DNA of 58,866 bases, from contig CAJFQC010000013.1 in assembly GCA_904418845.1 (NCBI GenBank), positions 1 to 58,866 of the forward strand, written 5' to 3'. The translations under genes and the position numbers were made by a program. The stretch is from an uncultured Ruminococcus sp. (lineage in GTDB: Bacteria; Bacillota; Clostridia; Lachnospirales; Lachnospiraceae). Of this stretch, positions 1-58,866 are shown piece after piece; position 1 is the stretch's first letter; the number at the start of each line of letters is the position of its first letter. Under the pieces are notes generated by a model. The model worked only from the letters and a program-made list of their open reading frames with translations. It was not told the DNA's origin and did no database searches.

Positions 1-50
1 GCATGAGCAGACGGCCCCTTCTTTACTTTATATAGTGTTTAAGCTTTACG

Positions 51-123
51 TGGAGAATACGAGAGTCGAACTCGTGACCTCCTGCTTGCAAGGCAGGCGC
101 TCTCCCAACTGAGCTAATCCCCC
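51..123 (-). tRNA. tRNA-Ala (anticodon TGC)
   Basis: On the minus strand this is a 73-nt cloverleaf. The acceptor stem GGGGGAT pairs with ATTCTCC using two G-U pairs. The D arm is GCTC/GAGC, the anticodon loop holds TGC (CTTGCAAG context), and the T loop is TTCGACT. The discriminator base is A and no CCA follows (CGT is next), so CCA is presumably added after transcription. It delivers alanine to the ribosome at GCN codons. It lies upstream of the window edge in transcription order, so any further tRNAs in the same cluster are out of view. Confidence 0.95.
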
Positions 124-197
124 AAAGTGTTCCCGAGAACTTTTTTAAAATACCATATTCCCGGGAAAGTGTCAATAGTTTTTTGGCAGTTGATCTC

Positions 198-1016
198 TCA
201 GAAGCCGAGAAGCCGGATGAGTAGTGGATTGGTCTCATACATAAATCTAAGGATATTGCTTTGTTCCATCATTTCAAAACATGCCGCCCCTGCTTCTGTC
301 GCGTAAGCAAGAGTCATAACCAGGAAGCCCAGCCACACGATCACAACCGCCAGCACAAGTCCGAGCACACCGCCCGCGATATGGTTGACCACGCCGAGCA
401 CAGGCAGTTCTCCGATAATATTTACCGCGAACATCAGCGCTTTTACAATAATGATCGCCAGAAGGAATGTCACGAGGAACGAGACCAGATTCAGAATCAG
501 TCTTGATATATATGTCGCCACATACTGGGGAAAGCTCTGGACTCCCAGCTCCGAGTAAATGGTACTGTTGTTGTTCTCTATGAGCTCATCTTTAAGAAAC
601 TGCGGCATGGGCGCGTTCTCGATCTGGCTGATCTGAATATCCTTCGGAATCTCGCCGATGATATTCAAGATATCTTCCACCGTGATACCGTACATCTCCC
701 AGTTCAGATCATTCAGGTTCTGAAGCTGCTCCCGGCTGAGTTCTTCCAGCGGAGTTCCCTCTACCTTCAACTGTGCAAGCTGCTCTTCCGTGATCTCAGG
801 CACGAATGCTTCCATGGTTTTCTTCTCGATGAAATCATCTACAGGTGTAAACTTCACCAGCGCATCCGCCACATACGGAGAAAGAAATAATATAAGAACA
901 AGTGTCAGGACTGTTGAAAGAAGAGAAATTCCAAGCTTTAAGAAGCCTCTTATATATCCCGCCACTATACAGATGACAAATATTGTTACAACAATGATCA
1001 AAAGCCAATTATTCAT
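198..1016 (-). CDS. CvpA-like membrane protein
   Basis: A 272-residue integral membrane protein resembling the CvpA (colicin V production) family. Two hydrophobic helices span about residues 4-50. A hydrophilic region of about 115 residues follows, then two or three more helices (about 165-240) containing a glycine-rich stretch typical of the family. The central hydrophilic insert is longer than in proteobacterial CvpA. The start has a good AGGAGAT ribosome site, and the upstream DUF5711-like gene ends 8 nt before it, so the two are probably co-transcribed. The function of CvpA in Firmicutes is not settled; a role in envelope homeostasis is a family-level guess. Confidence 0.8.
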   Translation of the reverse strand: MNNWLLIIVVTIFVICIVAGYIRGFLKLGISLLSTVLTLVLILFLSPYVADALVKFTPVDDFIEKKTMEAFVPEITEEQLAQLKVEGTPLEELSREQLQNLNDLNWEMYGITVEDILNIIGEIPKDIQISQIENAPMPQFLKDELIENNNSTIYSELGVQSFPQYVATYISRLILNLVSFLVTFLLAIIIVKALMFAVNIIGELPVLGVVNHIAGGVLGLVLAVVIVWLGFLVMTLAYATEAGAACFEMMEQSNILRFMYETNPLLIRLLGF

Positions 1017-1024
1017 AATATCTC

Positions 1025-2221
1025 CTATTTCGTCAGATAAATCACTCTCAATTCATCCACGCTCATCACATAGTATCTGTTCAGTCCCGACGCGCGGAAC
1101 ATTTCCAGTGCGTTGATCTTAATATCTCCGTTGAACTTGATAATCCCGGTCGCTGTCACGATACAGCATTTCGTTCCGTCAAACATTATGACCTCGTCAC
1201 CGTCGATTTTCACATTATCGTATTTTGCCGGTATATCCCTGTTCAGGACCTGTTCTCCTAAGCGGTTATACAGCCGGAGCTCATACCCTGATTTATCACG
1301 GTTCAGAAGAACAAACCCGATGTATTGATCCGAATGGAACACGCTCTGTATCTCCTGGCCGACCGTGATCTCCTTTTCCTTCTGGGGCTCCTCCTTTCCT
1401 TTGTAAATAATAAAGCTATTATCCCCTACCACAATCGAACGATCCTCTCCCATAAAAAAGATCTCTGCCGCTACCGTATCGTCATACTCATATGAAGAAA
1501 CAATATTGTCCGTCTTACCCTGTCCTGTCTCTCCAAAATTATAAAAGACTACCCTCGATTTAATTACCGCTCCTTCTGTATACAGATAAGATGCCGCCAG
1601 CATCCGTCCGTCATCCGACACTTCCAGCGCCACCGGGTATCCGGTTGTCCCGGCCGTCGTTTTCTGCTCCACAAGGATATTTCCGGTAGCGTCATAAGAA
1701 ATAATCTTCGGAGAACTCTCATCTTTTAATACCGCACTCACGATTCCCTGATCCGAAACTGTGATCTTCTCAATCGGAAGTGTGGTCTCGATCTCTCCTT
1801 TGAGTCCCTCCTCCGTAAACACCATGATATTATTTCCGCCATTATCCGCCACGGCAAACGCTTTCTCTTTGACCACTATAATCGGATTCTGTATCTGTGC
1901 GGGCTGTATCCACTGCTCTTCATTCTTTTTATTTAAAAAGGCGACCCCGTCCCTGTTATAGCGGACAATTCCGTCCTCAAACCGGGTATAACTGCTCGTA
2001 TCCGAAATATCAGCCGGATATTCCCGTGTTGTCCTCGCCTGTGTATAGGTCTGATTCTTCAAAAGAAGATAAGTGCCGCACACGGCAAGGAGGATAAGTA
2101 CCGCCGGAACAAGAAGCCGCCGTATCTTTCTGATGCGGAACTTTTTTACTTTGTTCTTTATCTCGCTCAGATCATCCGGGGCAGCCAGGATCTTAAAACG
2201 TACTTTTTTCTTTTGCGACAT
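1025..2221 (-). CDS. DUF5711-like membrane-anchored beta-propeller protein
   Basis: A 398-residue protein with a basic cytoplasmic N-terminus, one transmembrane helix at about residues 38-55, and a long extracytoplasmic part rich in short beta-strand repeats (VVxxKxxxFAVADxGGNNIxVF and similar), suggesting a propeller fold. It resembles the DUF5711 family seen in Lachnospiraceae. The start at 2221 is chosen because AAGGGGAG lies 6 nt upstream; a longer frame extends to 2374 but has no ribosome site and an unlikely sequence. It lies 8 nt before the CvpA-like gene. Function unknown; a surface or envelope sensor/scaffold would fit but is inference. Confidence 0.7.
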   Translation of the reverse strand: MSQKKKVRFKILAAPDDLSEIKNKVKKFRIRKIRRLLVPAVLILLAVCGTYLLLKNQTYTQARTTREYPADISDTSSYTRFEDGIVRYNRDGVAFLNKKNEEQWIQPAQIQNPIIVVKEKAFAVADNGGNNIMVFTEEGLKGEIETTLPIEKITVSDQGIVSAVLKDESSPKIISYDATGNILVEQKTTAGTTGYPVALEVSDDGRMLAASYLYTEGAVIKSRVVFYNFGETGQGKTDNIVSSYEYDDTVAAEIFFMGEDRSIVVGDNSFIIYKGKEEPQKEKEITVGQEIQSVFHSDQYIGFVLLNRDKSGYELRLYNRLGEQVLNRDIPAKYDNVKIDGDEVIMFDGTKCCIVTATGIIKFNGDIKINALEMFRASGLNRYYVMSVDELRVIYLTK

Positions 2222-2386
2222 ATAACTCCCCTTATTTTCTGTTTTCACACAAACAGCGGTCCAGCAGGCTCCCTGCACCGCAGGATATTTTCTTTCCAGG
2301 CGGCGGCTCCCGTATAATCCCCAAATACCGGGGTATACCGCAAATGCGGCATAGATCGCGCTTTGCGCGATCATTATACCACGATT

Positions 2387-3538
2387 TTATGGTAATATCA
2401 ATTTCTGTCCGACATAAATCAGATTCCCGTTCTCGATCCCGTTCATCTTGCAGATTGCATCTACGTGGGAGAGATCGCCATACATTTTTTTGCTGATGAT
2501 GGCAAGTGTATCGCCTTCCTCAACAATATACACCCCATCGCTTCCATTCTCCCCGGAAGAAGAAATGGCCTGTCCATTCGTATCAGCGTCTGATGTCGTC
2601 TGGGATACACGGTCCGCTCCCTTTGCATCCGCTGCATCCTGTAAAACATCTGTGCTGTCATCTTCTGCGCTGTCTGAGGCTTGTCCATCCTGTCCGCTTC
2701 CTGTCTGCTCCTCAGTCACAGCGGTTACTGTGCCGCTTGTCTCTCTCGCCTCGATATTATCCGTTTCACCCGCCAGTGAATTTAACGTATTCTGCACAGA
2801 CTGCATACGGTCAAAACTATTAATAAGAGAGACCCCCATCACGATCAGGACGAGCACGAGGCAGGCGCTTGCCGCGTACATCAGACTTCCTGCTTTTCTT
2901 CCTTTTTGATGTTCCCCCCGTTTTCTAACCAGATCACGAAAGTCCTTCGCAGCTCTGTCCTCAACAGTCTCTGTGGGAAATACCCCATTTTTTTTTCGAC
3001 TGGAGATCATGTAATTCTGCATACACGGATTTTTCTCATAATACGTGTAGTGTCCTCCGATCTCCATAAGGTCGTTCATTTTATGCACATAATAGGTTTC
3101 TTCCTTTTCCACCGGGTCTTTCATGATAAAGACAGTGTTCTTTTTGGGAAATGATTTCTTGTGCAGCTTGACTGTAGATGCCTCCGGAATGAGCGGAACA
3201 CCCGGATGTGCCACGAACCATCCCAGCATCTCTCCATCCTCAAAATACTGCTTGCAGTCCTCATATGCATGTTTCCACGCATCTTCATCCAGTACATACT
3301 CACTGCCCGACATCTTCAGGTCATGCATCTGGATCGCTCCGTATATGTATACATATTCTTCATTGTCTCCTGACTGGATATCACCCACAAGGAACGCGCC
3401 CATGGGCCCCTTTCCTGCTTTCTCACATTTTTCGCACAACTGGGTAAAAAATGTATCCACATAATCCTCTACATAAATCTTCGGCGTATCGCTTACATTG
3501 CCGATCTGACGCACATTTTTCGGTAACTGTCTTTCCAT
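2387..3538 (-). CDS. MPN-like domain, TM helix and LysM protein
   Basis: A 383-residue protein. Residues about 20-145 look like an MPN/JAB (Mov34) fold, with the core GWFVAHPG at 106-113 followed by S121. A helix at about 219-241 crosses the membrane. A Ser/Thr/Asp/Gly-rich linker (about 245-335) leads to one LysM peptidoglycan-binding domain (337-383) containing YIVEEGDTL and the YVGQKLILP end. In active JAMM proteases the motif is H-x-H with S-x2-D. Here the first His is V109 and the Asp is K124, so metal catalysis is unlikely. The topology places MPN in the cytoplasm and LysM in the wall. Ribosome site AGAGGTG. It may be an envelope adaptor; the function is not known. Confidence 0.65.
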   Translation of the reverse strand: MERQLPKNVRQIGNVSDTPKIYVEDYVDTFFTQLCEKCEKAGKGPMGAFLVGDIQSGDNEEYVYIYGAIQMHDLKMSGSEYVLDEDAWKHAYEDCKQYFEDGEMLGWFVAHPGVPLIPEASTVKLHKKSFPKKNTVFIMKDPVEKEETYYVHKMNDLMEIGGHYTYYEKNPCMQNYMISSRKKNGVFPTETVEDRAAKDFRDLVRKRGEHQKGRKAGSLMYAASACLVLVLIVMGVSLINSFDRMQSVQNTLNSLAGETDNIEARETSGTVTAVTEEQTGSGQDGQASDSAEDDSTDVLQDAADAKGADRVSQTTSDADTNGQAISSSGENGSDGVYIVEEGDTLAIISKKMYGDLSHVDAICKMNGIENGNLIYVGQKLILP

Positions 3539-3617
3539 TTATATTCACCTCTGCTTGAAATTTTTTCTAAGCATAGCACATGGAATTAGCTGAATTTATC
3601 AGTTGATGTCAGATAAG

Positions 3618-3640
3618 TTCGACAAAAGAACGCGTATAAT
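3618..3640 (+). promoter_or_regulatory. Candidate Spo0A box and -10 before the HD gene
   Basis: TTCGACA (3618-3624), the reverse complement of the Spo0A box core TGTCGAA, is followed 10 nt later by TATAAT (3635-3640). No good TTGACA-like -35 precedes this -10 at normal spacing (the position reads GATAAG). That is how Spo0A-activated sigma-A promoters often look. The seven-base match could occur by chance. Confidence 0.35.
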
Positions 3641-3718
3641 TTACACATTTTTCCCTTCTTTTTCTATGTAAAAAATGTTATGATTTATAAAAGCAAACAC
3701 ATAAAGAGGGTGATACGC

Positions 3719-4198
3719 ATGTTATTTAAAAGAAAAGCAGATCAAAAAAGGCACTTTGAACGAAATGCCTTTTGCTCACATATATCTGATATTTTTCGCC
3801 ATCCGGCCGTCCGCCGGATGAGACAGTACCCCCACCACGGGAGAACAAACTGCTACGACCACTGTCTGCACGTCGCATTTTATAATTATAAATGGTGCCG
3901 CCGTCTCCATCTGGATTACCGTTCCGCAGCAAGAGCCGGAATGCTCCACGATATGTTCCTCTATGACTGGCACACTCATGGCAGACTGACCGGAGAGCGG
4001 CTCCACGGACTGACACATCCAAAACGGGCGCTTAAAAACGCAGGAAAATATTTTTCACTTAATCCTACCGAAAAAGACGTCATCCTCAGCCATATGTGGC
4101 CGGTTACTTTCTTTCGGTTCCCGTGCACAAAAGAAGGCTGGATCATTGTATTAACTGATAAATACTGCGGGCTGCTCGAGACACTGCGGTTATTATAA
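3719..4198 (+). CDS. HD-domain phosphohydrolase
   Basis: A 159-residue soluble protein with an HD metal-dependent phosphohydrolase pattern: histidines at H48 and H51 in CYDHCLHVAFY, the HD doublet at residues 77-78 (AGMLHDMF), a downstream His at 96-100, and D147 in VLTDKYC. Small HD proteins of this type act on nucleotides or other phosphoesters; the substrate cannot be read from the sequence. The start at 3719 is preferred because AAAGAGGGTG precedes it; an upstream in-frame start at 3680 lacks one. It is transcribed opposite to all its neighbours, divergently from the MPN/LysM gene, and ends before a hairpin. Confidence 0.75.
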   Translation: MLFKRKADQKRHFERNAFCSHISDIFRHPAVRRMRQYPHHGRTNCYDHCLHVAFYNYKWCRRLHLDYRSAARAGMLHDMFLYDWHTHGRLTGERLHGLTHPKRALKNAGKYFSLNPTEKDVILSHMWPVTFFRFPCTKEGWIIVLTDKYCGLLETLRLL

Positions 4199-4236
4199 TA
4201 TAGTGGGAGCGGCATGCCAGATGTTGTTCCTATGAT

Positions 4237-4281
4237 ATAAAAAAAGAGAGCGTATCACATGAAATGTTTGATACGCTCTCT
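4237..4281 (-). terminator. Terminator of the transketolase operon
   Basis: A 13-bp perfect stem (4245-4257 with 4269-4281, AGAGAGCGTATCA) has an 11-nt loop. On the minus strand it is followed by seven or more T residues, so it ends the talC-transketolase transcript. On the plus strand, after the HD gene, the tail TTCTAT is weaker but may allow some bidirectional use. Confidence 0.85.
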
Positions 4282-4339
4282 TCTATAATCAACCTATAAG
4301 TTTGCGGAAACTCAAGATATTAATTATTTCCACATATTA

Positions 4340-5281
4340 TCATCCGATGAAGTTCTTTATCTTCTCATAGATACTGTCCGTATCCAGTCCATATTTCTTC
4401 AACAGCTCAACTGCGGGCCCTGATTCCCCGAACGTATCGTTCACGCCGATCTTTATCACCTGTGTCGGCGCTTTCTCAGAGAGCACGTCGCACACTGCGC
4501 TTCCCAGTCCGCCGATGACAGAATGTTCCTCAACGGTAACGACTTTCCCTGTCTCTTTTGCCGCTGCAACGACCAGCTCCTCGTCCAGAGGTTTGATCGT
4601 ATGGATGTTGATGACTTTCGCCTCGATACCGTCTGCCGCCAGCTTTTCCGCCGCCTCAAGACAGTTGTTCACCGGGAGGCCTGTGGCGATGATCGTCACG
4701 TCTTTTCCTTCTCTTAACACAACGCCTTTGCCGAGTTCGAATTTATAATCCGGTCTGTCGTTGATCACCGGAACTGCAAGACGCCCGAATCTTAAGTACA
4801 CCGGGCCTTCATGCTCATACGCCGCGCGAACCGCCGCTTTAGCCTCCACATCATCAGACGGGTTGATAACGACCATCCCCGGGATCGTGCGCATCAGCGC
4901 GATATCCTCATTGCACTGATGTGTCGCTCCATCCTCGCCGACAGAGATGCCGGCATGGGTCGCGCCGATCTTTACATTCAAATGAGGATACCCGATGGAG
5001 TTTCTCACCTGCTCGAACGCGCGTCCTGCCGCGAACATTGCAAATGAACTTGCGAACGGCACTTTGCCTGCGGCCGCCAGGCCTGCCGCTACGCCCATCA
5101 TATTGCACTCTGCGATGCCGCAGTCAATGAATCGTTCCTGGTGTGCTTTTTTAAACACGCCTGTCTTTGTCGCTGCCGCAAGGTCAGCGTCCAGTACGAC
5201 CACGTCCTCATGCTCTGTTCCAAGCTGGGCCAGCGCATTTCCATAACTGTCTCTTGTTGCGATCTTCTTTACATCTGACAT
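4340..5281 (-). CDS. Transketolase, C-terminal subunit
   Basis: A 313-residue protein matching the pyrimidine-binding and C-terminal domains of transketolase as found in split transketolases. It moves two-carbon ketol units between sugar phosphates in the non-oxidative pentose phosphate pathway. Visible family features are the D-x-D region DLAAATKTG near residue 35, GIAECNMMGVAAGLA (the Glu that activates thiamine diphosphate), HAGISVGEDGATHQ, and the C-terminal GLGSAVCDVL. It needs the N-terminal subunit encoded immediately upstream, whose gene overlaps it by 13 nt, implying translational coupling and 1:1 assembly. The family also includes the DXS-like fold, but length and pairing favour transketolase. 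Confidence 0.93.
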   Translation of the reverse strand: MSDVKKIATRDSYGNALAQLGTEHEDVVVLDADLAAATKTGVFKKAHQERFIDCGIAECNMMGVAAGLAAAGKVPFASSFAMFAAGRAFEQVRNSIGYPHLNVKIGATHAGISVGEDGATHQCNEDIALMRTIPGMVVINPSDDVEAKAAVRAAYEHEGPVYLRFGRLAVPVINDRPDYKFELGKGVVLREGKDVTIIATGLPVNNCLEAAEKLAADGIEAKVINIHTIKPLDEELVVAAAKETGKVVTVEEHSVIGGLGSAVCDVLSEKAPTQVIKIGVNDTFGESGPAVELLKKYGLDTDSIYEKIKNFIG

Positions 5282-6105
5282 ATCGCTTCACCTGCCTTTT
5301 CCAGATCTTCCATAGCGATCCTATATTCCTCGTCATTGGGAGCTTTTCCATGCCATCCGGCCTGATTCTCCATATAAGAAACCCCCTTGCCCTTGAGCGT
5401 TTTTGCAATGATTGCCGTAGGCTGTCCCTTCACTGTCTTTGCCTCTTTAAACGCAGCGTCGATCTGATCGAAGTCATTTCCATCAATATTAATCACATGG
5501 AAATTAAATGCCTCGAATTTCTTGTCGATCGGATACGGAGAGTTGACCTCATCAATGGCTCCGTCGATCTGAAGATTATTGTTATCTACAATGACTACAA
5601 GGTTGTCCAGCTTCTTGTGCGCCGCAAGCATTGAAGCTTCCCACACCTGTCCTTCCTGGATCTCTCCGTCTCCGAGCAGCGTATACACTCTGTAATCCGC
5701 ATTGGAGAGCTTACCCGCGACCGCCATTCCGACTGCCGCCGAGATTCCCTGTCCAAGAGAACCTGAGGACATATCCACGCCCGGGATGTGTTTCATATCC
5801 GGGTGGCCCTGAAGATAGGAGCCTGTGCGGCGCAGTGTCTTAAGATCCTCCTTCGGGAAATATCCTCTCTCAGCCAGAGTTGAGTAGAGTCCCGGAGCTG
5901 TGTGTCCCTTAGACAGGACAAAACGGTCACGGTCCGCTTTCTTCGGATCTTCCGGATCAATATTCATCTCCTCAAAATACAGATATGCAAAGATATCTGC
6001 CGCAGATAAAGATCCGCCCGGATGTCCGGCTTTGGCGCTGTGAACTGCGGTCACAATGCTCTTGCGGATCTCATTTGCAGTTTTCATCAACTTTAACTTG
6101 TCCAT
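5269..6105 (-). CDS. Transketolase, N-terminal subunit
   Basis: A 278-residue protein forming the diphosphate-binding half of a split transketolase. The thiamine diphosphate/Mg motif is clear: GDGEIQEGQVWEA beginning at about 145 and closing with NNN at 175-177. Family signatures GHPGGSLS (28-35) and SKGHTAPGLYS (65-75) are present. The start at 6105 (MDKLKLMK) is supported by AAGGAGGCAATC; an extension to 6141 reads through AT-rich leader. The gene sits 49 nt downstream of talC and overlaps the C-terminal subunit gene, so talC and the two subunits form one pentose phosphate operon. Confidence 0.94.
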   Translation of the reverse strand: MDKLKLMKTANEIRKSIVTAVHSAKAGHPGGSLSAADIFAYLYFEEMNIDPEDPKKADRDRFVLSKGHTAPGLYSTLAERGYFPKEDLKTLRRTGSYLQGHPDMKHIPGVDMSSGSLGQGISAAVGMAVAGKLSNADYRVYTLLGDGEIQEGQVWEASMLAAHKKLDNLVVIVDNNNLQIDGAIDEVNSPYPIDKKFEAFNFHVINIDGNDFDQIDAAFKEAKTVKGQPTAIIAKTLKGKGVSYMENQAGWHGKAPNDEEYRIAMEDLEKAGEAICQM

Positions 6106-6154
6106 GATTGCCTCCTTAATAAAAATAATATGATAAATCAAGTTCGGCTGAACT

Positions 6155-6808
6155 TTATTCTCCGAAGACTGCCCTGTAGTCTTCCTGGAATTTTTTGATT
6201 CCCGCGTCTGTAAGCGGATGATGTGTCATCTGCTCGATCACCTTGTACGGCACTGTGGCAATATCAGCCCCTGCAAGCGCGCAGTCTGTAACGTGGATCG
6301 TGCCTCGCACGCTCGCCGCGATGATCTCTGTCTCTACGTCTGCTGCCGCAAAGATCTCCGCGATCTCGGATATAAGATCAACGCCTCTCACAGAAATGTC
6401 GTCCAGCCGTCCAAGGAACGGTGAAACGTATGTAGCGCCGGCTCTTGCCGCAAGGAGCGCCTGATTCGCAGTAAATATCAGAGTAACATTTGTCTTGATC
6501 CCCTCAGCCGCAAGGACTTTTACAGCCTTAAGCCCTTCAACTGTCATCGGAATCTTAACAATCATGTTCGGATGTATCCTGGCGATCTCGCGTCCTTCTT
6601 TGATCATGCCCTCCGCATCAGTTGTCGTAGCCTTCACTTCACCGCTGATCGGTCCGTCAACGATAGACGCGATCTCTGCGATCACCTCTTCGAATACCCG
6701 GCCTTCTTTTGCAATGAGAGACGGGTTTGTCGTAACTCCGCAGATCACGCCCATGTCGTTTGCTTTCCTGATGTCGTCAACATTTGCTGTGTCGATAAAG
6801 AATTTCAT
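6155..6808 (-). CDS. Transaldolase, TalC/FSA small type
   Basis: A 217-residue single-domain TIM-barrel aldolase. The Schiff-base lysine is K85 in VKIPMT, with CGVTTNPSL at 23-31. Transaldolase and fructose-6-phosphate aldolase of this family differ at two sites: FSA has Gln59 and Tyr131. Here the equivalents are Glu57 (SGEVKAT) and Phe131 (SPFLGR), so transaldolase is the better call. It transfers dihydroxyacetone units between sedoheptulose-7-P and glyceraldehyde-3-P. Start at 6808 follows AAAGGAGGAACACAAA. It is the first gene of the operon with both transketolase halves and has a strong promoter at 6854-6882. Confidence 0.92.
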
Positions 6809-6833
6809 TTTGTGTTCCTCCTTTAAATATAAA

Positions 6834-6841
6834 AAGCGCTT
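6834..6841. promoter_or_regulatory. LacI-type operator-like palindrome
   Basis: The palindrome AAGCGCTT has the central CG typical of LacI/CcpA-family operators. It lies about 6-13 nt after the predicted start of the talC transcript, where a bound repressor would block initiation or clearance. The LacI-family gene directly upstream is the obvious candidate ligand-responsive regulator. Symmetry does not extend far beyond eight bases, so the half sites are weak. Confidence 0.45.
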
Positions 6842-6853
6842 ATCTCTGCCCTG

Positions 6854-6882
6854 ATTATATCCACCAAAAAAACACCGGTCAA
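6854..6882 (-). promoter_or_regulatory. Sigma-A promoter of the talC operon
   Basis: On the minus strand TTGACC (6877-6882) is followed by a 17-nt spacer and TATAAT (6854-6859), one mismatch from consensus overall. Transcription would start near 6847, leaving a leader of about 38 nt containing the AAGCGCTT palindrome and the talC ribosome site. Confidence 0.85.
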
Positions 6883-7156
6883 CAGCAGCAAAAATTATAA
6901 ATCCAAAAAATAAACTTATAATCAATTTTATTACTGGAATTTAATTTATATTAACTAATATTTCATAATTGTATTTTTCAATATTCATGAGTATTTCTTG
7001 TATTTTAAAAATATCTCTTATTTCATAGCACAAACCTTATACTTTTTTATTACTAATATTATGGTACATTTTTATTAATTTTTCTTTTTTCAGACTTGGG
7101 ATAAGAGGTTGTTCCGCGCACAACAACCTTGGGCTCATATTCCACGTGGTAGATGC
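6883..7156 (-). other. AT-rich gap holding the out-of-frame tail of the LacI gene
   Basis: Apart from the talC promoter to its left, this gap has no complete gene. Its right-hand part (about 7059-7156) is open in another minus-strand frame and encodes EPVSIYHVEYEPKVVVRGTT, the usual C-terminal end of LacI-family repressors, before a TAA at 7059-7061. It is therefore probably the detached tail of the neighbouring regulator. The rest (6883-7058) is very AT-rich and shows no conserved structure. Confidence 0.6.
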
Positions 7157-8176
7157 TCACAGGCTCAATCTCTGTGTATCGTTTTCTGTGTGGGACTGAA
7201 TCTTTTTCATGATGATATCACAGGCGTCCATCCCTTTATAGATCACAAAATGTTCAATGGTAGTGAGTGACACTCTTTTCACCTTCGCGAACAGTGTATT
7301 GTCGCATCCCATTACAGATATGTCTCCCGGAACTTTATATTTCATATCATGCAGGGCATCCATAATACCGAAGGCGATCATATCATTCAGTCCTACGATG
7401 GCAGTCAGATCCTGCCGCTCTTCCATAAGCTCCCTCGTCAGGTCATATCCGATCCGGTATTCCGAATCAATTCCCGGCACATCCTTGTCAATCTGCTCAT
7501 CCGCCGCCCTAATCGCTACGTGCCCGCCCAGTCCTGCATTTTTAAACTCCTTTAAAAATCCCTCTACCCTTCTGGAACGCTGCTTCTGCCTTGCAGTGAG
7601 AGGCGGCGCGATATATGCGACATCCCTGTGTCCCAGCTCCAGCAGATGTCTTGCCATCAGCCGTCCCAGCTTCGAATTGTCAAGGTCTACCGCATCCACA
7701 TTCAGCCGTTCATCCTGGTTGTTTATAACCACCACCGGAACCTTTTTCGAAATCTCTTCTACCTGTCCCATAAAACACTGGCCCGGATTGCACATGTAGA
7801 TGATACCGTGAGGATTCAGTGAAGAGATCATCTTAAGATACCGCTCCTCCAGCTTCAGATCCCTCTGAGTGTTGCATACAAAGATTCCAAAGCCCTGCTC
7901 GGCAGCCCGGGATTCGATTCCCTGAAGCAGCATAACATAATAGGGATTCGTCAGATTCGGGCTGATGACCACAAGAAGCTTTTCCCTTCGCTCCTCCTGG
8001 CGCTTCTTTCTCCTGGGAAGCACATATCCGAGCTCTGCCGCCGCCTCTTCTACTCTGCGGACGACATCCTTAGAAAAAGATACATTATATTTCTTATTCA
8101 GCACCATCGACACGGTAGCCTGAGACACTCCCGCCCGCTCTGCCACATCTGATGATGTCACCTTTTTTCCTGCCAT
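7157..8176 (-). CDS. LacI-family repressor, probably frameshifted at its C-terminus
   Basis: A 339-residue LacI/GalR-type regulator. The helix-turn-helix is at residues 6-25 (TSSDVAERAGVSQATVSMVL), followed by the hinge region to about 60 and a periplasmic-binding-protein-like sugar-sensing domain. The start at 8176 follows GAGAGG. The frame stops after HTENDTQRLSL, but the next frame continues with VEYEPKVVVRG, the normal family ending. A one-base shift close to position 7170-7190 therefore removes about 25-40 residues. Upstream of the talC-transketolase operon on the same strand, it likely controls that operon through AAGCGCTT. The effector cannot be deduced. Confidence 0.85.
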   Translation of the reverse strand: MAGKKVTSSDVAERAGVSQATVSMVLNKKYNVSFSKDVVRRVEEAAAELGYVLPRRKKRQEERREKLLVVISPNLTNPYYVMLLQGIESRAAEQGFGIFVCNTQRDLKLEERYLKMISSLNPHGIIYMCNPGQCFMGQVEEISKKVPVVVINNQDERLNVDAVDLDNSKLGRLMARHLLELGHRDVAYIAPPLTARQKQRSRRVEGFLKEFKNAGLGGHVAIRAADEQIDKDVPGIDSEYRIGYDLTRELMEERQDLTAIVGLNDMIAFGIMDALHDMKYKVPGDISVMGCDNTLFAKVKRVSLTTIEHFVIYKGMDACDIIMKKIQSHTENDTQRLSL

Positions 8177-8253
8177 AAAACCTCTCTTGCAGCACATGCC
8201 GCCCTCTTAATCAGCAAGAGCGCGGCATGTTCCTCTTTCCCTTTTAAGTTCCC

Positions 8254-8850
8254 TCACAGCTCCGTCCTGCCTTCAAGCGCGCGCAGGAGCGTAACTTCGT
8301 CTATATACTCCAGATCTCCGCCCACGGGAACTCCGCTGGCGATCCTGCTGACCTTGATGCCTGCAGGTTTGATAAGCTTGCTGATATACATTGCCGTCGT
8401 CTCACCTTCAAGACTGGAGTTAGTCGCAATGATAACCTCCTCAACGTCTCCCTGGAGCCGCTCCATCAATTCCTTTAAGCGGATATCTCCCGGACCGATT
8501 CCCAGCATCGGTGAGATCGCCCCGTGAAGCACATGATACACACCGTTGTACTTCCCGGTCTTTTCATACGCGGCGAGATCTCTCGGCGTCTCCACAACCA
8601 TAATGGTTTGCTTATCCCGGTCCGGATTACTGCAGATAGGACAGATCTCTCTGTCTGTCAGGGTACAGCATACTTTGCAGTACCTGACATTTCTGCGGGC
8701 CTCCACGATAGACCGCGCCAGGCCTTCCGCCTGATCTTCCGGCATATTAATAATGTGGAAGGCAAGTCTCTGCGCGGACTTGCTCCCGATACCCGGCAGT
8801 CTTGAGAATTCCTCAATCAACCGGCTGATCTGATTACTGTAGTAATCCAT
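8254..8850 (-). CDS. recR: Recombination mediator RecR
   Basis: A 198-residue RecR of normal length. It has the helix-hairpin-helix start [15 protein letters not shown] (18-32), a four-Cys zinc finger (C58, C61, C70, C73), a Toprim domain beginning IMVVETPRD at about 83, and a Walker-like C-terminus. With RecO and RecF it helps load RecA at gaps and stalled forks. Its start codon overlaps the stop codon of the YbaB gene by one base, and dnaX lies just before that: the widely conserved dnaX-ybaB-recR block. Confidence 0.97.
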
Positions 8851-9197
8851 CAGAACATCCCCGGCATTCCGAGCCCGCCTGTGAGCTTGGACATCGCGCT
8901 TCCGGTCTCCTCTTCCACCTGGCGGAGCGCTTCATTGGCCGCCGCCACAATCAGATCCTCAAGCATCTCGATATCTTCAGGATCAACGACTTCCTCAGCC
9001 AGCTTTACTTTCAGGACTTCTTTCTTGCCGGATACAGTAACTTCCACTGCCCCGCCGCCCGCTGCCGCTGTGAACTCTTTTGACTCGATCTCCTTTTGCT
9101 GCTCTTCCATCTGACGCTGCATACGCTGCGCCTGTTTCATCAAGTTTGCCATATTCCCCGGCATTCCGCCGCCCGGGAATCCACCACGCTTAGCCAT
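8850..9197 (-). CDS. YbaB/EbfC nucleoid-associated protein
   Basis: A 115-residue YbaB/EbfC-family DNA-binding protein. It has the Gly/Met-rich N-terminus [20 protein letters not shown], a coiled-coil helix ([19 protein letters not shown]), a central beta sheet ([16 protein letters not shown]) and a Met/Gly-rich tail. Family members form tweezer-like dimers that bind DNA. The gene starts 1 nt after dnaX ends and overlaps recR by one base, so the three are translated as a unit. Confidence 0.95.
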
Positions 9198-9198
9198 A

Positions 9199-10788
9199 CT
9201 AATCCTCCACTGTTATCTCCATATTAATTTTCTGTTCTATATCAACAAATGTGTCCTCAAAATGTCTGCCCTCCTCAACGTGGCGCACTTCTATCTCCAC
9301 CTTCTTGCCGATTCTCTCTTCGATCAGCTTCTCCAGCTCTTCTACGTGATCCTCCCTTCCGACCACGCCCGCCGCCAAAGAATCCGGCAGTACGATAAGC
9401 AGACGGTTATCGCCGCCAAGGCTTAATCTTGCCCTCTTCAGATAACTTCGGATCATCCCGGAAGTCTCGCCTGCAATGGACCGGAAGTTCTTCACAACCT
9501 CCTGCACATCCTCCGGAACCGCATTGGAAAGCTCTGGTTTTTTCACGGCCCGGCCGGAGGAATACTCTGCGCCCTCCGAACCGTCCCCGTTCACGTAGAC
9601 AATCCTCTCTTGGACATTTGCTGCGGATATGATGCTTTGCTCCACCTTGTCCTCAACGGCACGGATACGGTCCAGGATCGAATCCTGATCAGGTTCCATC
9701 GCCGGAGTACACAGCTTGATGAGCGCCACTTCCAGCATAACCCGCTTCTGTGTGGCATATTTTAACTGCCCTGACAGCTCCGAGAAAATGCGGATATAGC
9801 GAAACAGCATATCCGGTTCCACCATCTGTGCTTCTTCCTTGAGCTGCTCCATATTTTCTGTCGATACGTCCAGAACATCCTCTATATTATCAGAAGTCTT
9901 TACGAGAAGCAAGTTCCGCAGATACCACGTAAAATCAGCAGAAAGCTGGCTCATCTCGCGCCCCTGCATCACAAGCTCCTCCACCACGTCCAGCACGCCC
10001 GGCACATCTCTCGCCGCGACTTTGCGCAGAAGCCGGCTGAACACATCCGTATCCACCGCTCCCAGTACTTCCAGCACATTGTCATAAGTGAGGGTCTGTC
10101 CCATATAAAAGGCGATACACTGATCCAGAAGACTCAGGGCGTCCCGCATTGATCCGTCCGCCGCTTTTGCAATATATTTCAGCGCCCGCTCCTCCACGTC
10201 TACATGCTCTGTGTCCATAAGCGCCCTCATCCGGTCTGTGATCGTGTCGATGCTGATACGTTTGAAATCATAGTGCTGGCACCGTGAGAGAATGGTGATG
10301 GGTATCTTGTGCACTTCTGTCGTCGCCAGAATGAAGATCACATACTCAGGCGGTTCCTCAAGTGTCTTAAGAAGCGCGTTGAAAGCCCCTATGGAGAGCA
10401 TATGCACCTCGTCGATGATGTAGACCTTATACCGGCCTTCTGTCGGACGGTAGGTTACCTCCTCCCGGATCTCTCTGATATTGTCCACGCCATTGTTGGA
10501 TGCCGCGTCGATCTCGATCACGTTCATGGAAGTCCCTGCGGCAATGGATTCACACATCTTACATTCCCCGCAGGGGCTTCCGTCCACGGGATGTTCACAG
10601 TTCACGGCTCTGGCAAATATCTTCGCCACCGTCGTCTTGCCCGTTCCCCTTGTTCCGCAGAACAAATACGCATGTCCGATACGGTTCGCTTTAATCTGAT
10701 TCTGCAATGTCGTGATGATATGGTCCTGCCCTTTGACGTCCCCGAACTCCGATGGGCGGAACTTTCTGTAAAGTGCCGTATATGACAT
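9199..10788 (-). CDS. dnaX: DNA polymerase III subunits gamma/tau
   Basis: A 529-residue clamp-loader ATPase. Walker A is GTRGTGKTT (45-53); the zinc-binding cysteines are C64, C73, C76 and C79; Walker B is IIDEVHML and sensor 1 is [10 protein letters not shown]. Domain III follows ([10 protein letters not shown] region) with a modest C-terminal tail. It loads the DnaN clamp encoded elsewhere in this window. No A-run suggestive of programmed frameshifting to a shorter gamma form was noticed. First gene of dnaX-ybaB-recR; it begins 31 nt after the phosphofructokinase gene ends. Confidence 0.97.
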
Positions 10789-10819
10789 GTGTTACACCTC
10801 TTCTGTCTCTGTCTTTCTA

Positions 10820-11896
10820 TTATTCGTCTCCAAAACTGATGCCCGTCATACGCGCCTCTTTGATAAGGCCGCATTTTGGATCCACAGTCTTTAACTTGCC
10901 TGCCACCTCTTCAAGCGGCACTTTTATCGTCTCTCCGCCCTTCATGGCAACCATGTACCCATACTTTTCTGCTAAGATCAGCTCGGCTGCTTTTGCGCCC
11001 ACCCGCGTAGCAAACACCCTGTCATACGGACACGGCCCGCCGCCCCGCTGAGTATGCCCCGGCACTGTGATGCGTACTTCCTTGTCTGTCTCTCTCTCTA
11101 TCTGTTCTGCCAGTTCGTATGCGATAGACGGGTACTTCCTCTTTGCAAGTTTTTCTTTATAGTCTTTCTTTTTTAATTTCGCGTCTTCCTGAGAGATTGC
11201 TCCCTCTGCTACTGCAAGGATCGTAAACGGCTTGTCTGCCCTGGAACGCCCTTCAATCACCTTCTTAATGGACTTGATATTATAGGGGATCTCCGGGAGA
11301 AGGATGATGTCCGCGCCGCCCGCGATTCCCGCATGCAGTGTAACGTGTCCTACTTTATGACCCATAACCTCGATAATAAATACACGGCTGTGTGATGTAG
11401 CTGTCGTATGGATACGGTCAATCGTATCTGTGGCAATATCCACCGCACTCTGGAATCCGAACGTCATGTCTGTTCCCCACAGATCGTTGTCAATCGTTTT
11501 TGGCAGAGTAATGATATTTAATCCTTCTTCTCTCAAAAGGTTTGCCGTCTTATGCGTTCCGTTGCCGCCTAAGATTACAAGGCAGTTTAAGTTCAGCTTG
11601 TGGTATGTATGTTTCATAGCCTCTACCTTGTCAAGCCCATCCTTATCTGGCACACGCATCAGCTTGAACGGCTGTCTCGACGTGCCCAGGATCGTACCCC
11701 CTCTTGTCAGGATGCCTGAGAAATCTTTCGATGTAAGCATACTAAAATCGGCATAGATCAGTCCTTTATATCCATCCTTGAATCCGTATATCTCCACGTC
11801 GTCGCGTTTGGAGCAGATTCCCTTTACAACTCCGCGCATCGCCGCGTTCAGGGCCTGACAGTCGCCGCCGCTTGTCAACATTCCGATTCGTAACAT
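10820..11896 (-). CDS. 6-phosphofructokinase, G/K mixed active-site type
   Basis: A 358-residue PfkA-superfamily enzyme that phosphorylates fructose-6-phosphate. The phosphoryl-donor loop reads GGNGT (110-114), where ATP enzymes usually have GGDGS, and the catalytic loop reads PKTIDND (132-138), where ATP enzymes have PGTIDND. Lys at that second position is typical of pyrophosphate-dependent enzymes, but those carry Asp rather than Gly in the first loop. The N-terminal GGDCQALNAA replaces the common PGLN/PGMN. The donor, ATP or PPi, is therefore uncertain. The start follows a GGAGGAAGAG site. It lies upstream of dnaX and may be co-transcribed with it. Confidence 0.9.
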   Translation of the reverse strand: MLRIGMLTSGGDCQALNAAMRGVVKGICSKRDDVEIYGFKDGYKGLIYADFSMLTSKDFSGILTRGGTILGTSRQPFKLMRVPDKDGLDKVEAMKHTYHKLNLNCLVILGGNGTHKTANLLREEGLNIITLPKTIDNDLWGTDMTFGFQSAVDIATDTIDRIHTTATSHSRVFIIEVMGHKVGHVTLHAGIAGGADIILLPEIPYNIKSIKKVIEGRSRADKPFTILAVAEGAISQEDAKLKKKDYKEKLAKRKYPSIAYELAEQIERETDKEVRITVPGHTQRGGGPCPYDRVFATRVGAKAAELILAEKYGYMVAMKGGETIKVPLEEVAGKLKTVDPKCGLIKEARMTGISFGDE

Positions 11897-11987
11897 ATCA
11901 CTCTTCCTCCTTTATCTTGCCGGTCTGCCCAATCTCTCTTCCATTCAGCCCGCGCCATATGTATGACTGAACTATAGAATAGATCTG

Positions 11988-12018
11988 AATAAGCAGCCGG
12001 GTTCTCCGACTGCTTATT
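11988..12018. terminator. Hairpin between the histidine kinase and phosphofructokinase genes
   Basis: A 9-bp perfect stem AATAAGCAG/CTGCTTATT with a 13-nt loop lies downstream of the GHKL kinase gene on the minus strand. The U-tract is poor on the minus strand (CAGATCTATTC) and only partial on the plus strand (ATTATAC). It may be a weak terminator or processing site. Confidence 0.4.
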
Positions 12019-12082
12019 ATTATACTCCATTTATCGGGGCTGAACAAGGAATTTCATCCCCCGTATCCTATCCCTTTACCCC

Positions 12083-13423
12083 TTATTTATCACTCCCGCT
12101 TCCTAAAAGCAGAGAAACTTTGAATCTCCTGCCGTCATATTCAAACTTAGAGATACCGTGATATTTCTTAGTCACGTCGATCACGGATGTGATCCCGATG
12201 CCTTTTCGCATTTTTTGTTTTGAGGACAGGAACACGCCGTCCTTCTTACGCACGGTTCCCGTATAGCTGTTCTCTACGATAATAACAAGTGTTCCGCCGG
12301 TCTGACGTAAATTCGCCGTGATATGGCGCTTTCCCTCTTTCTGTCTTGCACACGCCTCGTAAGCATTTTCCAAAAGATTGCCAAGAATAATACACATGTC
12401 TGTATCTGTTACGTTCGTCTCATCCTCCAGCTCTACAATGAACTTTACTTCTATCTCTTCTTTTTCAGCCATCTGCTTGTAATATCCCAATACTGCGTTC
12501 ACCGCCAGATTATTCGTATAGATCTCCGGCGTCTGGTTATCAATGATCACAATACATTTTTCCAGATATTCCAACATCCCCTCGAAGTCCTTTTCGTTTG
12601 CAAAGCCTTGTAAAGCTACAAGAAAATGCCGTATATCATGCCTGGCCTTTGCCGTATCTTCGATATGCTGCTGCAGATGCTCAAGCTGTTTTTGCTGAGC
12701 TGTCACCTGGATATCCGATATGTGAAGTTCCTCGTGCAGTTTCGCGCTCCTGCTGCGCTCCACCAGTGCTCTTAAAAGGATAATATAACTGGAAAAGGTC
12801 AGCACGACCCACAGGAACGGAACAAAGCTGAACTCCAATCCCGGAAATGAGGTACCTTCTATAAATACAGGCTGCATATACAATGCATACATACCGTTCG
12901 CGAAAAACGGAAGTATCCATGCGGTTTTCCATGACGCAAGAAAACCGCTGTCATCCAGCGCCGGACGCATCAGCTTTTTATAAAATATCATTATCAGAGG
13001 GAACGATATGACAGCGCCGGCCAGAAGCGGCCACACAGGAAAATCCATGTACGAATCCGGCATCTCTCCTAAAGCCAGATAGTACACCACCTTGCCCAGA
13101 AGAATGAGATCATCCACATAACATTTGATGATTGCCGAGATAAAGACGCACTGTCCCAGAGTATACTCCAGTGCTATATACGGAATACAGAAGCCCACCG
13201 CGGATGTGGTAAGCGTCATGAAAGACTGTCCTGCCCCGCCTGATCCGATATGAACAAATGCCGCTGCTCCCACCAGCGTTAGCAAAAGAAAAGAGCCCAG
13301 AGACATCAGCAGCGTTTTCCAGAAAGGTTTTTTTATCTTATCTTTAAAAGCGCTGTAAAGCACAACAACAATGGTCAGGACATAGATCACAATATTGATA
13401 CAATAGTTTATTGTTATGGTCAT
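12083..13423 (-). CDS. GHKL sensor histidine kinase (AgrC/VirS-like)
   Basis: A 446-residue membrane kinase. About six or seven hydrophobic helices occupy residues 1-220. A coiled linker leads to the phosphoacceptor H262 in ARHDIRHFL, followed by a GHKL ATPase domain with N box ILGNLLENAYEAC near 352 and a late glycine motif GIGITSVIDVTKKY. This is the quorum/peptide-sensing class of kinases (AgrC, VirS, BlpH type). Its stop lies just downstream of, and its start 2 nt after, the LytTR regulator gene, so the pair forms an operon. No pheromone precursor or AgrB-like protease gene is adjacent, so the signal is unknown. Confidence 0.9.
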   Translation of the reverse strand: MTITINYCINIVIYVLTIVVVLYSAFKDKIKKPFWKTLLMSLGSFLLLTLVGAAAFVHIGSGGAGQSFMTLTTSAVGFCIPYIALEYTLGQCVFISAIIKCYVDDLILLGKVVYYLALGEMPDSYMDFPVWPLLAGAVISFPLIMIFYKKLMRPALDDSGFLASWKTAWILPFFANGMYALYMQPVFIEGTSFPGLEFSFVPFLWVVLTFSSYIILLRALVERSRSAKLHEELHISDIQVTAQQKQLEHLQQHIEDTAKARHDIRHFLVALQGFANEKDFEGMLEYLEKCIVIIDNQTPEIYTNNLAVNAVLGYYKQMAEKEEIEVKFIVELEDETNVTDTDMCIILGNLLENAYEACARQKEGKRHITANLRQTGGTLVIIVENSYTGTVRKKDGVFLSSKQKMRKGIGITSVIDVTKKYHGISKFEYDGRRFKVSLLLGSGSDK

Positions 13424-13425
13424 GG

Positions 13426-14148
13426 TCAGGACCCCTTGTTGACGTATTCAAACATATAATTGGCATATGCCTGCGTGACTTCATTATGCATAGCCCTTGA
13501 GATAGGAATCCTCTTTCCGTCTGTGAGCACGAAGTCCTTGTCTTCCAGACAATCAATGTAATCAATATTGACCATGCAATTCCTGTAACACCATAAGAAC
13601 TGACGGTACTGCTGAAGCATGGGAGCAAATTTGTCAAAAGACATATAAGATCTCACCACATTAGACGTAGTATGGACCTGTATGTAATGATTATGATAGT
13701 CCACATACATGATATCCGAGATCAGTATCCTCGTATACTGACGCCCCTCCTTCAGCTCAATGTAATGGATGAACTTATCATATACTTCCTCAAAATGATC
13801 CAGAGCGCTCTCAAGCTCCTCATATTTATACGGCTTCACCAGATAATCCAGCGCACGCACCTTAAAGGCTTTCACCGCGTATTCCCGGCTCGCCGTAGTA
13901 AAGATAATCTGACTTTTCGGGTATTTTTCTCTGATGAACTGCGCCAGCTTATCCCCATTGATCCTGTTCACATAAATATCAAGGATCACAAGATCATATG
14001 GTCTCGTTTTCAATGAATTTAAAAATTTCTGCTCATCGTCAAAACAATCGACCTGCATATGCGCTTTATGTTCATTGCAGTAACGGCAGATATTCTCGTA
14101 CAGATATTCGATGTCCGTCAATGAATCGTCTACTATTGCTACGTACAT
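13426..14148 (-). CDS. LytTR-family response regulator
   Basis: A 240-residue regulator. The receiver domain (1-120) has acidic residues D7-D8, phosphoacceptor D57 (VILDIYVN), T84-T85 and K105 (YLVKPY). A LytTR DNA-binding domain (about 145-240) ends SRAMHNEVTQAYANYMF. LytTR proteins bind direct repeats and often regulate toxins, bacteriocins, competence or autolysis. The start at 14148 follows TAGGAGGAAGG; an upstream extension to 14205 is not supported. It is first in an operon with the GHKL kinase. Confidence 0.92.
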   Translation of the reverse strand: MYVAIVDDSLTDIEYLYENICRYCNEHKAHMQVDCFDDEQKFLNSLKTRPYDLVILDIYVNRINGDKLAQFIREKYPKSQIIFTTASREYAVKAFKVRALDYLVKPYKYEELESALDHFEEVYDKFIHYIELKEGRQYTRILISDIMYVDYHNHYIQVHTTSNVVRSYMSFDKFAPMLQQYRQFLWCYRNCMVNIDYIDCLEDKDFVLTDGKRIPISRAMHNEVTQAYANYMFEYVNKGS

Positions 14149-14238
14149 TTCTACCTTCCTCCTAGATGTATGTATCCATTTTACCGCATCAGTCAGACAA
14201 TGCAAATGGAAACAACAGTAAAATTAACCGCATTATAG

Positions 14239-14267
14239 TAAAAAGCGGCACAGCCATTGGCTGCACC
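14239..14267 (-). terminator. Terminator after pgi
   Basis: On the minus strand, GGTGCAGCC/GGCTGTGCC forms a 9-bp stem with two G-U pairs and a three-base loop, followed by GCTTTTT. It lies about 60 nt downstream of the pgi stop codon and ends that monocistronic transcript. Confidence 0.75.
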
Positions 14268-14329
14268 TCTTTAAACTGAATAATATAAAAAAGTAATCCG
14301 CAGCGCGCGGTACATTTTCCTCTGTAAGA

Positions 14330-15676
14330 TTACAGTCTCTTAAGAAGAGCTTCTCTCTCTTCCTCATATCCCGGTTTTCCAAGCAGTGCAAACATATTTC
14401 TCTTATAGCTCTCAACGCCCGGCTGATTAAACGGATTCACGCCGAGTAAGTATCCGCTCACGCCGCAGGCGAACTCAAAGAAATAGAATAACTGGCCGAG
14501 ATAATACTCGTTCTGCTCCGGAATGTTTACACACAGATTAGGGACATTTCCATCTGTATGAGCAAGGATTGTACCGTTCATGGCGCTCTTGTTGATGAAA
14601 TCTACCGTCTTTCCTGCCAGATAGTTCAGTCCGTCCAGGTCTACCGGCTCTTCGTTAATGATGATCTCTCCCCTTGACTTCTCAACATTGAGAACTGTCT
14701 CGAAGAGGATTCTGCTGCCGTCCTGGATAAATTGTCCCATGGAGTGCAGATCTGTGGTCAGATCTACGGATGCCGGGAAGATACCCTTCTGGTCTTTTCC
14801 CTCGCTCTCCCCATAGAGCTGCTTCCACCACTCAGATACATAGTGAAGACTGGGCTCATAGTTTGCCAGTACCTCAACTGTCTTTCCTTTGCGGAGAAGA
14901 ATGTTTCTGACTGCAGCGTACTTCATAGCGTCATTGTTATCAAAATCATTTTCAAGGGCCTCTTTTCTTCCTGCCGCCGCTCCTTCCATCAGCTTATCGA
15001 TATCCGCGCCGCTCACTGCGATCGGGAGAAGTCCGACTGCAGTAAGAACAGAGAAACGTCCGCCCACGTCATCCGGTACGACAAAGGACTCATATCCTTC
15101 CTCTGTGGCAAGATTTTTAAGCGCTCCTCTTGCCTTGTCTGTTGTCGCGTAGATTCTCTTGGCGGCCTCTTCCTTGCCGTATTTCTTCTCCAGCATTTCC
15201 TTAAATACACGGAAAGCAATCGCCGGCTCTGTTGTTGTCCCGGATTTGGAAATCATGTTGATAGAGAAATCACGGTCTCCGATCACGTCAATCAGATCCC
15301 TGACATAAGTGCTGCTGATGCTGTTTCCGACATAATAAATCTCCGGAGATCTGCGGATCTCTTTTGACACCATGTTGGCAAAAGAATGTCCGAGAAATTC
15401 GATTGCCGCTCTTGCCCCAAGGTAGGAGCCGCCTATACCGATCACAAGAAGCACCTCGGAATCCCGGCGGATTTTTTCTGCTGCCTTCTTGATACGTTCA
15501 AACTCTTCTTTGTCATAGTCCACCGGAAGATCGATCCATCCAAGGAAATCATTTCCCGCTCCGGTCTTTGCCACCAGTTTGTCCTTTGCCTGAGCGGCAA
15601 GCTCGCTCATATACTGCATCTCGTGCTCCTGTACGAATCCGCACGCCTTAGAATAGTCAAAAGTCACTTTGCTCAT
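14330..15676 (-). CDS. pgi: Glucose-6-phosphate isomerase
   Basis: A 448-residue phosphoglucose isomerase of the shorter Gram-positive type. It interconverts glucose-6-P and fructose-6-P. Visible signatures are [17 protein letters not shown] (79-95), SKSGTTTEP (143-151) for phosphate binding, [17 protein letters not shown] (202-218; PGI signature), and a C-terminal helix with [14 protein letters not shown] that carries the catalytic lysine. The start follows GAGAGGAAGG. It is flanked by its own terminator and an AT-rich upstream gap, so it is probably monocistronic. With phosphofructokinase and talC/transketolase nearby, much of upper sugar-phosphate metabolism lies on this arm. Confidence 0.97.
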
Positions 15677-15882
15677 TGTTATCCTTCCTCTCTGATATTC
15701 TTTGATACCGTTTATTACCTGATATCTTTATCATACTCCGACATATTCCGAATACCGGGGTATTGCTCCGGTTTCAGATATTGCCATGAACATTTTACCA
15801 AATCTATATTCCTTATTCAAGCAAAAGCGTTTGCGGATTCGATGACAGCCATCAGTCGTTTTATTATGACCCGCACTTCGAA

Positions 15883-16959
15883 CTATGCAAGAAATTCTTC
15901 TAATATCTGACGGATCGCTTCCTCTTTCAGCGCAGTCCTCTCCTCTTCGGATACATTTTCCACAGCATCACTGCGCACCTGCTGCCTTACGACATCTCCC
16001 TTCTTCACAGCTCTTGGCTCTCCCTCAATATTAATAGAAAGCTCCTCTGATACTCTGTTGTCTGCACTATCGGAAGTCCTGCCCGCGCCCTTTATCGCCC
16101 CGCTTCCCGCACTGTCGGATACTCTGGCACCTGCTCTGTTTGATACACTGCCGCCGGGAGCGTATACGCTGTCATCCTCAGCCCCGGCCTGGACTCGCAA
16201 TGCAGATGCTTCCATCGTGTCTGCATTCTGACGCCGGACACTGCTTCCCGGCTCATCTCCCGAACGTCCCTGACGCCTCTTTAAAGAAAGCGCAGATTTT
16301 CCTGCACGTCCCTGTGTCGTTTCGCCGGCGTTATCCGATCGGCGTCCCTGACCATCCGCAGCGGACTGTGCGGCATTCTTTCCGGCATTTTCTGATGATA
16401 TCACATCAATAAACTCACGTTCACGCTCTCTCTGACTCTGCTTTCTCAAGCGGAATGCACATATATTTTCTAAATAGTCCGCCATATACATCTTCACGGC
16501 ATTGACCTTATACGGCTCATCGGACAATCGTATGATAACCGATAAAAGCACAATTTCTCCAATACCTGCCGCAAGGTACTGGTATACCGCTTCTGTCATC
16601 CCAAAAGAGCTGTATTCAAGCCATGCCCCTATTGTTGCCAATATGCCGGCGAACCAGACAGACAGAACTTCAATCTGCCTCCATGTGTGAATACGGAATA
16701 AAAAACCTCTGTATTCATATATGTATTTTTCCACAAACGCATCAATATTTTCCACGGAATCATGGATCATACATGCGTGTTCATATTTTGCTCTCACAAG
16801 CTTTATCAGTCTATGCGTACTTTTCGGCATATTTCCCGCCGCTTTTACCAGTCTGCGCAAGGTGGCATGGTTGATGATTTTTGCCAGAATCCCAAGCGCT
16901 CCGATACCTGCCATCAAATAGACGATGATACCCGTATCTGCTGCTAATCCCTCTAACAT
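15883..16959 (-). CDS. Unknown membrane protein with low-complexity tail
   Basis: A 358-residue protein that I do not recognise. An N-terminal helix (about 10-28) is followed by a conserved-looking cytoplasmic region (MPKSTHRLIKLVRAKYEHAC), then two more helices at about 97-115 and 125-145. Residues about 180-358 form a charged, Ser/Gly/Arg-rich, probably disordered tail with imperfect repeats such as RVSDSAGSG, RTSDSADNR and VSNRAGAR. The tail ends in a short acidic helix, EEERTALKEEAIRQILEEFL. The start is well supported by AGGAGGG. It lies alone between pgi and a 330-nt gap. A membrane scaffold is possible; nothing supports an enzyme. Confidence 0.75.
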   Translation of the reverse strand: MLEGLAADTGIIVYLMAGIGALGILAKIINHATLRRLVKAAGNMPKSTHRLIKLVRAKYEHACMIHDSVENIDAFVEKYIYEYRGFLFRIHTWRQIEVLSVWFAGILATIGAWLEYSSFGMTEAVYQYLAAGIGEIVLLSVIIRLSDEPYKVNAVKMYMADYLENICAFRLRKQSQREREREFIDVISSENAGKNAAQSAADGQGRRSDNAGETTQGRAGKSALSLKRRQGRSGDEPGSSVRRQNADTMEASALRVQAGAEDDSVYAPGGSVSNRAGARVSDSAGSGAIKGAGRTSDSADNRVSEELSINIEGEPRAVKKGDVVRQQVRSDAVENVSEEERTALKEEAIRQILEEFLA

Positions 16960-17290
16960 AGTGAACCCTCCTGTTTGTTTTATTATTTGTGGACATTATA
17001 GAACATCCGCCGGAGGTTGTCCGCAAAAACCGTTCTACATATTTCTACATTCAGAGTATCAATTCCATATGGATTTTCTGCGGTATCTTTTTCATTCATA
17101 TCTTCATAATAAACTTAGAAATATTTCCGCTAAGCGTTCGAAAAGACCGCTCTTTTAGAAATTCTGACTGCCTCTCACCTCCTTGTGAAATGTCGCATCC
17201 GGGCATATATTTGCAGATCATGACGCACAAAAATTTGTGTTTTCTCTTCTGCTCTGGTATAATTCTTCTTGATCAAGGAGGGAAATAAAT
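16960..17290. other. Intergenic region between divergent genes
   Basis: This 331-nt gap separates two divergent genes. A minus-strand TATAAT (16995-17000) lies 36 nt before the membrane-protein start, without a clear -35. A plus-strand promoter for the TSCPD gene lies at 17235-17263. On the minus strand AAGGAGGTGAG near 17170-17180 looks like a ribosome site but leads only to a few codons. I see no RNA gene. Confidence 0.5.
17235..17263 (+). promoter_or_regulatory. Promoter of the TSCPD gene
   Basis: TTGTGT (17235-17240), a 17-nt spacer and TATAAT (17258-17263) stand 28 nt before the start codon, leaving a short leader that carries AAGGAGGG. Confidence 0.65.
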
Positions 17291-17533
17291 ATGGATTATA
17301 AGCCAGCCGGAGTCTGTTCAAAGCAGATCCATTTTGACATCGTAGATAATAAGGTAACAAATGTGTCTTTCCGCGGAGGATGCAATGGAAATCTCCAAGG
17401 CATCTCCCGTCTGATCGAAGGAATGGATGTAAACGAAGCGATCTCCCGCATCGAAGGGATCAAGTGCGGATTTAAGGCTACGTCCTGTCCGGATCAGCTC
17501 GCCCGGGCATTAAAAGAGGCAGTCGGGAAATAA
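17291..17533 (+). CDS. TSCPD domain protein (small, stand-alone)
   Basis: An 80-residue protein consisting of a single TSCPD domain, named for a motif present here as ATSCPDQLARAL (61-72). Cysteines at C9, C31, C54 and C64 could bind metal. The domain also occurs at the C-terminus of some ribonucleotide reductases (NrdJ), where it may bind metal or nucleic acid; stand-alone copies are uncharacterised. The start follows an optimal AAGGAGGG. It is transcribed against the direction of its neighbours and is monocistronic, followed by the inverted-repeat region. Confidence 0.85.
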   Translation: MDYKPAGVCSKQIHFDIVDNKVTNVSFRGGCNGNLQGISRLIEGMDVNEAISRIEGIKCGFKATSCPDQLARALKEAVGK

Positions 17534-17636
17534 CCGGCCGCCCTCTTTATAATTATGAAGTTTTCATTAAAGTTATATTTTAGAAATATATCTTGATAAG
17601 TTATAGAACAATGATATAGAATAAAAATAAAAAAAT

Positions 17637-17782
17637 CCTCCTTTCAGCTCTGAGAGCAGCCGCCGTATGTACCGCCATGATTTGTGGTGTTTCTCGGAAC
17701 AGGTTTCTCAAATTTTTAAAATTTATTTTTTTATGGTTTCCGTGGCGTTGTTCCGGCGGCTGCTCTCAGAGCTGAAAGGAGG
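17637..17782. repeat. 29-bp perfect inverted repeat with 88-nt centre
   Basis: Bases 17637-17665 and 17754-17782 are perfect reverse complements (outer end CCTCC, inner end GCCGCCG). The 88-nt centre contains the AT palindrome AAATTTTTAAAATTT. The element fills the gap between two convergent genes and begins 23 nt past the stop of the secreted-protein gene. On the minus strand the second arm is followed by ATTTTTTTATTTTT, so it could act as a terminator. Each arm also contains its own palindrome GCTCTGAGAGC. No flanking target duplication is obvious. Either an unusual terminator or a MITE-like insertion. Confidence 0.85.
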
Positions 17783-17804
17783 GCGCTGTTAAATTATATG
17801 CTTG

Positions 17805-18290
17805 TTATGGGACTAATATGCCATCTGTAACAGAAGCAGTCTCATCAAACGGATATGAATCTCCGGCAAGATGATTTGCCCTGACTCTGTAATAATATCC
17901 CCTGTCCACAGTGATTGTCTTCGCTGTGGACATATAGTAGTCGTTTTCCTCTTCTACCATCCAGGCGTCAACCTGGCCCCATGCGTCTACATCTTCCATA
18001 TAGCGCTCTACATATACAATAGTTGCCATATACTTTACTTCTGTATTTGCTGTAGTTGAAGCATATGCATACACGCGGTTTCTTCCGGCCTTGGAAATGG
18101 AACACTCTCCGTCCATCAGGTAAACGCCTCTTGTCCTTGAGCTGGAATATCCCGTAGATGTCTCATCCGTAGTAAGATACGACCCATCCACCATCTTCTC
18201 ATCGGATGCCTTTACATTGACAATAGATACACTCATGATCATACAAAAAACCATTAAACAACTTGTGATCGAAATAATACGTTTTTTCAT
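17805..18290 (-). CDS. Secreted protein, DUF6147-like
   Basis: A 161-residue exported protein. The signal peptide spans about residues 1-29 (KKR start, hydrophobic core, cleavage near VKA-S). The mature part has SISKAGRNRVYAYASTTANT, a VIVYVERY strand and a YYYRVRANHLAGD segment. It resembles DUF6147 proteins of gut Clostridia, which are short secreted beta-rich domains of unknown role. No lipobox or LPXTG is present, so it is probably released or loosely attached. The 29-bp inverted repeat directly follows its stop codon. Function unknown. Confidence 0.7.
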   Translation of the reverse strand: MKKRIISITSCLMVFCMIMSVSIVNVKASDEKMVDGSYLTTDETSTGYSSSRTRGVYLMDGECSISKAGRNRVYAYASTTANTEVKYMATIVYVERYMEDVDAWGQVDAWMVEEENDYYMSTAKTITVDRGYYYRVRANHLAGDSYPFDETASVTDGILVP

Positions 18291-18361
18291 CTTTTCTCGT
18301 TCCTTTATCTATTTTGCTTTATCAGCGCTTCTATAAAGTAAACAATCATGACAGAAAAAAC

Positions 18362-19144
18362 TTACGCGATATTTTTATAAAATGTCAAATTTTCCAAAAT
18401 TTTATCAAATTCTTTCCTATCCATCTCACCTTTCAGCTCATACTGTGCATCCATATATTCAAATTCCGCAATATATCTGTATGACTTTTGATCCTCAATC
18501 TGATACTCCTTTACTTGAATTGTAATCCCCTGGGATGTCTGTATCTCATATTGATCAGTAATCTTATCCGGCTCTATCTGTCCGAAAGAAGAGTCCGTAT
18601 CATTCATATACATTGTATATTTTATTATTTGTTCATTATATACATATAAGAGAACCGCTTTTTTCTGGTCCTGATCCAATTCATATTTTTCCAAATACAT
18701 CTCTGCAGGGATATATACTAACCTTACCGGTGAAATTCCTAACTCCTCCCTTATTTCTTTATATATCTGTACTTCATCAAGATCCTCTGTCTCTTGTACC
18801 TCCATATTTTCCACGTTTATAAATGTTGCTTTCTCCTCTCCCGCGATCCTGTCCCACAGCACCTTCCAGTATGACTTGCTTCCGACACTTGTTATCGCGC
18901 TCCCGAATACGAGAACCAGCACAGCGGCCAGAGCGGCGGCAATATAGCGCCTCTTCTTTCTGCGGTATACCTTCTTTCTCTTTTTGTCGTACTCATATTC
19001 TTGTATCTTATTAAAAAGAGAAGCTTCCATATCATCTGAGACCTTGATGGCCTCAAGATCTTCCCTTTCCGTAACTTCTTTTTCAATCTGTGCGGCTTTT
19101 CTGTCAACTTCTTCTTTTAGCGATAATCTTTTGAGTTTTGTCAT
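18362..19144 (-). CDS. Membrane protein with DUF4367-like domain, probable anti-sigma factor
   Basis: A 260-residue protein with a charged N-terminal cytoplasmic helix region (about 1-70), one transmembrane helix (about 72-92), and an extracytoplasmic DUF4367-like domain. Visible segments include SPVRLVYIPAEMYLEKYEL and a C-terminal GEMDRKEFDKILENLTFYK. Genes of this form usually follow an ECF sigma gene and encode its membrane anti-sigma partner. Here the ECF sigma gene ends 1.2 kb upstream, with murG on the other strand in between. The start at 19144 follows AAAAAGGTG; an alternative start at 19183 adds 13 residues but has a weak ribosome site. Confidence 0.65.
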   Translation of the reverse strand: MTKLKRLSLKEEVDRKAAQIEKEVTEREDLEAIKVSDDMEASLFNKIQEYEYDKKRKKVYRRKKRRYIAAALAAVLVLVFGSAITSVGSKSYWKVLWDRIAGEEKATFINVENMEVQETEDLDEVQIYKEIREELGISPVRLVYIPAEMYLEKYELDQDQKKAVLLYVYNEQIIKYTMYMNDTDSSFGQIEPDKITDQYEIQTSQGITIQVKEYQIEDQKSYRYIAEFEYMDAQYELKGEMDRKEFDKILENLTFYKNIA

Positions 19145-19243
19145 TCTCTGCACCTTTTTCTGTCCTATATTTTTCCTTGACATTTCACCAAATAAGGTTA
19201 AGATGAAATTAGTTTAGTCTGAATTTCTGGAGGTTACTTTTTT

Positions 19244-20323
19244 ATGAAACGAATCATTCTTACCGGCGGTGGTACTGCCGGACATGTTACGCCTAATATC
19301 GCCCTGATACCCAGACTCCTGGAACTGGGATATGACATTCAATATATTGGTTCATATAACGGCATCGAAAAGGATCTTATTGAACCTTTTGGGATTCCTT
19401 ACCACGGGATATCCTCCGGAAAACTGCGCCGCTATTTCAGCGTACAGAACTTCACAGATCCGTTCCGCGTAGTTAAAGGCTTCGGTGAAGCACGCAGACT
19501 TATCAGGGACTTAAAACCTGATGTGATCTTCTCAAAGGGCGGCTTCGTATCCGTACCTGTCGTTCTTGCCGGAAAACGGTGCAAAGTTCCTGTGATCATT
19601 CACGAATCTGACATGACCCCTGGCCTTGCAAACAAAATCGCGATCCCTTCGGCAACGAAAGTCTGCTGCAACTTTCCCGAAACGCTGGGTTCTCTCCCGG
19701 AAGGTAAGGCTGTGCTCACCGGCTCTCCCATTCGTCAGGAGCTTCTCTCCGGGAATAAAATCGCCGCTCTGGATATGTGTGGATTCTCCGCGGATAAACC
19801 TGTCATCCTTGTAATCGGCGGAAGTCTTGGCTCGGTAGTGGTCAACAATGCAGTACGCCGGAGTCTTCCGGAACTTTTAAAAGATTTCCAGATTATCCAC
19901 CTGTGCGGAAAGGGCAAGACCGACGACTCTCTGAAAGATACTAAAGGTTACTGCCAGTTTGAATATATCAAAAATGAACTCCGTGACATTTTCGCCCTCG
20001 CAGACATTGTGATCTCAAGAGCCGGAGCTAATGCGATCTGCGAACTATTAGCACTTCGTAAACCGAATCTTCTGATCCCGCTCTCAGCAAAAGCAAGCCG
20101 CGGAGATCAAATCCTTAATGCGCGTTCTTTTGAGCGTCAGGGCTTTAGTATGGTCCTTGAAGAGGAAGATCTCTCTGAAAAAACTCTTGTCCCGGCTGTT
20201 CATACGCTTTACGAGGAACGAGGCGCTTTCATTGACGCTATGAGAGATTCCGGTCAGCAGGATTCTATTGATACGATCATCTCTTTGATCGGGGAGGCTT
20301 CCGGCGAAACGGCCGGACAATAA
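19244..20323 (+). CDS. murG: MurG, lipid I to lipid II glycosyltransferase
   Basis: A 359-residue GT-B glycosyltransferase. The N-terminal GGGTAGHVTPNIAL (8-21) and the second-domain GGSLGSVVVNNAVR match MurG. Other visible segments are YIGSYNGIEKDLI, SKGGFVSVPVVLAG and SRAGANAICELLALRKPNLLIPL. It adds GlcNAc from UDP-GlcNAc to lipid I on the inner face of the membrane. MurG is usually within the dcw cluster; here it stands alone, against the main gene direction, between a sigma factor and its likely partner. It has its own terminator. It may be the only copy or a second one. Confidence 0.93.
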   Translation: MKRIILTGGGTAGHVTPNIALIPRLLELGYDIQYIGSYNGIEKDLIEPFGIPYHGISSGKLRRYFSVQNFTDPFRVVKGFGEARRLIRDLKPDVIFSKGGFVSVPVVLAGKRCKVPVIIHESDMTPGLANKIAIPSATKVCCNFPETLGSLPEGKAVLTGSPIRQELLSGNKIAALDMCGFSADKPVILVIGGSLGSVVVNNAVRRSLPELLKDFQIIHLCGKGKTDDSLKDTKGYCQFEYIKNELRDIFALADIVISRAGANAICELLALRKPNLLIPLSAKASRGDQILNARSFERQGFSMVLEEEDLSEKTLVPAVHTLYEERGAFIDAMRDSGQQDSIDTIISLIGEASGETAGQ

Positions 20324-20341
20324 ACAAAATACATCCTTTTT

Positions 20342-20372
20342 AACAGGCGCTTTTTATCAGCGCCTGTTTTAT
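20342..20372 (+). terminator. Terminator of murG
   Basis: The 9-bp stem AACAGGCGC/GCGCCTGTT has a 9-nt loop and continues into TTATTCTTT. It begins 18 nt after murG and touches the stop codon of the convergent sigma-factor gene. Confidence 0.8.
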
Positions 20373-20920
20373 TCTTTCCGTTTCATCTCCTCGTATTCCG
20401 CGCCATATGTATTCTTAATCCACTTCTTTGCTCTGTGCAGCATGCTATGAAGAACTCCCAGACTTATATTCATCATCTCTGCTGCTTGCGCCTGAGGTAT
20501 TTCCATATAGTAAACGAGGATAATCGCCTCATGCCATCTCGAATTCTTTTCCAACAGTCCTTCAAGAATACGCTCATGAAATTCGCCTCTTTTCAGATTC
20601 AGTTCGCTTTCCATGTATTCTGCTTCAGCGCTTGGACCGACTGATTCATTTTCACTGCGTATCTCATTGCCGTCTGTCAATATCTCACGTTTGCGCTTCT
20701 TGTTAAGATTAAACGCGGAACGTTGAGCAGTCGTATACAGCCACGCAGGGATATTTCCGGTTTTAAGCTTTTCAAAATCTGTATAAAGTTTCAGAAATGT
20801 CTCCTGAGTTATGTCTTGTGACGCATCGTAATTGTCACCTGAATTGATGTATGCCGTTTTCAGGACGAGATTTTTATACTTCTCATAGATCTCGTTAAAT
20901 TCACGATTACCTGTCCACAT
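20369..20920 (-). CDS. ECF-type RNA polymerase sigma factor
   Basis: A 183-residue sigma-70-family protein with regions 2 and 4 only. Region 2 includes YEKYKNLVLKTAY, ASQDITQETFLKLYTDFEKL and WLYTTAQRSAFNLNKKRKR. Region 4 has IILVYYMEIPQAQAAEMMNISLGVLHSMLHRAKKWIKN, the helix-turn-helix that contacts the -35 element. The start follows GGAGATATT and lies 12 nt after the HIT gene, so the two are probably co-transcribed. Its likely membrane partner is the DUF4367-like gene at 18362-19144. The stimulus is unknown. Confidence 0.88.
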   Translation of the reverse strand: MWTGNREFNEIYEKYKNLVLKTAYINSGDNYDASQDITQETFLKLYTDFEKLKTGNIPAWLYTTAQRSAFNLNKKRKREILTDGNEIRSENESVGPSAEAEYMESELNLKRGEFHERILEGLLEKNSRWHEAIILVYYMEIPQAQAAEMMNISLGVLHSMLHRAKKWIKNTYGAEYEEMKRKE

Positions 20921-20932
20921 AATATCTCCGGT

Positions 20933-21340
20933 TTATTTCATTTTTTCTAATATCTCGTTTTTATCTGTATCCGTAAGTTCTCCCATATGCCAGCCGAGCC
21001 TCACCTTATCGCCCTTGTAGCGCGGAATCATATGCATATGGAAGTGAAATACCGTCTGCCCTGCACACTCTTCATTGTTCTGTACGATGTTATATCCGTC
21101 ACATTCAAGAACGTCTGTCATCTTACTGATCATCTTTTTCGCAAGCGGCAGAACTTTTGCCGCTTTCTCGTCATCCAGGTCATACAGATTCCTGTAATGC
21201 TCCTTCGGGATAAGCAGCGCATGTCCTTTTGATGCCGGTCCAAGATCAAGGATCACTCGGAAGTCGTCATCTTCATAAAGCGTTGCTGATGGAATCTCAC
21301 CTGCCGCGATCTTACAGAATATACAATCTTTTTCTTTCAT
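20933..21340 (-). CDS. HIT-family nucleotide hydrolase
   Basis: A 135-residue histidine-triad protein (Hint/HinT branch). The catalytic triad HFHMHM is at 99-104, and the zinc-type N-terminal CIFCKI is at 6-11. Members hydrolyse nucleoside phosphoramidates and related nucleotides. The start at 21340 follows AAAGAGGG; the frame extends to 21388 without support. It heads a two-gene unit with the ECF sigma factor. Confidence 0.93.
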   Translation of the reverse strand: MKEKDCIFCKIAAGEIPSATLYEDDDFRVILDLGPASKGHALLIPKEHYRNLYDLDDEKAAKVLPLAKKMISKMTDVLECDGYNIVQNNEECAGQTVFHFHMHMIPRYKGDKVRLGWHMGELTDTDKNEILEKMK

Positions 21341-21414
21341 AATAATCCCTCTTTCCTTCCGATTATTTATGATAGTAGTATAGACCATTTTCTGGAAAAA
21401 TAGAAGCCCGGTCT

Positions 21415-21421
21415 TGTCGAA
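21415..21421 (+). promoter_or_regulatory. Candidate Spo0A box
   Basis: TGTCGAA, the core of the Spo0A-binding site, lies between the divergent HIT gene and the orphan histidine kinase gene, 102 nt before the kinase start. Sporulation-type orphan kinases are plausible Spo0A-linked genes, but the match is only seven bases. Confidence 0.3.
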
Positions 21422-21522
21422 AGCTGTCTTATTGATTCTATTGAAGCCATATAACTGCCGTGCTAGACTAAGTAATAAGAAAATGATCTTCTGACGGATC
21501 TAAAGGAAAGCGAGGACTTGCC

Positions 21523-22254
21523 ATGCTGAGCAATATAGATATCAATAAAATGAACCAACTGATGGAAGAAAATAAAGATGTCAAACACATCATCTCCCAG
21601 CTTTTAGAGAACCATCACACAGCGGTTTCCATGATCGCCCACGAAATACGCAATCCTATGACACTTGTCTCTTCTTCGCTTCAGATAATGGAAAAGCAGC
21701 ATCCCGAAGTACGGAGTTTCCACAACTGGGATCAGACTATGGAAGATATGAAGTTTATGTGCAGCCTGTTAAACGACCTTTCTTCCTTTAACAACAGTTC
21801 GACACTCCATTACTCCGTATTTTCTATCGGCCAGCTTCTCAAAAATATAGCGGTATCCTTTGCTATCACTCTGGATGCGAGGAATTATAAAATTGAATTT
21901 TCTTCTAAAATCTCACCCGAAATAGCAGATTTTACAGGAGATAAGATCAAACTTGAAGAAGTGGTCTTAAATCTTTTAAAAAATGCAAGAGAAGCTACAA
22001 ACGGTACAGGACATATTTTTCTTTCCGCTGAAAAAATAAAAGACAATATTGTTATCCGGTGTGCAGACGACGGATGTGGAATCCCCAGAGATATTATGGA
22101 AACCATATTCGATCCCTTTGTGACATACAAAGAAAACGGAACCGGACTGGGGCTTTCATCGGCAAAGCGGATCATCGAAGCCCACGGAGGAACGATCCGG
22201 GCTGAATCATCTGCTGAGACAGGAACTATATTCACTGTCACTCTTCCGGACTGA
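21523..22254 (+). CDS. Cytosolic orphan histidine kinase
   Basis: A 243-residue kinase with no membrane segment and no recognisable sensor domain. The phosphoacceptor H40 sits in MIAHEIRNPMTLVSSSLQIM. The ATPase domain has an N box (VVLNLLKNAREA, about 147-158), a G1 box (DDGCGIP) and a G2 box (GTGLGLSSAKRIIEAHGG). This compact form resembles the sporulation kinases and Spo0B/KinB-type phosphotransfer kinases of Clostridia that phosphorylate Spo0A; that role is inference. No response regulator is adjacent. It runs against neighbouring gene direction and its end overlaps the end of the convergent rhomboid gene by 17 nt. Confidence 0.85.
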   Translation: MLSNIDINKMNQLMEENKDVKHIISQLLENHHTAVSMIAHEIRNPMTLVSSSLQIMEKQHPEVRSFHNWDQTMEDMKFMCSLLNDLSSFNNSSTLHYSVFSIGQLLKNIAVSFAITLDARNYKIEFSSKISPEIADFTGDKIKLEEVVLNLLKNAREATNGTGHIFLSAEKIKDNIVIRCADDGCGIPRDIMETIFDPFVTYKENGTGLGLSSAKRIIEAHGGTIRAESSAETGTIFTVTLPD

Positions 22255-22843
22255 TGCAACATGTTTTCCGCCGGTAGAGTATGGCAGCAAGAAGAACTCC
22301 GCATAAAAGTCCGCCTACATGCGCCCAGTTATCCACTCCTCTGCTCGTCAGGCCAAAATAGAGGCTCAGTGCGACCATAAATGCCATCCCTCTGCCGGAC
22401 AGTCTCCCCAGCCGTCCTCTGTTGGCGATCACTACATAGAACAGCGCGCCCATAAGTCCGAATATTGCTCCGGACGCTCCTGCAGAGACAGCATATTCCT
22501 GTGTCTGTATCCCGTGATACAGGGATATAATATTCCCACCGATTCCGCTGAGCAAATAGATCAGGGTAAAGCGTATCTTCCCGATTTCTATTTCTAAATT
22601 CCATCCCAGAGCGCCGAGCAGCACCATGTTATTTAAGAGATGATCAATACCAAAATGCAAAAATATACTGGTAACGATCCGGTAAAATTCATGTTTCTGG
22701 ACGACAATCGGCTCGTATGCCGCCCCATGATCCAGCATAAACAGTGTGTCTTGTGTATTCCCAAATACAGACAGAACTAAAAACACAGCTACATTTATAA
22801 AGATCAATATGGCCGTACACATAGCCTCCGTCTTTTCTCTCAC
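22238..22843 (-). CDS. Rhomboid-family intramembrane serine protease
   Basis: A 201-residue, six-helix membrane protease. The catalytic Ser is S124 in AGASGAIFG and the His is H175 in WAHVGG. The oxyanion-supporting HFGIDHLLNNMVLL is at 63-76. It cleaves transmembrane segments of other membrane proteins. The start is GTG at 22843, with AAAGGTGA upstream. It is last in line after the Tad operon, 44 nt beyond the DUF6382-like gene, and could process a pilus or membrane substrate; this is positional inference only. Confidence 0.92.
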   Translation of the reverse strand: MREKTEAMCTAILIFINVAVFLVLSVFGNTQDTLFMLDHGAAYEPIVVQKHEFYRIVTSIFLHFGIDHLLNNMVLLGALGWNLEIEIGKIRFTLIYLLSGIGGNIISLYHGIQTQEYAVSAGASGAIFGLMGALFYVVIANRGRLGRLSGRGMAFMVALSLYFGLTSRGVDNWAHVGGLLCGVLLAAILYRRKTCCISPEE

Positions 22844-22887
22844 AATAAATCACCTTTCTCTTTTATGATCTATTTTTATTATAAATG

Positions 22888-23643
22888 TCACTTCGTTTCC
22901 TGTCCATCCATTTCCGTGATAAGATCCTGCCACTGCCCCCATCTTCCCCTCTTGATCCTCCTGTTTTTCCCATTTTCTATTTTTTCTTCTCCGTTATTTT
23001 CTTTGTCATCTTCTTCGACTGCACAAAAGACTGCACCCTCTGACAATGTACTGCTCTCATCAATTCTTTCTTTTTGTTCTTTTTCTCTGCGTACAAACTG
23101 TTCGTCCCGGTATGCTTCTAATATTTTTCCGAGGTCATAACTGTCCTTGAATGTTTCTCTGTGAAGCTTGTAAATCAGAAAAATGCCCTCTGTATCCCTG
23201 TGATCCAGCTTCCTGATAAAATATTCTGTCAGCTCATGAAACGAAACACAGAGAGATTTCTTATTTACCGGGTCTGTCCGAGGAAGGTAACAAAAGCGGT
23301 ACATTCCGTCTCTGACAAAAATAAACTCGGGCGCAAGGAGAATCTGATCGGGTTCAAGCAGGTATTCCCTCACTTCTTTGACTGCTGCCATCAACTGGAT
23401 CGTAAACTGCTCTACATCATCTTTCTTCATCTCCTGTCTGCTGTATTCTTTTTCCATACTCACAAAATCTCTCGTATGAAAGCTATATCTGCTCTGTCCG
23501 TTCCTGCCGCTCCCTGTTACTTTAAGCAGGCTGCCAATCGTATTGCGCTCCAGCATCTGCATCTGGTAGTCTTCTTTATATGGGGTCTCCAGATCTACAT
23601 GGAGAACTGCTTTTTCCCATTTATTCTCATACGTTATTTTCAT
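22888..23643 (-). CDS. DUF6382-like protein of the Tad locus, lacking an FHA domain
   Basis: A 251-residue soluble protein whose first 180 residues resemble DUF6382 (NTIGSLLKVTGSGRNGQSRYSFHTRDF, FVRDGMYRFCYLPRTDP, SFHELTEYFIRKLDH). In many Lachnospiraceae such proteins carry a C-terminal FHA phosphothreonine-binding domain. Here the tail after about 200 is short, acidic then basic, and ends without one. It overlaps the TadE gene by 4 nt and is the last gene clearly linked to the Tad operon. It may be a cytoplasmic Tad accessory; the function is unknown. Confidence 0.65.
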   Translation of the reverse strand: MKITYENKWEKAVLHVDLETPYKEDYQMQMLERNTIGSLLKVTGSGRNGQSRYSFHTRDFVSMEKEYSRQEMKKDDVEQFTIQLMAAVKEVREYLLEPDQILLAPEFIFVRDGMYRFCYLPRTDPVNKKSLCVSFHELTEYFIRKLDHRDTEGIFLIYKLHRETFKDSYDLGKILEAYRDEQFVRREKEQKERIDESSTLSEGAVFCAVEEDDKENNGEEKIENGKNRRIKRGRWGQWQDLITEMDGQETK

Positions 23644-24038
23644 GTGATCCGCTCCATTTGTCTGATTTTCTTCTCAGGTCTGGCAATAACCGCTCTCTGG
23701 CATACATTGAGCCTCATAAATGATCTTCGGGCTTTTGCTGTCACTGTGACCGTTTGTTTTCCCGGTTCGACCGACACATCGACATCTGTCATATAGATCA
23801 ATTTTCCTTTTGTCCGGTCATAAAAAAATCCTTCTAAATCATAATCGACTGTTTTATTTCTATTCTCCTGCGCTCCAAGTACCGCTGTCTCCGCTGCCGC
23901 CCCGTTTATGACTGCTTTATCATGATAATAGAACACTGTATGCATAAGGATCACAAACAATCCCAAAAACAAAGGCATGATGTAAGACATCTCCACCACT
24001 GAACTTCCCTTTACCCATTTTTTCTTAATATCCTCCAA
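23640..24038 (-). CDS. TadE-like minor pilin
   Basis: A 132-residue protein with a short basic N-terminus, then the TadE-type pseudopilin segment SSVVEMSYIMPLFLGLFVILMH (about 12-33; conserved Glu at 16) and a small extracellular domain. Initiation is at a TTG codon with AGGAGGG at good spacing. It overlaps the prepilin-peptidase gene by 14 nt and the next gene by 4 nt, indicating translational coupling. TadE-family minor pilins are thought to help assemble the Flp fibre. Confidence 0.8.
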   Translation of the reverse strand: MEDIKKKWVKGSSVVEMSYIMPLFLGLFVILMHTVFYYHDKAVINGAAAETAVLGAQENRNKTVDYDLEGFFYDRTKGKLIYMTDVDVSVEPGKQTVTVTAKARRSFMRLNVCQRAVIARPEKKIRQMERIT

Positions 24039-24498
24039 GCAACATCCCTCCTATATATGCTGCTGTCAGAAAAGGAACAAACGGAAATGAAGATTTTCTG
24101 TTAAACCGCGTCTTTACAAGCATAGCCGCAGAAAAAAATGCCGCCATGGAGAATGCACCCATGAGCAGATAAAGAATCTCCCAAAATCCAAGAAAGATGC
24201 CCATGATCAGGATCAGGATACTGTCCCCATACCCCAGAGCCTCCCCTGTTATCCTGCTGATTAAGAGAAAGATCATTCCTACTGCGCCGCCTGACGCCAG
24301 AACTCCCGGTGAGATTTCCCTGCCGCAGAAACTTTGTATAATAATAAAAAGCATTCCGCACAGAAGGAATAAAAGGGAGAGCCTTCTTTTCCTGATATCC
24401 ATTACCGCAAGAATTCCCATATATCCTGCAAACAACACCTGACATAAAATCCATCGGTTATCTTCTATAAATCCTACTGTTATCCCTATTCTGAACAT
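24025..24498 (-). CDS. A24-family prepilin peptidase (TadV/CpaA-like)
   Basis: A 157-residue polytopic aspartyl protease lacking the N-terminal methylase domain. The two catalytic aspartates are in AVMDIRKRRL and GYGDSILI (the GxGD motif). It cleaves the leader of Flp pilin and pseudopilins. The start at 24498 is preferred because GGAGG lies 9 nt upstream; an ATG at 24507 directly abuts that site. The reading frame overlaps the preceding TadE-like gene, as is common in tad operons. Confidence 0.88.
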   Translation of the reverse strand: MFRIGITVGFIEDNRWILCQVLFAGYMGILAVMDIRKRRLSLLFLLCGMLFIIIQSFCGREISPGVLASGGAVGMIFLLISRITGEALGYGDSILILIMGIFLGFWEILYLLMGAFSMAAFFSAAMLVKTRFNRKSSFPFVPFLTAAYIGGMLLGGY

Positions 24499-25295
24499 CT
24501 GGAACATCCTCCTAACCCTCCGGCCTCTGATTGACGTAAGGCATGTATTGTCCTTTTTAATCCACTGCAGCTCAGGGAATTATGATATTTCCCGCCATCT
24601 TCTGTAATATAAACTCCCGCCATCGCCGAACCATAGACACATTTTTCACACGCATGATACCTCCCGCCGTTTCCGTTGCGAAGATCCGACAACCCGGAGT
24701 AAGGGACATACCGGATAGAAAGCCGCAGATAAGAACATTGATAATCCTTATGATAGACTGATCCGTTATCCGTCACATAGACGATGTCCGAACCCGCTCC
24801 ACCTGAGCCCCCCGCCATATTCCTTTTGTACCCTCTCCACCCGCTCAGCTTAAAAGCCTCCTCCTGTTTTGCGGACAGATTTCCAAATAAAGGGAGCGGA
24901 AGCTCTACCTGATAAGAAACCTTTATATTGATTTCCCCTGTGTTTACAGACATATAAGATCCATTGCAGGATATCCCCGAACTTCTTAAGATACTTCTGC
25001 CGACCCGCTCCGTTCCTATTAAGGATATAATATCTGATTTTAGCTTCACTGTATTAAGAACGGGAAGGATTGCCGTGTTTTCCGCAGCACTTTTTGCAGC
25101 GCTCTGCGCGGCGTTTATTATACTGATCCGTATACTCTGCATCTCGATCATCCATATAAGGCACAGCGCTGCAAAGAGAAAAAGCGGTATTCCGAACGCT
25201 GCCTCGATAGTGACGCTTCCTTTTTGTGTTATCTCCGGTGCAGATGCCCTTTTTAATTTCATTAGGGATTTATCTTTATTCGTTCGCATTATCAT
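24486..25295 (-). CDS. TadE/TadG-like protein with duplicated Cys-rich C-terminus
   Basis: A 269-residue protein. The N-terminal segment GSVTIEAAFGIPLFLFAALCLIWMIE (about 26-51) is a TadE-type pseudopilin helix. The C-terminal 100 residues contain two copies of a unit: VYVTDNGSVYHKDYQCSYL...CEKC and VYITEDGGKYHNSLSCSGL...CSRC. Each unit has a YH, a lone Cys and a CxxC, suggesting a metal-binding or disulfide-stabilised knob. Such a tip domain on a pseudopilin could mediate adhesion. The gene lies between the DUF5702 gene and the prepilin peptidase gene, overlapping the latter. Confidence 0.75.
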   Translation of the reverse strand: MIMRTNKDKSLMKLKRASAPEITQKGSVTIEAAFGIPLFLFAALCLIWMIEMQSIRISIINAAQSAAKSAAENTAILPVLNTVKLKSDIISLIGTERVGRSILRSSGISCNGSYMSVNTGEINIKVSYQVELPLPLFGNLSAKQEEAFKLSGWRGYKRNMAGGSGGAGSDIVYVTDNGSVYHKDYQCSYLRLSIRYVPYSGLSDLRNGNGGRYHACEKCVYGSAMAGVYITEDGGKYHNSLSCSGLKRTIHALRQSEAGGLGGCSRCSE

Positions 25296-25421
25296 CGCAG
25301 CCGATCTTCCTTTCTTTTTAAAACCGTGGTATACATGTTCAATAGTTCCGCAAGAGGGATAAGCGGATAAAAGGGCATCTGCACCGGAGATAACTAAATA
25401 TATCTGCTGTTTTAGCAGTTG

Positions 25422-26780
25422 TCACTCATATCCGAAACAGACGGGATATGTATATTTCAGTTCTTCAAACAACATGGCAACATTTTTCATCTCTATTTTC
25501 GTGACACACTGATCCGCCCGGAAATTATCCAGACCATGTTCACTTGCAAGGTTTTCCTCAATACGGTCCAAAGACCGCATTGTTACTTCATCTGAATCTC
25601 CCAGAAACAAGAAAATCCTAAGATAATCTTTGTAGGAAATTCCTTCCTGCTCATCTGTTCCCTGAAGCTGCTCGGCTCCGCCTCTCAGGGTAAGGAGCTC
25701 TGAAAGAGAAAGACTCCAGTTTTCTTTTGTCTTGACCAAAGGCGCTTTCCCTCCCGAAAGGAGCGTTCTGATATCAGCCACACTCTCTCCTGTCACCCAT
25801 GCCAGCAGAATAAGCTGTTTTAATACTTCCATCCCTTCCGGTATCAGAAGAATAATCGAGATGGTAAGCGCAAGGGCCTCAGCCTCAGCCTGCTTCTCTG
25901 AATCTCCCTGTAGATATACATAATTTAGGGCCATCCGTATAAAAAACAGTTTCAGAAGTACAGACTCAAGGTTCTCTTTATCAGACTCCTTACCTGTCAA
26001 GATATACTCAACCTCATAGGACAGCGACCGGTTTTTCTCCTCACCGCCCGCCGCGTTGGTGAAGCTGTCCAGAACATACTCATTAAACAAAAGCTTTTCG
26101 CTGATCCCATCCATTGCCTGCCGTGCGGGGAAATTCCCGTTTCCCTTATGGAGCCCGCGTCTGGAGGACTGTCTGTCAGGAGATATAGATTTTCCTGAGA
26201 GTTCCATATCCTTTGGCATGACAACAGAAAGTATCCCCGCGTTTTCAATCTGCTCCACACAGGTAAACGGACTTCCTTCTAAGGTCCCTGTTGATTCTTT
26301 CAGATCTTCTAGCTCCTCCAGCATAGTTTCTTCTTTTTTCTCGATCTGCTCCGCCTGTATCTCCTGCTCTTTCCACTCACCCGTCAGCCCTGTGAAGTCC
26401 CGGATCAGCCCGATGCCATATGTCTCCTCCATATATGTCAATACCTGTTCGCGAAAGGCCTGTCCGTCGTTGTCGGTAAGAAACTGTATGCCTGTGACTT
26501 CATGATCTGTTCCATCTCCTCCATAGTAATGCATCCTCCCAATTATCTTTTCCTGGGAAAACCCGCCTGATCCGTAACTTCCGTCGATTGCGAAAACATG
26601 GTAATCCTCAAAAAGCTGTATCTGATATTCTCCAAATACAGAGAACACTGCCCTGTCCGTGGCAAGTCGGCTCAAGTTTTTTGATATATGGATGACCGTT
26701 ATCTGAAGTATTCCTAATACAAAGGAGACCACAAGCACAAACACAAGACTTAAAAATACGGTGATCTCGGCTTTTTTCAT
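25422..26780 (-). CDS. DUF5702-like Tad-locus membrane protein
   Basis: A 452-residue protein starting with a pseudopilin-like segment AEITVFLSLVFVLVVSFVLGIL (4-25) and followed by a large extracytoplasmic part. Segments ATDRAVFSVFGEYQIQLFEDYHVFAIDGSY and the RMALNYVYL helix match the DUF5702 family, typically found in Clostridia tad loci. It could be a TadG-equivalent that anchors the fibre to the wall. The ribosome site is weak (GAGAGTT), and the gene starts 1 nt after the flp stop, so coupling to flp translation is likely. Confidence 0.75.
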   Translation of the reverse strand: MKKAEITVFLSLVFVLVVSFVLGILQITVIHISKNLSRLATDRAVFSVFGEYQIQLFEDYHVFAIDGSYGSGGFSQEKIIGRMHYYGGDGTDHEVTGIQFLTDNDGQAFREQVLTYMEETYGIGLIRDFTGLTGEWKEQEIQAEQIEKKEETMLEELEDLKESTGTLEGSPFTCVEQIENAGILSVVMPKDMELSGKSISPDRQSSRRGLHKGNGNFPARQAMDGISEKLLFNEYVLDSFTNAAGGEEKNRSLSYEVEYILTGKESDKENLESVLLKLFFIRMALNYVYLQGDSEKQAEAEALALTISIILLIPEGMEVLKQLILLAWVTGESVADIRTLLSGGKAPLVKTKENWSLSLSELLTLRGGAEQLQGTDEQEGISYKDYLRIFLFLGDSDEVTMRSLDRIEENLASEHGLDNFRADQCVTKIEMKNVAMLFEELKYTYPVCFGYE

Positions 26781-26781
26781 A

Positions 26782-27003
26782 TCAGATACCAGAACTCTCC
26801 GATGTGATCTTGTCGAAGATGGTGTTTATCAGATTGATGAGCTGGCTCTTGAAAATCAAAAGTAATGCGATGACAATAACAAGGATAAGCACAAGCTCAA
26901 TCACCGTAATTCCGGACACATATCTGTAGCGGAAAATAAAATTTTTGAAACCCATTCCTATAGACGCGGCTTTATTCTTTGCCCTGACTGCTATTTTCTT
27001 CAT
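26782..27003 (-). CDS. Flp-family type IVb pilin
   Basis: A 73-residue prepilin with a basic leader of about 30 residues, then the cleavage context YVSG-ITVIE and a 20-residue hydrophobic stretch ending IFKSQLINLINTIF. The Glu at +5 after the cleavage Gly is conserved. The mature pilin (about 42 residues) forms the fibre. The start follows AAAGGAGG, the strongest ribosome site in the operon, as expected for the major subunit. It lies directly downstream of the tadC gene and upstream of DUF5702. Confidence 0.88.
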   Translation of the reverse strand: MKKIAVRAKNKAASIGMGFKNFIFRYRYVSGITVIELVLILVIVIALLLIFKSQLINLINTIFDKITSESSGI

Positions 27004-27063
27004 AATCTTTATCCTCCTTTGTGAAAATTTATTGCTGTGTTTTCTTTTATCAACTTCAAATAC

Positions 27064-28326
27064 TTACATTTGAATAGAAAAAAACGACGGAACTATCACC
27101 ATTGCAAAAACGATGATAAGCATAAGGAACAAAGGGATCATCAGTTTTGTTCCTGCTTCCTCTCCTATTTTCTTTGCCAGGTTCTTACGTTCCTCAAACG
27201 CGTCCTCCGCTTCCCTTCCAAGAAATTCTGTCAGCCCTTTTGTTCCTTTTCTAAGATTTTGCGACAGCATCATACCAAACTTTCTATATGCGGATATACC
27301 GCATCTGGTTCCGTAATTTTCATAGCATTCTCCTTCTGCCGCTCCGCTTTGCATCCGGTACATCGCAGACACCATCTCTTCATACGCCTTTCTTTTTCCC
27401 TTTTCTTCTCCTGTCTTTTTTTTATTTTCATAATCCTGTGCGATACAAAACCAGGCTCTTCGTATCGTCATGCCGGCCCGGATATACAGGTTAAACCTGT
27501 TGATGATCCTTGGATAATCAAGCTTCATCTGGCGGATGGATTTTTTCTCGGCCTCTTTCTTCCTCTGTGATTCAGATACTACCATCATACATGCCGCTCC
27601 GATCCCCAGTACAAGAAGTGCTGCTGCCCTCGTCTCCGTACCGTAGCGCCACTGTATCTCCTGGCCGTCTATGCTGTCCGGGAGTACAAGGTACTCCTGA
27701 GACTTTGTCTTTTCATCTGATTGGGAGATCGCCTGATCAAGCTCCACCATGATCCTATCTTCCCGGCTCTTTACAGGTGGGAATATTCTGGCATAAAATT
27801 CGCGAATCTCCTGATCTTCCCCGTAACTCAATATTGCCGTCAGCCTGACAGTTGTCCCTTCCGCGGTCAGCATTTCCTCCCTGAGATTCCCCTGTATATC
27901 CATAACATCGTATCTGTCCAGCTCCCAGGAAACACTTATCCCACTGTCCGGAAATTCTGTAATAAGATCCAGATCATATCTCACTTCATCAAGACTTTCA
28001 TTTTCTCCAAGTATGTATGTTTCCAGCTTTTCCCCGGCGCGTGCGAACACCTGGTTCATCTCTGTGGATGTATACTCCCTGCCTGTAACAGAGATATTGA
28101 TGTTTTCCTCTTCTTTATCTTCTCCTATCAGGACTTTCATTTCCTGGACCGTATCTTCTCCGTACTCTCCTCTTTTCAGCACCGGCTGCCCGTCTTTATT
28201 TGTCCTTACACTCCTCTGATTGTCCGAAATATACAGACAGGCAGTACATAAGACAGATACAAGCGCGATCACCCCGGCTTTTATATACACCGGATGCTCT
28301 TTTATTTTGTTTTTTAATTTTTTCAT
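27064..28326 (-). CDS. TadC-like platform protein with an extra ectodomain
   Basis: A 420-residue protein with a type II secretion F (T2SSF) domain at its C-terminal end (about 270-400: DYPRIINRFNLYIRAGMTIRRAW, and a final helix LMIPLFLMLIIVFAMVIVP). Unusually it begins with a transmembrane helix (15-33), followed by about 200 extracytoplasmic residues (VSWELDRYDVMDIQGNL, VRLTAILSYGED; beta-rich) and a second helix (about 233-255). TadC proteins usually lack such a domain. The extra part may be an Ig-like fold that contacts the fibre or wall. It follows tadB by 3 nt. Confidence 0.8.
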   Translation of the reverse strand: MKKLKNKIKEHPVYIKAGVIALVSVLCTACLYISDNQRSVRTNKDGQPVLKRGEYGEDTVQEMKVLIGEDKEEENINISVTGREYTSTEMNQVFARAGEKLETYILGENESLDEVRYDLDLITEFPDSGISVSWELDRYDVMDIQGNLREEMLTAEGTTVRLTAILSYGEDQEIREFYARIFPPVKSREDRIMVELDQAISQSDEKTKSQEYLVLPDSIDGQEIQWRYGTETRAAALLVLGIGAACMMVVSESQRKKEAEKKSIRQMKLDYPRIINRFNLYIRAGMTIRRAWFCIAQDYENKKKTGEEKGKRKAYEEMVSAMYRMQSGAAEGECYENYGTRCGISAYRKFGMMLSQNLRKGTKGLTEFLGREAEDAFEERKNLAKKIGEEAGTKLMIPLFLMLIIVFAMVIVPSFFSIQM

Positions 28327-28329
28327 CCT

Positions 28330-29085
28330 TTATACCTCTATACGGACAATTCTTCTTCCCAAACTATAAGCCGCCATATACACGCACACACAGATTGTCA
28401 TAACGGTCTCGCCTGCCGGATTTCCATACAAAACACTCAGAAATTCCCCAAAGGTCAGTTTCATATATAAGATAATCGTAAACGGCACAGCGCACATAAT
28501 GTTAAATTCCAGCTTCTCGGATGCAATCATCGTCTGTATCTCCTTTTCTGTTTCTATCTTTTCACTGATAATCCTGACCGCGTTCCGTATAATAGAGATG
28601 CTGTCGCCGCCGCTTCTTTTAGCCGCTGCAAACACATTAACAAAATCCTCCACATCCTCCTGTCCCGTCCGCTCAGCGAACGTTGAAAGCACGCTTTCTA
28701 CCGGCATCTTCATATCAAGCTGATGACACATCGTATCATATTCTTTTCTGATACGCGCATCTTTTTCATACATGGACGAGATATCTTTTCCTGCCTCCCG
28801 AATTGCATTTTCAACCGAATATCCTGTTTTAAGCGCGGTCGCTATTGCCTGAATACTGTCCCTGAACTGCTCCCTGAATTGTTGTTCCTTTTTCTTAGAT
28901 ATATCTTCAATCCAGTTTTTTAAATATACAATCCATACCGGGATGAAAAGAGGCGCGGGTAAAAACGATTCATAAAATACATACAGCATCAGGCCTGTCA
29001 GACCTGTCGCCTGAATGATACCGGCGGCATACTCATACTTCCTGATATCCTGTAGCCACAAGTTTTTCCCGGGAAGTAAGTTCAC
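28330..29085 (-). CDS. TadB-like inner membrane platform protein
   Basis: A 251-residue T2SSF-domain protein with two N-terminal helices, a cytoplasmic domain (FRDSIQAIATALKTGYSVENAI, about 90-111) and C-terminal helices around 200-240. With TadC it forms the membrane platform on which the TadA ATPase works. It starts at a GTG and overlaps the tadA gene by 53 nt, an unusually long overlap; an alternative TTG start about 8 codons later would shorten it. Co-transcribed with the rest of the tad operon. Confidence 0.85.
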   Translation of the reverse strand: MNLLPGKNLWLQDIRKYEYAAGIIQATGLTGLMLYVFYESFLPAPLFIPVWIVYLKNWIEDISKKKEQQFREQFRDSIQAIATALKTGYSVENAIREAGKDISSMYEKDARIRKEYDTMCHQLDMKMPVESVLSTFAERTGQEDVEDFVNVFAAAKRSGGDSISIIRNAVRIISEKIETEKEIQTMIASEKLEFNIMCAVPFTIILYMKLTFGEFLSVLYGNPAGETVMTICVCVYMAAYSLGRRIVRIEV

Positions 29086-30247
29086 TGACCTTCACAAGGC
29101 ATCCATTAACTTTTTCATTGTTGCTTCCCTCCTCTCTGAACTCATACAATGTCTTTGTCTGAATATTCCCGCCGCTGTATCCGAGCACTTCTTCGATCTG
29201 TAATACTTTTCTGGTCTTATCCCGGAGACGGCCAAGATGAATTATAATATCAAGCGCTGACGCGATCTGTCTTTGTATCGCCTGGAGAGGCAGGTCTATG
29301 CCCATCATCATCATTGTTTCAAGCCGGTGTAGCATATCAGAAGGATTATTGGCATGTCCCGTGGACATGGAGCCACTGTGCCCGTTTAACATGGCAGACG
29401 AGATCATATCCACTGTTTCCTCCCCTCTTACCTCCCCGACGATGATTCTGTCCGGCCGCATACGAAGCGCGGATTTTATCAGGTCACGTATTGTTACCGC
29501 GCCTTCTCCTTCCAAATTTTCCCCGCGTGCTTCCAAACGGACAAGGTTCTTAACACCTTGTATCTGAAGCTCTGCATTATCCTCTATAGTAATGATCCTC
29601 TCTTCTTTTGGTATATAATCAGACATTGCATTTAAAAATGTCGTCTTTCCTGCTCCTGTTCCCCCGCTTATGAAAATGTTGTATTTGGCGCATACCAGCT
29701 TCGCGATCAATAGCGCAGCCTCCTGCGTCAGACTTCCCATGCGGACGAGCTGCTTCATTGTAATCGCCTCCGACGGAAATTTTCTGATCGTCATGATCGG
29801 TCCGTTTACTGCCACAGGCTTTAAAACTACATTGACGCGGGATCCGTCTTTCAAACGCGCATCTACGATCGGAGATGTCTCGTTCACATACCGGTTTGCT
29901 TCCCCTACGATCTGCTGGATTACATCACATAATCTTTCTTCTGAGAAAAAGTGCCGGTTACTCTCAAAAAGCTGCCCTCCTTTTTCATAAAAAATATTTT
30001 CTGTTCCATTTACCATGATCTCTGTGATCTTATCATCCTCGATCAGATCCTGAAGGATATCAAGTCTTCGAAAAGCATTAAACAATTCCCTGCTCAGCCT
30101 GATCTTTTCACTGAGCGGAAGATATTCGTTTTTTTCCTCCTCTTCGAGTACCTGACGGATGATCTCCTGAAGTTCTTCCTCCCCTGTTTCTTTTGTCATG
30201 TCCATTCGAAGCATGACCCGTTCATATAAGAGTTCTGTCTTTGTCAT
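29033..30247 (-). CDS. TadA/CpaF secretion ATPase
   Basis: A 404-residue hexameric ATPase that powers Tad pilus assembly. It has an N-terminal helical domain, Walker A GGTGAGKTT (195-203), the Asp box ITIEDNAELQI, Walker B-like RPDRIIVGEVRG, and the His box GHSGSMSTGHAN. These match the CpaF/TadA subfamily. Its start codon overlaps the stop of the TadZ-like gene by one base. Confidence 0.95.
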   Translation of the reverse strand: MTKTELLYERVMLRMDMTKETGEEELQEIIRQVLEEEEKNEYLPLSEKIRLSRELFNAFRRLDILQDLIEDDKITEIMVNGTENIFYEKGGQLFESNRHFFSEERLCDVIQQIVGEANRYVNETSPIVDARLKDGSRVNVVLKPVAVNGPIMTIRKFPSEAITMKQLVRMGSLTQEAALLIAKLVCAKYNIFISGGTGAGKTTFLNAMSDYIPKEERIITIEDNAELQIQGVKNLVRLEARGENLEGEGAVTIRDLIKSALRMRPDRIIVGEVRGEETVDMISSAMLNGHSGSMSTGHANNPSDMLHRLETMMMMGIDLPLQAIQRQIASALDIIIHLGRLRDKTRKVLQIEEVLGYSGGNIQTKTLYEFREEGSNNEKVNGCLVKVSELTSREKLVATGYQEV

Positions 30248-31236
30248 TACACAACCCCGATCTGTTCTGTTCTTTTTCTGCTTACACCCGCATGCTTTTT
30301 CACTGTATGATCTAACACGTCAGCGTACCCTGCCGTTTTTAGATTTTCTTCATACTGCTTTAATTTTGCCTGTGCTGTTTCATCGTTGATGTAGAGGGTA
30401 TATACCTTGCTGCATTTTTTCAAAATATCATAAAGCCCATTAACGGCGTCTCCAAGATCGAGTATGACCGCCTCATAAATACATTTTTCCATAATCAGAT
30501 CCAAAAGGCTTATCCACTCGTCACGGCTGACCTCACGCATATCCTGCTCGTTTTTCATCGGCATAATATAGTCCATTTTTCCTGCCTGTCCTGTCATTGT
30601 GCTGATCTTTAATCCATAGTCGTCCCGCTCTTGCTTTATACAGTATAGAAGATCTCCGAGATCTTTATCTGTTCCGCCATGAAAATAATAATCTCCGCCT
30701 GAATATCCCTCCATGTTGATATAAAGCACGGGAATATGCCTTGCCATCTTCTGTCCCAGCTGGATGGCAAATCTCGTCTTTCCTATCCTGTGTATGGGCG
30801 AGTATACCCCGATCAGTCCTTTAACCGAAGAGATATTTCTTTTCAAAGGCTCGTCCCTGATCCGTGTTCTTCCTTTTTTCTCTTCTCTTCTGAGGATCTT
30901 TTTTATTTTTCCGATTATCTTATCAGCGGACTGATAGCGGAATATGGAAGGATAACCGTATATATCTTCACCGGTGGAATCTCCGGTCAGAACTATCTTT
31001 TGTCCGGCGCATGCCTCCTGTATGATCTTTTTTTCATACTCTTCTCCTAAAAGAAGTACCTCGGCATAAGAATTTTCAAGATATTCTTCCATCTTCCCCA
31101 CATCATGGAACAGATGAAACTGATAGATTCCCCCCAATCTCTCTGACAGTATTCTGAAAAGCTGTTCAGCATATTCTTTCTCTGTATCACAGACAATAAA
31201 AATGCCCGATACACCTCTTGATCTTTCTCGTTGCAT
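30247..31236 (-). CDS. TadZ/CpaE-like MinD-family protein
   Basis: A 329-residue protein with an N-terminal receiver-like region lacking obvious phosphorylation residues (about 10-115) and a ParA/MinD-type ATPase domain from about 138. The P-loop is degenerate: GVYSPIHRIGKT (143-154) instead of KGGVGKT. TadZ/CpaE proteins localise Tad machinery. First gene of the tad operon, with a promoter at 31377-31405. The ATG at 31236 lacks a clear ribosome site. An AAGAGGTG lies inside the frame 10 codons later, so the true start may differ. Confidence 0.82.
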   Translation of the reverse strand: MQRERSRGVSGIFIVCDTEKEYAEQLFRILSERLGGIYQFHLFHDVGKMEEYLENSYAEVLLLGEEYEKKIIQEACAGQKIVLTGDSTGEDIYGYPSIFRYQSADKIIGKIKKILRREEKKGRTRIRDEPLKRNISSVKGLIGVYSPIHRIGKTRFAIQLGQKMARHIPVLYINMEGYSGGDYYFHGGTDKDLGDLLYCIKQERDDYGLKISTMTGQAGKMDYIMPMKNEQDMREVSRDEWISLLDLIMEKCIYEAVILDLGDAVNGLYDILKKCSKVYTLYINDETAQAKLKQYEENLKTAGYADVLDHTVKKHAGVSRKRTEQIGVV

Positions 31237-31286
31237 AATCTGAATTTTGCTGCGGATACTTGCAGCATGAATAAAGATATCTGACT

Positions 31287-31370
31287 GCCGGACTTTCCCT
31301 TCTCCGGCATACCGACTTCACCGCGTCTCCCTCAAAACTTGGTGATCCAGCAGACGATTCCTGCTGTGTA
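31287..31370 (-). other. Structured leader before the tad operon
   Basis: The 5' leader of the tad transcript is about 135 nt. On the minus strand it contains a hairpin CAGCAG/CTGCTG (31348-31366) and a hairpin GCCGGA/TCCGGC (31287-31308). An outer pair GCGTCT/AGACGC also exists (31371-31376 with 31323-31328), but its first arm lies between the -10 and the expected start, so it may not be transcribed. I could not match the c-di-GMP-I or -II riboswitch consensus. It may be an attenuator, a riboswitch or chance structure. Confidence 0.35.
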
Positions 31371-31376
31371 AGACGC

Positions 31377-31405
31377 ATTATAAACGGCGGATTTTATTTT
31401 GTCCA
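31377..31405 (-). promoter_or_regulatory. Promoter of the tad operon
   Basis: On the minus strand TGGACA (31400-31405), a 17-nt spacer and TATAAT (31377-31382) form a sigma-A promoter. It lies between the BofA-like gene and the first tad gene, so the tad operon starts here with a long leader. Confidence 0.75.
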
Positions 31406-31441
31406 TAGCAAAATTTTAATCCGCCAATTTTTGTAAAAATA

Positions 31442-31636
31442 TCACAAAATCTGATAGCACACAATTCCATAAAGCAGTCCAACGCCCGGAATACCAAGGG
31501 TTCCCGATGTCAAAAAGGTCACGGGATTCAGACCTACATTAATTGAAGAATCAGGCGGGACCACATACTGGTTGATAAAAAAAATAAGCGCCATTCCGAC
31601 CATTGCCCGTATGAAAAAATTGATTACCACTGACAT
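31442..31636 (-). CDS. BofA-family membrane protein
   Basis: A 64-residue protein with two hydrophobic helices (about 5-21 and 44-62) separated by a segment with VGLNPVTFLTSGTLGIPGVGLLYG, the BofA family hallmark. In Bacillus, BofA holds the SpoIVFB protease inactive in the forespore membrane until pro-sigma-K processing. Its presence suggests a spore former. The start at 31636 (ATG) follows GGGAAAG; an in-frame TTG would add five residues. Usually bofA lies beside recR; here it is 23 kb away, upstream of the tad operon. Confidence 0.8.
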   Translation of the reverse strand: MSVVINFFIRAMVGMALIFFINQYVVPPDSSINVGLNPVTFLTSGTLGIPGVGLLYGIVCYQIL

Positions 31637-31927
31637 ACATTTCTTTCCCAACTCTGTTTCTTCCTTTTCGGATAATCGTGATCTTTGATTTATCCTATTC
31701 TTGAAAAAAAGCTTTTATTCCTGTCACTTCCGATTTCAACAAGCTTTTCCTGATTATCAACACATTTTCCACGTCTGATATGCTCTTTTCTGAAGTTATC
31801 CTCACCTTGTTTACTCAAAATATTTGTAAAATAACTTCCTATCCTTTCAGAAAGATTATTGCACTTAACCGTTTTATTAGCTATAATATTTAAAAGGATA
31901 TTAATTATCTGCTGGGAGGTTTGATAT
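31637..31927. other. Divergent intergenic region (BofA-like and receiver genes)
   Basis: A 291-nt AT-rich gap between divergent genes. The ribosome site GGGAGG before the receiver gene is clear. I could not assign convincing promoters or an operator. Confidence 0.4.
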
Positions 31928-32335
31928 ATGAATAAGAAAATTATGGTCGTCGATGACTCTTATATGACAGTAAAAGAGCTTCAGTTCATTCTGCGCGCCC
32001 AGAATGACTATGAAATCGTTTCCCACTACACAACGGGCGAGGACGCTCTGAAGCATATTGGGGAAGACAAGCCTGATATCGTTATAATGGATGTTGTTAT
32101 GCCGGGAATCGACGGTCTGGAGACAACAAAAAAGCTATTGGAAAAAAATCCTCAGGCTCGTATCATCATACTTACTTCCATGGTGTATAACAGTACAGTG
32201 TTAGAAGCCAAAAAAATCGGAGCGTCAGGTTTCCTCTGTAAACCTCTTGAACTGGCTGAAGTCATTGCGTGCCTGGATCATCTGCGCACACATCCTCAGA
32301 GCGACTTTTTTCTCCCGACTGTTCTTCGTTCCTAA
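31928..32335 (+). CDS. CheY-like single-domain response regulator
   Basis: A 135-residue protein that is essentially a receiver domain: D9-D10, phosphoacceptor D55 (IVIMDVVMPG), T/S at 84 and K105 (FLCKPLE). No output domain follows, only a short tail. It resembles CheY-type regulators, acting by protein contact or as a phosphorelay intermediate. No kinase is adjacent; the orphan kinases in this window are 10 and 18 kb away. It lies divergent from the BofA-like gene and convergent with the DUF342 gene. Confidence 0.88.
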   Translation: MNKKIMVVDDSYMTVKELQFILRAQNDYEIVSHYTTGEDALKHIGEDKPDIVIMDVVMPGIDGLETTKKLLEKNPQARIIILTSMVYNSTVLEAKKIGASGFLCKPLELAEVIACLDHLRTHPQSDFFLPTVLRS

Positions 32336-32370
32336 CAGCAGCTGTCTGACAGCAAAAAGTATCAAATAAA

Positions 32371-32415
32371 AGGGGCGGATTCCAGGACACTTAAAAGTAT
32401 CCTGAATCCGCCCCT
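32371..32415. terminator. Shared bidirectional terminator
   Basis: An 11-12-bp GC-rich outer stem (AGGGGCGGATTC with GAATCCGCCCCT) continues into AGGA/TCCT around a short loop. It lies between the convergent receiver and DUF342 genes and is flanked by A-rich and T-rich tracts on both sides. Confidence 0.85.
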
Positions 32416-32430
32416 CATTTATTTAATACT

Positions 32431-34107
32431 CTATTTCACGCCTACTTTGACCCCTTCAGAGTCTCTGAACAGACGTACCGAATTTTCCTCTCTCTCTATC
32501 GTCCTGGACAATCCCTGGAACGACACTTCTGCAACGGGATATATAATATCAGCTATGATCTGTCCGTTTTTTACCAGTTTCTCGCGTTCTTCCATCTCTT
32601 CGATAAGCTTTTTCAGTGTTTCTTTTCTTTGCTCTTCTTCCTCTCTCTGAGTACTGCTGCTGATATTGGCATATTCAATGCCAAGCTGCATTTTAATCTC
32701 CTGGAAATGAACGCTGGGTTCAATCAGCAGGATCGTATTTCCGTGAGCCCTGTTGCCAATAATCTTCGCCTCGATCCTATCCATGGCCAGAAGCCTTCCG
32801 CCAATAACGGCGCCTCTCCCGGTATTGACAAAAATAGATCTGTCGCAGCTCACAAATGAATTGACTATGCTTTCTGTAATCACATCGCCTGTCGCACGGA
32901 CATTGACATTTTCCAGATACTTGCACCGTACTGTCCCTCCGGCGTCAAGAGTCCCTGTGCCGCCGCCTGCCATTCCATATGCAATATAGACATCTTTTCC
33001 GGCTATCACCGTACTCCTGTCTACCATTCCTTTTACTATTATGTTCCCCAGAGATTTTACTGTATACCCGCTCAAGATATTTCCATGAATCAGAATATCG
33101 CATTGAGCGTCAATATTACCTGTAGCTGTAGCGACGTCGCCCCTGATCTCCAAAAGTTCAGCAATATGGAACTTTCCATTTCTGTAGGAGAGCAGCCCGT
33201 CAGCTCCTGAGATTACTCTGCCTTCCGCCTCTTTTACTATTGTATTTTTCCCGTCTGGAATCCTCACTTCTTTTCCATTCCTGGCCTTGACTACCCTGCC
33301 GAATACATCCTTGCCATCCACGCCTTTTGTAGCGTGCGTAAACCTGCATATCTCATCCCCACTGTTGATTTTAATCACCCAGTTCAGCTCATGAAAATCA
33401 ACATTGCCTTCCTCATCTTCAATAAGCTGTGGGGTTCCGGCAGTGTGAGAATAATGCTCCGTCAGCAAAGCGTCGGTCCCATGCACCGGAGGAGTGCCCT
33501 GTGCGATCCGAAACCATTTCATTCCGAATTCATCTTTCAGGGCGAGACCGAGCCGATCTTGCTGGATGCCTGTCATGATCCCATGCGCTGTGATCTCCGA
33601 CAGAACATCAACGTCTGAAAGATTTTTGCCGCCGCTCAGAGCAGGAAAGACAAAACACCACGCAGACAGACCATCCCGGGGCGTTACGATCATCAGTTCC
33701 GCATCAAGACTGTCCTCTTCCGCGTCAATCTCCATTCTTCTGTTTCTCGCTTCAATCAGTTCTTCCGCTCTTTTTGACGCCTTTTCCATCCATTTTAAAA
33801 CATCGTCCCGGGGGATATCTTCATCATAGATAAAATCCCGCAGGGAAACAGCCCCTTCTGTCTGCGTCAGCCCCTTCCATTTCATATGGTAAAAAAAGAG
33901 CTGGTTTTCTACCGGTGTATCAAGAATATCCGGTATATCATATTCAGTCTCCGGGGCCGCCGCCTCAACATCTTTCGGTTTTTCCGATTTTTCCTGTTCT
34001 TCCGGATCATCAGACTGTTCATGTCCTTTCATGCTCACGAGTCTACGGAACAGTGAGAAGAGAAAGCTGTCAGATCCATTGTTTTTTACATTTTTTTCAT
34101 CTTTCAT
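32431..34107 (-). CDS. DUF342 (FapA-type) protein
   Basis: A 558-residue cytoplasmic protein. An acidic, low-complexity N-terminus (about 1-65) precedes a region with LSAWCFVFPALSGG. A long right-handed beta-helix follows (about 260-470: GNIDAQCDILIHGNILSGYTVKSLG, GMVDRSTVIAGKDVYIAYGMAGGG), then a coiled coil (REEEEQRKETLKKLIEEMEEREKLV). This is the FapA/DUF342 architecture, seen near motility and cell-shape genes but of uncertain function. It lies downstream of gyrA in direction, separated from it by about 145 nt. Confidence 0.85.
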   Translation of the reverse strand: MKDEKNVKNNGSDSFLFSLFRRLVSMKGHEQSDDPEEQEKSEKPKDVEAAAPETEYDIPDILDTPVENQLFFYHMKWKGLTQTEGAVSLRDFIYDEDIPRDDVLKWMEKASKRAEELIEARNRRMEIDAEEDSLDAELMIVTPRDGLSAWCFVFPALSGGKNLSDVDVLSEITAHGIMTGIQQDRLGLALKDEFGMKWFRIAQGTPPVHGTDALLTEHYSHTAGTPQLIEDEEGNVDFHELNWVIKINSGDEICRFTHATKGVDGKDVFGRVVKARNGKEVRIPDGKNTIVKEAEGRVISGADGLLSYRNGKFHIAELLEIRGDVATATGNIDAQCDILIHGNILSGYTVKSLGNIIVKGMVDRSTVIAGKDVYIAYGMAGGGTGTLDAGGTVRCKYLENVNVRATGDVITESIVNSFVSCDRSIFVNTGRGAVIGGRLLAMDRIEAKIIGNRAHGNTILLIEPSVHFQEIKMQLGIEYANISSSTQREEEEQRKETLKKLIEEMEEREKLVKNGQIIADIIYPVAEVSFQGLSRTIEREENSVRLFRDSEGVKVGVK

Positions 34108-34253
34108 TTATATACTCCCCCTTTCTGTAATTTGACAGGATTTATATCAAAACAGTCTCTACTTTTCAACCTTAACATTATTTTAGCGCATGTCTGTAAC
34201 ATAATCAAGCTATAGAAAGTAAAGAATATTTTATTCGGAGTTTTAATCTCTTT

Positions 34254-36758
34254 TTATTCTTCTTTTGTTTCTTCAGCCTCTTCTGATATCTCTACCTGTT
34301 GTCCGTCAATCTCAGCAGAAGCTTTTCTTACCTTTGCTACACTGGCAACTTTCTGATGTTCCGGCAGATTAATGAGCTTCACTCCGGAAGTAATCCTTCC
34401 ATATTGTGATATGTCCGAACACTTCATGCGGATCACAATTCCATCCGTATTGATAATCATAATCTCGCTGTCTTCATCCACAGCCTTCATACCCACGACA
34501 TTTCCTGTCTTTTCTGTGATCTTATAGCACTTCACGCCCTTGCCGCCACGGTTCTGCCTGGTGAATTCCTCCATGCCGGTTCGCTTGCCCATACCTTTTT
34601 CAGATACGATGAGAATTTCTTTTCCCTGACTGCTCATCTGCATTCCAATGACCATGTCATTGTCGCTTAGGTTCATGCCGCGTACACCCATGGAAACCCT
34701 TCCTGTAGATCTCACATCTGTCTCATTGAAACGGATACATTGTCCGTATTTTGTAGCAAGCAGGATATCCTGCTGGTTGTCCGTTACTTTTACCTCGATA
34801 AGTTTGTCCTCTTCACGAAGAATGATAGCCGCAAGTCCTGTCTTTCTCACATTCGCATATTCACGGATGGGCGTTTTCTTCACAAGTCCCCGCTCTGTGG
34901 CCATAAATAAATATTTGCCTTCCTCATACTCATAGATAGGAATCATGGCGGTGATCTTTTCATCCGGCATAAGCTGAAGCAGGTTAATGATCGCCGTTCC
35001 TCTTGCCGTTCTTCCCGCCTCAGGAATCTCATAGCCTTTCAGACGGTATACACGTCCTGTATTTGTAAAGAACATGATATAATGGTGGCTTGTCGTCACA
35101 AAGAGCTCGCGGATATAATCATCTTCCAACGTCTGCATTCCTTTGATACCTTTGCCGCCTCTGTTCTGGCTCTTGAACGTATCCATGCTCATACGCTTGA
35201 TATATCCCAGATTTGTCATTGTAATAACGACATTTTCTCTCGGAATCAAGTCTTCCATGGAGATATCGAACTCATCGTATCCGATACATGTTCTTCTGTC
35301 ATCTCCATATTTCTGGGAAATTACAAGGATCTCTTTTCTGATAACACCGAGCAGGAGTCTGCGGTCTGCAAGGATCGCCTTATACTCTTCGATTTTTTTC
35401 ATCAGATCCGCGTATTCTGCTTCCAGTTTCTCTCTTTCCAGACCGGTGAGAGCCCTCAGACGCATGTCCACGATAGCCTGGGCCTGAACATCTGAAAGTT
35501 CAAATCTTTCCATCAACTCCGCTTTCGCGATCTGCACGGTCTTAGATCCGCGGATGATCTTGATGACTTCGTCAATATTATCAAGAGCGATCAGTAATCC
35601 CTGTAAAATATGAGCTCTTTCTTCTGCCTTATTCAGATCATATTTCGTTCTTCTTGTAACAACTTCCTCTTGATGCTGAAGATAATAATTCAGCATATCA
35701 AGAATGTTCATTACTTTGGGCTCATTATTTACAAGAGCAAGCATGATCACGCCGAATGTATCCTGAAGCTGCGTATGCTTATAAAGCTGATTTAAAATAA
35801 CATTCGGATTTACGTCGCGGCGAAGCTCAATGCATATTCTCATTCCTTCGCGGCTGGACTGATCGCTTAAGTCTGTGATACCGTCAATCTTTTTATCTTT
35901 CACAAGCTCTGCTATCTTCTCGATCAGCCTTGCTTTATTTACCATAAACGGAAGCTCGGTCACGATGATTCTGTTCTTTCCGTTCTGCATTGGTTCAATA
36001 TCTGTTATGGCACGAACTCTGATCTTTCCGCGTCCTGTGCGGTAAGCTTCTTCGATGCCTCTTGTTCCCAGGATCTCCGCTCCTGTCGGAAAATCAGGTC
36101 CTTTGATGATCTGAAGGATATCTTCAATGGTAGTTTCTCCGTTCTCATCCATCTGATCATCGATGATCTTCACCACCGCACCGATAACCTCTCTTAAATT
36201 GTGCGGGGGAATATTAGTCGCCATACCAACCGCAATACCTGACGTGCCGTTTACAAGCAGATTCGGAAATCTGGACGGCAGCACAGTCGGCTCTTTCTCC
36301 GTCTCATCAAAGTTCGGAGCAAAATCAACTGTATCTTTGTTAATATCCGCGGTCATTTCCATAGATATTTTGCTCAGACGCGCCTCTGTATAACGCATCG
36401 CCGCGGCGCCGTCACCGTCCACGGAGCCAAAATTTCCATGACCGTCAACAAGTGGATATCTGGTAGACCATTCCTGGGCCAGATTTACCAATGCCCCATA
36501 GATAGAGCTGTCTCCATGGGGGTGATATTTACCCATCGTATCACCGACGATACGCGCACATTTACGGTGCGGCTTGTCAGGCCCGTTATTCAACTCGATC
36601 ATAGAATAGAGTATCCTTCTCTGCACCGGCTTAAGTCCGTCCCTTACATCAGGGAGGGCACGGGCCGCGATTACGCTCATCGCGTAATCAATATAGGAAG
36701 TCTCCATTGTCTTTTTCAGGTCGACCTCGTGGACTTTATCAAAAATATTATCTTCCAT
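34254..36758 (-). CDS. gyrA: DNA gyrase subunit A
   Basis: An 834-residue type II topoisomerase subunit that cuts and rejoins DNA during supercoiling. The catalytic Tyr is in [12 protein letters not shown] (about 120-131). The quinolone region reads [15 protein letters not shown]: the Ser equivalent to E. coli S83 is present, but the D87 equivalent is Gly. The GyrA box QNRGGKG appears twice (near [15 protein letters not shown] and [14 protein letters not shown]). Six C-terminal blades and an acidic end follow. The gene follows gyrB by about 70 nt, typical of the dnaA-gyrA origin cluster. Confidence 0.97.
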
Positions 36759-36827
36759 TATCTGTCTCCTTTATTTCCTGTTCCTTTGCTTTATCTGCTT
36801 CCGCTCCTGCCTCCAGTCGGTAAATTG

Positions 36828-38765
<1,938 letters not shown>

Positions 38766-38776
38766 TTAATAACCTC

Positions 38777-39865
38777 CTAATTTGCGTTTTCTGCATGTCC
38801 ATTTTTGATATGGAATATTTTATTGATAGAAAACCTGTTATTCACAAACTCATCTAAGCCGGTACATGTGATTATCGTCTGTATATCATGAATACTGTCC
38901 AATAAATAGTTTTGCCGATGTTTGTCCAGTTCAGACAATACATCGTCAAGCAATAGTACAGGGGTATCCCCGATCGCTCTTTTTACCAGCTCTATCTCAG
39001 ATAATTTTAACGAAAGAGCCGCTGTCCTCTGCTGTCCCTGAGAGCCGAACTTTCTGATGTCAAGTCCCTTATCGGTCGTAAAACAGATATCATCTCTGTG
39101 GGGACCTGACGTAGTGCTCTTCATTCTGATATCCCTGTCCCTATATTTTGTAAGAGCATCCTCAAAAGTCATATTTCCGATGCTCTCCTCATAAGATAAA
39201 CTGATACGCTCTTTTCTGCCTGTTAATTTAAAATGTATATCAGAAATTATTTCATTTACTTGTCTTATAAATTCTTTTCTTCTTTCCAGTATTTTATTTC
39301 CGTATGAGACAAGCTGCATATCCCATATATCCAGAGTTTCCATCAGATTTTTCTGTCCGTATATATCTTTTAAAAGAGAATTTCTCTGATTAACGACCCG
39401 GTTATAATTTGACAGATTACTTAGATATATCCTGTCAAGCTGAGACAGCTCAAGATCGATAAATCTTCTTCTTCCCGCCGGTCCTTCTTTGATAATATTC
39501 AAGTCTTCGGGTGAAAAAAATACAAAGTGAACGATACCGAATAATTCACTTGCGCGCCTTATCGGAATCTTATCAATAGCAATCCCCTTCGGACTCTTCT
39601 TTTTCAAATGAATATCCATTTGAAAATTAATTCCTCTTTTTTCCACTGTTGTCTCTATGTGGGATTCTTCATGTCCAAACTGTATGATATCCCTGTCTTT
39701 TGTTCCTCTGTGGGACTTCGTTGTCCCTGAAATATACAAGGCTTCAAGAATATTAGTTTTTCCCTGGGCGTTATCTCCGTACAGGATATTAGTACCTGGA
39801 TCAAAGGTAATATCTAACAGGTCATAATTCCTGTAATTTTTCAGCTTCAGCGATTTGATTACCAT
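38777..39865 (-). CDS. recF: DNA replication and repair protein RecF
   Basis: A 362-residue SMC-like ATPase. Walker A is GDNAQGKTNILEA (30-42), the ABC signature is FGSQGQQRTAALSLKL, and Walker B is VLLLDDVLSELD. It acts with RecO and RecR (encoded at 8254-8850) in loading RecA at single-strand gaps. It lies between the S4-domain gene and gyrB, the classic dnaA-dnaN-yaaA-recF-gyrB order. Confidence 0.96.
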   Translation of the reverse strand: MVIKSLKLKNYRNYDLLDITFDPGTNILYGDNAQGKTNILEALYISGTTKSHRGTKDRDIIQFGHEESHIETTVEKRGINFQMDIHLKKKSPKGIAIDKIPIRRASELFGIVHFVFFSPEDLNIIKEGPAGRRRFIDLELSQLDRIYLSNLSNYNRVVNQRNSLLKDIYGQKNLMETLDIWDMQLVSYGNKILERRKEFIRQVNEIISDIHFKLTGRKERISLSYEESIGNMTFEDALTKYRDRDIRMKSTTSGPHRDDICFTTDKGLDIRKFGSQGQQRTAALSLKLSEIELVKRAIGDTPVLLLDDVLSELDKHRQNYLLDSIHDIQTIITCTGLDEFVNNRFSINKIFHIKNGHAENAN

Positions 39866-39954
39866 AACTTTCCTATCTAATTTATTTTACACTTTTTTTC
39901 GCTTTATTTCAACCGTAGAGCCCTATATAAGCCGAAATACGCCTTAAAGACTAC

Positions 39955-40170
39955 TCATACGGTCACCTGTACCTCTCTCCCATCATAAGAGGCAATATCG
40001 CCCTTATACAGCTTTCTTCCTCTTCGTGTCTCGATCTCACCATTGACACTGACCATACCTTCCCGGATAACTTCTTTCGCTTCTCCGCCGTTCTCGACAA
40101 ATCCGGCTGCTTTTAAAACCTGTCCGAGCCGGATAAATTCTTCTCCGGCTCTCAACTGAAATAATTCCAT
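39955..40170 (-). CDS. S4-domain RNA-binding protein (YaaA-type)
   Basis: A 71-residue protein that is a single S4 RNA-binding domain: IRLGQVLKAAGFVENGGEAKEVIREGMVSVNGE, then RRGRKLYKGDIA. In Bacillus the equivalent gene yaaA (rlbA) sits in the same place, between dnaN and recF, and is linked to ribosome assembly. The start follows GGAGAAT. It starts 11 nt after dnaN ends and is about 90 nt from recF. Confidence 0.92.
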   Translation of the reverse strand: MELFQLRAGEEFIRLGQVLKAAGFVENGGEAKEVIREGMVSVNGEIETRRGRKLYKGDIASYDGREVQVTV

Positions 40171-40181
40171 ATGATTCTCCT

Positions 40182-41291
40182 TTATACTGCCGCGTTAAAG
40201 TTCACAGGAAGAATCAGATAAATATAGCTCTGTTCTTCATCCTTGATAAAACACGGTGCTTTCGCGTTCATAAAATACAAATTCACCTCTTCATCGTCAA
40301 TGACACGCAGCGCGTCGATTAAAAACTTCGGATTAAATCCGATCAGAAGATCTTTCCCTTCCTTAATGCACATGATTTCCTCATCCATGGAACCTACCTG
40401 TGATTTAATCTTAAACTCCATGGCTTCATCTTGAATATCAATGATAATAGGCTTTTTGTCCCCTTCTTTTATCAGCAGGGTTGCACGGTCAATACAGTCA
40501 AGAAGTTCTCTTTTATTGATCTTTACTTTTGTCTCATAATCGCTTGAAAGCATTTGTTCAATACGGAAATATTCTCCTTCGATCAATCTTGACACGACAA
40601 CAGTTCTGTCAAATTCAAACACGATATGATTCTTTGTAAATGAAATATCAACCTGTGCCTCTGCCTCCCCGCCAATAATCTTGCTGATCTCCTGAAGAGT
40701 TTTTCCCGGAACAATCACTTTTTTCGGGGAGTAGGAATCCTTTAGCTCGATTTTACGAATTGATATTCTATGTCCATCAAGAGAAACAACTTTAAGAATA
40801 TTGTCCTGAATCTCAAAAAGCTCGCCTGTCATCATTCTGTTTGTATCACTGTCAGCAATAGAGAAGATCGTCTGACGGATCACTTCTTTTAACGTAAATT
40901 CAGACAGTGTAATAAAATCATCTTTCTCAACAGCAGGCAGATAGGAAAAATCATCTCCGGGCTGTGAAGCGATATTAAATTTTGCTTTCTCACATGTAAT
41001 AAGTGCCTGGCTGTCCCCCTGTGTCTCGATCACAATTTCATTGTCAGGAAGCTTACGCACAATCTCAGAAAAAATCTTTGCATTGAGAGCCAGTATCCCT
41101 CTCTCGATGATTTCACCGTCAATAGAAGTCTCGATACCCAGTTCCATATCATTGGCCGTCAGTTTGATAACTTCTGTAGAAGCATCTATAAGGATACATT
41201 CAAGGATCGGCATTGTCGTCTTGGAAGGAACTGCTTTTGATACGATACTTACCCCTTTTGCAAGATTTGTTTTTGTACAGATGATCTTCAT
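40182..41291 (-). CDS. dnaN: DNA polymerase III sliding clamp (beta subunit)
   Basis: A 369-residue three-domain clamp that tethers polymerase to DNA. It begins MKIICTKTNLAKGVSIVSKAV and ends in the conserved YLILPVN. Middle segments RMMTGELFEI, VSLDGHRIS and VSRLIEGEYF are typical. The start at 41291 follows AAAGGAG; the frame is open to 41414, but that extension is basic and unsupported. It lies about 285 nt downstream of dnaA, a larger gap than usual, carrying a DnaA box. Confidence 0.97.
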   Translation of the reverse strand: MKIICTKTNLAKGVSIVSKAVPSKTTMPILECILIDASTEVIKLTANDMELGIETSIDGEIIERGILALNAKIFSEIVRKLPDNEIVIETQGDSQALITCEKAKFNIASQPGDDFSYLPAVEKDDFITLSEFTLKEVIRQTIFSIADSDTNRMMTGELFEIQDNILKVVSLDGHRISIRKIELKDSYSPKKVIVPGKTLQEISKIIGGEAEAQVDISFTKNHIVFEFDRTVVVSRLIEGEYFRIEQMLSSDYETKVKINKRELLDCIDRATLLIKEGDKKPIIIDIQDEAMEFKIKSQVGSMDEEIMCIKEGKDLLIGFNPKFLIDALRVIDDEEVNLYFMNAKAPCFIKDEEQSYIYLILPVNFNAAV

Positions 41292-41388
41292 GTGATAATA
41301 ACTCCTTTCGCTGTATGTGGGAAATGTAATCGAACGTGCAGAATACAGATTGATATTATATCGATTCCGCCTTCTTCTTATTAGGGGC

Positions 41389-41397
41389 TGTGAATAA
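41389..41397 (-). promoter_or_regulatory. DnaA box in the dnaA-dnaN gap
   Basis: TGTGAATAA, i.e. TTATTCACA on the minus strand, fits the DnaA box consensus TTATNCACA. A second, one-mismatch box TTATCAACA is at 41567-41575, next to the dnaA stop. The 285-nt dnaA-dnaN gap may therefore be a second DnaA-binding cluster, as in bipartite origins, or an autoregulatory site for dnaN. Confidence 0.6.
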
Positions 41398-41576
41398 GAT
41401 GATAACTGCTTCAAAGCCCGTTAAAATCATGGGTTGTCCATTTGGATAAGCCTGTTGGTCATTTGCGGATGAAATGAAGAAAGTGTGAGAATAAAAATTT
41501 GGGTTATTAATCTTTCTTTTTATTCCTGAAGGTTATTTTAACTTTCTTTCATATTCTTCAACATACTTATCAACAA

Positions 41577-42947
41577 TCATATGGGATTGATCTTCTTTAT
41601 TATTATGTTGACAGTATTATTTAAAGCTTCGTCTTTTTTAATGTCTTCTTCTATTTTCTTTATACCGTGATTGATCGAAGCATGGTCTTTTCCTCCAAGG
41701 AAAGCTCCGATTGCTTTCAAAGAGGTGTCTGTCATCTGACGGCAGAGATACATTACGATCTGTCTTGGAAGAACGATCTCCCTGTTTCTTTTTTTCCCTT
41801 TCAGGTCATCGATCGAAATATTAAAATGTTCGGACACAATATCAATGATAAGATCCGGCGTCACAGCGCGGTTGTCATCAGGAGATACCATATCTTTTAA
41901 TGCTTCCGCAGCAAGAGGAATATCAATGGGCTTATTTTCAAGATTGGACAAAGCCACCAGTTTATTAAGAGAACCTTCCAGCTCACGGATATTGGACTTA
42001 ATATTTGTAGCAATATAATCCATGACCTCATCCGGAATATGGTATTTTTCCAGACCGTCTAATTCTTCTTTTTTTCTTAAGATCGCCATTCTCGTCTCAT
42101 AGTCAGGTGAGGAAATATCAGCGATCAGTCCCCACTCAAAGCGGGTTCGGAGACGTGCCTCAAGTGTTTCGATATCTTTTGGAGGTTTATCACTGGATAT
42201 GATAATCTGTCTTCCTGACACATGAAGATGATTAAATGTATGGAAGAATTCTTCCTGAGTACTTTCTTTTCCTATGATAAACTGAATATCGTCAATGAGC
42301 AGCACGTCGTTATTTCTATACTTTTCCCGGAACTTTGTCATTGCCAGCTCACTTCCTGTCTTACCTGCCTTGAGAGCGTCGATCAGTTCATTGGTAAATG
42401 TCTCACTTGTAACATAGAGTACATTTTTCGAAGGATCATTCTCAAGGATGAAATGTGCAATGGAATGCATAAGATGAGTTTTTCCAAGCCCTACTCCACC
42501 GTATATAAAGAGAGGATTATAGATTTCTCCGGGAGATTCTGCTACTGCCAGAGACGCTGCGTGAGCAAAGTTATTGTTGCTTCCGACGACAAAAGTCTCA
42601 AATGTATATTTCGGATTTAAGTTTGCTTTTTCAAATACTGCATTTGCCCTGTTTTTTTTCAAAATGTTTTCTTTCTTTTCCTGAATTACAGTCTGATTTT
42701 CAGTGACAAATACAACTTCATATTCGATTCCTGTTACTTCCGCGATACAGACCTTGAAGGGAAGAAGATATTTTTCTTCAATATGCTCCAGACTGGCTCT
42801 TAATTTCACAAGAATATACACAGTGCCGTCTTTCACTTCATACACTGTGAGGGGAGCAATCCAAGTATTATAAGAAATGTTGGATGAGCAGTATTCCAGC
42901 TTCATCTTATTTAATATCTGATCCCAGCTTTGTTCTACAATATTCAT
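41577..42947 (-). CDS. dnaA: Replication initiator DnaA
   Basis: A 456-residue initiator. Domain I is at residues 1-85 (WDQILNKMKLEYCS, YNTWIAPL). A short linker follows, then the AAA+ domain with Walker A GGVGLGKT (150-157), Walker B LLIDDIQFI and sensor segments. The DNA-binding domain at the C-terminus has the signature GGKDHASINHGIKKIEED. It melts oriC and recruits helicase. The start follows GGAGTTACTTTTA. It lies directly beside the DnaA-box cluster, divergent from rpmH. Confidence 0.98.
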   Translation of the reverse strand: MNIVEQSWDQILNKMKLEYCSSNISYNTWIAPLTVYEVKDGTVYILVKLRASLEHIEEKYLLPFKVCIAEVTGIEYEVVFVTENQTVIQEKKENILKKNRANAVFEKANLNPKYTFETFVVGSNNNFAHAASLAVAESPGEIYNPLFIYGGVGLGKTHLMHSIAHFILENDPSKNVLYVTSETFTNELIDALKAGKTGSELAMTKFREKYRNNDVLLIDDIQFIIGKESTQEEFFHTFNHLHVSGRQIIISSDKPPKDIETLEARLRTRFEWGLIADISSPDYETRMAILRKKEELDGLEKYHIPDEVMDYIATNIKSNIRELEGSLNKLVALSNLENKPIDIPLAAEALKDMVSPDDNRAVTPDLIIDIVSEHFNISIDDLKGKKRNREIVLPRQIVMYLCRQMTDTSLKAIGAFLGGKDHASINHGIKKIEEDIKKDEALNNTVNIIIKKINPI

Positions 42948-43045
42948 TAAAAGTAACTCCTAATCAACAGAATAGAGAGATGCCAAGGCAGAATCTCTCT
43001 ATTACATTCTACATCAAAAAGGGATGTGAAGCAATCAAAATAATA

Positions 43046-43197
43046 TGTGTATAAGGTTATTCACAGCTTTTGTCATTATTAAAATAAAAAGTCTTTTAAA
43101 AAAATATTTTTTATCTACACCTTATTTTATAGTTATTTAATGCTTATTCACAAGTTATCCACATATTTTTCTATTTTTTTCCTCATAATGTGGATAA
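43046..43197. other. Chromosomal origin oriC: DnaA-box cluster
   Basis: Six DnaA boxes lie within 152 nt between dnaA and rpmH. On the minus strand: TTATACACA (43046-43054) and TTATCCACA (43189-43197). On the plus strand: TTATTCACA (43057-43065), TTATCTACA (43111-43119, one mismatch), TTATTCACA (43144-43152) and TTATCCACA (43155-43163). Between the second and third boxes is a run of about 45 very AT-rich bases, a candidate unwinding element. Flanking gene order and direction fit. This region accounts for most of the 410-nt gap 42948-43357. Confidence 0.9.
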
Positions 43198-43224
43198 ATA
43201 TTTCCTTTAAACCCTTGATTCTGC

Positions 43225-43253
43225 TTGACTTATATGTGTTTTTTCACTATAAT
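43225..43253 (+). promoter_or_regulatory. Promoter of rpmH-rnpA
   Basis: TTGACT (43225-43230), a 17-nt spacer and TATAAT (43248-43253) form a near-consensus sigma-A promoter. It leaves a leader of about 100 nt before the rpmH ribosome site GGGAGGTG. Confidence 0.85.
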
Positions 43254-43357
43254 TAAGCGTGGTGTCTTTTCAGATTATTAAAGACTCAAAGACAATTTTG
43301 TTAATTAAGGAATACTTTTTTAATAAAGTATCTCAGTCAAAGGGAGGTGTATTGGGG

Positions 43358-43492
43358 ATGAAGATGACATTTCAGCCGAAGAAAAGATCAAGATCTAAGG
43401 TTCATGGCTTTAGGGCAAGAATGAGCACAGCAGGCGGAAGAAAAGTTTTAGCTGCCAGAAGAGCAAAAGGAAGAAAACAGTTATCAGCTTAG
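43358..43492 (+). CDS. rpmH: 50S ribosomal protein L34
   Basis: A 44-residue basic protein with the complete L34 sequence pattern: [37 protein letters not shown]. The correct start at 43358 follows GGGAGGTG; the frame is open upstream to 43259 but the extension is not L34-like. First gene of the rpmH-rnpA-yidD-yidC-jag group. Confidence 0.98.
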
Positions 43493-43585
43493 GCCGCATA
43501 TATGTGGCCTTTTCTTCTATTCAGAATTAAATATCCCGCGTCTTTCATCAGTCGGTGTGGAGCGGAAAAAAGGAAGAGGAAACGG

Positions 43586-43927
43586 ATGAAATTTTCCGAA
43601 TCTTTAAAGAAAAATAAAGATTTCCAGAATGTGTATAAAAATGGAAAATCCCTCGCTAACAGTTATCTTGTCATGTATGTGAAAGAGAATAGTCTTGATA
43701 AGAACAGAGTAGGGATATCAGTCAGTAAAAAAGTAGGAAACAGCATCGTGAGACACCGTCTGACGCGGTTGATCAGAGAAGGTTACAGACTGTCAGAAGA
43801 ATATTTCCGGTGTGGAATAGATATGATCGTGATAGCAAGGACAAGTGCCAGGGAAAAGAATTACCATGAAATAAAGAGTGCACTGATCCACCTCGGAAAG
43901 CTTCATAAAATATATAAGCAGGACTGA
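43586..43927 (+). CDS. rnpA: Ribonuclease P protein component
   Basis: A 113-residue basic protein of usual length. The signature NRVGISVSKKVGNSIVRHRLTRLIREGYR (about 45-73) contains the RNR-type RNA-binding helix. It supports the RNase P RNA in maturing tRNA 5' ends. The start at 43586 follows GGAAGAGG; an upstream extension to 43502 is Cys/Arg-rich and unlikely. Confidence 0.96.
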   Translation: MKFSESLKKNKDFQNVYKNGKSLANSYLVMYVKENSLDKNRVGISVSKKVGNSIVRHRLTRLIREGYRLSEEYFRCGIDMIVIARTSAREKNYHEIKSALIHLGKLHKIYKQD

Positions 43928-43963
43928 TGATAACAGTCTGCATTAAAAAAGGAAGTGGCGCAG

Positions 43964-44176
43964 ATGAAACGGATCTTATTGTGGATGATTCGTTTTTACA
44001 GAAAGTATCTGTCAGGTCTTAAAAGATACAGCACGTGTAAATATTATCCCACTTGTTCCCAATATGGGATTGAGGCGATAGAAAAATACGGTGCCTTAAA
44101 AGGCGGAGGGCTTGCCCTATGGAGGATCTTGCGCTGCAATCCATTTTCAAAAGGCGGATATGATCCGGTACCTTAA
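43964..44176 (+). CDS. yidD: Membrane protein insertion efficiency factor YidD
   Basis: A 70-residue protein with the YidD pattern: [37 protein letters not shown] and [14 protein letters not shown], including the conserved cysteines. It assists YidC-dependent membrane insertion. The ATG at 43964 is favoured by AAGGAAG 8 nt upstream; an in-frame GTG at 43955 would add three residues. It lies between rnpA and yidC as usual. Confidence 0.95.
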
Positions 44177-44188
44177 GGAGGACAAGTA

Positions 44189-45496
44189 ATGGAAGTGTAT
44201 GGACTTTTAGCGGTTGGAGGCGGTTTTTATGATCTTCCGGTCATAAAGCAGGTATCATGGCTGCTTGGACAAATCATGAATGGGATCTACAATGTGATGA
44301 GCGCTCTTGGCATCGAAAATATTGGTGTGAGCATCATTATTTTTACGGTCATTGTGTATATGATCCTGATGCCGCTTACGATTAAACAGCAGAAATTTTC
44401 TAAGATGCAGGCAGTGATGCAGCCTGAGATTCAGAAGATTCAGAAGAAATATGCCAATAAAAAGGATCAGGCATCTATGCTGAAACAGCAAGAAGAGATG
44501 AATCTGGTCTATGATAAGTATGGAGTGAAGATGTCCAGCGGATGTCTTCCTTCACTGATGCAGATGGTATTTCTGTTAGGACTTTACCCGGTTGTGCAGT
44601 ATGTGACAGAGTATGTGACAAAAGTAAGGGATGTGTACGCTCCGGTTATCCAGCAGATTCAGGCTACGTCGGGATATGAGAAGATAATGGAGACTGTTTC
44701 CAAAACAGTTGTCCCGAATATCAACAGCTTTGACATCACTACAGAAAAAGGGCTTGCAAATGTCTTATATAAATTCCAGAATTCCACATGGGACGCACTG
44801 GTTGACAAGATTCCGAGTATCGAGGGAACGGTAAAAGATACGGTCAGCAAGGTTTCCGATATGAACTATTTCCTCGGTATAGATATTGGATCACATCCAT
44901 GGGAACTTTTAAAAGATGCGCTTGCAGCAGCTTCTGTTCTCGGAGTAATCCTTGCGGTTATTATTCCGATTCTTGCCGGTGTGACACAGTTCATCAGTGT
45001 AAAGCTTACACAGATGGGAGCTTCCGGAGCTGCCCTTCAGGATTCTGACAACCCGATGGCAAGCTCTATGAAGACAATGACATATACCATGCCTTTGATC
45101 TCTGTATTCTTTGGTTTTTCACTCCCTGCCGGTCTTGGTCTTTACTGGGTGGCAAGCGCTGTAGTAAGAAGTATCCAGCAGGTTGTAGTAAACAAATATC
45201 TTGAGAAGAAGAGTGTAGAAGATATCATTGAAGAAAACCGCAGGAAAGCACAGAAGAAACGCGAAAAGAAAGGCACTTCCGCAGAAGAGATCAACAGGAT
45301 GGCAACAAAGAGTACAAGAAATGTGGGAAGTGCCAGGACAGACAAACAGTCGTCAGACCCCGCAAAAGAAGAAAAGATTAAACATGCACAAGAGATGGCA
45401 AAGAATGCAAAGCCGGGAAGCCTGACTGACAAGGCAAATCTTGTAAGCCGTTATAACAGTGGGGATAGGAAAGGAAGTAAAAAGGATGAAGGGTAG
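44189..45496 (+). CDS. yidC: Membrane insertase YidC
   Basis: A 435-residue YidC/Oxa1-family insertase. A first helix (about 15-35) precedes the conserved 5-helix core: IIIFTVIVYMILMPLTIKQQKFSKMQAV (about 50-77), the coiled-coil hairpin EIQKIQKKYANKKDQ, the SSGCLPSLMQMVFLLGLYPVV segment and later helices near 250-330. The loop between the core helices (about 145-240) is long. No lipobox is apparent. The basic C-terminal tail (KKREKKGTSAEE onwards) may bind ribosomes. The jag gene begins inside its last codons. Confidence 0.93.
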   Translation: MEVYGLLAVGGGFYDLPVIKQVSWLLGQIMNGIYNVMSALGIENIGVSIIIFTVIVYMILMPLTIKQQKFSKMQAVMQPEIQKIQKKYANKKDQASMLKQQEEMNLVYDKYGVKMSSGCLPSLMQMVFLLGLYPVVQYVTEYVTKVRDVYAPVIQQIQATSGYEKIMETVSKTVVPNINSFDITTEKGLANVLYKFQNSTWDALVDKIPSIEGTVKDTVSKVSDMNYFLGIDIGSHPWELLKDALAAASVLGVILAVIIPILAGVTQFISVKLTQMGASGAALQDSDNPMASSMKTMTYTMPLISVFFGFSLPAGLGLYWVASAVVRSIQQVVVNKYLEKKSVEDIIEENRRKAQKKREKKGTSAEEINRMATKSTRNVGSARTDKQSSDPAKEEKIKHAQEMAKNAKPGSLTDKANLVSRYNSGDRKGSKKDEG

Positions 45497-46343
45497 TATT
45501 AGAGTATCGGCGAAAACATTAGACGATGCGATTACAGAAGCATTGATTCAGCTCGGTGTTACAAGCGACAAACTGGAATATGAGGTGATTGAGAAAGGAA
45601 GCGCCGGTTTCCTTGGAATCGGCATGAAACAGGCTGTGATTGAAGCACGGAGAAAAGAAGAAAAGAAAGAGCCTGAGGTCAGAGATGTTGTAAAAGAAGT
45701 AAAATCTGATTTTGCTTCGATAGAAGAAGAACCTGTAAACGAAAAAAAGGAAGAAAGTCCAAAGAAAGAATTTCCCAAAAAAGAACGTCCGGTAAGAGAA
45801 AAAAAGGCGGGGAAACCTGCAAAGGGGAAAACAGAAGAAGATAATACAGAAGAGCCGGTAAAAGAGCAGCAGGTTCTTGCAAAGGTGGAAGATCAGACGA
45901 TACAGGCTGTTGAACAGTTTGTAAAAGATACATTAAAGGTCATGAATATGGAAGTTGAGATTACATCTTCCATTGATGAGGATGGAGCCCTCTGCGTGAA
46001 TATGAAGGGTGATCATATGGGAATCCTTATTGGAAAGAGAGGACAGACACTTGATTCTCTCCAGTATCTTGCAAACCGTGTGGCGAACAAACATCAGTCT
46101 GGTTATGTGAGGGTAAAGCTTGATACGGAAAACTACCGTGCAAGAAGAGAAGAGACATTAAGACATCTTGCAAAGAATATCGCCCATAAAGTAAAGAGAA
46201 ATAAAAGATCTGTTGTACTTGAGCCGATGAATCCTTATGAGAGACGTATTATCCACTCTGCGCTGCAGTCTGATCCTTATGTGACTACACACAGTGAAGG
46301 TGAAGAGCCTTATAGAAAGGTTGTTGTTACATTAAAAAGATAG
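45486..46343 (+). CDS. RNA-binding protein Jag/KhpB (EloR)
   Basis: A 285-residue protein with Jag_N (1-50: IRVSAKTLDDAITEALIQLGV, KGSAGFLGIGMKQAVIEAR), a long Lys/Glu-rich linker (about 55-145), a KH domain (MGILIGKRGQTLDSLQYLANR) and an R3H domain near the end (LEPMNPYERRIIHSALQSD). Such proteins bind RNA with KhpA and control cell elongation. The start at 45486 overlaps yidC by 11 nt and follows AAAAAGG. Confidence 0.93.
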   Translation: MKGSIRVSAKTLDDAITEALIQLGVTSDKLEYEVIEKGSAGFLGIGMKQAVIEARRKEEKKEPEVRDVVKEVKSDFASIEEEPVNEKKEESPKKEFPKKERPVREKKAGKPAKGKTEEDNTEEPVKEQQVLAKVEDQTIQAVEQFVKDTLKVMNMEVEITSSIDEDGALCVNMKGDHMGILIGKRGQTLDSLQYLANRVANKHQSGYVRVKLDTENYRARREETLRHLAKNIAHKVKRNKRSVVLEPMNPYERRIIHSALQSDPYVTTHSEGEEPYRKVVVTLKR

Positions 46344-46518
46344 TGTTGTAAAAATATTATAAAACAGCATTTAAATATTTCGAAGCGAAAGGATGTTTCA
46401 CGCTTCACGGATGCTTTCGTGAAGGAAGAAACGTCCTTTTTCTTTTTTGAAAAAATGTGATAGTATATATATGGTTAAATATTATTGAAGCCGTCGGGAA
46501 GGACGGCAGGATGGAGTT

Positions 46519-47955
46519 ATGATGAATATGAAAATGATTTCCGGGGAGGAGACGATTGCTGCGATATCCACGGGCATGACCAGCTCAGGGATCGGCATCG
46601 TCCGTATCAGCGGTCAGGAAGCTTTTGCTGTTGCTGACAGGATATATAAAGGAAATAAAAAAATATCAGAGACAGAGACCCATCGCATTCTGTACGGACA
46701 TATTGTGGATACCGAAGAGACAGTGGACGAAGTCCTTGTCATGGTCATGCGCGCTCCACATACATTTACAGGGGAGGATACAGTGGAGATCAACTGTCAC
46801 GGCGGAACTTTCGTTGTGAGACGTGTTCTCGAAACTGTGTTAAAAAACGGCGCACGTGCAGCTGAGCCTGGAGAGTTTACAAAAAGGGCATTTTTAAATG
46901 GAAAGTTAGATCTTTCTCAGGCAGAGGCTGTGATCGATGTTATCAATTCAGAAAATGAGTATGCGCTTCAAAGTTCAATAAGTCAATTAAAAGGAAGCGT
47001 TAAAAATAAAATATCAGATATAAGAAATAAAATTATTTACCATACTGCTTTTATAGAAACCGCTCTTGATGATCCTGAACACATCAGTGTAGAGGGGTAT
47101 GGGGATATATTAAAAAAAGTTTCAAAAGAAATTATAAATGAATTAAAGAAACTAATATATTCATCAGATAATGGAAAAGTGATACGGGAAGGAATTAATA
47201 CTGTCATTATTGGTAAACCAAATGCAGGAAAATCTTCACTTTTAAATGTCCTGGCAGGACAAGAGCGTGCCATAGTTACAGATATTGAAGGCACGACCAG
47301 AGATATCCTGGAAGAGCACATACGGCTCGGCGACTTAAGTCTGAAGATGATCGATACAGCGGGAATTCGACAGACAGAGGATATAATAGAAAGGATCGGT
47401 GTAGACAGAGCAAAGGAATACGCTCAGAAAGCAGATCTTATTATATATGTTGTCGACGCTTCCAGAAATCTGGATGAAAATGATGAGAAGATATTAGAAC
47501 TTATCCTTGATAAGAAAGCGGTTATCCTGCTAAATAAGTCAGATCTGGATACTATGGTTACGGAGGAAGTAATCAGAGAAAAGATTAATGAAGCGCCGGA
47601 ATATTATGGAAGTTCTTCTAAGGAAAAGCACTCAGATATTCCGGTAATCTCAATATCCGCTAAAGAAGAACAGGGAATCCGTGAACTTGAGGATACAGTG
47701 AAATCCCTTTTTCTGGAAGGGAATTTGTCTTTTAACAATCAAATATATATTACAAATGTAAGACAGAAAAATGCATTAATTGACGCAGAAAAAAGTATGG
47801 AAAAGGTCATAAACAGCATCAATGAGGGGATGCCGGAAGATTTTTATTCAATAGACTTGATGGATGCATATGACTCACTTGGAAGTATTACGGGAGAATC
47901 AGTAGGAGAAGATTTGATAAATGAAATATTCAGCAAATTCTGTATGGGAAAATAA
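46519..47955 (+). CDS. mnmE: tRNA modification GTPase MnmE
   Basis: A 478-residue GTPase. The N-terminal tetrahydrofolate-binding domain is at residues 1-120. The G domain has G1 GKPNAGKSS (232-240), G3 DTAG and G4 NKSD. The end is FCMGK, the MnmE C-terminal CxGK signature. With MnmG it installs the carboxymethylaminomethyl group on U34 of certain tRNAs. Its last 35 nt overlap mnmG. The spacing and direction fit a co-transcribed mnmE-mnmG-rsmG unit. Confidence 0.97.
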
Positions 47956-49807
47956 AGACGGATATGATATCGTAGTTGTCGGCGCGGGGCACGCAGGATG
48001 TGAGGCAGCGCTGGCAGCGGCGCGTCTGGGATTTCACACGGTAATATTTACAGTAAGCGTGGACAGCATCGCGTTGATGCCGTGCAACCCTAATATCGGC
48101 GGAAGTTCCAAAGGACATCTTGTGAGAGAAGTAGACGCGCTGGGCGGGGAGATGGGTAAAGTTATTGACCGTACGTTTATACAGTCTAAAATGCTTAATA
48201 AGTCCAAGGGACCTGCCGTTCATTCCCTGCGCGCGCAGGCAGACAAGGCAGAATACAGCAGAACCATGAGGCAGGTATTGGAAGATCAGAATAATTTGGA
48301 TATCCGTCAGATGGAAGTGACAGATATACTTACAGAGGATGGAAAAGTAACAGGCGTACAGACTTATTCCGGCGCTATATACCCTTGCAGAGCAGTTGTT
48401 CTCTGTGCAGGCACATATCTTAAGGCAAGATGTATTTACGGTGAAGTAAGTGCGGAGACAGGGCCAAACGGTCTTCAAAGCGCAATCCATCTTACGGAAA
48501 GCTTAAAATCTCTTGGAATAAAGATGTATCGCTTTAAGACAGGAACACCGGCGCGTATCGACAAAAAGTCCATTGATTTCACAAAGATGGAGGAGCAAAA
48601 AGGAGATGAACATGTCGTTCCGTTTTCTTTTACAACAAACCCGGAAGAAGTTCAGATCGATCAGGCGTCATGCTGGCTTACTTATACAAATGAGACGACC
48701 CATGACATTATACGTGCAAATCTGGAGAGATCCCCTCTCTTTTCGGGAGCTATCGAGGGAACAGGTCCGAGATACTGCCCTTCCATAGAGGATAAGGTAG
48801 TAAAGTTTCCAGATAAGAACCGTCATCAAGTATTTATCGAACCGGAGGGCCTGTCTACAAATGAAATGTACGTTGGCGGGATGTCAAGTTCTCTTCCGGA
48901 GGACGTGCAGTATGCCATGTACCGCAGCGTTCCCGGCCTAGAGAACGCAAAAATCGTGAGAAATGCCTATGCTATCGAGTATGACTGTATTGATGCGAGA
49001 CAGCTCAAGAGCACATTGGAATTTAAAAATATCGAAGGGCTTTTCAGCGGCGGACAGTTTAACGGAAGCTCCGGCTATGAGGAGGCTGCCGCGCAGGGGC
49101 TGATCGCAGGAATTAACGCGGTGCGCAAATTACAGGGAAAAGAAGGTATTGTGATTGACCGCTCACAGGGATATATCGGAGTTCTGATTGATGATCTCGT
49201 AACAAAAGAAAGCAGGGAGCCATACCGAATGATGACCTCCAGGGCGGAATACCGTCTCCTTCTTCGACAGGATAATGCTGATCTGCGCCTCACGAAGATT
49301 GGATATGAAGCAGGGCTGATCAGTGAAGATCGCTATCAAAAGCTTCTTGGAAAAGAAAATATGATTGAAGAAGAAATCAAGCGGGTACAGCATACGAACA
49401 TCGGTACCTCCGAAAAAGTTCGAAGTCTGCTTAAGAGCTATGGAAGTACACCTTTAAATTCGGGAACAACACTTGCAGAACTGATACGTCGTCCTGAGCT
49501 GTCTTATGAAAAGCTGGAAGAAATAGATGAAGATCGTCCCAAACTTCCTTTTGATGTGAGAGAACAGGTAGATATTAATATTAAATACGACGGTTATATC
49601 AAGCGGCAGATGCGCCAGGTAGAGCAGTTCAAAAAGCTTGAGAATAAAAAGATACCTGAAAATATTAATTATGACGAAATACAGAGTCTTCGCCTGGAGG
49701 CAAAGCAGAAACTTAATCAGGTACGTCCTTCATCTATCGGACAGGCATCAAGAATTTCGGGCGTATCACCTGCGGATGTGTCTGTGCTTCTTGTGTATTT
49801 GAAATAA
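47921..49807 (+). CDS. mnmG: tRNA modification FAD enzyme MnmG (GidA)
   Basis: A 628-residue flavoprotein. The N-terminal dinucleotide-binding site [20 protein letters not shown] is at about 18-37; [23 protein letters not shown] and the CGTYLK-type region [14 protein letters not shown] follow. The C-terminal GRTRAGQ-like segment includes [26 protein letters not shown]. It partners MnmE. The chosen start lies within mnmE, after GGAGAAG. Confidence 0.97.
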
Positions 49808-49882
49808 ACTGACAGAGTGACTGTATCCCAGGAAACAGAAAAATCTAAATGAAAAATTTTGACAGGCTGACAAGGAGAAAAT

Positions 49883-50611
49883 ATGCTGGATACAAAAAAA
49901 AGTATAGAGATATTTGAAACAGAATTAAAAAAACTTGGCATCACGCTGACAGATACACAGAAAGAACAGTTTGACCGCTATTATGAGCTTCTCATAGAAT
50001 GGAATAAGGTTATGAACCTTACGGGAATCACTGACTATGATGAGGTTATCTTAAAGCATTTCATAGACAGCCTGACTCTTTGCAGAATCTGTGATATGAG
50101 TAAAGTATCATCATTGATCGACGTAGGAACCGGAGCGGGGTTCCCCGGCATTCCTATAAAAATAGCTTATCCTCATATTAAAGTAGTACTGCTTGATTCA
50201 CTCAATAAAAGACTTAAATTTTTAAATACAGTCATAGGCGAACTAAGACTTGAATTTGTTCAAACGCTGCATGGAAGGGCAGAAGACCACGCCAGAAAGA
50301 CAGAGTACAGAGAAAAGTTTGATCTCTGTGTATCAAGAGCAGTGGCAAACCTGGCTACATTAAGTGAATATTGTATTCCTTTCGTAAAAAAAGGCGGTGT
50401 ATTTATATCTTATAAAGGCGGCACTTCTGATGAAGAAGTAAAGCAGGCAGAAAAGGCGGTAGGGTTACTGGGAGGAAAGATAGAAAAAATAGACAAATTT
50501 ACACTTCCCGGAACGGATATGGGCAGGACGTTGATCGACATCAAAAAAATAAAAAATACCCATAATAGGTATCCGAGAAAAGCAGGAGTACCATCTAAAG
50601 ATCCACTGTAA
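49883..50611 (+). CDS. rsmG: 16S rRNA 7-methylguanosine methyltransferase RsmG
   Basis: A 242-residue SAM-dependent methyltransferase (GidB). The SAM loop is IDVGTGAGFPGIPIKIAYP (about 75-93), followed by LDSLNKRLKFLNTV and SRAVANLATLSEYC. It methylates G527 of 16S rRNA; loss of the enzyme gives low-level streptomycin resistance in other bacteria. The start follows AAGGAGAA. A terminator follows at 50643-50709. Confidence 0.96.
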   Translation: MLDTKKSIEIFETELKKLGITLTDTQKEQFDRYYELLIEWNKVMNLTGITDYDEVILKHFIDSLTLCRICDMSKVSSLIDVGTGAGFPGIPIKIAYPHIKVVLLDSLNKRLKFLNTVIGELRLEFVQTLHGRAEDHARKTEYREKFDLCVSRAVANLATLSEYCIPFVKKGGVFISYKGGTSDEEVKQAEKAVGLLGGKIEKIDKFTLPGTDMGRTLIDIKKIKNTHNRYPRKAGVPSKDPL

Positions 50612-50642
50612 ATGTGGAACTGACAGGATGGTGAAATATAAT

Positions 50643-50709
50643 CTCCGGGCGACATATATTTTGAACAGATACGTTTTACTTCAGGATATATATTGCCCGG
50701 AGTTTTTTT
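50643..50709 (+). terminator. Terminator after rsmG
   Basis: CTCCGGGC (50643-50650) pairs with GCCCGGAG (50695-50702), extended inward by ATATAT-rich pairing, and is followed by seven T residues. It separates the mnmE-mnmG-rsmG unit from the convergent hydrolase gene. Confidence 0.85.
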
Positions 50710-50730
50710 CATCCAGCGACAATCTACATT

Positions 50731-51693
50731 TTACTCTTCTTTAAAAAAGAGCACTTGCACCTGCTCCATAAATTCATCTGCTTTTTCAACATGAGGAAGC
50801 TGCTTTGCTTCATCTATACCTATGATCTCAATTGAAGGCATCTGATTCTGGTATTGATTTGCAGACAGCATATTTTCTGGATTTGCATTTCCAACAATAA
50901 TAAATATGCTGTTGTTGAGTTTAGTTAGACAGCACGTAATATTTGTATTTGTAAATCTTGATTTCTTGCTGGCATAAAGATATTTGGAATGTGCTTTATC
51001 TTTATGGGAAGCTTCAAAGCATGTAAATATATCTTTTTCATCTATTTTGTTATGATCATAATAATATGTATCAGCAAATTTTTGAGCAATAGTTCGTTTG
51101 TTTACTCTCATATTATAAATAAACGTACCAATTATAGGCATAGACAAAAGATATTTTATTGTTATTGTACGCTTTGTAGGTACCTTTGCGAGAGAAACCA
51201 TGTTTTGAGGATTTATCATGATAATACGGTCAATGATCGTATCATCATTTGCACATGCCATTAATACAAAAGATGAAGAATCCCCGGACACAATGACATC
51301 TGTTTTTTCTCCTATTTCATGTTTGATAAAATCCGTGATTAATTGTACATATAAGAAATTTGTATATGTGAGAATAGGATGTTCAGAGCATCCGCATCCT
51401 AAAAGGTCAATAGAGTATACAGTGTTTGTTTTTGAGAGAGTATCCTCTATGTTTTTCCATTCGTGAGAGGAGGAACAGACATCAAGACTGTGAATAAGTA
51501 ATATTGGCGAGCCTGATCCCTTCTTTTTATAAGCAATCTTTCCAAATCTCCATTCATAATATTTATAATTTTCTTCAGATAACAAATTATCTGCTGTTGC
51601 AATATAGGAGAACAGTTTGTTGATAAAATGCAAAGTACCCAATGTTGCACCAACAAAAACTGTTGCAAGCCCCAGATTTTTTTTCCAACTCAT
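50731..51693 (-). CDS. Alpha/beta-hydrolase-fold protein with altered nucleophile elbow
   Basis: A 320-residue protein with an N-terminal membrane helix (about 6-25) and an alpha/beta-hydrolase core: PILLIHSLDVCSSSHEW (63-79), YSIDLLGCGCSEHP (93-106) and a late Asp/His region (EIIGIDEAKQLPHVEKADEFM). At the expected elbow the sequence is SGDSSSF, with S139 in place but the last Gly of GxSxG replaced by Ser. Activity is uncertain. The start at 51693 follows AGGTGA; a TTG start at 51711 would add six residues. AT-rich, and the only minus-strand gene in the right arm. No substrate inferred. Confidence 0.75.
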   Translation of the reverse strand: MSWKKNLGLATVFVGATLGTLHFINKLFSYIATADNLLSEENYKYYEWRFGKIAYKKKGSGSPILLIHSLDVCSSSHEWKNIEDTLSKTNTVYSIDLLGCGCSEHPILTYTNFLYVQLITDFIKHEIGEKTDVIVSGDSSSFVLMACANDDTIIDRIIMINPQNMVSLAKVPTKRTITIKYLLSMPIIGTFIYNMRVNKRTIAQKFADTYYYDHNKIDEKDIFTCFEASHKDKAHSKYLYASKKSRFTNTNITCCLTKLNNSIFIIVGNANPENMLSANQYQNQMPSIEIIGIDEAKQLPHVEKADEFMEQVQVLFFKEE

Positions 51694-51841
51694 GGAATCA
51701 CCTGCTTTCAATAATCGTTATCTTATTATACTACACCCTAATATTCAATTCAAGGAATGGCGGACAACTTAAGAAAATAGAAAGATTAAAATGTCAGGAA
51801 AAAGATAAGATAATTGAAAAGATGCATGTATAAATCGAAAA

Positions 51842-51857
51842 TGTTTCACGTGAAACA
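51842..51857. promoter_or_regulatory. parS site 1
   Basis: TGTTTCACGTGAAACA matches the bacterial chromosomal parS consensus exactly. ParB binds here and spreads, nucleating origin segregation and SMC loading. It lies 221 nt before parA. Confidence 0.95.
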
Positions 51858-51987
51858 TTCCTGAATGAAATGTTTACAAATATTATATTGTCATATGGAT
51901 AGAAATAATAAATATGGATATCTGTCTGTAATAACAAGAAAATATTTTTTATTTCACATACTATATGATAGAATTTTAAAATAAAGA

Positions 51988-52003
51988 TGTTTCACGTGAA
52001 ACA
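51988..52003. promoter_or_regulatory. parS site 2
   Basis: A second perfect TGTTTCACGTGAAACA lies 130 nt from the first and 74 nt upstream of the parA start. Its position in the leader or promoter region suggests ParB could also repress parAB. The rest of the 51694-52077 gap is AT-rich with no other feature seen. Confidence 0.95.
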
Positions 52004-52077
52004 TTTTATAGAATAATAAAGAAAAAGGTGATATAATAAATACGTATCCGAAAAAGTAGTAGTGTGAGGAGGCAAAA

Positions 52078-52845
52078 ATGGGGAGAGTAATCGCAATTGC
52101 GAATCAAAAGGGTGGAGTAGGAAAGACCACAACTGCCATAAATCTTTCAGCATCTCTTGCGAGTATGAATAAAAAGGTTCTTGCAGTTGATATGGATCCG
52201 CAAGGAAATATGACGAGTGGTTTGGGTGTTGATAAGGATGAAGTCGGAAAAACAATTTATGATTTGATCATAGGGAATGCCCAAATTAATGAATGCATAT
52301 TCAAAGATGCATTAGAAAACCTTGATATTCTTTCGTCTAATATTAATCTTTCTGCGGCGGAGATAGAATTGATAGGAGTTGAGAATAAAGAGTATATTTT
52401 AAGAAGTGAAGTGGAAAAAATAAAAGATAAGTATGATTTTATTGTCATTGATTGTCCGCCAGCACTGAGTATGCTTACAATTAACGCAATGACAACCGCT
52501 GATTCAGTAATTGTTCCTATTCAATGTGAGTACTATGCATTGGAGGGATTAAGCCAGTTAATACATACCATTGAACTTGTGCAAGAGAGATTGAATCCAA
52601 AACTTGAAATTGAGGGAGTTGTATTTACGATGTATGATGCAAGGACAAATCTTTCTTTGCAGGTAGTAGAAAACGTAAAAGATAATTTGAATCAGAATAT
52701 TTACAAGACAATTATCCCAAGAAACATCAGATTAGCTGAAGCACCCAGCTATGGAATGCCGATCAATCTTTATGATCCAAAATCCACAGGGGCAGAAAGT
52801 TATATGCTGTTAGCAGAAGAAGTTATTCATAAAGGAGAAGAATAA
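52078..52845 (+). CDS. parA: Chromosome-partitioning ATPase ParA (Soj)
   Basis: A 255-residue ParA-family ATPase without an N-terminal DNA-binding domain, i.e. the chromosomal Soj type. The deviant Walker A is KGGVGKTT (10-17). Further motifs are [13 protein letters not shown] and [17 protein letters not shown]. It moves origins with ParB and influences DnaA activity in relatives. The start follows GAGGAGG. parB begins 1 nt after its stop. Confidence 0.96.
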
Positions 52846-52846
52846 T

Positions 52847-53761
52847 ATGGCAGTAAAAAGAAATGGATTAGGAAAAGGACTGGACAGTCTTATTCCAGAT
52901 AAAAAAGTAAATCCGGCTTCTTCTGAAAAAACAGTGGATAAGAGTCAAAAAGAAGAAACGGAAAATAAGACAGGCGAGGTTGTGGTAAAGATTAATCAGG
53001 TTGAACCGAACCGTGAACAGCCAAGAAAAGATTTTGACGAGGATGCTCTTATGGAACTGGCTGATTCTATCAAACAGTTTGGTATCCTACAGCCTCTTCT
53101 CGTACAGAAGAAAAAAGATTATTATGAGATTATTGCGGGAGAGCGAAGATGGCGCGCTGCAAAGCTGGCAGGTGTAAAAGAGGTTCCTGTTATCATAAAA
53201 AATTATACAGATCAGGAGATTGTGGAGATCTCTCTTATCGAGAATATTCAGCGTGAAAATCTTAATCCGATTGAGGAAGCAATGGCTTTTAAGCGACTTC
53301 TTGAAGAGTTTAATTTAAAGCAGGATGAAGTTGCAGAGAGAGTATCAAAAAGTCGTACTGCAGTTACTAATTCTATGAGACTTCTGAAGTTGAGCGAAAG
53401 AGTTCAGCAAATGATTGTGGATGATATGATCAGCACAGGACACGCAAGAGCTCTGCTAGCGGTTGATGATGAAGAACAGCAGTATATACTGGCAAATAAG
53501 ATCTTTGATGAAAAGCTAAGTGTTCGGGAGACGGAAAAGCTGGTCAAAGCGTTAAAAAATCCGAAAAAGGAGATTAAGAAACCAAAACAAGAACATACGT
53601 TCGTATACGATAATCTGGAAGAACAGATGAAAAATATAATAGGAACAAAGGTAAGTGTAAACCCCAAAGCGAATGGAAAGGGTAAAATAGAGATAGAATA
53701 CTATTCAGAGGAAGAACTGGAGAGAATTTATGATCTAATAATGTCCATCAGGGAGAAATAA
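52847..53761 (+). CDS. parB: Chromosome-partitioning CTPase ParB (Spo0J)
   Basis: A 304-residue protein with N-terminal GLGKGLDSLIP, the CTP-binding motifs QPRKDFDEDALMELADSIKQFGILQPLLV and IIAGERRWRAAKLAG, ENIQRENLNPIEEA, a helix-turn-helix (EVAERVSKSRTAVTNSMRLL) and a C-terminal dimerisation domain (GKIEIEYYSEEELERIYDLI). It binds the two parS sites just upstream. The start is 1 nt after parA. Confidence 0.97.
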   Translation: MAVKRNGLGKGLDSLIPDKKVNPASSEKTVDKSQKEETENKTGEVVVKINQVEPNREQPRKDFDEDALMELADSIKQFGILQPLLVQKKKDYYEIIAGERRWRAAKLAGVKEVPVIIKNYTDQEIVEISLIENIQRENLNPIEEAMAFKRLLEEFNLKQDEVAERVSKSRTAVTNSMRLLKLSERVQQMIVDDMISTGHARALLAVDDEEQQYILANKIFDEKLSVRETEKLVKALKNPKKEIKKPKQEHTFVYDNLEEQMKNIIGTKVSVNPKANGKGKIEIEYYSEEELERIYDLIMSIREK

Positions 53762-53833
53762 TATAGCCCGGCTTAGAATAGGGGAAAAAAGATATAAGAG
53801 GGAGATAAATATTTAGAAGGAGATGTATGCTAA

Positions 53834-54370
53834 ATGAACGGAATACTGGATAATCTGGGAATAGATCCGTTTTACTTATTCATTATTATATTCATCCTGC
53901 AGATTGTGTTCATTGTACTGTATGTGTTACTGAACAGCAGGTACAGGAAACTACAAAGAAGTTATTCCACTTTTATGAGAGGCAGAAGCGGTAAGAATCT
54001 GGAGAAAAGCATTTTCAAGAAGTTCAGCGAACTGGAAGAAATATCTGAGATGGTCAAAGAAAATGAAAAAGCAGTTCAGGATATACGAAAAAAGATGGAG
54101 GACCATTATCAAAAAGTTGGGATCGTAAAATACGATGCGTTTCATGAGATGGGCGGGAACTTAAGCTTCGTGCTGACGATGCTGGATCAAAATGACAATG
54201 GATGGATATTCAACGCGATGCACAGCAGAGAAGGATGTTACACATATATCAAAGAGATTATAAAAGGGGAAAGTTATATTGAACTGTCTGAAGAAGAGAG
54301 ACAATGCCTTGAAAAAGCAGTCTATCAGGAAGAGTATGATCTAAAAGATATAAAAAAATATAAGAAATGA
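53834..54370 (+). CDS. DUF4446-family membrane protein
   Basis: A 178-residue protein with one N-terminal helix (about 11-33: PFYLFIIIFILQIVFIVLYVLL), a coiled-coil region, and a conserved C-terminal part (KVGIVKYDAFHEMGGNLSFVLTMLDQNDNGWIFNAMHSREGCYTYIKEI). This is the DUF4446 pattern, typically encoded just after parB in Clostridia. Function unknown; the steady link to parAB suggests a role near the origin or membrane. Confidence 0.85.
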   Translation: MNGILDNLGIDPFYLFIIIFILQIVFIVLYVLLNSRYRKLQRSYSTFMRGRSGKNLEKSIFKKFSELEEISEMVKENEKAVQDIRKKMEDHYQKVGIVKYDAFHEMGGNLSFVLTMLDQNDNGWIFNAMHSREGCYTYIKEIIKGESYIELSEEERQCLEKAVYQEEYDLKDIKKYKK

Positions 54371-54382
54371 GAGGAAAAAACA

Positions 54383-55669
54383 ATGTTAGATATTAAATTT
54401 TTAAGAAGTAACCCGGAAATTGTAAAACAGAATATAAAAAATAAATTTCAGGAAGAGAAGCTTCCACTCGTTGACGAGGTGATCCAACTGGATCAGAGAA
54501 ACCGGGAGATTAAACAGGAAGTAGAGGCGCTTCGCGCTGAGAAAAACAAAGCTTCCAAAGAGATCGGCGCGATGATGGCTCAAAAAAAGTTTGAGGAAGC
54601 AGAAGCGCTTAAGAAAAAGGTGGCAGAAAACGCGGGAAGGATTGATGAACTTTCCACAGAGGAAAAAGAGGTGGAGGAAAAGATCAGGAAGATTATGATG
54701 ATCATTCCGAATATCATTGATCCGTCTGTGCCGATCGGAAAAGACGACAGTGAGAACATAGAGATTGAGAGGTTTGGCGAACCCGCAGTTCCTGATTTTG
54801 AGATTCCGTATCACACAGAGATTATGGAATCATTTAACGGTATTGACCTTGACAGTGCAAGGAAGGTTGCAGGAAATGGATTTTATTATCTGATGGGAGA
54901 TATCGCGAGACTTCATTCAGCGGTGATTGCGTATGCCCGTGATTTTATGATTAACAGAGGCTTCACATACTGTGTTCCTCCTTTTATGATACGAAGCAAT
55001 GTGGTAACAGGTGTGATGAGTTTTGCAGAGATGGATGCTATGATGTATAAGATAGAGGGAGAGGATCTCTATCTTATCGGTACAAGCGAACACTCCATGA
55101 TCGGAAAGTTCATTAACACACAGCTTACAGAAGACCAGCTTCCACAGACACTGACGAGCTATTCTCCGTGCTTCCGCAAGGAGAAGGGTGCACACGGCAT
55201 TGAAGAGAGGGGAGTATATCGGATTCATCAGTTCGAGAAACAGGAAATGATCGTTGTATGCAAACCTGAGGAAAGTATGGACTGGTACGAAAAACTCTGG
55301 CAGAATACGGTAGATCTGTTCCGCTCCATGGAGATTCCGGTGCGAACTCTTGAGTGCTGTTCAGGTGATCTGGCGGACCTTAAAGTGAAGTCTGTGGACG
55401 TAGAGGCATGGTCTCCGCGCCAGAAGAAATATTTTGAGGTGGGGAGCTGCTCCAATCTGGGTGACGCTCAGGCAAGAAGGCTCGGCATACGCGTAAAAGG
55501 GGAAAACGGAAGCTATTTTGCGCATACATTGAATAATACAGTCGTAGCGCCGCCAAGAATGCTTATTGCATTTTTAGAAAATCATCTTCAGGCAGACGGT
55601 TCTGTTACCATACCAGAAGTGTTAAGAGTGTATATGGGCGGCAATGATAAAATTACGCCGAAAAAATAG
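54383..55669 (+). CDS. serS: Seryl-tRNA synthetase
   Basis: A 428-residue class II synthetase. The N-terminal coiled-coil arm (about 28-110) grips the long variable arm of tRNA-Ser. Catalytic motif 2 is SPCFRKEKGAHGIEERGVYRIHQFEK and motif 3 is NNTVVAPPRMLIAFLENH. The start is 12 nt after the DUF4446 gene. It charges tRNA-Ser with serine in the cytosol. Confidence 0.97.
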   Translation: MLDIKFLRSNPEIVKQNIKNKFQEEKLPLVDEVIQLDQRNREIKQEVEALRAEKNKASKEIGAMMAQKKFEEAEALKKKVAENAGRIDELSTEEKEVEEKIRKIMMIIPNIIDPSVPIGKDDSENIEIERFGEPAVPDFEIPYHTEIMESFNGIDLDSARKVAGNGFYYLMGDIARLHSAVIAYARDFMINRGFTYCVPPFMIRSNVVTGVMSFAEMDAMMYKIEGEDLYLIGTSEHSMIGKFINTQLTEDQLPQTLTSYSPCFRKEKGAHGIEERGVYRIHQFEKQEMIVVCKPEESMDWYEKLWQNTVDLFRSMEIPVRTLECCSGDLADLKVKSVDVEAWSPRQKKYFEVGSCSNLGDAQARRLGIRVKGENGSYFAHTLNNTVVAPPRMLIAFLENHLQADGSVTIPEVLRVYMGGNDKITPKK

Positions 55670-55686
55670 AGAAAGAATAAGAACAG

Positions 55687-56562
55687 ATGCACCAATATTT
55701 AAAAGCGATCGGATTCGATAATATCAACACAAAAAACAATTTAAAAAAACTTTTGAAAACTATTCAAAAGGAGTTCACTCACCAGACGATTATCTCATAC
55801 AGACCGGGTGAAGACTTCTGTGAGATGAGAAAAGAATACGGGCAGTGTATTGGTATTTCTCTGTGCGGCGAATTGGATGAACAGGAAAATTTTCAACCGG
55901 ACTATTATTTTCCTTATTTTGAGGGGAGCGGGATCAGCACTTACGCGGAGATCGCTGTGGAGAGAAAGATTGAGAAGGAACAGTATGTAGGAATGTGCGA
56001 GGATTCTAAGATTGGGATCAGTCTCATTTTTACCCTTCAGAATGGCCTTGAATATATGAGAGAGCGACAAGCCGGGTTTGCCGCGGATATTACCACATCT
56101 GTTACGTTGTCCGGCCTGGCGTTGTCGGGAATGATTCTTTTACCCGTTGTTAAAGATGAGAGGCATCTAAAAAGTGATCAGGAAGCTTCGGACAATAGAA
56201 AAATGCTGCTGAATGCGGCGAGAAACGGGGATCAGACAGCAATTGAAACGCTGACATTAGACGATATTGATATATATTCTCAAGTATCTCGACGTTTGGA
56301 AAGTGAAGATGTATTTTCTATTGTGGATACTTATTTCATGCCTTATGGTGTGGAGTGTGATTTGTACTCCATTATGGGAGAGATACTGGCAGTGCGCAGG
56401 AGAAAGAATGTGGCGACCGGGATGGAGTTGTATCAGATGAAGCTCAATGTCAATGAACTCCAGTTCGATGTGTGTGTTCCTGCAGATGAGGTAATGGGAG
56501 AGCCGGACATCGGACGGCGGTTTAAAGGGACGATCTGGCTCCAGGGATATATCAATTTCTGA
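55687..56562 (+). CDS. DUF3881-like cytoplasmic protein
   Basis: A 291-residue protein with no membrane segment. It resembles the DUF3881 family of Lachnospiraceae, commonly encoded after serS. Visible segments are MHQYLKAIGFDNINTKNNL at the start, GISLIFTLQNGLEY and SGLALSGMILLPVVK in the middle, and VPADEVMGEPDIGRRFKGTIWLQGYINF at the end. It begins 17 nt after serS. The function is not known. Confidence 0.75.
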   Translation: MHQYLKAIGFDNINTKNNLKKLLKTIQKEFTHQTIISYRPGEDFCEMRKEYGQCIGISLCGELDEQENFQPDYYFPYFEGSGISTYAEIAVERKIEKEQYVGMCEDSKIGISLIFTLQNGLEYMRERQAGFAADITTSVTLSGLALSGMILLPVVKDERHLKSDQEASDNRKMLLNAARNGDQTAIETLTLDDIDIYSQVSRRLESEDVFSIVDTYFMPYGVECDLYSIMGEILAVRRRKNVATGMELYQMKLNVNELQFDVCVPADEVMGEPDIGRRFKGTIWLQGYINF

Positions 56563-56648
56563 AATAGATATGCTAAGAGAAAAGCGCTGCAGCACATAAG
56601 AAAACATCATGGAAGAAAGCGAATGATAAAGAAAAACGAATAAAACAG

Positions 56649-56677
56649 TTGAGAATTTGGGGAAAACGTGGTATATT
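56649..56677 (+). promoter_or_regulatory. Original tRNA-Arg promoter
   Basis: TTGAGA (56649-56654), a 17-nt spacer and TATATT (56672-56677) lie just before the first tRNA-Arg half. It probably served the native tRNA-Arg gene. The only intact copy now lies 525 nt downstream, beyond the two other halves. Confidence 0.7.
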
Positions 56678-56715
56678 ATTTAATGCGTCCGGGATAGATG
56701 CGCTCAATAATATAT

Positions 56716-56755
56716 GTCGCTATAGCTCAGTTGGATAGAGCGACCGCATCCTAGG
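56716..56755 (+). pseudogene. tRNA-Arg(CCU) 5' half, remnant 1
   Basis: Forty bases match the 5' part of the intact tRNA-Arg at 57203: acceptor GTCGCTA, D arm GCTC/GAGC and the anticodon stem and loop up to CCT. Three differences lie in the D loop and anticodon arm (CGCATCCTAGG). The match ends abruptly in the anticodon loop and the sequence that follows is unrelated. It is non-functional as a tRNA. Confidence 0.9.
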
Positions 56756-56984
56756 AATAAGCTGAGGCGTTCCCCTAAGAGATATTGTAAAAAATGCTCA
56801 GGGTTCTATTCAAATTTGAAAATGCAAAAAGTGATAAGAAGGCATTCCCTTATTTGGGGAATACTCTGATGTCACCATAATCAAAAATTTGTAGATTGGC
56901 AGTCATAAAAGACTGATAATCTTATATATGGTCGCCGGGTGAAAAACTCGAGAAACCCAGTAAAATCAAGGGTTTGCGGCATGT

Positions 56985-57024
56985 GTCTTCGTAGCTCAGC
57001 TGGATAGAGCACTCGCCTCCTAAG
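56985..57024 (+). pseudogene. tRNA-Arg(CCU) 5' half, remnant 2
   Basis: Forty bases form a tRNA 5' half with acceptor GTCTTCG, D arm GCTC/GAGC and anticodon loop CTCCTAA, ending CCTCCTAAG. The acceptor and anticodon-stem bases differ from the host tRNA-Arg, so the half was probably supplied by another source such as an integrated element. No 3' half follows. Confidence 0.88.
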
Positions 57025-57089
57025 GGCTTCTTAGAGCAATCGCCTAACTTGCTTTTTCTAGCTGAGTTTTATAGATAAAATTGAATAAT

Positions 57090-57129
57090 GTCCCAGTACC
57101 TCAGTAGGATAGAGGGTCCGCCTCCTAAG
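57090..57129 (+). pseudogene. tRNA-Arg(CCU) 5' half, remnant 3
   Basis: Forty bases with acceptor GTCCCAG, D arm CCTC/GAGG and anticodon loop CTCCTAA, again ending CCTCCTAAG. The D-arm pairing is conserved by compensating change (CCTC with GAGG). It breaks at the same point as remnant 2, and unrelated sequence follows. Confidence 0.88.
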
Positions 57130-57202
57130 AAAGTGTTGAAACATACACCCCGGAGGAAAAGGAAAAAGGTAACAAGTAAAATTAAATATAGATTTTCTAA
57201 AT

Positions 57203-57279
57203 GTCGCTATAGCTCAGCTGGATAGAGCGACCGCCTCCTAAGCGGTAGGTCGGAGGTTCAAATCCTCTTAGCGACGCCA
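57203..57279 (+). tRNA. tRNA-Arg (anticodon CCT)
   Basis: A complete 77-nt tRNA with CCA encoded. The acceptor GTCGCTA pairs with TAGCGAC; the D arm is GCTC/GAGC; the anticodon stem ACCGC/GCGGT encloses CTCCTAA; the T arm is GGAGG/CCTCT with TTCAAAT. Discriminator G. It decodes AGG. Its 5' half is nearly identical to remnant 1, and its anticodon loop is the break point of all remnants. A terminator follows. Confidence 0.97.
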
Positions 57280-57286
57280 AAAACTC

Positions 57287-57330
57287 CGCCGAAAACGTTG
57301 ATTTTTCAAGGTTTTCGGCGTTTTCTTTTT
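57287..57330 (+). terminator. Terminator after tRNA-Arg
   Basis: A 10-bp perfect stem CGCCGAAAAC/GTTTTCGGCG with a 14-nt loop is followed by TTTTCTTTTT. Confidence 0.9.
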
Positions 57331-57361
57331 CCCAAGAAAAATCGAACACATAACAAACAGC

Positions 57362-57531
57362 GATTAGCAGGAAGCATTTTTGCTAATCGGAAGTGACCAT
57401 GGTGAACTCGAACGATTGATTTTTGTCACCGATTAGCTTGCTAATGATTAGCAGAAAATTTTCGATTTTTGCTAATCAAACGGCCTCTCCTGCTAATTTG
57501 CCGAAAAATCATGCAAAAAACCTTGCTAATT
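57362..57531. repeat. GATTAGC/GCTAAT repeat array beside tRNA-Arg
   Basis: Eight copies of GATTAGC or its inverse GCTAAT(C/G/T) lie within 170 nt, at about 57362, 57382, 57431, 57440, 57446, 57471, 57492 and 57525, in both orientations and irregularly spaced. The position, right next to a tRNA used as an integration site, suggests arm-type sites of a tyrosine integrase. The stretch 57331-57598 has no gene. Confidence 0.75.
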
Positions 57532-57598
57532 GGATGGGCGAATGTTACCGAGTAAAAGGCATTTTTTTGAAGTTTATTCCGTCCTTTTGCTGGCATAT

Positions 57599-57627
57599 TT
57601 GAGGGGGTACACCGCTTCTCGTATAAT
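57599..57627 (+). promoter_or_regulatory. Promoter of the small element ORF
   Basis: TTGAGG (57599-57604), a 17-nt spacer and TATAAT (57622-57627) stand 24 nt before the small ORF, which has TAAGGAGGTG as ribosome site. Confidence 0.8.
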
Positions 57628-57650
57628 GATGCTGTAAGGAGGTGCATCGT

Positions 57651-57773
57651 ATGAGAGAAAAAACATTTCATGTTTATGTGGATAGCCATGATAGAAGCCT
57701 TTTGCTTCAAAGTCTTGTAGAATTGAAAAATCTGTTAATCAATGCACCAGTTAAGAAGCTAAAAATCAGTTGA
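57651..57773 (+). CDS. Small mobile-element ORF, probably internally deleted
   Basis: A 40-residue ORF with a strong promoter and ribosome site. It begins MREKTFHVYVDSHDRSLLLQ and ends LINAPVKKLKIS. The first half looks like small proteins common on clostridial integrative elements, whose middle (a segment of about 20 residues) and end are separated here, as if an in-frame deletion joined LVELKNLLI to the tail NAPVKK. This comparison is from memory and uncertain. Possibly non-functional. Confidence 0.55.
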   Translation: MREKTFHVYVDSHDRSLLLQSLVELKNLLINAPVKKLKIS

Positions 57774-57831
57774 AAGCACTCCTAAAAGTTATATAATAAG
57801 AAGTGAATATTTATTTGGAGGTTCCTATCAT

Positions 57832-58251
57832 ATGGATGAAAGAGAAAAGATTATTCGATTATGGTTTGATATGTGGCTTAATCAACAAGATTTAGGAATT
57901 GATGATATCTTTACAGACGATCTCATATATATTGAAAGCTGGGGGCCTAAATACGAAAATAGAGAACTGTTAAAGCACTGGTTCAATGAATGGAATACTC
58001 GTGGAAAAGTTCTTATATGGGACATTAAACAATTTTTCCATAAGGACAACCAAACCATTGTGGAATGGTATTTCAAAAATAAAATGAATACTGGAAATTT
58101 TGAAGAGTTTGATGGGATTTCTTTAGTTGTATGGACAAAAGACAACAAAATAAAAGAACTAAAAGAATTTGGATGTAATCTAAATAACTATAATCCATAC
58201 GAAGAAAGCGATATTCCCCAATTTAGAGATGAGAAAGTGAATTGGTTTTGA
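57832..58251 (+). CDS. NTF2-like (SnoaL-type) domain protein
   Basis: A 139-residue soluble protein with the pattern of the NTF2-like/SnoaL fold: a leading helix EREKIIRLWFDMWL, DDIFTDDLIYIESWGPKYENRELLKHWFNEW and a strand WYFKNKMNTGNFEEFDGISLVVW. Members bind small ligands or catalyse varied isomerisations. The start follows TTGGAGG. It has its own terminator and AT-rich composition and lies among element remnants, so it was probably acquired with them. No substrate is inferred. Confidence 0.8.
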   Translation: MDEREKIIRLWFDMWLNQQDLGIDDIFTDDLIYIESWGPKYENRELLKHWFNEWNTRGKVLIWDIKQFFHKDNQTIVEWYFKNKMNTGNFEEFDGISLVVWTKDNKIKELKEFGCNLNNYNPYEESDIPQFRDEKVNWF

Positions 58252-58298
58252 GCCTTGCAAATATAAGTTAAACCTTAAAAATTAAATATTGTTTACAT

Positions 58299-58330
58299 AG
58301 CCGATTGGTATAAAAGCCAGTCGGCTTTTT
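58299..58330 (+). terminator. Terminator of the NTF2-like gene
   Basis: AGCCGATTGG pairs with CCAGTCGGCT (one G-U) around an 8-nt loop and is followed by TTTTTG. The group II intron fragment begins immediately after. Confidence 0.8.
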
Positions 58331-58530
58331 GTTTGCCCAGCATGGGCAAACTCTAACGGGTGAAAGTCCCGAACATACCCTGATAGTGGGAAGTGTATAG
58401 CTAAACGGCAAGGGTGTTCATCGCGAGGTGAAATCTGAAAGAAGCCGTAGGCAAACCTCTGGTCTGACGGACAGAAATCACATAGAAGGCAGTTCTCCGA
58501 GAGATAAGCTTGCAAAAGAAAGTAAAGTCT
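58331..58530 (+). mobile_element. Group II intron 5' fragment
   Basis: About 200 bases resemble the 5' end and domain I of a bacterial group II intron. The start GTTTGCCCAGCATGGGCAAAC is a variant of the usual GTGCGCCC...GGGCGCAC hairpin. It is followed by GGGTGAAAGTCCCG, GCAAGGGTG, GAAATCTGAAAGAAGCC, GGCAAACCTCTGGTCTGA and CACATAGAAGGC. The rest of the ribozyme and the reverse transcriptase gene are missing, replaced by unrelated coding sequence. It cannot splice. Confidence 0.8.
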
Positions 58531-58535
58531 AATAA

Positions 58536-58866
58536 CTATCACATATCAAAAACTTCTATGAATACTCCCTCTCCCCCAACTGCCCATTTATTCCCGAATG
58601 GAAGAAACAGGGCGAGGATTTCTATCGTGAGAAAATAGAGAGCCTGCAATGGGGACGAGATGTATTCCTTCCCTATCTGGAACAGCATAAGACTCTGACG
58701 CCAGAGGACGAGAAGCTCTTTGCGGAAATCATGGCAACCGAAAATGACTGGTTCCGTGTCCCGGAGAATAAGAATACAAGCCTTGCCGGGCGTTTGGTGG
58801 ACTTCATTGAGGAAGTTGATCCATATGAGTATCAGGACACCTTGGAAGTTGGAGAAACCAAAGAGG
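58536..58866 (+). pseudogene. Decapitated element ORF fragment, running off the window
   Basis: An open frame without start signal continues to the window end. A TAA precedes it at 58533-58535. From 58548 it reads KNFYEYSLSPNCPFIPEWKK, then REKIESLQWGRDVFLPYLEQ, ATENDWFRVPENKN and DFIEEVDPYEYQDTLE. It resembles internal parts of large multi-domain proteins carried by clostridial integrative elements. The 5' part was lost where it joins the truncated intron. What lies beyond is not visible. Confidence 0.6.

What the first reader, a model, noticed from the sequence alone, without database searches (positions are those of the whole stretch)
56649..57279. Three stacked tRNA-Arg(CCU) 5' halves in front of one intact copy: layered integration scars
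Three 40-nt 5' halves (56716, 56985, 57090) precede the intact tRNA-Arg at 57203, and all break in the anticodon loop. Remnants 2 and 3 end at CCTCCTAAG and have acceptor sequences unlike the host gene. Many tyrosine integrases use a tRNA anticodon loop as crossover and carry a 5' half that restores the gene. The simplest reading is repeated integration, each element bringing its own 5' half, followed by deletions. The native promoter (56649-56677) still faces remnant 1, so the working tRNA may now depend on read-through or a new promoter.
Basis: partly seen in the sequence, partly recalled or inferred. Interest (0 to 1): 0.8.

Follow-up and report, generated by a model that had tools for sequence, protein, structure and literature searches.

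The report
Nested mobile elements replacing one tRNA
The three broken tRNA pieces look like left ends of mobile DNA elements that inserted one inside another: in related gut bacteria each such element splits the cell's arginine tRNA gene and brings a complete replacement, which becomes the landing site for the next.

Summary
In detail: three tRNA-Arg(CCU) 5' halves precede the intact gene. The reading "each element brings a 5' half, then deletions" is only partly right.

In relatives each spacer plus half is the left end of an integrated element that carries a COMPLETE tRNA-Arg(CCU), usually followed by GCTAAT-type repeats and the body. Integration at the anticodon-loop core CTCCTAAG splits the resident tRNA, the element supplies a full replacement, and the next element inserts into that. 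Elements nest, so 5' halves stack on the left and displaced 3' halves lie kilobases to the right.

Tests: 26 of 26 displaced 3' halves tabulated from 20 genomes pair 7/7 with a broken half of the same genome. Right ends 97-100% alike precede different displaced halves. Gene order after displaced halves matches unoccupied sites in two genomes. One element seen whole (~25.5 kb) has Tn916-type conjugation genes and a tyrosine integrase. 118 stacks were parsed, mostly from Clostridia by title.

A replacement tRNA at an ICE end is published for Pasteurellaceae. Ten library searches gave no report of this clostridial family or of serial nesting. The window's own bodies and displaced halves were not found; 32 of 54 expected displaced halves are missing overall.

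The parts
54383..55669 (+). serS, left neighbour of the native tRNA-Arg(CCU) site in the genus
   Evidence: orthologue on the same stretch in 15 of 20 fetched loci
55687..56562 (+). DUF3881 gene, immediate left neighbour of the native site
   Evidence: Pfam PF12997 398 bits; same 15 of 20 loci
56649..56677 (+). native tRNA promoter TTGAGA-17-TATATT
   Evidence: a similar GGTATATT-type motif stands before the first half in 16 of the 20 genomes printed (by eye; not in G057, G013, G028, G035)
56716..56755 (+). half 1 (h0): outermost 5' half, decayed core; inferred native tRNA split by the first integration
56756..56984 (+). left end (spacer) of the first element, C-like; 56840-57024 is 84% identical to the region before and into the complete tRNA in one-contig genome G028
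   Evidence: (query 301-485)
56985..57024 (+). half 2: 5' half of the first element's own tRNA (GTCTTCG), split at 57017-57024
57025..57089 (+). left end of element B (65 nt)
   Evidence: same unit in G031, G033, G034 and L214
57090..57129 (+). half 3: 5' half of element B's own tRNA (GTCCCAG), split at 57122-57129
   Evidence: the complete B tRNA is seen in G034
57130..57202 (+). left end of element A (73 nt)
   Evidence: G019, G057 and, diverged, G021
57203..57279 (+). complete tRNA-Arg(CCU), inferred to belong to element A; core and live landing site 57235-57242
   Evidence: element-borne by comparison with G019 and G057
57287..57320 (+). hairpin after the tRNA followed by T-rich sequence, terminator-like, travels with element A
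   Evidence: inverted repeat I3; conserved in A copies; not listed by the terminator scan
57363..57530 (.). eight GCTAAT/ATTAGC repeats, possible arm-type integrase sites of element A
   Evidence: for other genomes
57651..57773 (+). start of element A body; short reading frame MREKTFHVYVDSHDRS... stopped after 40 residues
57832..58251 (+). SnoaL-like gene in what should be the element A body
   Evidence: Pfam PF12680, 29.0 bits, cut-off 27
58417..58568 (+). group II intron piece near the contig end
   Evidence: Rfam RF02001, 62.9 bits

Best explanation
The site is a serial landing pad for tyrosine-integrase elements, at least one of them a Tn916-superfamily ICE. Each element carries, close to its left end, a complete tRNA-Arg(CCU) gene. 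Its integrase recombines the element's attP core CTCCTAAG with the same eight bases in the anticodon loop of the resident tRNA-Arg(CCU). This splits the resident gene: the 5' half stays on the left and the 3' half is carried to the element's far right end. The element's own tRNA, ~50-230 bp inside its left end, replaces it and holds an intact core inside a tRNA, so the next element inserts there. The result is a Russian-doll nest: 5' halves stack on the left in order of arrival, oldest first, and displaced 3' halves lie on the right. In the window the inferred order is native gene, C-like element, element B, element A; the working tRNA belongs to A. Shown in relatives: unit structure, element B lying inside another element's tRNA, right ends, displaced halves, unoccupied sites. 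Inferred: integrase action, expression of the element tRNA, the strict reverse order on the right for stacks of three or more, and the same history in the window itself.
For: (1) Spacer type goes with the following half: in the relatives A-GTCGCTA 4 of 4, B-GTCCCAG 4 of 4, C-GTCTTCG 3 of 3, D-GTTTCTG 3 of 3, E-GTTCCTG 2 of 2 (types set after looking; two further spacers left untyped), and A follows four different halves. In the wider set, of 29 spacer starts (24 nt) seen more than once, 24 have a single following half (69 of 80 units) while 24 have more than one preceding half. (2) The 3' half and flank travel too: the stretch from A's left end through its 3' half and terminator is 97 and 96% identical in G019 and G057 although the halves before it differ; E's 3' half plus flank is the same intact in G002 and displaced in G034. 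(3) Element B's right end is 99-100% identical in G033, G034 and G446 before three different displaced 3' halves; A's right end in G433 and G447 is 97% like that in G057, again before different halves. (4) 26 of 26 displaced 3' halves in 20 genomes pair 7/7 (G-U allowed) with a broken half of the same genome; per genome 21 of 21, permutation mean 5.9, maximum 13 in 10,000. (5) Genes after the displaced half in G033 match, in order, those after the unoccupied tRNA in G010 (79, 84, 71%), and G021 matches G023 and G013. (6) Element B (~25.5 kb) holds a MobT relaxase (701 bits, cut-off 600), TcpF (1617, cut-off 1100), TcpC, DUF961, ArdA and a tyrosine integrase. (7) GCTAAT-type repeats follow the final tRNA in 9 of 9 stack genomes (2-8 in 330 nt) and are absent in 6 of 9 single-tRNA genomes. 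(8) The last half pairs 7/7 with the final 3' half in 96 of 104 scored arrays; none of 137 earlier halves is followed by a stretch pairing more than 5 of 7.
Against: In the window's own genome none of the three expected displaced 3' halves and neither the B nor the A right end was found. Only 22 of 54 expected displaced halves were found in 30 array genomes (hand count); the two single-contig genomes (G057, G426) show theirs. G031 does not fit a simple nest: B is its outermost element, but B's right end is absent and the displaced native 3' half stands behind another right end, clearly related to those in G002 and G023. In same-type tandem stacks (G020 D-D, G002 C-C) inner displaced halves are missing. 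In 9 of the 26 pairings the innermost half pairs 7/7 too, so these do not discriminate. 5 of 29 repeated spacer starts carry more than one half type. 7 of 104 arrays scored 3 or less for the last half, and 8 of 79 final tRNAs have no GCTAAT repeat. Outermost flanks of G020, G031, G002 and G034 matched no unoccupied site within 10 kb. On G034 contig C33 a second integrase stands at the outermost right end although E has one on C17. Promoter-like pairs in spacers are only weakly enriched (29% against 16%). No integrase was found in the window, nor by homology in the elements of G426 and G431; in G440 it lies mid-element. The reversed 3'-half pattern gave one hit (G445).
Confidence: 0.87

Rival explanations
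1. One reading: each element carries only a 5' half, makes a chimera with the host 3' half, and later deletions bring the halves together.
For: Halves with foreign acceptor strands, and many element bodies missing (22 of 54 displaced halves found).
Against: The final 3' half and its flank change with the last unit. Bodies lie right of the stack with an older 3' half beyond them (G034, G057, G428). Spacers recur in independent genomes as intact left ends.
Confidence: 0.05
2. Mini-cassettes: units of 105-272 bp (spacer plus 5' half) are themselves mobile and are inserted in trans, like integron cassettes.
For: The units look like cassettes with mostly fixed content, and tandem identical units without matching displaced halves occur (G020, G002).
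Against: A unit-only insertion would leave the host 3' half in place; instead the 3' half matches the newest unit, and kilobase bodies with matching right ends separate it from the older 3' half. Homologous recombination could still copy units within a stack.
Confidence: 0.05
3. The stack is a functional RNA locus (tRNA-half RNAs or a regulator) and only looks like scars.
For: The native promoter still reads into half 1.
Against: Number, order and type of halves differ between the relatives printed, half 1 is decaying in the window, and many halves have a displaced partner elsewhere.
Confidence: 0.02

Closest known systems
Pasteurellaceae ICEs in tRNA-Leu (ICEPmu1, ICEMh1 and relatives; PMC6028734 and PMC6861422, passages read)
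   Same: Core in the anticodon loop; [quoted passage not shown] PMC6861422 mentions a further disrupted copy upstream of the full-length gene.
   Different: Different tRNA, phylum and conjugation machinery; no serial nest with ordered half stacks in the passages read. The two papers do not describe it alike: PMC6861422 speaks of one functional and one disrupted copy, the complete one being kept at the attL terminus.
Tn916 / ICESt3 superfamily ICEs
   Same: Element B has MobT relaxase, TcpF, TcpC, DUF961, ArdA and a lysozyme-NlpC protein.
   Different: Tn916 integrates with low specificity and is not flanked by direct repeats (PMC4701971, passage); here the integrase appears site-specific for one tRNA anticodon loop and the element carries a tRNA gene.
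Ordinary tRNA-gene islands (Islander, PMC4383910, passages; Archaeal tyrosine recombinases review, PMC8371274, passages)
   Same: Tyrosine integrase, anticodon-loop crossover, a tRNA fragment marks the far end. Islander lists 159 of 3919 islands with a 5' fragment.
   Different: There the attP holds a tRNA fragment that completes the host gene; here the reconstructed attP shares only the core and a whole tRNA is carried beside it.
Tandem accretion of ICEs, IMEs and CIMEs (PMC5704250, passages)
   Same: Serial site-specific integration at one locus with decay of older elements.
   Different: [quoted passage not shown] here the new element lies inside the old one because the target is the old element's internal tRNA.

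Membership tests
Tn916/ICESt3-superfamily ICE (element B, G034) | MobT relaxase, TcpF-type ATPase, TcpC, DUF961 protein, FtsK-like coupling protein | tested here: met
   NCBIfam MobT 701 bits, TcpF 1617 bits; Pfam TpcC, DUF961, FtsK_SpoIIIE above cut-off
Tn916/ICESt3-superfamily ICE (element B, G034) | conjugative transfer and a circular intermediate | not testable with these tools
   needs an experiment
Tn916/ICESt3-superfamily ICE (element A of the window) | conjugation genes in the body | tested here: inconclusive
   the contig ends 1.6 kb after the tRNA; A's right end not found in the assembly
Ordinary tRNA island whose attP fragment restores the host tRNA | working tRNA is a chimera of host and element halves | tested here: not met
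   in the relatives the 3' half and flank travel with the element and the host 3' half is displaced
ICE carrying a full replacement tRNA (Pasteurellaceae type) | both host halves displaced, intact tRNA inside the element end | tested here: met
   G034, G057, G426, G428 (tRNA and displaced half on one contig); not shown in the window itself
ICE carrying a full replacement tRNA (Pasteurellaceae type) | common descent of integrases or elements | not tested
   Pasteurellaceae integrases were not compared
Tyrosine integrase system | integrase with Phage_integrase domain near an element end | tested here: met
   seven integrases with PF00589 above cut-off near element ends in relatives; none in the window, none by homology in G426 and G431, mid-element in G440
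Lambda-type attP | arm-type repeats on both sides of the core | tested here: inconclusive
   GCTAAT repeats inside the left end and AATTAGC-like motifs ~105 nt before some right-end cores (by eye); no binding data

The most novel reading that the evidence does not exclude
A widespread class of clostridial ICEs has taken over tRNA-Arg(CCU): the host's intact gene for this tRNA is mobile-element DNA, replaced again with every invasion, and each element carries its own renewed landing site. The stacked 5' halves are then an ordered fossil record of ICE invasions readable from ~500 bp of sequence, and the tRNA acts as both landing site and dependency tie.
Probability: 0.58. Interest if true: 0.8.

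Novelty: new variant of a known kind. Interest (0 to 1): 0.7.

Why it matters
It would give a way to read the order of ICE integrations from one short locus, could explain why tRNA-Arg(CCU) acceptor stems differ between close species of gut Clostridia, and marks ends of ICEs that tRNA-fragment methods may miss, because the fragment lies only ~110 bp from the intact gene (inference). It also makes testable whether a mobile element can own the only recognised gene for one of its host's tRNAs.

Tried and rejected
Chimera model, mini-cassette model and functional-RNA model: see rivals. The 30-nt match to half-2 upstream sequence on own contig C46 was followed: no exact core on the strand printed and no core with one mismatch within a few hundred bases, so not taken as an element end. 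The Pfam integrase search of the own genome gave 13 places; against the two query integrases only L100 and L101 gave hits, at 22-25% identity, so none was assigned to this site. Of 66 viral contigs hit by the half pattern, 57 of 67 halves are complete tRNAs; 10 are cut or unpaired, and one, L066, is a two-half stack. A first right-end query took the wrong side of the core and was repeated on the right side. Papers: ten searches (listings with abstract starts) gave no report of tRNA-Arg(CCU)-targeting ICEs with full tRNAs or stacked halves in Firmicutes; the library holds only open-licence papers, and Williams 2002 is not held, so this is no proof of absence. PMC9897764 was also looked at in passages: partial tRNA genes from integration in archaea, not this system.

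Corrected on recheck: in a draft I called the two displaced halves of G057 alike over >570 bp, which was one stretch compared with itself; the real figure is 107 nt identical from the core and 12 mismatches in the first 200.

Rows dropped before the count: the displaced half of G023 (no stack in that genome) and the G445 chimera. That table was put together by hand. G446 and G447 came later; by eye both also pair 7/7. In one search, 2 of 120 loci (L195, L203) could not be parsed. One search was given 20 of the 120 loci; 7 of these 20 genomes showed no displaced half.

Full report
OBSERVATION. They break in the anticodon loop; halves 2 and 3 keep the core CTCCTAAG, half 1 is decayed. Halves 2 and 3 pair 5 of 7 with the acceptor strand of the host 3' half, half 1 and the intact gene 7 of 7.

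WHERE. The site is the native tRNA-Arg(CCU) gene behind serS and a DUF3881 gene; both lie on 15 of 20 fetched loci. A native promoter motif stands before the first half in 16 of 20 genomes printed (by eye).

UNITS. A search of 61 genomes and comparison of the loci show that each spacer plus following half is a unit that recurs: A (113 bp), B (105), C (272), D (134), E (113). For these five types the spacer goes with one half in 16 of 16 cases, while the half before it varies; types were set after looking, and the window's C-like spacer and one spacer of G021 were left untyped. In the wider set of 156 units, 29 spacer starts occur more than once; 24 of them have a single following half (69 of 80 units), 5 do not; 24 of 29 have more than one preceding half. 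Ten of the 61 genomes hold two or more halves, G033's second being cut by the contig end (loci were fetched for the 30 best matches only, so this is a lower bound). Where the final tRNA is complete, its 3' half fits the last half. The stretch from A's left end through tRNA and terminator is 97% identical in G019 and 96% in G057 from another family, though the halves before it differ.

THE RIGHT SIDE. If elements nest, displaced 3' halves must lie downstream, behind the right end of another element. Searches found such halves. In G034, on one contig, the E 3' half lies ~25.5 kb beyond the intact B tRNA, behind a right end ending ...CCGCAAGGAA|CTCCTAAG. A right end 99-100% identical over 138 bp stands in G033 before a TAGCGAC-type and in G446 before a CGGGGAC-type 3' half; all three have the B left end. 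Of five genomes with the B left end, two (G000, G031) lack the right end; of the other ten searched one (G428) gave a 26-nt match and nine none. A's right end is in G057, G433 and G447 (97%) and partly in G021, of 20 genomes searched; not in G000 or G019.

NAMED GENOMES. In 13 of 20 further genomes a displaced 3' half was found, among them Ruminococcus sp. FMBCY1, complete (stack GTGCCAA then GTTTCCG; displaced TTGGCAC, 9.5 kb on), Blautia glucerasea (41 kb), Lacrimispora amygdalina and Eubacterium coprostanoligenes. The reversed pattern gave one hit in the 20 (G445). Over 20 genomes, 26 of 26 displaced halves pair 7/7 (G-U allowed) with a broken half of their own genome, 24 of them with the outermost; per genome 21 of 21 against a permutation mean of 5.9 and maximum of 13 in 10,000. 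In 9 of the 26 the innermost half pairs 7/7 as well.

MISSING HALVES. Counting one displaced half for each broken 5' half, 54 are expected in the 30 stack genomes and 22 were found (hand count). The two single-contig genomes, G057 and G426, show theirs. The rest may be unassembled, decayed beyond the pattern, or deleted. G031 is a misfit: B is outermost, yet the displaced native half stands behind a right end related to those of G002 and G023 and unlike B's.

UNOCCUPIED SITES. Genes right of the displaced half in G033 match in order those right of the single tRNA in G010 (79, 84, 71% protein identity) and partly G023; G021 matches G023 and G013. These displaced halves therefore sit on the old chromosomal flank. 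For G020, G031, G002 and G034 no unoccupied flank matched within 10 kb; G020, G031 and G002 share genes with each other.

WHAT THE ELEMENTS ARE. Element B of G034 has the Tn916-superfamily set: MobT relaxase, TcpF, TcpC, lysozyme-NlpC, ArdA, two DUF961-type proteins (one tested), FtsK-like protein, a CD3337/EF1877-family membrane protein, a sigma-like and an HTH protein (by reading), and a tyrosine integrase. Integrases lie just inside the left end pointing at the tRNA (B, E, and the last elements of G021 and, broken, G035) or nearer the right end (G057, G034 C33, G020, G428, and 2 kb off in G002). In G440 it is mid-element; none was found by homology in G426 and G431. The element in G057 looks reduced (sortase- and lysozyme-like proteins, ABC transporters by reading; excisionase and integrase). 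GCTAAT-type repeats follow the final tRNA in 9 of 9 stack genomes (2-8; the 2 of G057 lie in intron-like sequence) and in 3 of 9 single-tRNA genomes (G027, G028, G035), not in the other 6; in the wider set 71 of 79 have at least one.

SPREAD. Of the 80 titles shown, three name only Firmicutes, Bacillota or bacterium; the others name, to my knowledge, Clostridia. In the order sample 9 of 392 genomes matched, the window's own among them (reversed pattern 0). In 118 parsed arrays there are 2 halves in 89, 3 in 22, 4 in 6 and 6 in 1; 14 were cut or lacked a 3' half. In the other 104 the last half pairs 7/7 with the final 3' half in 96, 6 in 1, 3 or less in 7 (some of these have a shifted or further unit, by eye). 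The stretch behind 137 earlier halves pairs 5 of 7 at most, 1-3 of 7 in 107.

THE WINDOW. By comparison: native gene (half 1), a C-like element (half 2), B (half 3), A (intact gene, terminator-like hairpin, eight repeats at 57363-57530, then a truncated short frame, a SnoaL-like gene and a group II intron piece up to the contig end). Order of arrival follows from nesting and is inferred. Neither displaced halves nor right ends of A or B were found in the rest of the assembly. The tRNA pattern finds one match only in this genome, so the element-borne gene is its only recognised tRNA-Arg(CCU) (a diverged second copy could be missed).

EXPRESSION. The native promoter is ~500 bp from the working gene. 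Whether the gene is read from its own spacer or by read-through is open.

KNOWN OR NEW. Pasteurellaceae ICEs also cut tRNA-Leu in the anticodon loop; PMC6028734 says an intact tRNA-Leu at the ICE end replaces the disrupted one, PMC6861422 describes one functional and one disrupted copy and a further disrupted copy (passages). So the replacement principle is in print. The clostridial tRNA-Arg(CCU) family, its link to Tn916-type conjugation genes, and the serial nest with its readable half stack were not found in ten library searches; that is a limited search. I rate it a new variant of a known kind.

Noticed in passing
G445:C46:7854 (L337, position 355): A chimeric tRNA: 5' half of the GTTTCCG type joined at the core to a TAGCGAC-type 3' half, as expected if a nested body was deleted core to core.
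   Followed up: no
L161 5055-11481 (G057:C1:636525-642980): Two displaced 3' halves identical for 107 nt from the core (12 mismatches in the first 200) enclose 6.4 kb with a cytosine methylase, an ATPase and a reverse transcriptase: a second, differently built insertion or a duplication at the same site.
   Followed up: partly
L162 7639-9030 (G034:C33): A second integrase beside the outermost right end although element E already has one next to its tRNA; more than one element may lie between.
   Followed up: no
L152, L144, L153 (right ends in G031, G002, G023): Related right ends before displaced halves in three genomes; in G031 this is not the right end that the stack order predicts.
   Followed up: partly
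L210: A stack of six halves (five of the GCCCGCG type) in a Lawsonibacter MAG: the longest among the 118 parsed arrays.
   Followed up: no
L066 7555-7800 (IMG/VR contig, 58.6 kb): A contig classed as viral holds a two-half stack with a complete GTCCATA tRNA, the type also seen in Blautia and Lacrimispora.
   Followed up: no
L348 (G431:C23:59083-62088): Only ~3 kb between the intact tRNA and the displaced half, with a right end much like those in G429 and G437: a reduced or non-autonomous element.
   Followed up: partly
window 58417-58568; L111 just below 9500: Group II intron sequence lies in the element region of the window (Rfam match); in G057 intron-like sequence, judged by eye, directly follows the tRNA terminator.
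   Followed up: no
L128 10119-10420 and L129 528-1185: Tandem repeats of one and the same unit (D-D, C-C), which may come from re-integration of the same element or from recombination between copies.
   Followed up: no
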